This document shows, in pieces, positions 1-36,031 of a DNA stretch of 36,031 nt. Within the stretch, counting starts at the first letter, position 1; the number at the start of each line of letters is the position of its first letter. Source of the DNA: a virus; the IMG/VR virus record IMGVR_UViG_3300037119_001860, positions 1 through 36,031 of that record; one strand, given 5' to 3'. Made by a program: the position numbers and the translations under genes. The notes beneath the pieces were generated by a model that saw only the letters and a program-made list of their open reading frames with translations, had not been told where the DNA came from and did not search any database.

Positions 1-33
1 GGAGCACGCCAACACCAGCCAAAGAGACGCCGA

Positions 34-50
34 CGTCTCGCCGAGAGACG
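34..50. repeat. Short inverted repeat CGTCTC/GAGACG
   Basis: CGTCTC at 34-39 pairs perfectly with GAGACG at 45-50 across a 5-base loop. A second GAGACG at 24-29 can pair with the same CGTCTC, so two hairpins could compete. Role unknown. Confidence 0.5.
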
Positions 51-57
51 CCGCAGA

Positions 58-77
58 ACCTACCGAAACCTACCGAA
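58..77. repeat. Tandem 10-bp direct repeat beside an AT-rich block
   Basis: ACCTACCGAA occurs twice in a row (58-67, 68-77) and runs into an AT-rich segment to about 91 that is locally self-complementary (AAATTT, GC, AAAATTT). In this GC-rich sequence the AT block stands out. Such an arrangement can be a protein-binding site, an iteron pair or an unwinding element. With only two copies, no function can be assigned. Confidence 0.55.
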
Positions 78-166
78 ATTTGCAAAATTTTACGGTCGGT
101 GATGGCACCCAGCTGACACCCAACCCATCCATCCAACCCCTAGTTGTATGAAAAGCCCAACTCCGT

Positions 167-194
167 TTGACAAGTTCCCTCGCGCGGGCATACG
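167..194 (+). promoter_or_regulatory. Possible early promoter with a perfect -35 box
   Basis: TTGACA at 167-172 is a perfect sigma70-type -35 box. Sixteen bases further lies CATACG (189-194), a weak match to TATAAT. It points toward the early genes starting at 450, but would give a leader of about 250 bases. The -35 is strong by eye and the -10 is poor, so this is a candidate only. Confidence 0.3.
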
Positions 195-244
195 CGCGTA
201 CCTCCCGCATGCGGGCGCGGGGCTGAGAAACCTTTCGCGCGCGG
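188..244. repeat. Diverged GC-rich repeat, copy A
   Basis: This 57-base segment aligns with 34963-35018 at roughly 70% identity by eye with one single-base gap. Both begin GCATACG, share CCTCCCGCAT and end CGCGCGCGG. Both copies are in non-coding DNA far apart in the window, which suggests a repeated regulatory or structural element rather than chance. A shorter related stretch with GCATACG lies at about 349-395. Confidence 0.5.
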
Positions 245-449
245 TGATAATCAGAAAGATGTAAGAAAGTAACAACAGTAGTTGTATACCCTACCTACGC
301 GCGCACGCGCGAGTGCGCCGCGGGGGACGCGAGGCCGTGGATCGATGCGCCCGCATACGGGAAGCCCGCACGTATACGCGCATACGCGAGGCGCCACAAT
401 TAGTTGGCAGCATTCTATGCTATGCTCGAAGGAACGAAAGGAGGGGCTC

Positions 450-641
450 ATGGCAGAAGACCCCAACGCCCCAGAACCGGCCAGCATCCAAGTCCAAGTG
501 GTCGTGTCCCGAGAGGATTATCAGAACATCGTGGCATCGGCCACCGGCGACTACCTACCAAGATCCGACGACATCCTCCTCTGGGCCGCCACAGTCATTG
601 CTGGCGTCATCCAACACGCGAAGGGACAACAGGATGCCTGA
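450..641 (+). CDS. Small hypothetical early protein (63 aa)
   Basis: An ATG at 450 follows a strong ribosome binding site (GAAAGGAGG). The frame remains open upstream to 282, but the peptide there is low-complexity and the binding site fixes the start. The product is acidic, starting MAEDPNAPEP, with a predicted beta segment (IQVQVVVS) and a hydrophobic helix (LLWAATVIAGVIQ) near the C-terminus. No known domain is recognised. Its stop overlaps the start of the next gene at 634 by 8 bases, so the two are probably translated together. It is the first gene of an early cluster of very small genes. Function unknown. Confidence 0.7.
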   Translation: MAEDPNAPEPASIQVQVVVSREDYQNIVASATGDYLPRSDDILLWAATVIAGVIQHAKGQQDA

Positions 642-1365
642 TCCGCCCACCCCCACCCTGGGCGAGCCGATGGTGCCGCTGCGGTACGCCCAGAGCGTTG
701 TGGACCAGGTGTGCGCGTCCGTTCGCCCGGTTACCGCGGTCGGCGCGAAGCGTTTTCTCAACGCTGCCGCCGTGCTGTGGCCGGTTGAGGTCGCGCCGCC
801 GACCAGCGCGCCGATGGTTCGGTTCGTTGATGTAGAGCAGGCAGCTATCGAGGCCAAGAGCCACGCCGAACTCGTCGGCATCCTGCTCAAGCTACGGCCG
901 AACGCATCCGCCGCGGCGCCGCCGACCAGCAACCAACTACGCGACGCGGCACAGGCCGTCGCCGACGCATGGGACGAAGCACACCGCGGACAGAACGACA
1001 TAGCCGGACACCTCGCCGCCCACCGCCACGAGGACGGCAACCTACATACGCCGATCGAAGACCTCCGCGACGCGTTGGCGGCCGCCGCCACACCTGGACC
1101 GACAGAGGACGCGTGCCCGAACTGCGGAGCCTTCGCAGGAGAGCCCTGCGTCGAGTTCCCAGGCGGTTCCGTCGGACCGTGCGATGCACGCTCCGTCCCA
1201 GCTGCCGCCACACCCGGAATCGTCATCGACCGCGAAACGGCAAACGCGGCACGTGCCGCGCTCCGATACGTCGTGGTCGACACCGGCGGCGGAGACCACG
1301 ACGACCGCACCGCTCTCGCCCGCCTCGACGCCGCCCTCGCCGACACCCAGGAGACCACGCCGTGA
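634..1365 (+). CDS. Hypothetical protein with Cys-rich zinc-binding motif (243 aa)
   Basis: The ATG at 634 overlaps the preceding gene, which suggests translational coupling. The frame is open further upstream, but this start gives a normal protein. The first 100 residues are helical and alanine-rich. Around residues 155-180 is CPNCGAFAGEPC followed by another Cys, the kind of CxxC...C cluster that binds zinc and is common in short actinobacterial and phage proteins. The C-terminus ends with an ARLDAALAD segment closely echoed in the gene at 1438; the DNA CTCGACGCCGCCCTC is identical in both, hinting at a duplicated module. No enzyme motif is seen. A zinc-binding regulatory or accessory early protein is plausible but unproven. 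Confidence 0.7.
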   Translation: MPDPPTPTLGEPMVPLRYAQSVVDQVCASVRPVTAVGAKRFLNAAAVLWPVEVAPPTSAPMVRFVDVEQAAIEAKSHAELVGILLKLRPNASAAAPPTSNQLRDAAQAVADAWDEAHRGQNDIAGHLAAHRHEDGNLHTPIEDLRDALAAAATPGPTEDACPNCGAFAGEPCVEFPGGSVGPCDARSVPAAATPGIVIDRETANAARAALRYVVVDTGGGDHDDRTALARLDAALADTQETTP

Positions 1366-1445
1366 GCGGCGCACCGTGCTACTACTGCGGCCTGCGCCAC
1401 GGCGTCCACAAGAGCGCCTGTCCGAACGGGAGGAAGCGTGCCTGA
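1362..1445 (+). CDS. Tiny Cys/His protein, zinc-knuckle-like (27 aa)
   Basis: A GTG at 1362 overlaps the stop of the previous gene as GTGA, and the 27-residue frame ends with a TGA that overlaps the GTG start of the next gene at 1438. The peptide contains CYYCGLRHGVHKSACP: two Cys in CxxC spacing, two His and a third Cys, which could hold one zinc ion. Exact stop-start overlaps on both sides argue for a translated gene rather than a gap. No family can be named, and a reader that demands longer genes would miss it. Confidence 0.55.
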   Translation: MSGAPCYYCGLRHGVHKSACPNGRKRA

Positions 1446-1716
1446 CGAGACGACGCGGCTCGTGCGGAGCGACGATGCGATGCGCGAAGCCGTCGCCTAC
1501 GCCGTCGACGTCTACAGGTGGCCCGACGCCAAGACCCGCGACGACGCCCGCCGCTTCGTCGCCGCGTTCGACGCTGCACCGCGCACCCCGACCAGCAGCG
1601 TCACCGTCGACGCCAGCGACCTCGCGCTCGTGCTGAGGCCAACGCCGAGCAACAGGGCACGGAGGCTCGCCGCCATCGTCCGTCTCGACGCCGCCCTCAA
1701 GGAGTCCGATGGCTGA
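1438..1716 (+). CDS. Small hypothetical early protein (92 aa)
   Basis: A GTG at 1438 is preceded by GGGAGGAAG. The product is a mixed charged, probably helical protein (MPDETTRLVRSDDAM...). Its last third (DASDLALVLR..., ending VRLDAALKESDG) resembles the C-terminal end of the protein at 634, including a shared RLDAAL motif, so the two may be partial duplicates without the zinc motif here. It overlaps the next gene at 1709 by 8 bases. Function unknown. Confidence 0.65.
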   Translation: MPDETTRLVRSDDAMREAVAYAVDVYRWPDAKTRDDARRFVAAFDAAPRTPTSSVTVDASDLALVLRPTPSNRARRLAAIVRLDAALKESDG

Positions 1717-2152
1717 TCACCTATCTCGAGCCGGACTAGCCAACTTCTGGGACAATGCCACGCGCATGCCCGATCCCGAGCGCGGCGGATTCCCGTTCTC
1801 GCCAGGCGGCGCCAAGATCAACGAGCCACCGCATGAGCCGGAGTACAGTCGGCCTGCCGGTGAAATCACCGAGGACACCAAGCACTGGTGGGAGCAGGAC
1901 ATGGCCAGCACCGTCAAGTGGATCTCGGTGCCGCTCATGCCTGACACCTACATGCACCTCAGGCACGGGATGACATCATTGCTGACCCGTGAGATGATCC
2001 AAGTTATCCTGAATGACTTGGCCGTGTCCATCAGCAGAAGCCGTGAGGAGACCCATGCCCCGCAGAATCGCCAAGCAGACGCTCAGCGAGAACTCCCGCC
2101 AAATCCGAATGCACCAACAGCAGATGAACTCCGGTGGGGACGCCGATCCTGA
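1709..2152 (+). CDS. Hypothetical protein (147 aa)
   Basis: The ATG at 1709 overlaps the previous gene and is preceded by AAGGAG. The protein has a polar, proline-rich N-terminal half (FPFSPGGAKINEPPHEPEYS), a central tryptophan-containing segment (KHWWEQDMASTVKWISVPLMPDTYMHLRHGM) and a short helix (REMIQVILNDLAVSIS), then a disordered polar tail. No family is recognised. Its last 98 bases overlap the resolvase gene in another frame, a long overlap that could mean that the resolvase starts further downstream or that this gene's tail is dispensable. Confidence 0.6.
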   Translation: MADHLSRAGLANFWDNATRMPDPERGGFPFSPGGAKINEPPHEPEYSRPAGEITEDTKHWWEQDMASTVKWISVPLMPDTYMHLRHGMTSLLTREMIQVILNDLAVSISRSREETHAPQNRQADAQRELPPNPNAPTADELRWGRRS

Positions 2153-2681
2153 GAAGGTTGGCGGCTCGAACTGGTGGCGCTACCACCTCGTAGCGATCGA
2201 CCCGGGCGTGACAACCGGAGTTGCCATCTTTCACTTTCCGCCGCGCACAGTACAGGGCGCACGGCCTCCGGCGGTACAGACTCACCAAGTCCATACAGCC
2301 GAGAACATCCCCATCGCTGGCTTGGCATCAACGATCTTCCTGCCGAAGCGCCCTCACGCCATCGTGATCGAGCAGTACGTGACCCGACCTAGCGGTCACG
2401 GCTCTGTCGGCAGCCGGCATCACACCGAATTGTCACCTATTTGGGTTGCTGGACAGCTGCTGGGCTGGTTAGAAGCCCAACAAGGCAAGAAACCGGCCAT
2501 TTATTGGCAGCAGGCGGGTCTCGCGATGGGCGCATTCCCGCCGAAACGGCTCAAAGACCTGTTCCCGAGCCTCTACCGGCAGACCAGAGGCCAACCGCAT
2601 GCCCGTGACGCTCTGATACATGGCCTTCGCTGGCTGAAAGCCGAGCGAAACGACCTATTCATGCGGGTTCCGCGCGATTGA
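2055..2681 (+). CDS. RuvC-like Holliday junction resolvase (RNase H fold)
   Basis: This 208-residue protein has the acidic pattern of RuvC-family resolvases: VAIDPGVTTG (Asp49), IVIEQYV (Glu106) and HARDALIHGLRWL (His182, Asp185) near the C-terminus. Enzymes of this family bind two divalent metals with these residues and cut branched DNA, which in phages resolves recombination intermediates and clears branches before packaging. The position directly upstream of the terminase genes fits that role. I chose the ATG at 2055 because it follows GAGGAG; it overlaps the previous gene by 98 bases, so a start nearer residue 25 is possible. The stop codon lies in the loop of a hairpin (2671-2694). Confidence 0.85.
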   Translation: MPRRIAKQTLSENSRQIRMHQQQMNSGGDADPEKVGGSNWWRYHLVAIDPGVTTGVAIFHFPPRTVQGARPPAVQTHQVHTAENIPIAGLASTIFLPKRPHAIVIEQYVTRPSGHGSVGSRHHTELSPIWVAGQLLGWLEAQQGKKPAIYWQQAGLAMGAFPPKRLKDLFPSLYRQTRGQPHARDALIHGLRWLKAERNDLFMRVPRD

Positions 2682-2694
2682 GCTTGATCGCGCG
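2671..2694 (+). terminator. Hairpin spanning the resolvase stop codon
   Basis: CGCGCGAT (2671-2678) pairs perfectly with ATCGCGCG (2687-2694). The 8-base loop contains the TGA stop (2679-2681) of the resolvase gene and the start of the TTGATC box of the next promoter. There is no T-tract, so termination would be of the kind without one, or the hairpin may slow ribosomes or protect the early mRNA end. It sits exactly at the junction between early and virion transcription units. Confidence 0.5.
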
Positions 2695-2713
2695 TAGGGG
2701 CGCGTGCTAACAT
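2684..2713 (+). promoter_or_regulatory. Promoter for the virion operon
   Basis: TTGATC (2684-2689), an 18-base spacer and TAACAT (2708-2713) preceded by GC. The GCTAA core is shared with promoter candidates at 30669-30697 and 32848-32877. A -10 ending at 2713 places transcription start near 2720, only about two bases before the GTG at 2722. The virion genes downstream have no comparable gap, so this may drive much of the late operon. Confidence 0.5.
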
Positions 2714-2721
2714 GCCGCCCC

Positions 2722-3585
2722 GTGGCATCTATTGCGATCCCGGAGCTGAACCGTGCCATGCGCAATGTGCGCAGGCGGGGTGACTACACCGACCCCAAGA
2801 CCGACAGCTACGGGAAGACGAGGCGCAAGCAAACTTGGGGGCCGGCGAAGCCCAAGCCGAAGGTGCGGCGAGTCGCCAAGCGACCGCTAGACACCGAGTA
2901 CGTGCCGATCCAACTTCCGGACTTCCAGCCGGACATGGACGTCCGTACCTGTGGCGCCATCTTGGCCGGTCGCAATCGTGGCCTCCCGTGTCAGCAGCCG
3001 TCAGGCCGCGGAACCCGACACCGCGGGTGGGGTAGGTGTAACCTCCACGGAGGGAACACCGTGGCTGGTGAACGGGAGGCCGCGGCAATGGAGGCCGCTG
3101 CCTCTGCCATGCGCAGTAAGATCGTCCCTGATGGCTTGCGAAAGCAGCAGGTTATCAGCCAACTCTATGCTGCCCGCGTCGAGATCGAGCCAGAGGACGC
3201 GATGGGGCAGGAGTTGGAGCGCACACAGGGCGCGATCGAGTTCCTGATCCAAGTTCTGGGCACGAAGACGCTAGCCGAGTTGGAGTCCACAGCCGAGGGC
3301 CGTGTAGCGCGCGAGCTTCTCAAGGAGGAGCGCGATCGACTCACCCGGCTTGCAAAGTCCATGATCGACATCGACTTCCGTGAGCGCCAGGGCTCCATGG
3401 CCGAGCAGCTTGCAGCGCCGATCGTCGCGATCATCCAGGGCGTGGTCGGAGAGCTTCAGCTAGATGCCAACCAGCAGGCGGCAGTCGGCGGGCTCGTGCG
3501 CAAGCATCTGGAGCTAATTGCTGGCAGCGGTGCCGAGGTCGGCGAGGTCGAGGTCACCCCGCTCATCGAAGACAAGGTGGCGTAA
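2722..3585 (+). CDS. Terminase small subunit-like protein with zinc motif
   Basis: Residues 1-60 are basic. Cys77, Cys90, Cys106 and His109 form a zinc-binding pattern ending CNLHGG, typical of the CxxHGG segment found in many phage small terminase proteins. The C-terminal half is helical (YAARVEIEPEDAMGQELERTQ..., LLKEERDRLTRLAKSM), fitting an oligomerising DNA-recognition subunit that hands genome ends to the large terminase. The gene begins the virion operon; the large subunit lies 4.7 kb downstream. Two GTG starts are possible, 2704 and 2722. Neither has a ribosome binding site at good spacing. I prefer 2722 because the promoter would make a nearly leaderless mRNA there, giving 287 residues. 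Confidence 0.75.
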   Translation: MASIAIPELNRAMRNVRRRGDYTDPKTDSYGKTRRKQTWGPAKPKPKVRRVAKRPLDTEYVPIQLPDFQPDMDVRTCGAILAGRNRGLPCQQPSGRGTRHRGWGRCNLHGGNTVAGEREAAAMEAAASAMRSKIVPDGLRKQQVISQLYAARVEIEPEDAMGQELERTQGAIEFLIQVLGTKTLAELESTAEGRVARELLKEERDRLTRLAKSMIDIDFRERQGSMAEQLAAPIVAIIQGVVGELQLDANQQAAVGGLVRKHLELIAGSGAEVGEVEVTPLIEDKVA

Positions 3586-3962
3586 TGCTCAAGGGACTCC
3601 AGTCCACGTTCAACTACGAATGCTGGGCCGGAGAAACCTTCGATGAGACGACCACCTATCTGATCGAGGGCATTGTCGTTCCGATGTCCAATAAGACCGG
3701 TCGTTGGCAGGTCAGGGCGACGACGGATATCAGCCCGGTCGCTCCGGACACTCCTCTTTGGTCGGTGACTTCGCAGGCCAATCCTACGCGGGTGGTGCTG
3801 GACGATGAGGCACCCAATATCCGCCTCATCATCCCGGCTACCACGACGGAGGGCTTCGCACCTGGCAACTACGTACATGAGTTCGAGTACGAGGATGTTG
3901 ACGGCCGCGTAACCAAGGTGTTCCGTGGCCTGTTCGTTGTCAGGGCCGAAATCACAAGGTAG
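3585..3962 (+). CDS. LtfC/p132/Gp6-like beta-sandwich virion protein
   Basis: The ATG overlaps the TAA of the preceding gene. This 125-residue protein opens with a GETF segment and has alternating beta strands (WQVRATTDI, RVVLDD, IRLIIPATTT, YVHEFEYEDVDGRVTKVFRGLFVV). The layout and the ending, a short strand followed by FRGLFVVRAEITR, resemble the LtfC/p132/Gp6 beta-sandwich proteins of actinophages, which are small structural proteins. The assignment is by pattern only. It is the first gene of a block of virion-type genes that separates the two terminase subunits, and the next gene follows 8 bases later with its own GGAGAGG site. Confidence 0.55.
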   Translation: MLKGLQSTFNYECWAGETFDETTTYLIEGIVVPMSNKTGRWQVRATTDISPVAPDTPLWSVTSQANPTRVVLDDEAPNIRLIIPATTTEGFAPGNYVHEFEYEDVDGRVTKVFRGLFVVRAEITR

Positions 3963-3970
3963 GAGAGGAA

Positions 3971-4441
3971 ATGGCTGACGTAGTATGCAATATTGCCAAG
4001 GGCCGCATCGTCGAGCTGTACAACCGGGTCAAGAACAACGACCCGGCCAACTCGGCGTTTCTGCTCGTTGGCCTTACCGGCGTCGAAACGGATGACAACA
4101 TCCGCGATGCCGATACGCTGACGGCGATCATTGCCCTCGCGCTGAACGAGGTCACCAATGGTGGCTACGCACGCAAGGTGCTCACGGACGCGGACATCGC
4201 ATCGCTTCCAGCACCGGACGACACCAACAACTGGTACGGGGTCGATCTTCCCGACTGGGCGATGGGCACGATCCTGGCAGGAGACAACTGGTCTCGCGTC
4301 GGGCTGTGCTATGACGGCGACACGACTAGCGGCGGTGACGCGAACATCATGCCGCTGATCGTCTGGGACTACGTGCTCAACGCCGATGGCTCCAGCGTCA
4401 CGCTCCAGTTCAACGCGTCCGGCATCTTCCGGGCCACGTAG
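3971..4441 (+). CDS. Probable virion structural protein (156 aa)
   Basis: The ATG follows AGGAGAGG at good spacing. The protein starts with a short helix (ADVVCNIAKGRIVELYNRVKNNDPANSAFLLVGLTG), followed by acidic loops and beta strands, ending LQFNASGIFRAT. That ending, where beta strands close with a phrase like FNASGIF, is common in small phage structural proteins and echoes the FNVTPHSLLGWAY end of the next gene, so both may share a fold. No named domain is recognised. Position and spacing place it in the virion-surface block, possibly as an accessory head or tail protein. Confidence 0.55.
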   Translation: MADVVCNIAKGRIVELYNRVKNNDPANSAFLLVGLTGVETDDNIRDADTLTAIIALALNEVTNGGYARKVLTDADIASLPAPDDTNNWYGVDLPDWAMGTILAGDNWSRVGLCYDGDTTSGGDANIMPLIVWDYVLNADGSSVTLQFNASGIFRAT

Positions 4442-4450
4442 GACTAGGCC

Positions 4451-5080
4451 ATGGCAGTCACTGGCCGGCTCCAGCCCAGCTTCACCGGGCAGGTGCTCAA
4501 CAAGGAGATTGACTGGGACACCGATCCTCTACGCGGTCGGCTCCTGTCGTCTTCCTACACACCCGATGTCCTTCACGACTACGCCAACGACCTGTCGGGC
4601 GAGCTTGCGACGGCCAACGGATACACGGCCGGCGGAGTGCTGCTGACCACGCCGACGCGCGTGCGCACGCTCGCCAACGCATGGGGCGCAGCGCGAGCGA
4701 ACTCCACCGCCTACGCGGTGGGCGATGTCGTTCGTCCGTCCACCGGCAACGCGCACCTGTACCAGTGCATTGTTGCCGGCACGTCCGGTGGATCGCCGCC
4801 ATCGTTCCCGACGGTGCCCGGTCAGATCGTTACCGACGGCACGGTCACCTGGGCAGAGGTGGGCATCGCCATCACGGTGCTGCGCACCGATGCCGCTTCC
4901 TGGACGCTGTCGGGCTCGATCACAGCACGGTACTTCGCCATCGTGGACGCGAACACCGGTGCCGACAACACCCGCCCTCTCATCATCGTCCAGGACTTCG
5001 GCGCCGATGAGACCGGCAACTCGCAGTTCAACGTCACGCCACATTCCCTCCTGGGCTGGGCGTACGCCTTCGACAGCTAG
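4451..5080 (+). CDS. Virion protein with inserted carbohydrate-binding-like domain
   Basis: Residues 1-75 (MAVTGRLQPS..., YTAGGVLLTTPT) and 139-209 (ITVLRTDAASWTLSGSITARYFAIVDANTG...) read as two halves of a beta-rich phage structural protein. Between them, about residues 78-138, lies AYAVGDVVRP, LYQCIVAGTSG, FPTVPG and VTDGTVTWAEVG. That pattern is typical of a CBM5/12-like or chitin-binding-like module found in phage tail and head-surface proteins. The module looks spliced into the host fold. It would display a sugar-binding domain on the particle. The gene follows the previous one by 9 bases. The domain call is by motif only. Confidence 0.6.
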   Translation: MAVTGRLQPSFTGQVLNKEIDWDTDPLRGRLLSSSYTPDVLHDYANDLSGELATANGYTAGGVLLTTPTRVRTLANAWGAARANSTAYAVGDVVRPSTGNAHLYQCIVAGTSGGSPPSFPTVPGQIVTDGTVTWAEVGIAITVLRTDAASWTLSGSITARYFAIVDANTGADNTRPLIIVQDFGADETGNSQFNVTPHSLLGWAYAFDS

Positions 5081-5088
5081 GAGGGAAG

Positions 5089-5622
5089 ATGGCTGACTCT
5101 GTAGACTACGCAGCACTCAAGCAGGCGGGCGATGTTGTCGACACCGACAAGTTCGCGCCGCTCGTCAAGCTAGCCGTCTCTGCTGACGGATCGGACGCGT
5201 TGGTCGGCCTGACAGCTACCACGTTCTCTGATCTGCTCACGCAGATGACCAGCGCGGCGTCCTCCTTGTCTTCGCTGCTCGCAGCGCAGGGGCTCCATGG
5301 GGCTGATGCCGCCGATCTGCTCAACGGCCATGTCACGTTGACCAATACCACGGCAGCCGACGTGCTGGCGGCGATCGGCTCGACGGTGATCGTAGCGACG
5401 TCGATCCTGGTCGTCAACAAGCATTCGACTGTGGACACCGTGGTTGAGATCAGGGACGGCACGACCGTCAAGATCCAGGCCATGGCCAAGGCCAACGGGG
5501 GTGGCTTTGCGCTCGCAGGAGCCAAGATCCTTGCCGGTACGTCCGGCGCCGCCATCACCGCGCGCAACGTGACCACTGGATCCGACGTGGACATCTTCGT
5601 CGGCGGGTACAAGGTCTCGTAG
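5089..5622 (+). CDS. Probable virion surface protein (177 aa)
   Basis: The ATG follows TAGGAGGGAAG. The first 100 residues are helical and Ala/Ser-rich (LLTQMTSAASSLSSLLAAQGLHGADAADLL). The C-terminal 75 residues form a compact beta-rich domain (STVIVATSILVVNKHSTVDTV, TVKIQAMAKANGGGFALAG, ITARNVTTGSDVDIFVGGYKVS), similar in style to small head or tail decoration domains. No family is named with confidence. It lies in the block between the terminase genes and is followed after 3 bases by another surface-type protein. Confidence 0.55.
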   Translation: MADSVDYAALKQAGDVVDTDKFAPLVKLAVSADGSDALVGLTATTFSDLLTQMTSAASSLSSLLAAQGLHGADAADLLNGHVTLTNTTAADVLAAIGSTVIVATSILVVNKHSTVDTVVEIRDGTTVKIQAMAKANGGGFALAGAKILAGTSGAAITARNVTTGSDVDIFVGGYKVS

Positions 5623-5625
5623 CTC

Positions 5626-6426
5626 GTGGCTGCCACCCACAAGTTCACGGCTGGCACGCAGCCGACCGGCACTGGCACGTCTTCCACCTTCACGAGCCCG
5701 AACACCGCGGCGGGAGACGTGGCGGTTGGTGACATCGTAATCGCCACCGTCGGTATGGACGGGGCACCGGGTGGCAGTGGCAAGCCGACCTGCTCCCCTG
5801 CCGCCGGTGCGATGACGTTGGTCTGCGAGTTCGATCAGTCGGCATCGTTCTACAACTGGATCGGTATCTACATCTGCACGTCAGCGATCGCTCGTAACAC
5901 CATCTACACGGTCTCCTGGACGACTGCTCGCGGTATTCGCATTGTTCATGGCACGTCCTATAGCGCGACAGAGACCTTCGGAGAGCTAGTGGCCCAAGGC
6001 GCTACGTTCGCCACGGGGTCGAGCCCGACCGGGCCAAATGCCAGCGAGAAGGTAGGGCCAGTAGGCGTCGCCTTCGGCGGGGCCAACTTTCCTGCTGCCG
6101 CGACAGACGTCACTCCGGTCTCAGCAGGAGGCACAACCGGTATCGGTTACCGGTCCATCTGGCATAACGCCGACAACTCTTCGATCACGCCTGGCACCGG
6201 TTGGACGAGTCGGCGCGCAGCGAGCAACACGGCGGGTGCGTTCTCGTGGATTCACGACAACATCCGCACGTCTGGTGGCGCCTACGCAACACAGGCCACG
6301 GCCATGACGACCTTCGCCACGCGTAACGGCGTAGTGGTTCACATCCCGACCGGCGCAGCATCCGGCGGTGGCGGCGGCGGTGGCGCAGCGGCCAAGCGCC
6401 TGCTGCTCGGGGTCGGCGGCGTCTAG
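5626..6426 (+). CDS. Probable virion surface/adhesin protein with glycine-rich end
   Basis: This 266-residue protein starts at a GTG 3 bases after the preceding stop. It is rich in Thr, Ser, Gly and Ala with beta-strand spacing (DIVIATVGMDG, WIGIYICTSAI, YTVSWTTARGIRIVHG), as in phage surface proteins. The C-terminus has a run of Gly residues followed by a short hydrophobic end (AAAKRLLLGVGGV), an arrangement common in surface-exposed phage proteins in which a flexible linker ends in an anchoring or packing segment. No catalytic motif is seen. Its stop overlaps the next gene's GTG by one base. Confidence 0.5.
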   Translation: MAATHKFTAGTQPTGTGTSSTFTSPNTAAGDVAVGDIVIATVGMDGAPGGSGKPTCSPAAGAMTLVCEFDQSASFYNWIGIYICTSAIARNTIYTVSWTTARGIRIVHGTSYSATETFGELVAQGATFATGSSPTGPNASEKVGPVGVAFGGANFPAAATDVTPVSAGGTTGIGYRSIWHNADNSSITPGTGWTSRRAASNTAGAFSWIHDNIRTSGGAYATQATAMTTFATRNGVVVHIPTGAASGGGGGGGAAAKRLLLGVGGV

Positions 6427-7313
6427 TGGCATTCACTGTTACTAGTGGTTCTGTTGTCAACCACCAGACGTCCCCGGGCGTTCCAGGCCTGTTTGACGTA
6501 GCCATGTTCGTGGCTGACAAGAACAACTTTACGCATGAGTGTTTCATCCTGGACGGGTCTGGTGTCTCTCCCAACCCGAACCAGGTGGAGTGGAAGTGTA
6601 CCGGCAACACCAACTTCGTTTGGCGTAACTTCGAGTGCCGGCGCGTGTCGGAGGGACCGGGTGATGGCGGCGGCGACCCCCACGAGCACATCGAGGGCGT
6701 GTACTGCGGCGCCAATAGACAAGGACTCTGGGAGTACGGATACTGGCACCATATCGACTCGTCCACCGTCATCGGTGCGTTCATTACGTACTGGAACTTT
6801 ACAGCGGGGGCGCCCGGCAGTATCGGGCATCGTACTTGCCAGGATATCACGTTCCGGAAGTGCCGCTTTGGAGTAAGCGGCTACAACGGTAATGGCCAGA
6901 ACTATGATGGCTCTGGTCTGAATAACATCGTAACTAGTCAGCACCTTGGTCTGGGCGCGCATACCAATATTCGCTTTGAGGATTGCCAGCTACGGCAGGG
7001 TGTCTCCAAGGGCGACGGCGGAATCTGGACGTACAATGGCTCTACCTCTGGCGGCAGTGGAGCGGGCTTTCTCTCCGTCCCTACTGCCCAGGCCGATGCC
7101 GGTAACTGGCCTGCATTCCCAGATGGCACACAGGGGCCGCCCGTTTCGTTCAACCAGGGCGTAGTCATTGACCCTGCCGATATCGCTGCTCGGGCAGTTC
7201 GCACGCCGAAGACCTTGGCCGCAATGGCATCGATTGCGACGATCATCGATCCGGGCGAGAGCGGCCCGTACGCCAGTAGCCTGGTCATAACCGGCAATAG
7301 GGCTTCGCGCTAG
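6426..7313 (+). CDS. Probable beta-helix virion protein (295 aa)
   Basis: The GTG at 6426 overlaps the previous TAG. The sequence alternates short strands, turns and aromatic residues in steps of roughly 20-25 residues (FVWRNFECRRV, IEGVYCGANRQ, STVIGAFITYWNF, QDITFRKCRFGV, NIRFEDCQLR), as in right-handed beta-helices of tailspikes and pectate-lyase-like proteins. Repeated N/D-I-x-F-x-x-C segments suggest a ladder. A short helical or linker end follows (RTPKTLAAMASIATIIDPGE). It could bind or cut a surface polysaccharide, but no catalytic residues can be assigned. It belongs to the surface block and overlaps the next gene by one base. Confidence 0.5.
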   Translation: MAFTVTSGSVVNHQTSPGVPGLFDVAMFVADKNNFTHECFILDGSGVSPNPNQVEWKCTGNTNFVWRNFECRRVSEGPGDGGGDPHEHIEGVYCGANRQGLWEYGYWHHIDSSTVIGAFITYWNFTAGAPGSIGHRTCQDITFRKCRFGVSGYNGNGQNYDGSGLNNIVTSQHLGLGAHTNIRFEDCQLRQGVSKGDGGIWTYNGSTSGGSGAGFLSVPTAQADAGNWPAFPDGTQGPPVSFNQGVVIDPADIAARAVRTPKTLAAMASIATIIDPGESGPYASSLVITGNRASR

Positions 7314-8284
7314 TGCCATTCCCGTTGCTCACTCCGAACGCGCCGCCAAGGCGGTCGTTCCTGCTGTTGCAGCGACGCCCTGCCACACTCCAGGCAGGTG
7401 TTGTCAAGACGATCGCTGCGCAGCCGGTCAGCTTCGGGTTCAATGGCGCCACCGGTGATGCAGAGGTACTGATCTCCCATCAGGTGCCACTCCCTCGCCA
7501 GGGGATGCGATGGAAGGCGGCGCCGGCACGACTGCTGCGCGAGATCACTGTCACCGAGGAGACCAGCACTACATTCCCGGTCACGTCTGTACGCTCTAAG
7601 GACATCCCGGTCGTCGTTGGCACTGAAGTACCGCTCGCGCCGAGCAAGGCCAAGGAGAAGGCCGTCGGGTCGCTTCTCCAGAGCACGGAAGTTGTATTCC
7701 CTGTAACGGTAGTCAAGACTTACACGGTCGGTCTGACTCAGGAAGCGGACAGCACCGCTGCACTCTCCTCGACCAAGAGCAAGGGCATCGGGATCGCAGC
7801 CGAGTCCAGCTTTGAATTGCCGATCGAGATTCCGGACATCACGGTCATCGAAGTCGGGATCACTGCTGAGTCTAGCCAGGCACTGTCACTCCAGCAGTCG
7901 ATCAAGACCAAGGCGGTCGCGCTCGCTACAGAGACCGATGCGTCTCTTACGCCGACGCCAACAAAGACTTCGGTCATCGGCTTGGCGACAGAGATCCAGA
8001 CCCCGATCGCGCTCGGGATCACGCAGAAGCTGTTCCCGCCACTTGGTATCCTCTCGGAGTCTGATCAGGCACTCCAGTCGATCGTGGCCAAGCTGACTCA
8101 GGTTGGCATCGCCCAGCATGGTTCCGAGGCGCTTCCGTTGGACTTTGGCTTCAAGGAGAAGTTTGTTGGTCTCATCACCGAGGTTGACGAGGCGCTTGGG
8201 TTTGATCCTGCGCTGCCGGCATCTGGTCGGCGTGCGCGCATCTTGAATGTCCCTGCCAAGGCTGGGAGGGTCATCGATGCCTAG
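7313..8284 (+). CDS. Repeat protein, about eleven 20-22-residue units (323 aa)
   Basis: After an N-terminal region of about 80 residues, the protein consists of roughly eleven short repeats. A typical unit reads like VGITAESSQALSLQQSIKTK: a small hydrophobic start (VG/IG), acidic and polar residues (xEx), a short hydrophobic strand (aLxl), then a Lys-rich step. Examples begin near VGLTQEAD, IGIAAESS, VGITAESS, VALATETD, IGLATEIQ, VGIAQHGS and VGLITEVD. The regular period suggests a beta-solenoid or an elongated fibre-like domain. Similar ETD-type repeats occur in actinobacterial phage proteins as far as I recall, but the role is unknown. The gene overlaps the large terminase start by 8 bases. 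Confidence 0.65.
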   Translation: MPFPLLTPNAPPRRSFLLLQRRPATLQAGVVKTIAAQPVSFGFNGATGDAEVLISHQVPLPRQGMRWKAAPARLLREITVTEETSTTFPVTSVRSKDIPVVVGTEVPLAPSKAKEKAVGSLLQSTEVVFPVTVVKTYTVGLTQEADSTAALSSTKSKGIGIAAESSFELPIEIPDITVIEVGITAESSQALSLQQSIKTKAVALATETDASLTPTPTKTSVIGLATEIQTPIALGITQKLFPPLGILSESDQALQSIVAKLTQVGIAQHGSEALPLDFGFKEKFVGLITEVDEALGFDPALPASGRRARILNVPAKAGRVIDA

Positions 8285-9836
8285 AAGGATCGCCCGACGC
8301 AACTTCATCGACCGAGCCAAGGCCGATGCCTTCATGCTGGCTGCTGATCGCCTCGATCCTCAGCCGAGTCCGTACCAGAACGATCCCGCCGGCTGGGTTA
8401 CCGCCAAGACTCACGAGTACCTGTGGTCGAAGCAGAAGGAGATTCTCCAGAGTCTGCGCGACAACCGTTACACCGCGGTGATGTCGTGCCACGACTCGGG
8501 CAAGTCTTTCATCGCTTCTCGCGCCATGGCTTGGTGGGGTGACGTCCACCCGCCGATGGAAGCGTTCGTTGTCAGCACCGCGCCAACGTGGCCGCAGGTG
8601 AAGACGATCCTCTGGCGCGAGCTTATGCGCGCGCACACCAAGGGACGGCTCGACGGACGCATTACTCTCGACTGCCACTGGCGTCTCGGCAAGCGGTATG
8701 ACTCGGAGATCATCGGGTACGGTCGTAAGCCAGCTGACTACGATGCGTCCGGCTTCCAGGGCATCCACCAGAAGTACGTGCTGGCCGTGATCGATGAGGC
8801 CGGCGGCGTCCCCAAGGTGCTGTTCGATGCGGTTGACACGATCGTCACCAACAAGCATTGCCGCGTGCTGGCGATCGGCAACCCGGATGACCCGTCCAGC
8901 TACTTCCGTGAAATCTGCATGAATGAGAAGCTGGGCTGGAACGTCATCCAGATCGACGGCCTTCAGACCCCCAACTTTACCGAGGAGTACGTACCCGCCC
9001 ACCTGCGCGACCTGCTGCTCTCGCCCGAGTGGGTTGAGGAGCGCCGCGTGCGCTGGGGCGAGGCGTCGCCGCTCTTTACCTCCAAGGTGCGCGGCCGGTT
9101 CCCTGACACGTCCGATGATGCGCTGATCCCGCCTGCGTGGCTATATCCTGCGATCAATAGGAAGCTGAGCGGCACGGGTCGCGAGCCGGGCGTGTACGGA
9201 TTGGACATCGCGCGATCTGGCACCGATCGCTCCGTCTGCTATCGTAACCGCGGAGGGTACGTCAACGAGGTCTTCAAGACCGGACACCCGGACACGATGC
9301 ACGTGGCCCGTCTCATGCAGGCGGACATGGCGGGGAAGCGAGGAGTACGTGCCGTTGCGGATGAGGTTGGCGTTGGCGCTGGGGCTGTTGACAAACTCCG
9401 TGAGGACGGGGTTGACGTCTACGGGTACAACGGCGGTCGTATGGCTGTTGATACCGAGCACTTCGTCAATGCTCGCTCCGAAGACTTCTGGTATCTCCGG
9501 ACTCGATTCCAGGACGGCACTATCTCCATCCCGGATGACGATGACCTCAAGAATCAGCTGCTTCAGCTCAAGTGGTCGATTCTACCGCGCACTGAGAAGA
9601 TTGTCGTAGAGTCCAAGGAAGACTACAAGAAGCGCACCAATTCTACGAGCCCCGATGAAGCTGACGCGTTGATGATGTGCTTCGTAGGGGACGGGGCGAA
9701 CGCTGCCGAGCCACTGGAGAACCTCGTGTCCGAACTTGATGATCATGGCCGGAGTGACGAGGAAGTGGCGAACGCATTTGGCCATTCGTTCTCGGAGCCA
9801 GGTACTATTGCTGACGTCCTGGAGGTGGTCTGGTAA
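8277..9836 (+). CDS. terL: Terminase large subunit (519 aa)
   Basis: The motor ATPase and nuclease that packages DNA into the head. Residues 71-77 are the Walker A motif CHDSGKS and residues 168-175 give the Walker B VLAVIDEA (Asp173, Glu174). The nuclease half has LDIARSGTDRS (Asp310), VADEVG (Asp362) and SPDEADALMM (Asp460, Asp463), the usual metal-binding acidic set of the RNase H-like nuclease. I chose the ATG at 8277 over 8247 because GGGAGGG lies at ideal spacing; it overlaps the previous gene by 8 bases. It is followed by the portal gene, overlapping at TAATG. Confidence 0.96.
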   Translation: MPRRIARRNFIDRAKADAFMLAADRLDPQPSPYQNDPAGWVTAKTHEYLWSKQKEILQSLRDNRYTAVMSCHDSGKSFIASRAMAWWGDVHPPMEAFVVSTAPTWPQVKTILWRELMRAHTKGRLDGRITLDCHWRLGKRYDSEIIGYGRKPADYDASGFQGIHQKYVLAVIDEAGGVPKVLFDAVDTIVTNKHCRVLAIGNPDDPSSYFREICMNEKLGWNVIQIDGLQTPNFTEEYVPAHLRDLLLSPEWVEERRVRWGEASPLFTSKVRGRFPDTSDDALIPPAWLYPAINRKLSGTGREPGVYGLDIARSGTDRSVCYRNRGGYVNEVFKTGHPDTMHVARLMQADMAGKRGVRAVADEVGVGAGAVDKLREDGVDVYGYNGGRMAVDTEHFVNARSEDFWYLRTRFQDGTISIPDDDDLKNQLLQLKWSILPRTEKIVVESKEDYKKRTNSTSPDEADALMMCFVGDGANAAEPLENLVSELDDHGRSDEEVANAFGHSFSEPGTIADVLEVVW

Positions 9837-11974
9837 TGGCGCTGCCCGATGCACCGAAGGGCCAGCGCTCCGAAGCGTTCCTGGATGTCTCCTTCCCGGG
9901 ACTGCCCGAGTGGATGGGCGGGAACTGGGAGTTCTGGGCCAACGATATGGAGCGCGTACCGGAGCTCAAGTGGCCCCGGTCGGCGCAGACCTACGAGACC
10001 ATGCGCACGGACTCGCAGGTGGACTCGCTCTGGCAGGGCACCACACTCGGCATCCAGCGCTATCGGTGGTTCATCAATCCGAATGGCGCTTCCGAGGCGA
10101 TGGTACAGGCATGCCATGAGGACTTTGGCTTGCCCGTGCTCGATCAGGAGCAGCTGGACATCCCGCGCTCGCGCGATCGGTTCAGCTGGAATGATCACCT
10201 GCGCCTCGCGCTGCTGAGCAAGGTCTTCGGCCATTCGTTCTTCGAGCAGGTTGGCGAGATCAGGGATAATCTCTGGCGGCTCCAGAAGCTCGCATATATC
10301 CCGCCACGAACGATCAAGGACATCAAGGCTGCCGACTCGGGCGGCCTGATCTGGATCGCTCAGCAGGCGCGCACGTTCGACCAGAGCGTGCCAAACGGAC
10401 TGCGCAAGCTGCCGGTCAGCCGGCTCGTCGCGTACGTCAATCAGCGCGAGGGCGCGAACTGGGTCGGTCGGTCGATGTTCCGGTCGATCTACAAGAACTG
10501 GCTGTCTAAGGATCGCCTGCTGCGACTTGACCTGATCAAGCACGAGCGCAATAGCCTTGGCATCCCGGGCATCAAGCTGCCCGATCGCGCCTCGACCCAG
10601 CAGATTGCTGCTGCCCAGCAGATCGCGTCGGCGCTCAAGTCGGGTGAATACAGCGGGCTCACGCTCCCGGGCGGGATGGAGCTAGACCTACATGGCGTCA
10701 AGGGCTCGACGTCGAACCCGCTCGATTCGATCCGATACCATGACGAGCAGATGGCCCGCAAGTTCCTCCAGATGTTCGCGCAGCTGGGGACGACGAGTTA
10801 TGGATCCCGCGCGCTGTCGGAGTCGTTCATTGACTACTTCAGCCTGTCGCAGATGGCGCTCGCCGAGGATATCCGCGATACCTTCAACCAGCACGTCATC
10901 GAAGACTACGTTGACTGGAACGAGGGTCCGGACGCGAAGTGTCCGATCATCCAGTTCGACAGGAACGAAGACCCTGACCTCGCAACTGCTGACTTGGTGG
11001 CTGCGGTTGACAAGGGCATCCTCACCGTCGATCTAGAGACTGAGAATTGGCTTCGCCGGCGCTGGAACCTCCCCAAGATCGATGAGGCGGAGCGCGAGGA
11101 GATCAAGGAAGCCGAGAAGCCACCTGCGCCTGTTGCTCCGTCAACGGACACCCCTCCCACTCCGAACAAGGCGCAGAGGGACGCCCGTCAGGCCCACCGG
11201 GAACCTGTGCATGGATCTTTCCGTGCCCCCGCTGGTGCCTGGCGGGTGGCTAAGCCTCACGAGGTTACTGCTGCCGCCGACTTTGATGGCATGCAGACCG
11301 AGTGGAAGACCTTCCAGACAAGTCTGTTGCAGGACTGGGCCGGCATACGTGCTGAGCAGGTGGAGTCGCTGGCGGACCAGATCAAGTCCGGGGCCGATGC
11401 GGCTTCGCTGTACGCTCCTCGCATCGGCGCTGATGAACTGATCGACGCAGGAATGGGGATGGCCAATGCGGGGATTCAGGCGGCGACTGCGGAGTTGGTG
11501 GCGCAGGGCCGGGAACTCACAGCGGTCACCGATACCGAGGCCAGTCTGATCGTCTCGCGTCAGGCCACTCTCGTGCAGGAGATGATGGCAACCGGGCTGG
11601 AGCAGGCTGCGATGACCAGGATGTCTCGCGCCGCCACCGGAGACCTAGCTGCTGACGCGCTCGATGTGGTGAAGTATCTCGATGACCTTAGCCCCGCCTG
11701 GCTAGAGGATCAGCTTGGTGGATATCTCACCGCAGCACAGAATACCGGCAGGGCCTTGGTGTTCGAGCGGGCTGAGGCAGAGAGCGGTGCCGGCCTGGTC
11801 TACTACGCCAGCGAGATCATGGATACCAACACCTGCAAGAACTGTCGCCAGATCGACGGATCGCAGTATGCTACCATAGGTGATGCACGCCAGGCCTACC
11901 CACTGGGTGGGTACAAGAACTGCAAGGGCGGCGCTCGCTGCCGGGGGACGCTTGTAGCGGTGGTACAGCAATGA
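9836..11974 (+). CDS. Portal protein fused to a MuF-like head protein (712 aa)
   Basis: About the first 430 residues resemble Mu gp29/DUF935-type portal proteins: an early WPRSAQTYETMRTDSQV segment, VFGHSFFEQV and the SRLVAYVNQREGANWVGRSM stretch. The portal ring is the DNA channel at the head vertex. After a proline-rich linker (about 430-460) comes a helical region and then, in the last 60 residues, a MuF-like domain: DTNTCKNCRQIDGSQY, YPLGGYKNCKGGARCRGT. The Cys pairs and the spacing to RCRG match Mu gpF-type minor head proteins. In many phages these are two adjacent genes; here they are one frame with no internal stop. The next gene overlaps by 4 bases. Confidence 0.88.
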   Translation: MALPDAPKGQRSEAFLDVSFPGLPEWMGGNWEFWANDMERVPELKWPRSAQTYETMRTDSQVDSLWQGTTLGIQRYRWFINPNGASEAMVQACHEDFGLPVLDQEQLDIPRSRDRFSWNDHLRLALLSKVFGHSFFEQVGEIRDNLWRLQKLAYIPPRTIKDIKAADSGGLIWIAQQARTFDQSVPNGLRKLPVSRLVAYVNQREGANWVGRSMFRSIYKNWLSKDRLLRLDLIKHERNSLGIPGIKLPDRASTQQIAAAQQIASALKSGEYSGLTLPGGMELDLHGVKGSTSNPLDSIRYHDEQMARKFLQMFAQLGTTSYGSRALSESFIDYFSLSQMALAEDIRDTFNQHVIEDYVDWNEGPDAKCPIIQFDRNEDPDLATADLVAAVDKGILTVDLETENWLRRRWNLPKIDEAEREEIKEAEKPPAPVAPSTDTPPTPNKAQRDARQAHREPVHGSFRAPAGAWRVAKPHEVTAAADFDGMQTEWKTFQTSLLQDWAGIRAEQVESLADQIKSGADAASLYAPRIGADELIDAGMGMANAGIQAATAELVAQGRELTAVTDTEASLIVSRQATLVQEMMATGLEQAAMTRMSRAATGDLAADALDVVKYLDDLSPAWLEDQLGGYLTAAQNTGRALVFERAEAESGAGLVYYASEIMDTNTCKNCRQIDGSQYATIGDARQAYPLGGYKNCKGGARCRGTLVAVVQQ

Positions 11975-13326
11975 CAACTTTTGTCACCATGCATCGCGTC
12001 CCCATCATGGATGTGGGCGAATGGGATGCCCTCTCGGGCGATGGCGTATTTACGCTGGATCACCTCCAGTCGATCGTCTCTGCCCAGAGCGATTCCCATG
12101 TCCCGAGCGCACGGCTCAAGATCGGGCACTGGATCGATCCCGATGGCCAGGAAGTCACGTTCGCAAGCGAGCCCGTGTTTGGCACGCTTGCGAACTACGA
12201 GATCGATGGACTAACGCTCTACTGCGACATCATCGGCGTGCCGTCGTGGTTCGCAGAGATTTGGCCAACTGCATTCCCGAGCCGGTCGATCGAAGGATGG
12301 AAGAACTTCAACGCATCGAGTGGCAAGAACTACCCGATGATCCTGACGGCGCTCAGCCTACTGGGCGTCCACATGCCCGCTGTCAGCACTCTGCCGGATT
12401 TGGCAGAACTGTACTCCTCCGAAGATGTCCCGGAGGGTGTCGTACTGGCTAGCTACAAAGGAGGGAAGCCAGTGCCGCCGGAACAGGCGGCCGTCAGCGT
12501 AGACAACCTGAGGCGATCGTTCTATGATGACTTCGCCCAGGGCGACTACTACTGGTGGTGGATCCGTGAGGTCCAGCTCGATCCCCAGCAGGTCATCGCG
12601 GACGATGACGATGGCAACCTGCTGCGGGTCACGTACACCTTGTCCGGAGATGAGGTTACGTGGGGAGAGCCGGTGCCCGTGGAGATCATCTACCAGGACA
12701 AGGTCGCAGCAGCCGCCGCTGGCGGCACAACCATGACGGTGTTCGCATCCGCCGCGGACAGCCGCCCCGAGGGACGAAACAAGGAGAAGGATATGGCGGG
12801 CAATACCAAGGTCAAGGCCAACGCCGAGACCGATCCCAAGCCGGACGAGCCGGAAACCAAGCCGGACGAGCCCGGAACCACCGACGATCCCAAGCCCGAC
12901 GAGCCCGAGATCAAGTCCGAGGTGGCTACGGTCACGGTGCCTGAGGGCATGGTGCTCGTGGATGCGGAGACGCTGGAGCTTCTGAAGGCAGGTGCCAAGG
13001 CCGGAGCCGACGCACGCGCCGAGCAGCTGTCTGCCAAGAACAGCCGCATCCTCGATGACGCCGTCAAGGCGGGCAAGTTCGCCCCGTCCCAGAGGGAGCG
13101 GTTCAGCAAGCTGCTGGAAGCCGACCCCGAGGGCACCGAGGCGCTGATCGGCCAGCTGGCCGATGGCCTCGTGCCGGTCGAGCAGCGTTCGTCTGCCAAG
13201 GAGGGCGGCACCGGAAGCGATCGCGCCGCCTCCAACGGCGACGCCAGCGACTACCCGGGCGAGTGGCTCGGCACCAAGGAGCGCGCGAAGGTCGCCGCTC
13301 ACTACCGCGATGGAGGGGACGAGTAG
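11971..13326 (+). CDS. Capsid maturation protease with C-terminal scaffold
   Basis: The first ~140 residues look like the Mu gpI-type prohead protease: RLKIGHW, ASEPVFGTLANYEIDG, FPSRSIEGW and LTALSLLGVHMPAV, the last being a typical Ser-containing region of the family. Residues 275-451 are an acidic, repetitive scaffold: several PKPDEPE units, then long helices (GAKAGADARAEQLSAKNSRILDDAVKAG), ending before the capsid genes. An internal in-frame ATG at 12793 with AAGGAGAAGG in front would make the scaffold alone. Scaffolds organise capsid protein during head assembly and are cut and expelled by the protease. It overlaps the portal by 4 bases. Confidence 0.85.
   Translation: MTTFVTMHRVPIMDVGEWDALSGDGVFTLDHLQSIVSAQSDSHVPSARLKIGHWIDPDGQEVTFASEPVFGTLANYEIDGLTLYCDIIGVPSWFAEIWPTAFPSRSIEGWKNFNASSGKNYPMILTALSLLGVHMPAVSTLPDLAELYSSEDVPEGVVLASYKGGKPVPPEQAAVSVDNLRRSFYDDFAQGDYYWWWIREVQLDPQQVIADDDDGNLLRVTYTLSGDEVTWGEPVPVEIIYQDKVAAAAAGGTTMTVFASAADSRPEGRNKEKDMAGNTKVKANAETDPKPDEPETKPDEPGTTDDPKPDEPEIKSEVATVTVPEGMVLVDAETLELLKAGAKAGADARAEQLSAKNSRILDDAVKAGKFAPSQRERFSKLLEADPEGTEALIGQLADGLVPVEQRSSAKEGGTGSDRAASNGDASDYPGEWLGTKERAKVAAHYRDGGDE
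12793..13326 (+). CDS. Possible separate scaffold product from internal start
   Basis: Within the protease gene, and in the same frame, AAGGAGAAGG at 12781-12790 precedes ATG at 12793, giving a 177-residue product starting MAGNTKVKAN. It covers the acidic, repeat-containing and helical scaffold half. Lambda and other phages make their scaffold this way from an internal start nested in the protease gene. Codon 275 of the full protein would be this Met. Not proven; the site and its position at a domain boundary are the evidence. Confidence 0.6.
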   Translation: MAGNTKVKANAETDPKPDEPETKPDEPGTTDDPKPDEPEIKSEVATVTVPEGMVLVDAETLELLKAGAKAGADARAEQLSAKNSRILDDAVKAGKFAPSQRERFSKLLEADPEGTEALIGQLADGLVPVEQRSSAKEGGTGSDRAASNGDASDYPGEWLGTKERAKVAAHYRDGGDE

Positions 13327-13719
13327 ATGGCTCTCGCCAACCCCTGCATCCCGCTGTTCGAGCCCAGCGACGAGATCACCATGATCGCGGACGCGACGCT
13401 GGCGGGCTGCACGTTCGTGTCGGTCAAGGCCAACACTGCTCTGGATGCCACTTCGGGTCTCCAGCGGTGCGTCCAGACCGCTGCTGACGCCAAGCCGTTC
13501 GGCGTGATCCATGGCGATCACATCCAGCACCAGACGTGCAAGGTGATCATGGGGAACAAGATCGTCCCCGTGCGCACCGTCGCGGCCATCCAGTCCGGAC
13601 AGGGCCTGGAGGTCGGCACGGCCGGCAAGGTGGTGCCGTTCAACGATGGCATCCGCGTCGGCACCGCTCTGACCAACGCGGCGGACGGCGAACTCTGCTT
13701 CGTCCGCCTGGAACTCTAG
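13327..13719 (+). CDS. Putative capsid decoration protein (130 aa)
   Basis: The ATG immediately follows the stop of the scaffold gene (GAGGGGACGAG in front). The sequence (MALANPCIPLFEPSDEITMIADATLAGCTFVSVKAN..., FGVIHGDH, VPVRTVAAIQSGQGLEVGTAGKVVPF, GELCFVRLEL) is a compact beta-rich protein like DUF2190-type or lambda-D-like head decoration proteins, which stabilise expanded capsids. Its place between the scaffold and the major capsid protein is where such genes normally lie. The exact family is not certain. Confidence 0.65.
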   Translation: MALANPCIPLFEPSDEITMIADATLAGCTFVSVKANTALDATSGLQRCVQTAADAKPFGVIHGDHIQHQTCKVIMGNKIVPVRTVAAIQSGQGLEVGTAGKVVPFNDGIRVGTALTNAADGELCFVRLEL

Positions 13720-13731
13720 GAAGGAGGGACA

Positions 13732-14622
13732 ATGCCAGTCGCACAGCATCCGCTCGGGCCGCCTACGGTCTCGGGCAATGACATCACCGTGGACGTCATG
13801 ATGGAGGAGCCGACGCGCGTCACGCGCTTCCTCTCCGACATCACCCTCCAGGACTTCATCCTGGAGGACCTGTTCGTGTCCGCGGGCGGCGTCAGCGGTG
13901 GAGCGGTCATCTATGACCAGCCCACCGTGAACGAGTTGTACCCGGAGCGCGACGTCCAGCAGGTCGAGGTTGGGGCCGAGTTCCCCGTCCTGACCAGCGA
14001 TCGCCGCGCACCGCTCGTCGCCCTGGTCGAGAAGTGGGGCGGCAAGGTCTGGATCCCCGACGAGGCCGTCCGGCGCAACCAGAGCATGGTCTACCAGCGC
14101 GAACTGCGCAAGATGGCCAATGCGATGGTGCGCAAGCTCAACACGCGTGCGATCCAGATCATCGAGGCGGCAATCACCGCTGGCTCGGGCCTGCACGACA
14201 TGACGGGCCACGACTGGGACGCCATCATCCTCGATGGCAACTCGCCGACGGTGCCGACGTCCCGTGCCTCTGCTGACTTCATCACCGCACAGATGGAGCG
14301 CAATCAGCAGGAGCTGGGGATCGTCTTCGACCGTCTCATCATGAACCCGGCCCAGGAGGCCGCGCTCATGATCGCGTACGGCGAGAAGTACCCCACGCTG
14401 CTCCAGGCACATGGCCTGACGCCCCGCGTCTCCAACCGTGTGGCTGCCGGCACGGCCTACCTGGTCGCCTCCGGGCAGCTGGGAGAGATGCGCGTCGAGA
14501 AGCCGCTGTCCACGGAGACGTGGCGCGAGCGGAAGACGCAGCGCAACTGGACGCAGACGGACTGGGTTGGCGTGTTCTACGTCGCCAATCCGTACGCTGT
14601 CATGAAGCTGACGGGTCTCTAG
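13732..14622 (+). CDS. Major capsid protein (296 aa)
   Basis: GGAAGGAGGG precedes the ATG at good spacing, the strongest site in the region, which suits the most abundant virion protein. The sequence has features of HK97-fold major capsid proteins: an N-terminal arm, a long basic helix (QRELRKMANAMVRKLNTRAIQIIEAAIT), a peripheral segment with FDRLIMNPAQEAALM, and a C-terminal strand-rich stretch ending YVANPYAVMKLTGL. It follows decoration and protease-scaffold genes and precedes connector genes, the standard head order. Confidence 0.88.
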   Translation: MPVAQHPLGPPTVSGNDITVDVMMEEPTRVTRFLSDITLQDFILEDLFVSAGGVSGGAVIYDQPTVNELYPERDVQQVEVGAEFPVLTSDRRAPLVALVEKWGGKVWIPDEAVRRNQSMVYQRELRKMANAMVRKLNTRAIQIIEAAITAGSGLHDMTGHDWDAIILDGNSPTVPTSRASADFITAQMERNQQELGIVFDRLIMNPAQEAALMIAYGEKYPTLLQAHGLTPRVSNRVAAGTAYLVASGQLGEMRVEKPLSTETWRERKTQRNWTQTDWVGVFYVANPYAVMKLTGL

Positions 14623-14626
14623 GCCG

Positions 14627-15400
14627 ATGGCACGCAAGGTCGCACGAGACACGCACAGCGCCACCGCCAGCAAGGAGCGGGACCGGCGCGAGAAGGTCAC
14701 CGTTCGCCAGGCGGTGTTCGCGTACGACGACGAGATGGGCGTCCACCGGCGCGCGCGCCGCGGGGCGGTCATCTATGTGACCGATGCCGACTACGAGCGC
14801 GGCATGCAGGGCGGCGCCTTCAAGGAGGGCTTCACCGGGAACCAGATCGGCATCATGACCCCTCAGATGTACGCGAAGGGTCAGCCGGCCACCCAGGAGC
14901 AGGCCGCGATCGCTGCGTCCCCGCTCCCGGTTCAGATCGATGTCCTCAAGCAGCAGGTCGCTCAGCTGGAGGCACAGCACCGCGCCGAGGAGGCCGAGCG
15001 CCTGGATCCCCAGACGACCGGCCCTGTCGGCACGACCGAGGGTGGTCTGGCCGAGGGCGTGTCCATGCCCACCCGGGCGGACGGCACGGTCATCGGCGGC
15101 AAGAGCGACGTCGAGCTGGAGTCCGAGATCGAGGGCATGAACGACGAGGAGCTGGAGAAGTTCGTGACCTCCAGCTCTGTCCAGGCGATCACGGACGAGT
15201 TGGTCACCATGGAGGACGCGGATCGCGTGCTCGCCATGGAGGAGCGCACGACCAACAACGATCCGCGCAAGACCCTCGTGACCGCCATCGAGGCGCACAA
15301 GACGGCCCTGCTGGCTCGGGCCGAGAACGACGATCCCAACAGGGAGCCCGACGACCTGGGCGGCCCCACCGATCCCGACCCCAACGAGGGGCAGGGCTAG
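14627..15400 (+). CDS. Head-associated protein with coiled coil (257 aa)
   Basis: The ATG lies 4 bases after the capsid stop. The N-terminus is basic (MARKVARDTHSATASKERDRREKVT). Residues 30-85 look like a beta-rich domain (RRGAVIYVTDADYERGMQGG). About residues 105-125 form a short coiled coil (LPVQIDVLKQQVAQLEAQHRAEEAERL). The rest is acidic and mostly disordered, ending in proline- and aspartate-rich sequence. It lies between the major capsid and the connector protein, so a head-tail joining or capsid-associated role is plausible. No specific family is named. Confidence 0.55.
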   Translation: MARKVARDTHSATASKERDRREKVTVRQAVFAYDDEMGVHRRARRGAVIYVTDADYERGMQGGAFKEGFTGNQIGIMTPQMYAKGQPATQEQAAIAASPLPVQIDVLKQQVAQLEAQHRAEEAERLDPQTTGPVGTTEGGLAEGVSMPTRADGTVIGGKSDVELESEIEGMNDEELEKFVTSSSVQAITDELVTMEDADRVLAMEERTTNNDPRKTLVTAIEAHKTALLARAENDDPNREPDDLGGPTDPDPNEGQG

Positions 15401-15403
15401 AAC

Positions 15404-15934
15404 ATGGCTGAGGCCTGGTACCCGTCGCTCGACACGATCGCCGCGATCATCCGCGCGCGCCTGAAGAACCAGTTGGCGGGCGAGGACGCTACGTGGAGCG
15501 ACAGTACCAGGCCGACAGCCGCGCAAGTTCGGGAGTTGATCCCGCTAGCAGCGATTGACATACTCCCGTGCCTGGGCGACCCCACCACCCTGCCGATCAA
15601 GTACCACGAGGCAGTCGGTGGTGTGGTCGCCCTGCGCACGGCAATGATGATCGAGCTTGGATTCTTCCCCGAGCAGATGCAGGCCGATCGATCGGCCTAC
15701 AACGAGTATGTCACGTTCTACAGCATGGCGAAGGCAGCGATCTGCTCCATCCTTGCTGAAGACCCTGACGTCACAACGATTTCGTTCGATATCCCAACTG
15801 GCAACTTCCCGTGCTACGGATGGGTGTGGCTGGACGTTGGAGAGGTCGCTGGCGTTGTCGCGAACGACGGGTCGCTCTTTACCTATGACGACATCATCGC
15901 CGCGCTGACCGCGCTCCAAGAGGCTGGCAGCTAG
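15404..15934 (+). CDS. Head-tail connector (adaptor)-like protein (176 aa)
   Basis: The ATG lies 4 bases after the previous stop. The protein is mainly helical in the first two thirds (LDTIAAIIRARLKNQLAG, RELIPLAAIDILPCLG, VGGVVALRTAMMIELGFF, YNEYVTFYSMAKAAI), as in gp6/gp15-type connector adaptors that bind the portal ring. The remainder has short strands. Location right after the capsid genes supports a connector role. It ends in TAG that is inside the left arm of a 12-bp inverted repeat (15926-15981). Confidence 0.6.
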   Translation: MAEAWYPSLDTIAAIIRARLKNQLAGEDATWSDSTRPTAAQVRELIPLAAIDILPCLGDPTTLPIKYHEAVGGVVALRTAMMIELGFFPEQMQADRSAYNEYVTFYSMAKAAICSILAEDPDVTTISFDIPTGNFPCYGWVWLDVGEVAGVVANDGSLFTYDDIIAALTALQEAGS

Positions 15935-15981
15935 CCGTGCATCGTCGCGCCATGACGACGTGTGAGTCGCGGCTAGCTGCC
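15926..15981 (+). terminator. Strong hairpin overlapping a stop codon in the virion operon
   Basis: GGCAGCTAGCCG (15926-15937) pairs perfectly with CGGCTAGCTGCC (15970-15981). Inside, CGTCG (15943-15947) pairs with CGACG (15956-15960). The left arm contains the TAG stop at 15932-15934 of the connector gene. This is one of the few true gaps in an otherwise tightly packed operon. With no T-tract it may be a partial terminator, an mRNA-processing or stability element, or a way to reduce read-through into the tail genes. The next ATG (15993) is 11 bases after the hairpin. Confidence 0.55.
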
Positions 15982-15992
15982 GCTGGTACCTG

Positions 15993-16460
15993 ATGGCAAC
16001 TATCGACATCGATGTCTTTGGTCACCGGAAGGCCATGCGCCGCATCATTACTGTTGGCGAACATGCGGCCAATCTTGCTCCGGCCTACATGTGGATCAGC
16101 CGAGACTTCGAGCGCATCGAGACATCCCAGTTCGAGACCAAGGGCGCGTACGGTGGCCATCCTTGGGCGCCAATCTCGGACTCTTGGGCCAAGCAGAAGG
16201 CAGCCGCAGGCGGTGATCCGCGCGTGCTACACTTCACCCTGGCACTACGCAACTCGCTGACGCGGCGGAACGCCCGTGGCGCGGTCAGGACGGTACGGCC
16301 AGACTCGCTGACGATGGGCACCCGAATCCCCTACTCTCACTTCCATGTTACTGGCACGCGCTATATGGACGCGCGGCAGCCCATCGTCATACCTGGCCAT
16401 GATCGACGGCGCTGGAACAAGGCGCTGACCTACTACATCATGCACGGTAGGATGCCCTGA
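15993..16460 (+). CDS. Tail completion protein, Mu gpG-like (virion morphogenesis)
   Basis: This 155-residue protein has the layout of the phage virion morphogenesis family (P2 gpS, Mu gpG): GHPWAPISDSWAKQKA, then HFTLALRNSLTR, GTRIPYSHFHVTGTRYMDARQPIVIP near the C-terminus. The family helps finish or join tails to heads. The ATG at 15993 follows a hairpin-containing gap and has GCCGCTGG in front rather than a strong binding site, so translation may be weak. It overlaps the next gene by one base. Confidence 0.75.
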   Translation: MATIDIDVFGHRKAMRRIITVGEHAANLAPAYMWISRDFERIETSQFETKGAYGGHPWAPISDSWAKQKAAAGGDPRVLHFTLALRNSLTRRNARGAVRTVRPDSLTMGTRIPYSHFHVTGTRYMDARQPIVIPGHDRRRWNKALTYYIMHGRMP

Positions 16461-17017
16461 TGGCGCCATTCTCCGGTAAGCTACTGGAGCAGGCGCTCAT
16501 CGAACTCCTGCGCGACAAGATGCCTTTGTATCTGGAAGAGTACCTGCCAGGTGTGCAGCATCCGCGATCGTACATGCGCCGCAATCGCGTTGACCGCTGG
16601 GCCGAAGACCAACTGCCGTCGATCGTAGTCGCCTCTGTTGGGCTGACCGGGGATCGTCCGCAGAAGACAAGAGGAGGTGACGACGGCCGGGAGATGTTCA
16701 TCACGCACTGGGGCTTTGGTATCGGCGCGATCGTGATGTCGTCAGATCAGGAGTCTACCCGCGACATCGCGGAGGACTACGCTGCCATCGCGCGCACGCT
16801 GATCCTGCACAACAAGAGCCTTACCGGCATCGCAGAGGATACCACCTGGGTGGACGAGTCGTTTGACGAGATGTTCATCCAGGAGATGGAGCGAACTCTG
16901 CTCGCCTCAGTCGTGTTGTTCAGCACCCAAATCAATGTTCCGACCGAACCGAAGCCACGCGAGATCATTCGCACGGCTGACTCCGTCACTGTGGACGTTC
17001 GTCCCAAGGAGGACTAG
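16460..17017 (+). CDS. Putative tail terminator / neck protein (185 aa)
   Basis: The ATG overlaps the previous TGA. The protein begins with a helix (FSGKLLEQALIELLRDKMPLYLEEYLPG), followed by a mixed fold with strands (SIVVASVGLTG, HWGFGIGAIVMS, TLLASVVLFSTQI). Its position directly before the sheath gene suits a tail terminator or neck protein, which caps the tail tube and connects it to the head. That role is inferred from order. No definite motif is seen. It overlaps the following GTG by one base. Confidence 0.5.
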   Translation: MAPFSGKLLEQALIELLRDKMPLYLEEYLPGVQHPRSYMRRNRVDRWAEDQLPSIVVASVGLTGDRPQKTRGGDDGREMFITHWGFGIGAIVMSSDQESTRDIAEDYAAIARTLILHNKSLTGIAEDTTWVDESFDEMFIQEMERTLLASVVLFSTQINVPTEPKPREIIRTADSVTVDVRPKED

Positions 17018-17262
17018 TGACCGACAAGGACAAGCCGTCCAACAGGGACGGTGACCTGGTCGATGTCTGGTACAACGCTTCGGCGTTGCCGATCGATCTG
17101 TTCGACGGGCGTATGGTCGCGCCCGGCACGGTGCTGAGGGAGTCGATCCCGATGAACCAGCACAACAAGTTCCATGCGGACACGGGCTCGCTCAAGCAGC
17201 TGACCCGTGCCGAGCTAGCGGCGCTCGACGCCAAGGAGAAGGAGGAGGTGACCAATGGCTAG
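17017..17262 (+). CDS. Small hypothetical tail-region protein (81 aa)
   Basis: A GTG start overlaps the previous TAG, and its last codons overlap the sheath ATG (17255) by 8 bases, so it is translated in a chain with both neighbours. The product has a short beta-like segment (DVWYNASALPIDLFDGRMVAPGTVL) and a charged helix (RAELAALDAKEKEEVTNG). Small proteins at this place next to the sheath are common in contractile phages, but their role is not known. No family is recognised. Confidence 0.55.
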   Translation: MTDKDKPSNRDGDLVDVWYNASALPIDLFDGRMVAPGTVLRESIPMNQHNKFHADTGSLKQLTRAELAALDAKEKEEVTNG

Positions 17263-18685
17263 GCCCGGTGTCGAAGTCACGGTGCGTGACGCAGCGCCTC
17301 CGCGTTCGGCGCCAGTCGGCATCGATGCCTGGTTCGTCACGGGCATCTCGGAGAAGGGCGACGCTACCGCTCCCGTGCTGGTGCGCGGGTTCAGCGAGTT
17401 CCAGGACATGTTCGGCTCTCGACTGGCCAACTCGCTCCTGTACGACTCGCTGGACACATTCTTCCGCGAGGGCGGTACGCGCGCGTACGTCAGCCGCGTG
17501 GTCGGGCCGTCGCCCGTCAAGGCCGGTGTCACGCTGGTTGATGGATCGGCCGGCAACGTGCTGCGTGTCGATGCCAAGGACTACGGCTCCTATGGCAACT
17601 CGCTCAACGTGACGGTCGTGGCGGCGGGATCGGACTACACGATCACCATCACGCACGATACGCTCGGCACGCTGGAGACCAGCCCGCTGCTCGCTGACAA
17701 GCAGGCGGCGATCGACTGGTCGGCATCGTCCAGCTACGTGCGCATCTCGTCTGCTGGCGTGTCCGTGCTCGATCCTGCTGCTGTCGCCGCTGCGTCCTTC
17801 ACGGGTGGCACTGACGACTCGGGAAACGCGGTCGAGGCCAACTGGACGGCGGCGCTCGCTCGCTTCACGTCCGATCTCGGCCCTGGCCAGGTCTCTGCGC
17901 CTGGCCGGACGACTTCTGCTGCACAGCTGGCGCTCCTCGCGCACGCTGCGTCGCAGAATCGCGTGGCGCTGATCGATCCGGTCAGCGGCGGCGACAAGGC
18001 GACACTGATCGCTGCTGCTGCCGCGCTCCGGTCGGACTCCAACGCTCGCTACGGCGCGATGTTCGGGCCGTGGGCGCAGGTGCCAGGGATCGTGGCCGGA
18101 ACGCTGCGGAGCGTGCCCTACAGCGCCGTGCAGGCGGGGCTCATGGCGCGGCAGGTGCGCGCGAATGAGCCGGCCGCGGGCTTCAACGGACGCGCGCAGT
18201 ACGCGGTCGGCCTGGTCACGTCCTTCGTGGACACCGATCGGGAAGACCTGAACGAAGCTGGCGTCAACATCGCTCGCGTGCTCAATGGCGGAGTGACGAC
18301 GTACGGCTACCGCACGTTGGTCTCTCCGACCGGCCTGCCGGGCTGGCTCTCGCTCGGCGCGACTCGGCTGGTCATGGAGGCCAAGGGCAAGTTCGAGGCC
18401 ATCGGCGAGCAGTTCGCGTTCGCCCAGATCGACGGCGAGGGCCGAGTGTTCGCCAAGCTCGGCGGCCAGCTGACCGGTGTCTGCATCAACTACTACGAGG
18501 AGCAGCAGCTGTACGGTGCCACTCCTCAGGATGCGTTCGCGGTCGATACCGGCGAGGCCGTCAACACTCCGACGACGATCGCTGCCGGTGACATCCGTGC
18601 CGTGGTGTACCTGAAGGTCTCGCCCTTCGCGGAGCTGGTTCGCATCGACATCGTCAAGAAGCAGATCACGGAGGCTCTGGTCTGA
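17255..18685 (+). CDS. Tail sheath protein (476 aa)
   Basis: Tail sheath subunits polymerise around the tube and contract to drive it through the cell envelope. The N-terminus MARPGVEVTVRD and the following APVGIDAWFVTGISEKGD and REGGTRAYVSRVVG are hallmark sheath motifs. The C-terminal third contains YGYRTLVSP, WLSLGATRLVMEAKGKF and INYYEEQQLYGATPQDAF, typical of the conserved sheath end. GAGAAGGAGGAGG precedes the start. It overlaps the tube gene by one base, an order (sheath then tube) shared by contractile-tail systems, and defines the phage as a myovirus. Confidence 0.95.
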   Translation: MARPGVEVTVRDAAPPRSAPVGIDAWFVTGISEKGDATAPVLVRGFSEFQDMFGSRLANSLLYDSLDTFFREGGTRAYVSRVVGPSPVKAGVTLVDGSAGNVLRVDAKDYGSYGNSLNVTVVAAGSDYTITITHDTLGTLETSPLLADKQAAIDWSASSSYVRISSAGVSVLDPAAVAAASFTGGTDDSGNAVEANWTAALARFTSDLGPGQVSAPGRTTSAAQLALLAHAASQNRVALIDPVSGGDKATLIAAAAALRSDSNARYGAMFGPWAQVPGIVAGTLRSVPYSAVQAGLMARQVRANEPAAGFNGRAQYAVGLVTSFVDTDREDLNEAGVNIARVLNGGVTTYGYRTLVSPTGLPGWLSLGATRLVMEAKGKFEAIGEQFAFAQIDGEGRVFAKLGGQLTGVCINYYEEQQLYGATPQDAFAVDTGEAVNTPTTIAAGDIRAVVYLKVSPFAELVRIDIVKKQITEALV

Positions 18686-19110
18686 TGTCCACGCAGAACC
18701 AGTACGACGTAACGGTGTCGGTGGACGACCCGAATGGCACTCTCGGCCAGCTGGGTACGTTCGACACCATGACCGGCGGCGAGGTCGATTCCGAAGACCT
18801 CAAGTACCGCCCAGGCGGGATGGCCGCAACGGTCTCGCTCGGCGGCACCAAGACCGTCGGCAATGTCGTGGTCGGCCGGCTCTACCGTCTGAACCGCGAC
18901 CACCCGATCATCCACCGCATGACGCAGCTGGTCGGTCGGGCGAACGTGACCGTGTCCAAGCAGCCACTCGACGCCGACGGCAACGCGTACGGCCAGCCTC
19001 TGGTCTACACGGGCAAGCTGAAGACCGTCACGCCGCCCGAAGTGGACTCCAACGCCGACGACGCAGCCGTCTGGACGATGGAGATCAGCAGCGCCGGCAC
19101 GGTCGGCTAG
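18685..19110 (+). CDS. Tail tube protein (141 aa)
   Basis: The ATG overlaps the sheath stop. The 141-residue beta-rich protein (QYDVTVSVDD, LGTFDTMTGGEVDSEDLKYRPGGM, TVGNVVVGRLYRL, HRMTQLVGRANVTVSKQPLD, MEISSAGTVG) matches T4 gp19 or P2-like tube proteins in length and strand pattern. The conserved GGEVxSxxxKYRPGGM stretch is typical of tube proteins from contractile systems. Its place after the sheath and before the tail chaperones confirms the role. Confidence 0.9.
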   Translation: MSTQNQYDVTVSVDDPNGTLGQLGTFDTMTGGEVDSEDLKYRPGGMAATVSLGGTKTVGNVVVGRLYRLNRDHPIIHRMTQLVGRANVTVSKQPLDADGNAYGQPLVYTGKLKTVTPPEVDSNADDAAVWTMEISSAGTVG

Positions 19111-19136
19111 TCAACCACAACAAGGAGACGGATATC

Positions 19137-19655
19137 ATGGCATCCGAAACCGATCAGGGCCAGCACGATCCGCTGGCCGAGGACGTCCCTACGTTCGCAC
19201 CCGTCGCGCCCGCCAATGCCCTAGAGGCGCTGCGGGCGCGGCGGGCTGAGATCGGCGCCGACCTAGAGAGAGACTTCCCCGTCCCCGGATATGGCGGCAT
19301 GCTGATCGCGCGCTACCGTCGTCTGGAGTGGGCCGAGGCACGCAAGGCGATCATGTCCAAGGTGAAGCCGAATCAGCCCGTCACGGGCGAGGCTGAGCTG
19401 GAGGGCCAGATCGCGTTTCTCGCCAAGGCGTGCATCGGCGTGTACCTGGGTGGCGGCGACCTCGTACAGCTGTCTCCCAATTACGGCCCAGAAGTTCTGG
19501 AGGCGCTGGACATTCAGCTGCCGCGCAAGCTCGCGGCTGACGTGATCACGGCGGTCTTCAACAACACCATGGCGATCCCTGCGCACCAGGCCGTCGTCAT
19601 GAGATGGATGCAGGGCTCCGAAGGCGAGCTGGCTGAGGAGTTCTCGGGGGAATAG
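19137..19655 (+). CDS. Tail assembly chaperone, upstream part (172 aa)
   Basis: An AAGGAGA site precedes the ATG at 19137. The protein has an acidic N-terminus, a helical middle (ALEALRARRAEIGADLERDFPVPGYGGMLIARYRRLEWAEARKAIMSKV) and another helical region near the C-terminus. Genes at this position, just before the tape measure, encode chaperones that wrap it during tail assembly, and commonly use a programmed -1 frameshift. Here the end reads TTC TCG GGG GAA TAG, with the slippery run G GGG GAA (19646-19652) just before the stop. Confidence 0.8.
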   Translation: MASETDQGQHDPLAEDVPTFAPVAPANALEALRARRAEIGADLERDFPVPGYGGMLIARYRRLEWAEARKAIMSKVKPNQPVTGEAELEGQIAFLAKACIGVYLGGGDLVQLSPNYGPEVLEALDIQLPRKLAADVITAVFNNTMAIPAHQAVVMRWMQGSEGELAEEFSGE

Positions 19656-19867
19656 CAAGCTCCAACCTCGTGAGGTGGATGGCGGCGGCAGTCTCGGTCG
19701 GCTGCGAAGCGGCTGCCGTCGCCCTCCTCCATAGTGAGGATGATGTGGAGCGATCAGTCTGGGTCGAGGTCATCAAGGCCGCGGCCCGGGAGCGGGATCA
19801 CGAGATGAGGCAGCAGGCGATCTTGAATGCCAACTTCGTACTCAAGGGCCTATTCGGCAAGAAGTGA
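19649..19867 (+). CDS. Tail assembly chaperone, frameshift extension
   Basis: In the -1 frame the sequence is open from 19637 to the TGA at 19865-19867, crossing the upstream stop. After slipping at 19646-19652, translation would continue GIASSNLVRWMAAAVSVGCEAAAVALLHSEDD..., ending LKGLFGKK, adding about 72 residues to the 172-residue chaperone. A separate GTG start at 19670 is also possible and has no clear ribosome binding site, which favours frameshifting. Frameshifted chaperone pairs are conserved among tailed phages. Confidence 0.75.
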   Translation, partial: GIASSNLVRWMAAAVSVGCEAAAVALLHSEDDVERSVWVEVIKAAARERDHEMRQQAILNANFVLKGLFGKK

Positions 19868-19878
19868 GGAGGCGAGTC

Positions 19879-21819
19879 GTGTCCACGAATGAAGACATCA
19901 GCATCAGGATTCGACTCCTCCGCGTCCAGCAATTCGTTCGCGACGCTCGCCTAGAGGCCCAGGCCGTTGACAACATCGGCAAGAAGGCCAAGGGCGCCGA
20001 CCGGAGCTTCAGGGGGCTCGCTGGCTCTACCAATAAGCTGACGCACGGCTTCGGCCTGCTGCACCGTATGTCCTACCTGCTGTCGGTCGGACTGACCGGC
20101 GTCGTGGGCATGGTTGGCTATTCTGCTCTGAACTTCGAGCAGCAGATGGCCAAGGTTGCGGCGATCAATGAGACGACCCTCACGGGCGTCAGCGGGCTCT
20201 CTGAAGCGGCGATCCAGTTCGGGCAGGACACCCGGTTCAGCGCCACTGATGCAGCGCAAGGCATGTACGAGCTTTCTGCTGCCGGCGTCAAGACTAACGA
20301 CATCACCAAGGTTCTCAGCGGCACGCTTGACCTGGCAGCAGCGACCGGGTATGACCTTGCCGCTTCTGCTGAAGTCCAGACCCAGGTGCTGAATTCGTTC
20401 GGCCTGGGCGCCGAGCAGTCCACCAAGGTTGCGGACATCCTGACCGCGGCGGTGAATACCTCTGCGCTCAAGATGGACGATCTTGGTACGTCCTTCAAGT
20501 ACGTGGGCGCCGTCTCTCAGCTGCTGAACTTTAGCCTGGAGGACGTGACGACCGCACTCGCCCTGATGGCTAAGGGCGGGCAAACGGGCTCGCAGGCCGG
20601 CACGGCGCTCAACACTGGTTTCCTGCGGCTGCTGAAGCCGTCGAATCAGGTTGTCGAGGCGCTTGATAGGCTAGGCATTAGCCTGGATGAAGTACAGGGC
20701 AAGCCCCTGCCCGATATCTTGGACAAGTTCCGCGACGCGCAGGAGCGCGTGACCGATACCGTCTATGCTGGCGCCACAGCCACGATCTTTGGCCTCAATG
20801 CCATCGACGGTCTCGGTGTTTTGCTGAACTCTACCCGCGGTGAATGGGACGACTTCAGCGCGGCGATGCACAACAGCGAAGGCGTCGCCAAGCGCAACGC
20901 CGAGACGATGAACAATACGACGCTTGGGGCGTTGGAGCGACTCAAGGGTGCATTCGAGGCGCTGTTCATCGATGACCTTATGGGGAACTCGCCGGAGATT
21001 CAGCGCCAGCTGAATGCGGTGAGCGAATTCCTGACGCGACTAGGCGACGAGGGATCGTCTGCGCTTGGTGACTTCGAGCCCTACTGGACGACCTTCAGCC
21101 AGGTTGCAGAAGATATTTGGGTCATCATGCGTGACGGCGTGTGGCCCGCCTTTATGAATGTCAAGGAGATCGTGGAGGATATGCTGGCGCCGTTCGGCGG
21201 CCTAACCGGCATCACGGGCGTGCTCGCGGATAATGCCGGCAGCTTGACTCCGATCATCACCGGACTTATCGCCCTGCTAGTCGTCTACCGCACAACGGCT
21301 ATGGCCGCTGCCGTTGCGAATGCCGTACTTGGCATGAGCTTCCTGACTGCCGGCACGGCGGCAGGTGCCGCAGGTGCCGGGGCCGGCGCCAGGGGATCGC
21401 TGATGCGTACGCTGCTGAATCCCAGGGGCTTGGTCGGCAAGATGAATCTCGCGCTCCTTGCCGGCATCGTTGGCAAAGAAGTTAGCGACCGGGCCGGCAC
21501 GAGCGATGAGATTCACGATGTCTATATGAGCACTCTTGGCGGCTTTGGAGAGTGGGCAGCACGAGGAATCGGCAGCATCACCAATGCTGGCTCTCATCCC
21601 GGCCAGGAGCTTCCTGGCGGTATCCGCGGTGGATTGCGCGGTCCGAGCGATGCCCAGCAGGTTCGTTCGGTGGTCGATCCGATCGAGCTTACTGCTGACG
21701 ACCTTGGGTTCTTGGAGCACAAGAGGTTGACGCCACTGGAGATCAAGGTGATCCTTGACGGTCGCGAGATCGCCGCTGCGGTCGCTACCCGACAGGTTGA
21801 TATGAGGGCTCGCTACTAA
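19879..21819 (+). CDS. Tail tape measure protein (646 aa)
   Basis: The protein sets tail length and may help DNA pass through the membrane. The N-terminus has a helical region then the TP901-type core: VGYSALNFEQQMAKVAAINETTLTGVSGLSEAAIQFGQDTRFSATDAAQGMYELSAAGVK and, further on, LEDVTTALALMAKGGQTGSQAGTALNTGF. A hydrophobic stretch (about 455-500) could insert in the host membrane. I chose the GTG at 19879 because AGGAGG lies 6 bases ahead; 19864 is open too. At about 650 residues it is short for the family, suggesting a rather short tail of perhaps 90-100 nm using about 0.15 nm per residue. Confidence 0.92.
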   Translation: MSTNEDISIRIRLLRVQQFVRDARLEAQAVDNIGKKAKGADRSFRGLAGSTNKLTHGFGLLHRMSYLLSVGLTGVVGMVGYSALNFEQQMAKVAAINETTLTGVSGLSEAAIQFGQDTRFSATDAAQGMYELSAAGVKTNDITKVLSGTLDLAAATGYDLAASAEVQTQVLNSFGLGAEQSTKVADILTAAVNTSALKMDDLGTSFKYVGAVSQLLNFSLEDVTTALALMAKGGQTGSQAGTALNTGFLRLLKPSNQVVEALDRLGISLDEVQGKPLPDILDKFRDAQERVTDTVYAGATATIFGLNAIDGLGVLLNSTRGEWDDFSAAMHNSEGVAKRNAETMNNTTLGALERLKGAFEALFIDDLMGNSPEIQRQLNAVSEFLTRLGDEGSSALGDFEPYWTTFSQVAEDIWVIMRDGVWPAFMNVKEIVEDMLAPFGGLTGITGVLADNAGSLTPIITGLIALLVVYRTTAMAAAVANAVLGMSFLTAGTAAGAAGAGAGARGSLMRTLLNPRGLVGKMNLALLAGIVGKEVSDRAGTSDEIHDVYMSTLGGFGEWAARGIGSITNAGSHPGQELPGGIRGGLRGPSDAQQVRSVVDPIELTADDLGFLEHKRLTPLEIKVILDGREIAAAVATRQVDMRARY

Positions 21820-22505
21820 TGACCGCTCCTCGCCCAGCATTCGTACGATTCGTCTCCGAGTCCATCGAGAAGGAGATGACGGGCCTGTGTGGCCCCAACC
21901 CGCCGAAGATCGTCAGCGGATACGGCGGCTGGGAAGTCATCAACCGACCTCGCAAGCGCGGTACGATCGAGTGGGGTGGCGTCGAGCCGCTGCGCATGCG
22001 CATCGACTTCTTGCTGGATGCCTGGGGCTATGATACCGCCTACGACAATGTCAACGATGCCGTTGAGATTCTCGATACGATGGCGTCGCCTGTCAAGGAA
22101 GGGGTGCCGCCGCCGATCGTGCGCGTGACCGGCAGCACTGTTCCGCGCGGCCGTGACGTACAGTGGGTCATCGAGGAGCTAGACTGGGGCGACACGATCT
22201 ACAACACCGAGGGCGATATCCTTCGCCAAGAGGCGCTGGTGACGCTGCTCCAGGCCGATGCTGCCGAACACCTGCGCAAGCTGAGCCCTTCCAAGAAGCG
22301 GCAGCAGAGGCCGAAGCCTCGTCGGAGCGGCCAGCCGGTTGGACACGTCCGCGGCGGAGTGTATCGCTGGAAGAAGGGCGATACGTTCGGTAAGTTGGCC
22401 GAGCGCTTCATGGGCGGCGCTAAGTACGCTGCTCAGTTGATGAGGTTCAACAACATTCGCGACCCGAAGACCGTCAGGGTTGGCGACATCATCAGGTTCC
22501 CCTAG
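21819..22505 (+). CDS. LysM-domain tail protein (228 aa)
   Basis: The ATG overlaps the tape measure stop. Residues 1-150 form a phage tail domain that often precedes LysM in contractile phages (KIVSGYGGWEVINRPRKRGTIEWGGVEPLRMRIDFLLDAWG...). Residues about 178-228 are a LysM domain: GGVYRWKKGDTFGKLAERFMGGAKYAAQLMRFNNI...VRVGDIIRFP. LysM binds peptidoglycan or related glycans; in contractile tails such proteins sit at the tube or baseplate. The position between tape measure and hub fits. It ends overlapping the GTG of the hub gene. Confidence 0.82.
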   Translation: MTAPRPAFVRFVSESIEKEMTGLCGPNPPKIVSGYGGWEVINRPRKRGTIEWGGVEPLRMRIDFLLDAWGYDTAYDNVNDAVEILDTMASPVKEGVPPPIVRVTGSTVPRGRDVQWVIEELDWGDTIYNTEGDILRQEALVTLLQADAAEHLRKLSPSKKRQQRPKPRRSGQPVGHVRGGVYRWKKGDTFGKLAERFMGGAKYAAQLMRFNNIRDPKTVRVGDIIRFP

Positions 22506-24514
22506 TGCCTAAGCGGTATCAAATTGGCGACGATCAGATCGCAGGCGGCGCAGCAGGGTCGCTTGGTGATCTGAGCCTTGGTGATATCAAGCTCCGCGGC
22601 AGGAACATCTCCATGTTCCTACATGAGTTCATCACCGACGCGACCTTTGACCGCATGATCACTGGCGCGAGTACGCTGACTCTTGAGGTTGAGGACTATG
22701 ATCGGAAGCTGCTTGACAGCAAGTTGATCAAGGAGGCATCGCGCGCTAGCATTGACAAGCTTGACTTCGTGCTGGCACAGGTGCGTAAGCAGGGCAACAA
22801 GCTGACGCTCGTGTTCGAGGACTGGGCCGTTGCCGAACTACGCAAGAAGAAGGGCGCCAAGAAGGCATTCCGCGACACTACGACACGCGCGCAGTTCATC
22901 GAGCGTCTGGTCAAGGAAGTGCCCGGGCTCAAGTATTACTCTCCTGAGAAGGATGTTGTCCAGCCGATCGAGCCTGCCGAGACTGCCAGCGAGGAAAGCG
23001 CAGACGATCCCGAAGCCGATGGCGTCAATGGTCGTGATCGCGGATTCCCTCGCGGGACGCCTGCTGGCATCACCATCGAGGGCGTTCCTGCGACGCGCGA
23101 TCAGGTAGACAACATCGAGCAGGTGATCAACCTCGGCCTGCGCCTGCGTATGCCCGAGCGCGTGATCGAATCTGCGGTGGCGACGATCCTGACTGAGTCT
23201 CGCGCGCGTAACCTGCCTGGTGGCGATGAAGATAGCGTTGGCCTATTCCAGCAGCGCCCGTCTCAGGGGTGGCCGGCCACTCGCGATATCAACATCGATG
23301 GTACTGAGTATTACAAGCGGGCACTACGGACGTACGAGAATAACCTCAGCGTCAATAAGACCGTGCTAGAGATCCACGTGTTGTCGCAGATGGTACAGCG
23401 CAGCTATGCGAATACTCCTGGTCCGACGTATGGCGAGAACTACCGCAGGTTCGAGCCCGAGACCTTGAACATCATGGATCTGTTCTTCGGCGGCGATGGC
23501 GTCGATACCGGATTCGATCAGGTCACGTACGAGCGTTACGAGTTCACGCGCGGCACCGAGGATGATCCCAATGAGGACTCCTGGACGTGCATGCAGCGGC
23601 TCGCTGAGGAAGTCCAGTGGCGATGCTTTGCAGTTGGCAAGACAATCTATTTCGTGCGTGATCTTCGGCTGCTGAAGAACAAGCCGCTGGCTACGATCGC
23701 AGAGTTCAGCGATGGTGTTGACTACATCGACTTCGACTATGATGTTGGCAAGAAGGTATCTAGTGGAACGGTCTATGGCCGTGCATCGCGCTGGGCCGTA
23801 CCGCCCGGTGCGATCTTCCTGCTGGAGCATATGGGGCCGGCCAACGGTCGGTTCATCGTCAGCAGTATTCGGCGAGCGATGTACAAGACTGCTACTGAGA
23901 TCAGCTTTGTCGGACCGCGCCCGACGCTCCCCGAGCCTACGCCAGACGAAGCAGTCAGCAATGATCCGGGTGTTGGCGATCCGGTCTCCGGTGTTGGCGC
24001 TGATCGCGTTCTGAACTGGGCACTCGCTCGCGTGCCGGAGGCCGACCCCAATAACGGCTATGTATATGGTGCCAAGCATAACCGCAGCCTTAGCGAGATG
24101 CGGACGACTACGGATGACCAGCCGCCGTTCGACTGCTCGTCCTTTGTCGCGCATGCTTGGGCTCAGGTCGGCGTGTATATTGGTGACTATACGCAGGCCC
24201 AGATCAGCCTGGCGCGAGCGACCGAAGGCGTCGTCATTGGTGGCGCATCGGTCAGCCCGCAGATCGGTCGGCCCGAGGGCGGTTGGATCGCAGGAGACCT
24301 CATCTTCCCGCACTCCGGGCATGTAATGATGGCCACTGGCCGCGCAGACGAAGTTGTCGAGGCGCAGCAGACATCGGTTGGCATCGTGATCCGGCAGGAT
24401 CGCATTCCCTCCATGCCCTTCTTCTGGTGCCGGTGGGGTGCTAAGATACCTTCACAGTTCCGTACCACCGATCGATCCGACGACATCACCATCGGCGATA
24501 ACCCTCTCTCATGA
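22505..24514 (+). CDS. Baseplate hub with transglycosylase-like and NlpC/P60 domains
   Basis: This 669-residue protein starts at a GTG overlapping the previous TAG. The first ~150 residues and about 320-480 resemble a gpD/hub-type fold. Inserted at about 190-310 is a lysozyme/transglycosylase-like module: TESRARNLPGGDEDSVGLFQQRPSQGW, with Glu231 as the likely catalytic acid. The C-terminus, about 500-669, is an NlpC/P60-like cysteine peptidase: FDCSSFVAHAW (Cys544) and HSGHVMMATG (His606). The protein would form the tail tip and cut both glycan and peptide parts of the cell wall during entry. It overlaps the next ATG by 4 bases. Confidence 0.88.
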   Translation: MPKRYQIGDDQIAGGAAGSLGDLSLGDIKLRGRNISMFLHEFITDATFDRMITGASTLTLEVEDYDRKLLDSKLIKEASRASIDKLDFVLAQVRKQGNKLTLVFEDWAVAELRKKKGAKKAFRDTTTRAQFIERLVKEVPGLKYYSPEKDVVQPIEPAETASEESADDPEADGVNGRDRGFPRGTPAGITIEGVPATRDQVDNIEQVINLGLRLRMPERVIESAVATILTESRARNLPGGDEDSVGLFQQRPSQGWPATRDINIDGTEYYKRALRTYENNLSVNKTVLEIHVLSQMVQRSYANTPGPTYGENYRRFEPETLNIMDLFFGGDGVDTGFDQVTYERYEFTRGTEDDPNEDSWTCMQRLAEEVQWRCFAVGKTIYFVRDLRLLKNKPLATIAEFSDGVDYIDFDYDVGKKVSSGTVYGRASRWAVPPGAIFLLEHMGPANGRFIVSSIRRAMYKTATEISFVGPRPTLPEPTPDEAVSNDPGVGDPVSGVGADRVLNWALARVPEADPNNGYVYGAKHNRSLSEMRTTTDDQPPFDCSSFVAHAWAQVGVYIGDYTQAQISLARATEGVVIGGASVSPQIGRPEGGWIAGDLIFPHSGHVMMATGRADEVVEAQQTSVGIVIRQDRIPSMPFFWCRWGAKIPSQFRTTDRSDDITIGDNPLS

Positions 24515-25506
24515 CTCACGAACTTCACGACACCGCTCGCAGGATGCACCAGGCCCGACCGGCTACGCGCCGATCGCAGTCTGGTGTAATGCCGGCCGTG
24601 GTCAGCCGTGTAACAAGCGGAGAGGTATTCGCCATCGTGCCCGGGTTCAGCATGAATCACGAGTACGGCCCGCTCATCGTCCCGCCTGATATGGATGATC
24701 CGGTTGTTGGCACCGACTGCCTGATCGCGGTCACCGGAGACAAGTCGTGGTTCGTTAGTCCGATTGTGGCCAGCGGCCCTGCTGGACCGACAGGCGCTGC
24801 CGGTGCTGACGGAGAGAAGTGGTTCAGCGGCTCGGGAGTTCCTGGCGGCGGAACGGGTGTCATAGGGGATTGGTACTTGGACACGGCTACCGGCGACGTG
24901 TACGAGAAGACCGGTGCAAGTACCTGGACATTGCGTGGGAACATCAAGGGGCCGACCGGCGCGACCGGTGCAACGGGCGCGACGGGAGCCGCTGGGTTCC
25001 TCACAGGCGAGATGCGGGCTATCGGCGGATCGGCTACGCCCACCAACTGGCTCGACTGCGACGGAGCGGCGGTCTCGCGCACCACCTATGCGCTGCTGTT
25101 CACGGCGATCGGCACCGCGTATGGCCCAGGCAACGGCACGACTACCTTCAACGTGCCTGACCTCCGCGGTCGTGCGCTGATCGGTAGCGGCACGGGCACG
25201 GGCGGTGCAGCTTCCGGCGCATCAGGCACCGCGCCAGCGGGCGGCTCTGCGTTGACAGCCCGCACGCGAGGTGACTGGAACGGACGCGAGACGCATACGC
25301 TATCCACAGCAGAGATGCCGTCGCACTCTCACAATGCTGTAGCGGGTCAGTTCATGGAGTTCGCCGGCTTGGCTGTTTCTCCGGGCGCCGGTCTGGCTGC
25401 TCCGTCAACCGTGCATACTGCTACGGCTGCAACGGGTGGCGGAGGGTCGCACCCGAATGATCAGCCTTGGCTCGCTGCTCACTTCGTCATCTACACGGGG
25501 CTCTGA
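24511..25506 (+). CDS. Tail fibre or spike with collagen-like repeats and collar domain
   Basis: The N-terminal 85 residues look like a spike or OB-fold base (VMPAVVSRVTSGEVFAIVPGF, TDCLIAVTGDKSWFVSPIV). Two collagen-like segments follow: GPAGPTGAAGADG (89-101) and GPTGATGATGATGAAG (147-162), separated by a short tail-type domain. Residues 164-331 form a phage tail collar domain: WLDCDGAAVSRTTYALLFTAIGTAYG, VPDLRGRALIGSG, MPSHSHN, and ending QPWLAAHFVIYTGL. Collar-domain proteins with such endings attach to sugars or proteins on the host. The collagen repeats would form a trimeric stalk. It overlaps the gp25-like gene by 3 bases. Confidence 0.8.
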   Translation: MTHELHDTARRMHQARPATRRSQSGVMPAVVSRVTSGEVFAIVPGFSMNHEYGPLIVPPDMDDPVVGTDCLIAVTGDKSWFVSPIVASGPAGPTGAAGADGEKWFSGSGVPGGGTGVIGDWYLDTATGDVYEKTGASTWTLRGNIKGPTGATGATGATGAAGFLTGEMRAIGGSATPTNWLDCDGAAVSRTTYALLFTAIGTAYGPGNGTTTFNVPDLRGRALIGSGTGTGGAASGASGTAPAGGSALTARTRGDWNGRETHTLSTAEMPSHSHNAVAGQFMEFAGLAVSPGAGLAAPSTVHTATAATGGGGSHPNDQPWLAAHFVIYTGL

Positions 25507-25820
25507 TGGCACCTACTCACTTTGCATACCCGTTTCGCTGGGGCGCCAACATGCACGCACTGGAGAATGAGCAGGATACGCCAGAGGACGTCGCGGCATG
25601 CGTCGAGTGCCTGATCAGGACTTCTCGCGGTCATCGTCCCGACAACCCTGACTTCGGACTCCCGGATGTTGTATTCTCTATGCCCGTCAAGGTCGGACTG
25701 ATCCAATCGGCTATCTCTGATGGTGAACCGCGTGCGCAGGTGGATGTGACCGATATCAGCGTGCAGATGATCCAGGACAATGATGCGCTTGTTGCGCATA
25801 TCAGGGCGGCCATCCTGTGA
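25506..25820 (+). CDS. Baseplate wedge protein, gp25/gpW-like (104 aa)
   Basis: The ATG overlaps the previous TGA. The sequence FRWGANMHALENEQDTPEDVAACVECLIRTSRGHRPDNPDFGLPDVVF matches gp25-like proteins, in which a helix with EDV..C/I..L is followed by RP..PDFG. In contractile phages gp25 forms the baseplate inner wedge and links sheath and baseplate. The length of about 104 residues is typical. The TGA overlaps the GTG of the gpJ-like gene, keeping the wedge genes together. Confidence 0.9.
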   Translation: MAPTHFAYPFRWGANMHALENEQDTPEDVAACVECLIRTSRGHRPDNPDFGLPDVVFSMPVKVGLIQSAISDGEPRAQVDVTDISVQMIQDNDALVAHIRAAIL

Positions 25821-27010
25821 GTACCCCCGAACGCTTCACATGGAAGTCAACTATGCCTTACATCCCCTTCCCGATCACCACCAATCCCGACGAGCTTGTC
25901 GAGGACGCATTCGCTTACCTGGAATTCAACGTTCCGGGCTGGGTGCCGGCGGAGGGGAATCTCGATGTCTGGGTGCTAGAGGCGTGCGCGCGCATGGCCT
26001 CGACCACCCGCGATATTGCTGCTGACGTTCCTGACTCGATCTTCCAACGGTTCGGCACTGACCTGATGGGCTTGCCCTACAACCAGGCGGCCCCTGCTCG
26101 TGCAGCAGCTACGTTTACCGTCGTCAATCCTTCGGGCTTCACGCTGCCCGCGGGGCTGGCCGTCGCTGCCACGGACAGCGCTGGCATCGAACGCGTATTC
26201 CGCGTCGAGACCACCGTGGTAGCGGCGGCCCTCGAAACTTCGATCACCGCGCAACTAGTCGCCAACGAGGTCGGTGCCGCATACAACGGCTTGACTGCTG
26301 CATCGCCTGTCCGCCAGATCGACGCGTACGTCGGCATTACCGCCATCGAGTTTGACGAGACCACGAGCGGCGGTGCCGATGCAGAATCGGACGTGGCGTA
26401 CATGGTCCGGCTCTCGCGCCGGCAGGTTACGATCTCGCCCTCCTTCAATGTTGCCGCGGACGCTGCACTCCTATCAATGGATCACGAGTCGGTCGGACGC
26501 GCTCTCGGCATCGACTTGTACAATCCGACAGGTCCTGATCCCGCTGCTGGTGGACACATCTCTGTAGCGGTAACCGATATCGCCGGCAGCGCACTCAGCG
26601 GGCCTGTCAAGGCCGAGGTCGAGGCTATGCTGGAGGCATATCGACAGACCAACATCGCGATTCACGTCATCGATCCGACCTACAGCGATATTGATGTTAC
26701 AACTACTGTCAAGGCACTACCGGGCTACGACACGGCAACGGTTGACACAGCGGTCACAGACGCGATCATCAGCTATCTCGATCCGGGTCTTTGGGGATCG
26801 CCAGGGCGCGCAGGTGAAGACCCGTCAAATCCCTACCCTTGGCGCAACATCGACAAGGTTCGTTTCCTGGAGGTTGCGCAGGTAATCAATGCCGTGGATG
26901 GTGTGGACTACATCGTCTCGCTGACAGTGAACGCAGGCTCCGCCGATGTCACGCTGACCGGGCCGGCGCCTCTCCCGAATGCTGACGCGATTGCCGTGAC
27001 GGTGACTTGA
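25817..27010 (+). CDS. Baseplate J-like (gp47-like) protein (397 aa)
   Basis: The GTG overlaps the gp25-like stop; an internal ATG at 25853 (MPYIPFPITTNPDEL) is another possible start. Features of the baseplate J family: YLEFNVPGWVPAEGNLDVWVLEACARMASTTRD, YNQAAPARAAATFTVV, EVGAAYNGLTA, DVAYMVRLSRRQVTIS and later VDVTTTVKA-like strands (DVTTTVKALPGYD). The protein makes the wedge triangle with gpI and gp25. The family length is near 300-400 residues, so it is full length. It is followed with overlap by the gpI-like gene. Confidence 0.9.
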   Translation: MSTPERFTWKSTMPYIPFPITTNPDELVEDAFAYLEFNVPGWVPAEGNLDVWVLEACARMASTTRDIAADVPDSIFQRFGTDLMGLPYNQAAPARAAATFTVVNPSGFTLPAGLAVAATDSAGIERVFRVETTVVAAALETSITAQLVANEVGAAYNGLTAASPVRQIDAYVGITAIEFDETTSGGADAESDVAYMVRLSRRQVTISPSFNVAADAALLSMDHESVGRALGIDLYNPTGPDPAAGGHISVAVTDIAGSALSGPVKAEVEAMLEAYRQTNIAIHVIDPTYSDIDVTTTVKALPGYDTATVDTAVTDAIISYLDPGLWGSPGRAGEDPSNPYPWRNIDKVRFLEVAQVINAVDGVDYIVSLTVNAGSADVTLTGPAPLPNADAIAVTVT

Positions 27011-27675
27011 TGCCAAACCGCGAGTGGAACTACGACAACATCGATCTTCAGCAAGAGGTTCAGCTGGGATCGTTTGCACAGGACATGTACGAGGACATGG
27101 CGCCTGTTACGCATGCCGATAAGCAGCATGGCTGGCCACTGGCCCAATACTGCAACTCGATCGGCGTGATGTTCCAGGACATCGAAGACCTTGTACGGTA
27201 TCCGTCCAATTGGTCGGACGTACTCGACCCCGATACTGCGCCTATCAAGTCTCTCGGTTGGCTAGCGCAATTCGTTGGCGTACGGCTAACCGGCAGCATG
27301 ACGGAGGACGATGCCCGGGCTGCTATCCGCAATGAGACCGGTTGGATGCGCGGCACTCCCCAGGCACTCCGCGAAGCAGCGCGGCGCTCTGGCGGGATGG
27401 TCGGGTTCGAGGACGACGGCGTAGTCAACATCTTCGAGTTCTTTGGCGGCGATGAATGGGCCATTCACGTAACGACTCTGGCGATTCAGACCAACGATGA
27501 TACATTGGTAGAGGCTGCCCTGCTCGATCCCAAGGTAAAGCCGGCTGGCGTGATCCTAACCTACGCCACGCAGACCGGCATGATCTTCCAGCAGTTGACT
27601 GACTCGGGCCGTGACTTTGCCGATGTCGATGCTGACTTCACCGACTTCGATGATCTGAGGGACTCTGACCCATGA
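27010..27675 (+). CDS. Baseplate wedge protein, P2 gpI-like (221 aa)
   Basis: I use the ATG at 27010, overlapping the J-like stop; a TTG at 27007 is unlikely. The protein has the helix-rich gpI pattern: LAQYCNSIGVMFQDIEDLVRYP, IKSLGWLAQFVGVRL, DDARAAIRNETGWMRGTPQALREAARRSGG, then a strand-rich end (WAIHVTTLAIQ, KPAGVILTYATQTG). gpI forms the outer part of the wedge and connects to fibres. Order gp25, J, I is conserved in contractile phages. It overlaps the following gene by 4 bases. Confidence 0.85.
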   Translation: MPNREWNYDNIDLQQEVQLGSFAQDMYEDMAPVTHADKQHGWPLAQYCNSIGVMFQDIEDLVRYPSNWSDVLDPDTAPIKSLGWLAQFVGVRLTGSMTEDDARAAIRNETGWMRGTPQALREAARRSGGMVGFEDDGVVNIFEFFGGDEWAIHVTTLAIQTNDDTLVEAALLDPKVKPAGVILTYATQTGMIFQQLTDSGRDFADVDADFTDFDDLRDSDP

Positions 27676-28445
27676 GCACCACCACTCGTCTCACGTACCC
27701 CTATCCGACCGGTGCTGACGCTGCCGACGTCCCTGCATGGATGGAGGATCAGGCACTCCTCCTCGATGACATCATGGCCTGGGACGTCCAGGGCACGATA
27801 GCTGCGCGTCCTGCCGCTGGCAAGCGCGGTCGCTACTACACTAGCACTGATGAGACGGATGGCCCCATCCTGTACAGGGATACCGGCGCTGCGTGGATGC
27901 GGGTCACGCCGAACCCGACCTATTCTTGCAAGTTGGTGTACACAGGAACCTCCGTCAACAAGTCGCATGTAACGGATGCCAGCGGGTGGTCTGGTGTGTC
28001 GGCTATCGGCACGGCACTAGGGACTTGGACGGAGCGATATGACACGCATCCCTCGGGCATGCACAGCACCGTTTCCAACCAGAATCGGATCGTCATTCCG
28101 CATGCCGGTAAGTGGAGATACCACGGCCGCATTAGCTTTGGGCTATCAACTCTAGGATACACGACTGGTACTGCTGACCGCCGTGCCATTGCTTTGCGTG
28201 GTCTGCGCGGTGCTGCGGCATATGCCCGCAGGAATGAAAGCGTTATCTCTGTACAAGCCGGAGGTCTAATCGAGACCATTGAGATTGAAGTCGAAGACCT
28301 CTTCTCTGCCAATGACTACCTCGGCTTGGAATTCGACATCGGTGCTGCCGCGTCCGGCACAGTTCCGATGTACGGCTCGACTGCCTTTGGCAATGTCGGC
28401 GAGTACACAACTGAGTTTGACTGCCACTTGATCAGCACGCTCTAA
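27672..28445 (+). CDS. Putative receptor-binding or fibre tip protein (257 aa)
   Basis: The ATG overlaps the gpI-like stop. Residues 1-80 contain PAWMEDQALLLDDIM and RPAAGKRGRYYTSTDETDGPILYRDTGAAWMRV, a motif often found where phage fibres list a short region before a C-terminal jelly-roll domain. Residues 90-257 are beta-rich (WSGVSAIGTALGTWTERYDT, IVIPHAGKWRYHGRISFGL, LIETIEIEVEDLFSANDYLGLEFDIG), as in C1q-like receptor-binding heads. It is the last gene of the tail region, where receptor-binding proteins usually sit. Confidence 0.6.
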   Translation: MSTTTRLTYPYPTGADAADVPAWMEDQALLLDDIMAWDVQGTIAARPAAGKRGRYYTSTDETDGPILYRDTGAAWMRVTPNPTYSCKLVYTGTSVNKSHVTDASGWSGVSAIGTALGTWTERYDTHPSGMHSTVSNQNRIVIPHAGKWRYHGRISFGLSTLGYTTGTADRRAIALRGLRGAAAYARRNESVISVQAGGLIETIEIEVEDLFSANDYLGLEFDIGAAASGTVPMYGSTAFGNVGEYTTEFDCHLISTL

Positions 28446-28456
28446 GGGGAGAGGCG

Positions 28457-28897
28457 ATGCCGACACTTTGGCATAGAGGATTCAGGAGATACCGAAAGCA
28501 GAGGCTAGAGACATGGATCGCTCTGGCGGCCGTAGTGACCGGATTCATGCTGCTGTTACCGTGGACGCACGACGAGTTCAGCGAGGCATCTATCAAGCGC
28601 GCATTCGGTCCGGCGGACTATGTGTGGAGTATCGCCTACTTCGCCGGAGGTCTACTGACCATCTATGGGATTCTGAAAGAGAACGCCAAGAAAGAGGGCT
28701 ATGGCCTGATCGTTCTCGAAGGCGCTCTGATGATCCGGATGATTGCAGTAGTCAACTTCGCGGGCCTCCGGGGGATCACGTCGTCCTTCCTCACAATCGC
28801 TCTGATGGTAGTGATTGGGGACAAGATATACGAACTATTCCAGGATTACCACCTGGCGCGACGACACGAGGAACTGACTGGGAAGAAGTTGCGCTGA
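28457..28897 (+). CDS. Multi-spanning membrane protein, lysis region (146 aa)
   Basis: The ATG follows GGGGAGAGG. Four hydrophobic stretches are seen: about residues 20-37, 56-74, 82-103 and 108-127. The N-terminus is basic and the C-terminus ends with a charged tail (LARRHEELTGKKLR). Its place directly before other small membrane proteins and the endolysin suggests a lysis-linked membrane protein, perhaps a holin or antiholin. Holins usually have one to three membrane segments, so four is a point against. The next gene overlaps its stop. Confidence 0.6.
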   Translation: MPTLWHRGFRRYRKQRLETWIALAAVVTGFMLLLPWTHDEFSEASIKRAFGPADYVWSIAYFAGGLLTIYGILKENAKKEGYGLIVLEGALMIRMIAVVNFAGLRGITSSFLTIALMVVIGDKIYELFQDYHLARRHEELTGKKLR

Positions 28898-29328
28898 TGG
28901 CTACAGTCGGAGAGATCGCAGTCATCGCAAGCACAGCGGCCACAGTCGGCAGCGTGGCCGGAGGACTCGTGCTGAACGCCATCAAAGGACGCGCTGAAGC
29001 CGGCAAGCTAGGTGTTGACGCCACCCAGGTTACGATCGAGTCAGCACAGATCAGCGTAGGTATCAGCAGGGAAGTGCTAGAGGATGTCTACAAGGTTCTG
29101 GAGGACGTCAAGGAACAGGTTGAGCAGCTTCGTAAGGAGAACCAACACCTTCATACGTTGCTGCGCGCAAAGGAAGACGAGAACACTGAGCTAAGGCGCC
29201 AGAACATCACGTTGGAGGAGGAGCTACTCAGGATCAAGCTCCGAGAGCCCCGTCGCGCGGATGATCCAGGTCACGTAGACTTTACTCAGCCGCACCGGCG
29301 TCTAGGAGAGGAAGGGGGTGAACAATGA
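28897..29328 (+). CDS. Membrane-anchored coiled-coil protein (143 aa)
   Basis: The ATG at 28897 overlaps the previous TGA, so a longer frame reaching 28513 is not used. Residues 5-28 are a likely membrane segment (IAVIASTAATVGSVAGGLVLNAI). Residues about 60-115 form a long coiled coil with heptad Leu/Ile spacing (VLEDVYKVLEDVKEQVEQLRK..., LRRQNITLEEELLRI). A polar tail follows. The layout resembles an i-spanin, but no outer-membrane partner is visible, and a Gram-positive host would not need one. It may be a lysis or membrane-organising factor. It overlaps the holin candidate by 4 bases. Confidence 0.6.
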   Translation: MATVGEIAVIASTAATVGSVAGGLVLNAIKGRAEAGKLGVDATQVTIESAQISVGISREVLEDVYKVLEDVKEQVEQLRKENQHLHTLLRAKEDENTELRRQNITLEEELLRIKLREPRRADDPGHVDFTQPHRRLGEEGGEQ

Positions 29329-29606
29329 ATCAGCAGCAGCTAAAATGGCTCAGGCAGTCGGCCGTGTACCGCGGCATCCGTTCGGCCGTCATCACACCGA
29401 TCAGCATGTTCATGGGTCTTTGGCTCGGTGACGGTACGCTAACCGGTGCGTGGGACGTGATCGCGGACAACTGGAACGTCATGGGCGGCGCTACATTGGC
29501 GTCGTTTCTGATTGCGGTTGGTGTTCGGCGCTATGTCGATCCGTCTCGCGTCCCGTCGCTCACCGATCCGCCTGTCGATCCGCCTGTGGACGACATCAAG
29601 AAGTAG
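29325..29606 (+). CDS. Putative holin with two membrane segments (93 aa)
   Basis: GGAAGGGGGTG precedes the ATG, which overlaps the previous stop. Two hydrophobic segments (VITPISMFMGLWLGDG and MGGATLASFLIAVGV) are linked by a short loop, and the C-terminus is polar with a repeated DPPV unit. Size and layout resemble small class II-type holins, and the endolysin is the next gene, so a holin role is plausible. Holins open the membrane to let the endolysin reach the wall at the set time. The family cannot be named with certainty. Confidence 0.6.
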   Translation: MNQQQLKWLRQSAVYRGIRSAVITPISMFMGLWLGDGTLTGAWDVIADNWNVMGGATLASFLIAVGVRRYVDPSRVPSLTDPPVDPPVDDIKK

Positions 29607-29626
29607 AGATCAGGCAGCCAGTAAGT

Positions 29627-29644
29627 CCCGGGCTTCGGCCCGGG
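29627..29644 (+). terminator. UUCG-loop hairpin between holin and endolysin genes
   Basis: CCCGGGC (29627-29633), loop TTCG (29634-29637), GCCCGGG (29638-29644). A perfect 7-bp stem with a UUCG tetraloop is very stable. No T-tract follows, so it may be a weak terminator or attenuator that lowers endolysin expression, or an mRNA-stability element. It lies 24 bases before the endolysin start codon at 29668. Confidence 0.55.
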
Positions 29645-29667
29645 CATGGCGCAAACAAGGAAGGATC

Positions 29668-30471
29668 ATGGCAACATTCGCAAACCGTATCATCGACTCC
29701 GCTGAGGCGGATGTTGGTGAACACGAAGTCCCCTGGGGCTCCAATGATGGCCCCTTCGTCTTCGGTGAGGTGCAGCTACCATACGATCCGGTGCCGCCGC
29801 CGTTCTACCGCGGCCTGGCCTGGTGCGGCATGGCGGTAGGCAAGTGGACGCGTGATGCCGGTGCCGACGACTGGAAGACCGTATGCTCGCCCAGCACAGC
29901 GCTTATGGCGCAGTACGCCCGTGACCACGGTCTCGTCGGCGCAGCACGTCCGGGCGCGTACATCATCTGGCCTGGGAAGCACGTAGAACTGATCGTCGCG
30001 CTCGCCGGCCTTGGCGTCGTGAACACGATCGGCGGGAACACGAGCGACATGGTGGCACATCGCGTGCGCAGCACGGCTGGCACTGTCATCATGTGGCATC
30101 CGCTGCTGAAGGGCGAGAAGACCGAGACCGAGGATGCGGTCCGCTTCTGGTTCCACGATCCGCAGGCCAAGGTTCTGAAGTCGCAGTGGTTCAAGACCAA
30201 GGCGGCTCGCACCAAGTGGCTCAACCGGATCAGTGCTGACTGGCGCGAGCGAGCTACGCTGATCAGCAGCCCACGTGACGGCTACCGTGTCCACATCGGG
30301 CCACGCAAGGACTACGGGCCATTCCGCACGCGCGAGGCGCGCAACAAGGCGATGCGTCGCGTCCAGGCTGTCATGCACTACAACGATCGGGTGCTGGTGC
30401 CGTACAAGACGGGCACCGAGGGTGGCAAGAAGGCGCCGAGCATCCCTGACCAGCTGGGGAAGACGCAATGA
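29668..30471 (+). CDS. Endolysin, CHAP-type cysteine hydrolase (267 aa)
   Basis: The ATG at 29668 follows AAGGAAGG. The N-terminal half is a CHAP-like domain: GLAWCGMAVGKW (Cys53), PGKHVELIVAL (His105) and GGNTSD (Asn124), the usual catalytic trio of peptidoglycan amidases or endopeptidases. Residues about 155-267 are a basic domain (VLKSQWFKTKAARTKWLNRIS, SPRDGYRVHIGPRKDYGPF) that may bind the cell wall or be unrelated. The place after the membrane proteins supports an endolysin. A specific bond in the wall cannot be inferred. Confidence 0.82.
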   Translation: MATFANRIIDSAEADVGEHEVPWGSNDGPFVFGEVQLPYDPVPPPFYRGLAWCGMAVGKWTRDAGADDWKTVCSPSTALMAQYARDHGLVGAARPGAYIIWPGKHVELIVALAGLGVVNTIGGNTSDMVAHRVRSTAGTVIMWHPLLKGEKTETEDAVRFWFHDPQAKVLKSQWFKTKAARTKWLNRISADWRERATLISSPRDGYRVHIGPRKDYGPFRTREARNKAMRRVQAVMHYNDRVLVPYKTGTEGGKKAPSIPDQLGKTQ

Positions 30472-30653
30472 ACTCGGCCGATCACAACATGCCAGCAGAC
30501 GACCTGGTGACCTTCCCTGCGGTGCCGGTCGATGAGCTGTACGACGATGAGCGCGAAGCACCCGTGCCTGACCAGCCGATCGAGGACGTTGGTGAACAGC
30601 GCCAAGACGTCCCGACGGCTGACCTCAAGCCCGAAGACAAGCAGCGAAGGTAG
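30468..30653 (+). CDS. Small acidic hypothetical protein (61 aa)
   Basis: The ATG overlaps the endolysin stop by 4 bases as ATGA, which suggests coupled translation. The product is strongly acidic and proline-rich (DDLVTFPAVPVDELYDDEREAPVPDQPIEDV), likely disordered. It is the last gene of the late operon before the first gap of the early-type region. An interaction or control role in lysis is possible, but nothing shows it. No family is known to me. Confidence 0.5.
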   Translation: MNSADHNMPADDLVTFPAVPVDELYDDEREAPVPDQPIEDVGEQRQDVPTADLKPEDKQRR

Positions 30654-30668
30654 TTAGGGCCTATCTAG

Positions 30669-30697
30669 TTGCGCATGGCCGGTAGACATGCTAAGGT
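30669..30697 (+). promoter_or_regulatory. Promoter for the nucleoid-type protein gene
   Basis: TTGCGC (30669-30674), a 17-base spacer and TAAGGT (30692-30697) preceded by GC. The spacing is ideal. The start of transcription would be near 30704. The ribosome binding site GGGAGGTGA is at 30714-30722 and ATG at 30731. Shares GCTAA with promoter candidates at 2684 and 32848. Confidence 0.6.
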
Positions 30698-30730
30698 GCT
30701 GCTAGCTGTCGAAGGGAGGTGAAATACATC

Positions 30731-31348
30731 ATGGCACGTAAGACCAGCGCGAGGACGGGCAAGCCCACCCCCAGCGCCGCCGGCAAGGCTGTCCAGAACG
30801 CATCGGACAAGGCGGCCAAGGAGGAGGCCAACCGCATCCTCGCCGAGATCGTGTACGACCTGCGCGAGAACCAGGGTCAGACCTGGGCTCAAATCTCGGA
30901 CTCTGTCGGTTGGGGTGACGGGAACGCGCAGGGCCGGCTCCAGTTCCTGTACTTCCAGGAGCAGGCGCGTCGCGATCCCTCCCTGCGCATCACCTACAAG
31001 TCCCGGGCTGACCTGGGCAAGAAGGTGGTCGCGCTGCGGAACCGCAAGGCCGACCCGCTGTCGTGGGGTAAGATCGCTGCGTTCGCCGGAGTTGGCGAGG
31101 GCATGATCAAGGCTGTCTACGCCGAGGCCAGCGGTGGCTCGCACGTCGGCCATCGCATCGGCAAGGGCGGCCGTCGCATCGATGGCGGTTCCGCACCGAA
31201 GTCCGGCAAGCCCGCTGCCAAGGTTTCCAAGCCCGCTGCTGCGGGCAAGACGACCGGGAAGCGACGGGCTGCCAAGGCGGCACCTGCTCCGGAAGCGAAG
31301 CCCAAGGCCCGCGCGCCGCGCCGACCGGCCCGCCGGACGACCGCCTAG
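30731..31348 (+). CDS. Histone H1-like DNA-binding protein (205 aa)
   Basis: GGGAGGTGA precedes the ATG at 30731; a GTG at 30719 lies within the binding site and is unlikely. Residues 30-120 are a compact helix-rich domain with helix-turn-helix character (NRILAEIVYDLRENQGQTWAQISDSVGWGDGNAQGRLQFL, then LSWGKIAAFAGVGEGMIKAVY). From about residue 145 the protein is a lysine-, alanine- and proline-rich tail with repeated KPAAK-like units, ending PRRPARRTT, as in histone H1 tails and bacterial nucleoid proteins such as HupS- or HU-type actinobacterial proteins. It would bind DNA non-specifically, perhaps to shape phage or host chromosomes. It has its own promoter and a downstream two-tier hairpin. 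Confidence 0.7.
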   Translation: MARKTSARTGKPTPSAAGKAVQNASDKAAKEEANRILAEIVYDLRENQGQTWAQISDSVGWGDGNAQGRLQFLYFQEQARRDPSLRITYKSRADLGKKVVALRNRKADPLSWGKIAAFAGVGEGMIKAVYAEASGGSHVGHRIGKGGRRIDGGSAPKSGKPAAKVSKPAAAGKTTGKRRAAKAAPAPEAKPKARAPRRPARRTTA

Positions 31349-31358
31349 CACGCCAACT

Positions 31359-31411
31359 GAATCCCGCTCCTCCGGCCGACGTTCGCGTCGATGCTGCGAG
31401 GGGCGGGATTC
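31359..31411 (+). terminator. Two-tier terminator-like hairpin
   Basis: A 14-base outer stem (31359-31372 with 31398-31411; one G-U pair) encloses an inner stem CGACG (31377-31381), TTCG loop and CGTCG (31386-31390). It lies 11 bases after the stop of the nucleoid-type gene. No T-tract is present, as is common in high-GC actinobacterial terminators. Confidence 0.65.
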
Positions 31412-31510
31412 GGCATGGTCCGGGCCGATCCTAGCCTGTTTACGGCTCCGGGAGCCCTCCCGTACCCCTACGGGACTAGCTGCCCGGGAACGGCCCTCTA
31501 ATCGCCTCGC

Positions 31511-31526
31511 CCGGAATCGATTCCGG
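31511..31526. promoter_or_regulatory. Perfect 16-bp palindrome, operator candidate
   Basis: CCGGAATCGATTCCGG is perfectly symmetric. It lies 15 bases upstream of the TTGTCA box of the next promoter, where a dimeric regulator could act. Fully symmetric sites of this length are rarely chance, but no regulator gene that would bind it is visible in the window. Confidence 0.45.
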
Positions 31527-31541
31527 CATGCGCCTTGCTAA

Positions 31542-31569
31542 TTGTCATGATGGCGTGCGATTCTATACG
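31542..31569 (+). promoter_or_regulatory. Promoter for the DUF6011-type gene
   Basis: TTGTCA (31542-31547), 16-base spacer, TATACG (31564-31569). Transcription would start near 31576, with GTAGGAGG at 31586-31593 and ATG at 31599. Both boxes are close to sigma70 consensus. It differs from the GCTAA-type promoters seen elsewhere in the window. Confidence 0.5.
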
Positions 31570-31598
31570 GAGTCCCGCATCCGAGTAGGAGGCTGCAA

Positions 31599-32309
31599 AT
31601 GACCAAGCTCTACAGCATCGATCGTAATGGCGTACACGGGAATCCGCCTCCCGTTGGCGCTCCGCCATTGGTGAATCTGGACGACGGTGTGGAGGACGAT
31701 CCGCTGGCGGGCGTAGGCCAGGTTGGCGTCATCGAGGCCCGTCCGCCCGAGCGCCGCCCGAGCGTACCGCCTCCCACCGAGCCCCAGCTGAAGTTCGTGC
31801 GTGACCTCTGCGAGCAGCGGGGGTTGGACGTACCCGACCTCAGCCAGTACGATCGCAAGTCGATCAGCACGCTCATTGGCGAGCTCAAGGCCAAGCCGCC
31901 TGCGCATCCGGTCAAGATCATCGCGGTTGGCCACGTCGAGCCGCCCGACGAGACCGCCCATGCGCTGTCGCTGATCCAAGACGGTGTCGCGCAGTACATC
32001 CCGGCAGGCAAGTACGCGCTCCCGAACTCCATCAATGCCGAGAACGACCATTCGTTCTGGTCGGTCTGGATCAACGACGACGGCACGCGCTGGAACGTGC
32101 GACAGATCGTCGGCCCCAACCTGGAGGCGATCGCGTTCCGCCAGGTAATGAACGTGCTGCATGCGATCGGTGCCAACCCCGAGGAGGCCATGGCGCGCTA
32201 CGGGCACCTGATCGGCACGTGTGGCATCTGCTCACGTCGCCTCACCAACGAGGTCTCGCGCCGAATCGGCATCGGCCCGATCTGTCGCAAGCGCGTCGGC
32301 TGGTCGTAG
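31599..32309 (+). CDS. DUF6011-type zinc-binding protein (236 aa)
   Basis: GTAGGAGG precedes the ATG. Residues 55-100 contain PTEPQLKFVRDLCEQRGLDVPDLSQYDRKSISTLIGELK, a short helical segment commonly placed before such zinc motifs. The C-terminus GTCGICSRRLTNEVSRRIGIGPICRKRVG is typical of the DUF6011 zinc motif: CxxC, then GIGPxC. The middle (about 105-190) is a mixed fold with VKIIAVGHVEPPDETAHALSLIQDGVAQYIPAGKYALP. The family is frequent in actinobacteria and their phages, with unknown role; a nucleic acid-binding function would be reasonable. It has its own promoter. Confidence 0.7.
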   Translation: MTKLYSIDRNGVHGNPPPVGAPPLVNLDDGVEDDPLAGVGQVGVIEARPPERRPSVPPPTEPQLKFVRDLCEQRGLDVPDLSQYDRKSISTLIGELKAKPPAHPVKIIAVGHVEPPDETAHALSLIQDGVAQYIPAGKYALPNSINAENDHSFWSVWINDDGTRWNVRQIVGPNLEAIAFRQVMNVLHAIGANPEEAMARYGHLIGTCGICSRRLTNEVSRRIGIGPICRKRVGWS

Positions 32310-32334
32310 TTCACCCCCAACGAAAGGAACAACA

Positions 32335-32712
32335 ATGCGTATCTCGATCCCCACGGCTCTCGCCGGAGCCGCCATCGCCCTCGCAGTCGGCAGCATTGGC
32401 GGCGTGTCGTTCGCCATCGACGACGATCCGCTGCCCGATGCCAACCGGGTGCCGTCGCTCGCGTCGCACGTCATCCTGGGCCGAACGGTCGATGCCCAGG
32501 CCAAGCGCATCGCCACGCTGGAGCGCCAGATGCGTCTCGTGCAGGATCGCGCCGCCGAGGCCACCAACTTCACGCGTTGTGTGCGCTCGGTGCTGCCTAC
32601 CATGGTCGATGCCGACGGCAAGCTGACCGTTCCGGCCGGTAGCGAGCAGCCCGAGTTCTACCTCATCAAGCTGCTGCCGCGCTGCGTTGGCCAGGGAACA
32701 TGGCTATCGTAA
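32335..32712 (+). CDS. Membrane-anchored or exported small protein (125 aa)
   Basis: CGAAAGGAAC precedes the ATG at 32335; the open frame further upstream overlaps the previous gene and is not used. Residues 5-26 are hydrophobic (IPTALAGAAIALAVGSIGGVSFA), a signal peptide or membrane anchor, with FAID as a possible cleavage region. Residues 48-80 are a short coiled coil (TVDAQAKRIATLERQMRLVQDRAAEATNF). Two Cys follow, near RCVRSVLP and LLPRCVG. It may act at the host envelope, for example in superinfection control, but this is not shown. Confidence 0.6.
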   Translation: MRISIPTALAGAAIALAVGSIGGVSFAIDDDPLPDANRVPSLASHVILGRTVDAQAKRIATLERQMRLVQDRAAEATNFTRCVRSVLPTMVDADGKLTVPAGSEQPEFYLIKLLPRCVGQGTWLS

Positions 32713-32831
32713 TAGCCATTCTTGTCGTGCTCGGGCTGTACCTGCCATACGCGATCAAGAGGATCTGGTGGGACACCAACCCGAAGCGGTACGAGCACTA
32801 CCTCAGGTTCCGCAACAAGCGCGTTGGCTAG
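32700..32831 (+). CDS. Small membrane protein (43 aa)
   Basis: ATG at 32700, overlapping the previous gene's end by 13 bases, in another frame, with stop TAG at 32829-32831. The product is MAIVIAILVVLGLYLPYAIK followed by a basic, aromatic tail (RIWWDTNPKRYEHYLRFRNKRVG). A single membrane helix with a positive cytoplasmic end is a typical small phage membrane protein. CCAGGGA upstream may serve as a weak ribosome binding site. It fills the gap up to the promoter at 32848. Confidence 0.55.
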   Translation: MAIVIAILVVLGLYLPYAIKRIWWDTNPKRYEHYLRFRNKRVG

Positions 32832-32847
32832 CGGCAAAGAGCCGTAC

Positions 32848-32877
32848 TTGCGAAATGGCTTATTCGTCCGCTAAGGT
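32848..32877 (+). promoter_or_regulatory. Promoter for the helicase gene
   Basis: TTGCGA (32848-32853), 18-base spacer, TAAGGT (32872-32877) preceded by GC. The same TAAGGT with GC before it occurs at 30692. The start of transcription would be near 32884, leaving a leader of about 95 bases that contains strong hairpins (32895-32940). Confidence 0.55.
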
Positions 32878-32894
32878 ACGTCGGATAGATAGTC

Positions 32895-32940
32895 CCGCCC
32901 GCTAGGGGCGGCCCCGCCCGGGCGAAGGGGCAGGGCCGCC
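32895..32940 (+). promoter_or_regulatory. Structured leader before the helicase gene
   Basis: CCGCCC with GGGCGG across a five-base GCTAG-type loop (about 32895-32911) is one hairpin. GGCGGCCC (32907-32914) pairs with GGGCCGCC (32933-32940), with an inner palindrome CGCCCGGGCG (32915-32924). The two share bases and cannot form together, so the leader could switch between two structures. No known riboswitch is recognised. GAGAGGAG, the helicase ribosome binding site, comes about 30 bases later. Confidence 0.45.
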
Positions 32941-32978
32941 AAGCGGCGCAGGCAAGCGACGCACGAGAGGAGACTAGC

Positions 32979-34832
32979 ATGGCCAACAAGGTGTTCGCAA
33001 GTTTCACCCCTGACGGAGAGCGCATCAAGCTGGCGTTCGGATGGACGCGAGAGTTGTACACCATCGTGGAATCCCTTGCGGGGCGGGCGTTCGTGCCGCG
33101 CGAGAAGTCGCCTGACGGGACGGCCTACTGGACGATCCCGAAGGATATCGCCATCGCCCGCGAGGCGCGCAAGAAGCTCAAGAGCGCACTCGTGCTGGAT
33201 GACGAGATCAAGGCTTGGGCTCACGAGCACGTCAAGCGCGAGCGCAACATGCTGGCGGTCAACAACGCAGAGACAGCTACGCTCCACACGCTGCCGCACT
33301 CCAATCCCGAGCTTTACGAGTTCGTGGCTACGCGTCCGTACCAGCTGGCGGATATCGCGTTCATGGCGGCAGCAGCAAATCCGCTCAACGCGAATGCGCC
33401 CGGCCTTGGCAAGACGGTCGAGACGATCGGCGCCATCTTCGAGGCAGGCATGGGCGCGGGGCAGCATCTCATCGTGGCGCCGCTTACCTCGATGGAGGTC
33501 GTTTGGTGGTTCGAGCTAGATCGGTGGCAGCCGTACGACATGCTGATGTCCATCGGCAGCGCGCATGCCCGGCATGAGGTCATCATGGATGCCGTGCATA
33601 TGGCGCGCGAGGGAACGCCGTTCTTCCTCATCATCAACCCTGCGCAGCTTCGCGGTAAGGACGCAGCGCACATCATGGCAACCAACTGGACGACCGTAAC
33701 GGTCGATGAGTTCCACAAGTGCGGACTCTCCAATCCGAAGACCGCCACGAGCAAGGCGCTGCATGCGCTCAAGGCGCAGAAGCGGATCGCGTTGAGCGGC
33801 ACGCCGATCGGCGGCAAGGTTGCGCGGCTGTGGGCCGTCCTCAACTGGCTAGAGCAGGAGACGTTCAAGTCCAAGTGGAACTGGATCAAGACGTGGTTGG
33901 AGACCACGAAGGGCTATGGCGGTTCGCTTGAGGCCGGCGAGATCAAGCGTTGGCGCTTGGAGGAGTTCAACGAGTACCATGCGCAGTTCATGGTGCGCCG
34001 GCTGCGCGAGGAGGTTCGCACTGAGCTCCCTGATAAGCAGCGAATGGACATCTGGGTCACGCTGGACGATCCGGCGCAGGCCAAGCAGTACCGCGACTTC
34101 GCACGGGCAGCAGAGATTCGGATCGAGGAGGAGTCGCTCAGTGCCACCTCGATCCTCGCGGAGTATACGCGTCTGCGCCAGTTCGCGATCGCGGAGCAGC
34201 GGCTCGTCAAGGAGGCGACCAACCACAAGGACGGCACGCGCACCGAGTTCATCACGCCATACCCCACCATGAACTCGTGCAAGCTCCCGCAGGTGCAGCG
34301 CATCTTGGAGGAGCAGGGCGTCATCGGGGAAGACCAGTCTCCGATTACGAAGGGCGATGGCAAGCGCGAGCACGCGCAGGTCATCATCTTCTCGCAGTTC
34401 TCGAAGGTCGTTGACATGACCTGTGAGTGGCTGATGGAGCAGGGCATCCCCGAGGAGGAGATCGGCCGCATCACTGGCGCCGTCTCCGAGCGCGAGCGCG
34501 GCCCGATCATCAAGAGGTTCGAGGCTGGCAATACCTACCGCGTGCTCGCAATGACCTCGACTGCCGGCGGCATGAGCATCACGCTGAACCAGTCGGACGC
34601 CATCATCTTCCTAGACGAGACCTTCAACCCGGACGACCAGACCCAGGCCGAGGATCGCAACCGTGAGAACACGGCCGAGATTTACTACATTCGCACCAGG
34701 GGCACGATCGAGGAGTACGTCTACTCCATCACCCGGGAGAAGATGGATACGAACTGGAACGTGCTCGATCTGCGCCGGCTCGGGCTGCGCGCCGATCGCA
34801 TCGCGGACGAAGCACTCGCCGCAGGAGCGTAG
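32979..34832 (+). CDS. SNF2-family DNA helicase/translocase (617 aa)
   Basis: Superfamily 2 motifs in order: NAPGLGKTVETI (Walker A, residues 139-146), VTVDEFHKC (motif II, DEFH at 243-246), LSGTPIGGK (SGTP at 273-276), then in the second half VIIFSQFSKVVDMTCEWL, STAGGMSITLNQSDAIIFLDETFNP and QAEDRNRE (556-563). These match SNF2/Rad54-type ATPases that translocate on duplex DNA. DEFH is an unusual variant of the DEAH/DExQ box. The N-terminal 60 residues (IKLAFGWTRELYTIVESLAGRAF, DGTAYWTIP) look like a HARP-type domain found in annealing helicases such as SMARCAL1. It may serve replication restart or recombination. A perfect 22-bp hairpin follows the gene. Confidence 0.88.
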   Translation: MANKVFASFTPDGERIKLAFGWTRELYTIVESLAGRAFVPREKSPDGTAYWTIPKDIAIAREARKKLKSALVLDDEIKAWAHEHVKRERNMLAVNNAETATLHTLPHSNPELYEFVATRPYQLADIAFMAAAANPLNANAPGLGKTVETIGAIFEAGMGAGQHLIVAPLTSMEVVWWFELDRWQPYDMLMSIGSAHARHEVIMDAVHMAREGTPFFLIINPAQLRGKDAAHIMATNWTTVTVDEFHKCGLSNPKTATSKALHALKAQKRIALSGTPIGGKVARLWAVLNWLEQETFKSKWNWIKTWLETTKGYGGSLEAGEIKRWRLEEFNEYHAQFMVRRLREEVRTELPDKQRMDIWVTLDDPAQAKQYRDFARAAEIRIEEESLSATSILAEYTRLRQFAIAEQRLVKEATNHKDGTRTEFITPYPTMNSCKLPQVQRILEEQGVIGEDQSPITKGDGKREHAQVIIFSQFSKVVDMTCEWLMEQGIPEEEIGRITGAVSERERGPIIKRFEAGNTYRVLAMTSTAGGMSITLNQSDAIIFLDETFNPDDQTQAEDRNRENTAEIYYIRTRGTIEEYVYSITREKMDTNWNVLDLRRLGLRADRIADEALAAGA

Positions 34833-34850
34833 AGCGGGGCCGTGCGGGCA

Positions 34851-34918
34851 CCGTAGAGACCGGGCTAGCGTCGCAGGAAGGGTATTCGTTGCCCGAGACG
34901 CTAGCCCGGTCTCTACGG
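34851..34918 (+). terminator. Perfect 22-bp hairpin after the helicase gene
   Basis: The 22-base arms 34851-34872 and 34897-34918 are exact reverse complements, with a 24-base loop. Arms begin CCGTAGAGACCGGG and end TCTCTACGG. It starts 18 bases after the helicase stop. No T-tract. It is the longest perfect stem I found in the window and would form a very strong terminator or a cruciform in supercoiled DNA. Confidence 0.7.
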
Positions 34919-34962
34919 CTCCTCTACGGGGCTTCGGCGGAGCCCGCGCAAGCGCGACGCGT

Positions 34963-35018
34963 GCATACGTGCGAGCCTCCCGCATACGCGCCCGAGACCG
35001 GAAGGCTTCCGCGCGCGG
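34963..35018. repeat. Diverged GC-rich repeat, copy B
   Basis: Aligns with 188-244 at roughly 70% identity by eye with one gap; it starts GCATACG, contains CCTCCCGCAT and ends CGCGCGCGG. Lies in the non-coding gap before the small gene at 35096, as copy A lies before the early genes. Confidence 0.5.
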
Positions 35019-35095
35019 GAGGGAATCTTGAACGAGCAGAAGCAAACCTGAGACCTTAGACCCCGCGCGCCTACGCGGGAGGAATGGAGGCCATT

Positions 35096-35350
35096 ATGGC
35101 ACAAGTCATCATGACGCGCGAGCAGATCGTCACCATCGAGAAGCTCAGCGAGACATTCGACCAGATCGACGATCGCGTCAACTATCCGTTGCGAGTGCCA
35201 GGTATCGAGCACCGGGTTTGGCGTTTGGTACAAGACCCCGAGGGGGATGGCAGTATAGACCTCTGTGAAACGAAGTCGGAGCTTGGCATTCGGATCGGCG
35301 TGAATGGCGATATCAGGCCGATTCCTGATGCGAGCCGACGCTATCCATGA
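35096..35350 (+). CDS. Small hypothetical protein (84 aa)
   Basis: ATG at 35096 follows GGAGG at good spacing; an in-frame ATG at 35084 sits too close to its own GGGAGG. The product starts MAQVIMTREQIVTIEKLSETFDQIDDRVNYPLRVPG and is acidic, with one predicted helix and a strand-rich end (IDLCETKSELGIRIGVNGDIRPIPDA). No family is recognised. It is isolated between two non-coding regions with strong structure. Function unknown. Confidence 0.6.
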   Translation: MAQVIMTREQIVTIEKLSETFDQIDDRVNYPLRVPGIEHRVWRLVQDPEGDGSIDLCETKSELGIRIGVNGDIRPIPDASRRYP

Positions 35351-35401
35351 TGCGAAGCCCGCGCTAGACGTTTGGCGTCGGACCGTGCTACGCTTCGCAT
35401 C
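35349..35401. repeat. 10-bp inverted repeat at the end of the small gene
   Basis: GATGCGAAGC (35349-35358) and GCTTCGCATC (35392-35401) are exact reverse complements, 33 bases apart. The inner part has GACG/CGTC (35367-35379). The left arm touches the TGA stop of the preceding gene (35348-35350). Confidence 0.65.
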
Positions 35402-35531
35402 CCGGGTGACTGACCGGCGCGAATGGGGTGCGGCTTCTGCTGGTAATAAGGCTAGAGGCGACCTTCGTCAAGTCGACGCGCGTCGCAGGCGTAACGCGCC
35501 GGTCAGTCAGCGCAGGCATCGAAAGGGCGAC
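35351..35531. ncRNA. Candidate structured non-coding RNA or control element
   Basis: In this 181-base gap, two inverted repeats follow each other: 35349-35401 (10-bp arms) and 35407-35509 (15-bp arms). Between the second pair lie smaller palindromes such as CGACGCGCGTCG (35474-35485). The nuclease gene starts at 35532, 22 bases after the second pair. This could be a terminator, a cis-acting leader or a separate RNA. No known RNA family is recognised. Confidence 0.35.
35407..35509. repeat. Perfect 15-bp inverted repeat with 73-base interior
   Basis: TGACTGACCGGCGCG (35407-35421) and CGCGCCGGTCAGTCA (35495-35509) are exact reverse complements. The interior holds further self-complementary runs, including GCGAC (35458-35462) with GTCGC (35482-35486). 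The arms would close a large branched RNA or DNA structure. Confidence 0.7.
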
Positions 35532-36031
35532 ATGGCAAAGATTATTCCAATGGTGAGCGGGCGAAGCGACGGCGCAGCTACACCCAAGCCGCGACGCGTG
35601 AGCCGTGCGTCCGGGGCTCCCCCTGCCCCGGACGCGCTCCCCATGCTGCGCACGAGCGAACGTAAGTCATACAACCGCTGCCGGCAGGCGTGGTGGTGGG
35701 AGTACGTCGAGCGGTGGAAGCCCAAGGACGAGCGCAAGGCGCTGACCTTCGGTACGCTCATCCACGCAGCACTAGAGTTGTACATGCCGCCCGGCAAGAA
35801 GCGCGGGCCGCATCCCTCAACCACCTTCGCTGCGCTCTACGATCTGCACATCAAGCAGGGCGGGCTTGGTCTCGGCAAGAAGGACGACGAGGGCGAGTGG
35901 ATGCACGGACGCGACCTTGGCATCGATATGCTCGATGGCTACGTAGAGACCTATGCTGAGCACGATGCCAGGTACGAGGTCATAGCCAGCGAGCACACGT
36001 TCCAGACGCCAATCCTCGATCCCGAGACCTC
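35532..36031 (+). CDS. RecB-like PD-(D/E)XK nuclease, N-terminal part (truncated by window)
   Basis: The frame is open from ATG 35532 to the end of the window (166 codons). After a basic disordered start, LPMLRTSERKSYNRCRQAWWWEYVERWKPKDERKALTFGTLIHAALELYM is the characteristic opening of RecB/Cas4-like nucleases: a Ser-x-x-x-Tyr-x-x-Cys-x helix, then the GTLIHAALE helix containing His. The catalytic Asp, Glu and Lys should follow beyond the window. Such phage enzymes degrade or process DNA ends in replication and recombination, consistent with the neighbouring SNF2 helicase and the resolvase. AAAGGGCGAC precedes the start. Confidence 0.8.
   Translation, partial: MAKIIPMVSGRSDGAATPKPRRVSRASGAPPAPDALPMLRTSERKSYNRCRQAWWWEYVERWKPKDERKALTFGTLIHAALELYMPPGKKRGPHPSTTFAALYDLHIKQGGLGLGKKDDEGEWMHGRDLGIDMLDGYVETYAEHDARYEVIASEHTFQTPILDPET

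Follow-up and report, generated by a model that had tools for sequence, protein, structure and literature searches.

Two inverted repeats ahead of a nuclease gene in an actinophage-like phage: a possible intergenic control region with a leader hairpin

Why does a gap of 181 bases between two phage genes carry two consecutive perfect inverted repeats, and do these repeats act in RNA or in DNA? The question is raised by the 36,031-bp window (G000), the whole stretch of DNA analyzed here, which is a linear IMG/VR record and a fragment of an actinophage-like tailed phage. Profile matches (Pfam, PHROG) support the portal, terminase, tape measure, SNF2-type helicase and PD-(D/E)XK nuclease encoded in it, and a putative contractile-tail sheath was read from the ORF sequence at 17255-18685. 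The relatives of its proteins in phage records come mostly from actinophages (Gordonia, Mycobacterium, Microbacterium, Streptomyces, Nocardia and others), and a search of bacterial genomes for the host with the nuclease gave a single weak match. The portal protein (Portal_Mu, 9836-11974) matches phrog_595 (head maturation protease) over its C-terminal 63 residues, and looks as if the portal and a second head protein had been fused.

The gap (35351-35531; 65% G+C, with no AT-rich stretch) lies between an 84-aa ORF (35096..35350, + strand, from the ORF list and sequence), preceded by a GGAGG ribosome-binding site, and a gene for a PD-(D/E)XK (Cas4/RecB-like) nuclease (35532..36031, + strand), which is cut by the end of the window. 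The initial annotation had reported the gap, both repeats and a nuclease gene directly downstream, all of which were confirmed, the repeats at the exact positions given; the nuclease matches PF12705 (E 5e-7) and the phrog_1218 exonuclease (E 1e-32), and is 62% identical to its relative in G003. For the 84-aa ORF, neither a Pfam or PHROG match nor a tblastn relative in the fetched related loci was found. The order of helicase, small ORFs and nuclease is common to the window and its relatives, and in isolates the helicase is followed by small genes, the nuclease and usually a RecA-like gene. A nuclease start at GTG 35406, from which the frame is open through the second repeat, was disfavored because alignment with the proteins of the relatives begins only near residue 33 of the form starting at ATG 35532, and because this ATG is preceded by an AAAGG ribosome-binding site (35522..35526, + strand), which lies outside the stem of the second repeat. 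An 11-bp perfect inverted repeat is also present at 35607-35635, where the nuclease gene encodes its variable N terminus.

The first repeat (IR1; 35349-35358/35392-35401, + strand) is a perfect 10-bp inverted repeat with a loop of 33, whose first bases overlap the TGA stop codon of the 84-aa ORF. The second (IR2) is an exact 15-bp inverted repeat on the + strand, in which the left arm TGACTGACCGGCGCG (35407..35421) and the right arm CGCGCCGGTCAGTCA (35495..35509), after which there is no U-tract, enclose a 73-nt loop (35422..35494) with weak internal helices. The initial annotation had judged two such pairs unlikely by chance, and this was borne out for IR2 and not for IR1. None of 5000 dinucleotide shuffles of the gap contained a stem of at least 15 bp, and IR2, the second-longest perfect stem in the window, is far beyond chance. 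On the other hand, stems of at least 10 bp appeared in the gap shuffles with P = 0.03, and five perfect 10-bp stems were seen in the whole window vs 4.2 expected; IR1 alone is thus unremarkable and near chance level. Folded separately, IR1 (-25.6 kcal/mol, z -3.3) and positions 35400-35516 (-57.5 kcal/mol, z -3.0) did better than the whole of 35340-35540, the interval that had been proposed for folding, which reached a z of only -2.06. The additional palindromes described within the 73-base loop are present but short, and the inner fold is poorly determined (MFE frequency 0.008). The loop also holds a short frame at 35423-35449 (ATG GGG TGC GGC TTC TGC TGG TAA TAA), which reads MGCGFCW, with two Cys, one Trp and tandem stops, and has no ribosome-binding site.

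The strongest stem of the window, exceeding both repeats, is located in the preceding gap, where a perfect 22-bp hairpin with a loop of 24 (34851..34918, + strand; stem scan and fold), the longest in the window, follows the stop codon of the helicase. Positions 34843-34929 fold with -58.7 kcal/mol (z -7.8), and no U-tract follows; this hairpin is a U-less parallel to IR1, which may itself form a U-less hairpin at the 3' end of the small gene. U-less (I-shaped) terminator hairpins occur in actinobacteria and their phages. Both IR1 and the 34851-34918 hairpin resemble them in being G+C-rich, directly after stop codons and without a T-run, whereas IR1 differs in its near-chance level, and termination here is putative. 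U-tract intrinsic termination was rejected, as no site combining a hairpin with a T-run was found on the + strand, nor any T-run after IR1 or IR2.

Copies of the element and known classes were searched for in several collections. Rfam 15 covariance models (E up to 5) gave nothing beyond chance in 35340-35540, and a single tRNA only in the relatives; the hairpin sequences had no match in phage and plasmid records. The exact IR1 pattern was not found in IMG/VR, whereas the exact IR2 arm was found in 32 contigs, none of them with the partner arm (up to 2 mismatches, within 400 nt), and the inner 10 bp of IR2 were found as a wide inverted repeat in 35 IMG/VR contigs, none with a relative of the nuclease. 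The proposal of a new phage RNA, put forward in the initial annotation, gained no support, with no Rfam family and no sequence relative in phage or plasmid records or in the arm-matching IMG/VR contigs. A mobile element (MITE) was also rejected, as there is no flanking target-site duplication and no copy in the window, the arm-matching IMG/VR contigs, phages or plasmids. A perfect inverted repeat with 29-nt arms, common to two IMG/VR contigs unrelated to the window phage (L136:10556-10643 and L137:889-976), is possibly a small mobile element.

Described actinophage repeats were compared as well. The ESAS of cluster K mycobacteriophages are 17-bp imperfect repeats with 4-13 bp spacers, which lie beside a 13-bp SAS and recur genome-wide (PMC3203893). 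The likeness is that an actinophage has inverted repeats ahead of early-gene starts, whereas the window has one pair, a 73-bp spacer and no SAS: the 13-bp SAS (GGGATAGGAGCCC) gave one 2-mismatch match far off, as by chance, and ESAS-like recurrence at several gene starts was rejected, the IR2 arms occurring only at IR2 in the window. The 17-bp dyad repeats of cluster O mycobacteriophages (7 bp arms, 3 bp spacer, more than 30 copies; PMC4351075) are likewise dyad-symmetric intergenic DNA of an actinophage, but the element here is single-copy. GATGCGAAGC, considered as a repeated operator, was not over-represented. The window element fits none of the known RNA families, U-tract terminators or described phage repeat classes.

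Related loci were recovered from IMG/VR, with 66-70% helicase identity in three contigs (L051, L052 and L053, of which L051 and L052 carry the same nuclease) and roughly 30-40% in about 38 more, and in nearly all of them the nuclease follows the helicase region. Twenty-two distinct related loci have a promoter upstream of the nuclease with a 17-nt spacer and a TANNNT -10 box (group pattern: -35 T[TA]GAC[TG]/TAGCGC, 17 nt, TANNNT -10), although start codons and promoters of the relatives were picked by eye and some are uncertain, notably in L055 and L057. The window's highest-scoring + strand site between helicase and nuclease, TAGACG-18-TACGCT (35365..35394), is a putative promoter enclosed by IR1; it scores 8.5 bits vs 12.7-20 in all relatives but one and ranks 7th on the whole + strand. 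Gap-sized shuffles reach 8.5 bits in 5.4% of cases (P=0.054), and the window promoter, proposed from this weak match, is therefore a suggestion only. Transcription from it would start at about 35400, so that IR2 would begin about 7 nt downstream.

The leaders of the relatives, taken between the predicted start and the ribosome-binding site, are more stably folded than their shuffles, with a mean z of -1.7, and exceed random segments from these loci in structure (p=0.009); the mean z of segments just upstream of their promoters is -0.47. This effect is carried by about half of the relatives, chiefly those with long leaders, the other half being unstructured. Structured leaders include those of L057 (z -6.1), L055 (-5.0), L081 (-4.6), L088 (-4.5), L064 (-4.2) and L058 (-3.1), in which the stems share the same position and have unrelated sequences. 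A 110-nt scan found strongly folding segments at 2.7% in the 300 nt before the nuclease vs 0.7% elsewhere (about 4-fold), such segments being found at other places too. In the two closest relatives the leader is unstructured (z +0.26 and -0.75), and therefore the pairing is not kept in the nearest kin. The initial annotation had treated a lack of conserved pairing in related phages as evidence against the element, and for this element that lack is what was found in the two closest relatives; its suggestion of a leader control element fits the location, in view of the promoters of the 22 loci and the above-random average structure of their leaders. Wide inverted repeats were also seen about 250-370 nt upstream of the nuclease start, upstream of its promoter, in L070 and L078 (arms of 16 and 15 bp, loops of 65 and 78), where the arms differ on both sides as if compensating, and weaker ones upstream of the nuclease in L079, L072 and L069.

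Four relatives share a loop motif. In 978 kb of related loci, counting both strands, TGG[AG]TGGC[TA]C[CT][TC] has four occurrences, all in nuclease leaders (L055, L057, L067 and L072) and all at the tip of a hairpin (apical motif TGGRTGGCWCYY; L055:7257-7293, L057:8606-8643, L067:7260-7294 and L072:7292-7324). When the stems were aligned by hand, 10, 10, 7 and 10 of 10 positions paired, with several pairs changed on both sides, hinting at a real leader-RNA class, which would not include the window, where the motif is absent. The motif was picked after inspection, with about one chance match expected, and could alternatively mark where a short reading frame begins (ATG/GTG GCN).

We propose that the gap is an intergenic control region, in which IR1 would be the 3'-end hairpin of the small gene, followed by a weak promoter and by IR2 as the leader hairpin of the nuclease message, and we give this explanation about an even chance of being correct. 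The gap separates the small ORF from the next block of recombination genes, of which the nuclease is the first; IR1, beginning within the stop codon of the small ORF, would serve as a U-less 3'-end hairpin and also span the weak promoter; and the nuclease message, if started at about 35400, would carry IR2 some 7 nt from its 5' end, as a long hairpin in the leader that does not occlude the ribosome-binding site. A message reading through from the small gene, with no promoter in between and both repeats as intercistronic hairpins (U-less terminators or 3'-end/processing hairpins), is an appreciable but unlikely alternative. The start of IR1 within a stop codon, the similar placement of the 22-bp hairpin after the helicase stop, the little or no gap before the nuclease in several cultured relatives and the weak promoter match of the window would all suit it, but relatives having a gap show a well-matched promoter there, IR2 is closer to the nuclease than to the small gene, and neither repeat is followed by a U-tract. 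Compatible with any of these explanations, and somewhat short of an even chance, is the possibility that IR1 is a chance match and IR2 the sole feature; the shuffle and window counts speak for it, the good fold of IR1 and its start exactly at the stop codon against it.

Elements acting as DNA, whether as binding sites (an operator or a replication origin) or as terminal repeats bounding a small mobile element, are improbable. The arms of IR1 do flank the putative promoter, the region lies among replication and recombination genes, and IR2 looks like a 103-bp element bounded by terminal repeats of 15 bp; the half-sites, however, are not repeated elsewhere in the window, the gap has no AT-rich stretch, and there is neither a target duplication nor a second copy. 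The protein-binding DNA structure offered in the initial annotation is likewise not supported. Less probable still is a leader RNA that senses a ligand or peptide (a riboswitch or attenuator) through the 73-nt loop: in its favor are the size of this loop and the short frame within it, but that frame has no ribosome-binding site, the inner fold is ill-defined, no alternative U-tract terminator is present, Rfam gives no match, and the closest relatives show no conservation.

Under the proposed control region, the likely role of IR2 would be protection of the 5' end from decay, or tuning of transcription into the operon. Hairpins at the 5' end stabilize bacterial mRNA (PMC3997798), and IR2 is like such 5'-proximal hairpins in being strong, near the predicted 5' end and clear of the ribosome-binding site, and unlike them in its far larger loop (73 nt) and in a 5' end that is only predicted. 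The control region is of an ordinary kind, and the sequence in the window is itself a one-off. A bolder reading, which we consider rather doubtful, is that the nuclease operon of a broad actinophage-like lineage starts with a promoter and a leader hairpin whose position and shape are kept while the sequence turns over; the subset L055, L057, L067 and L072, with the loop UGGRUGGCWCYY and compensatory stems, would then be a new phage leader-RNA class, and IR2 of the window would be a member by position alone. Should the leader reading be right, IR2 would mark the start of the recombination operon in these uncultured phages, and its message would appear to be guarded or tuned by a 5' hairpin. For the discovery of a phage leader RNA, the recurring promoter and hairpin, and above all the loop motif of the four relatives, give a concrete lead.
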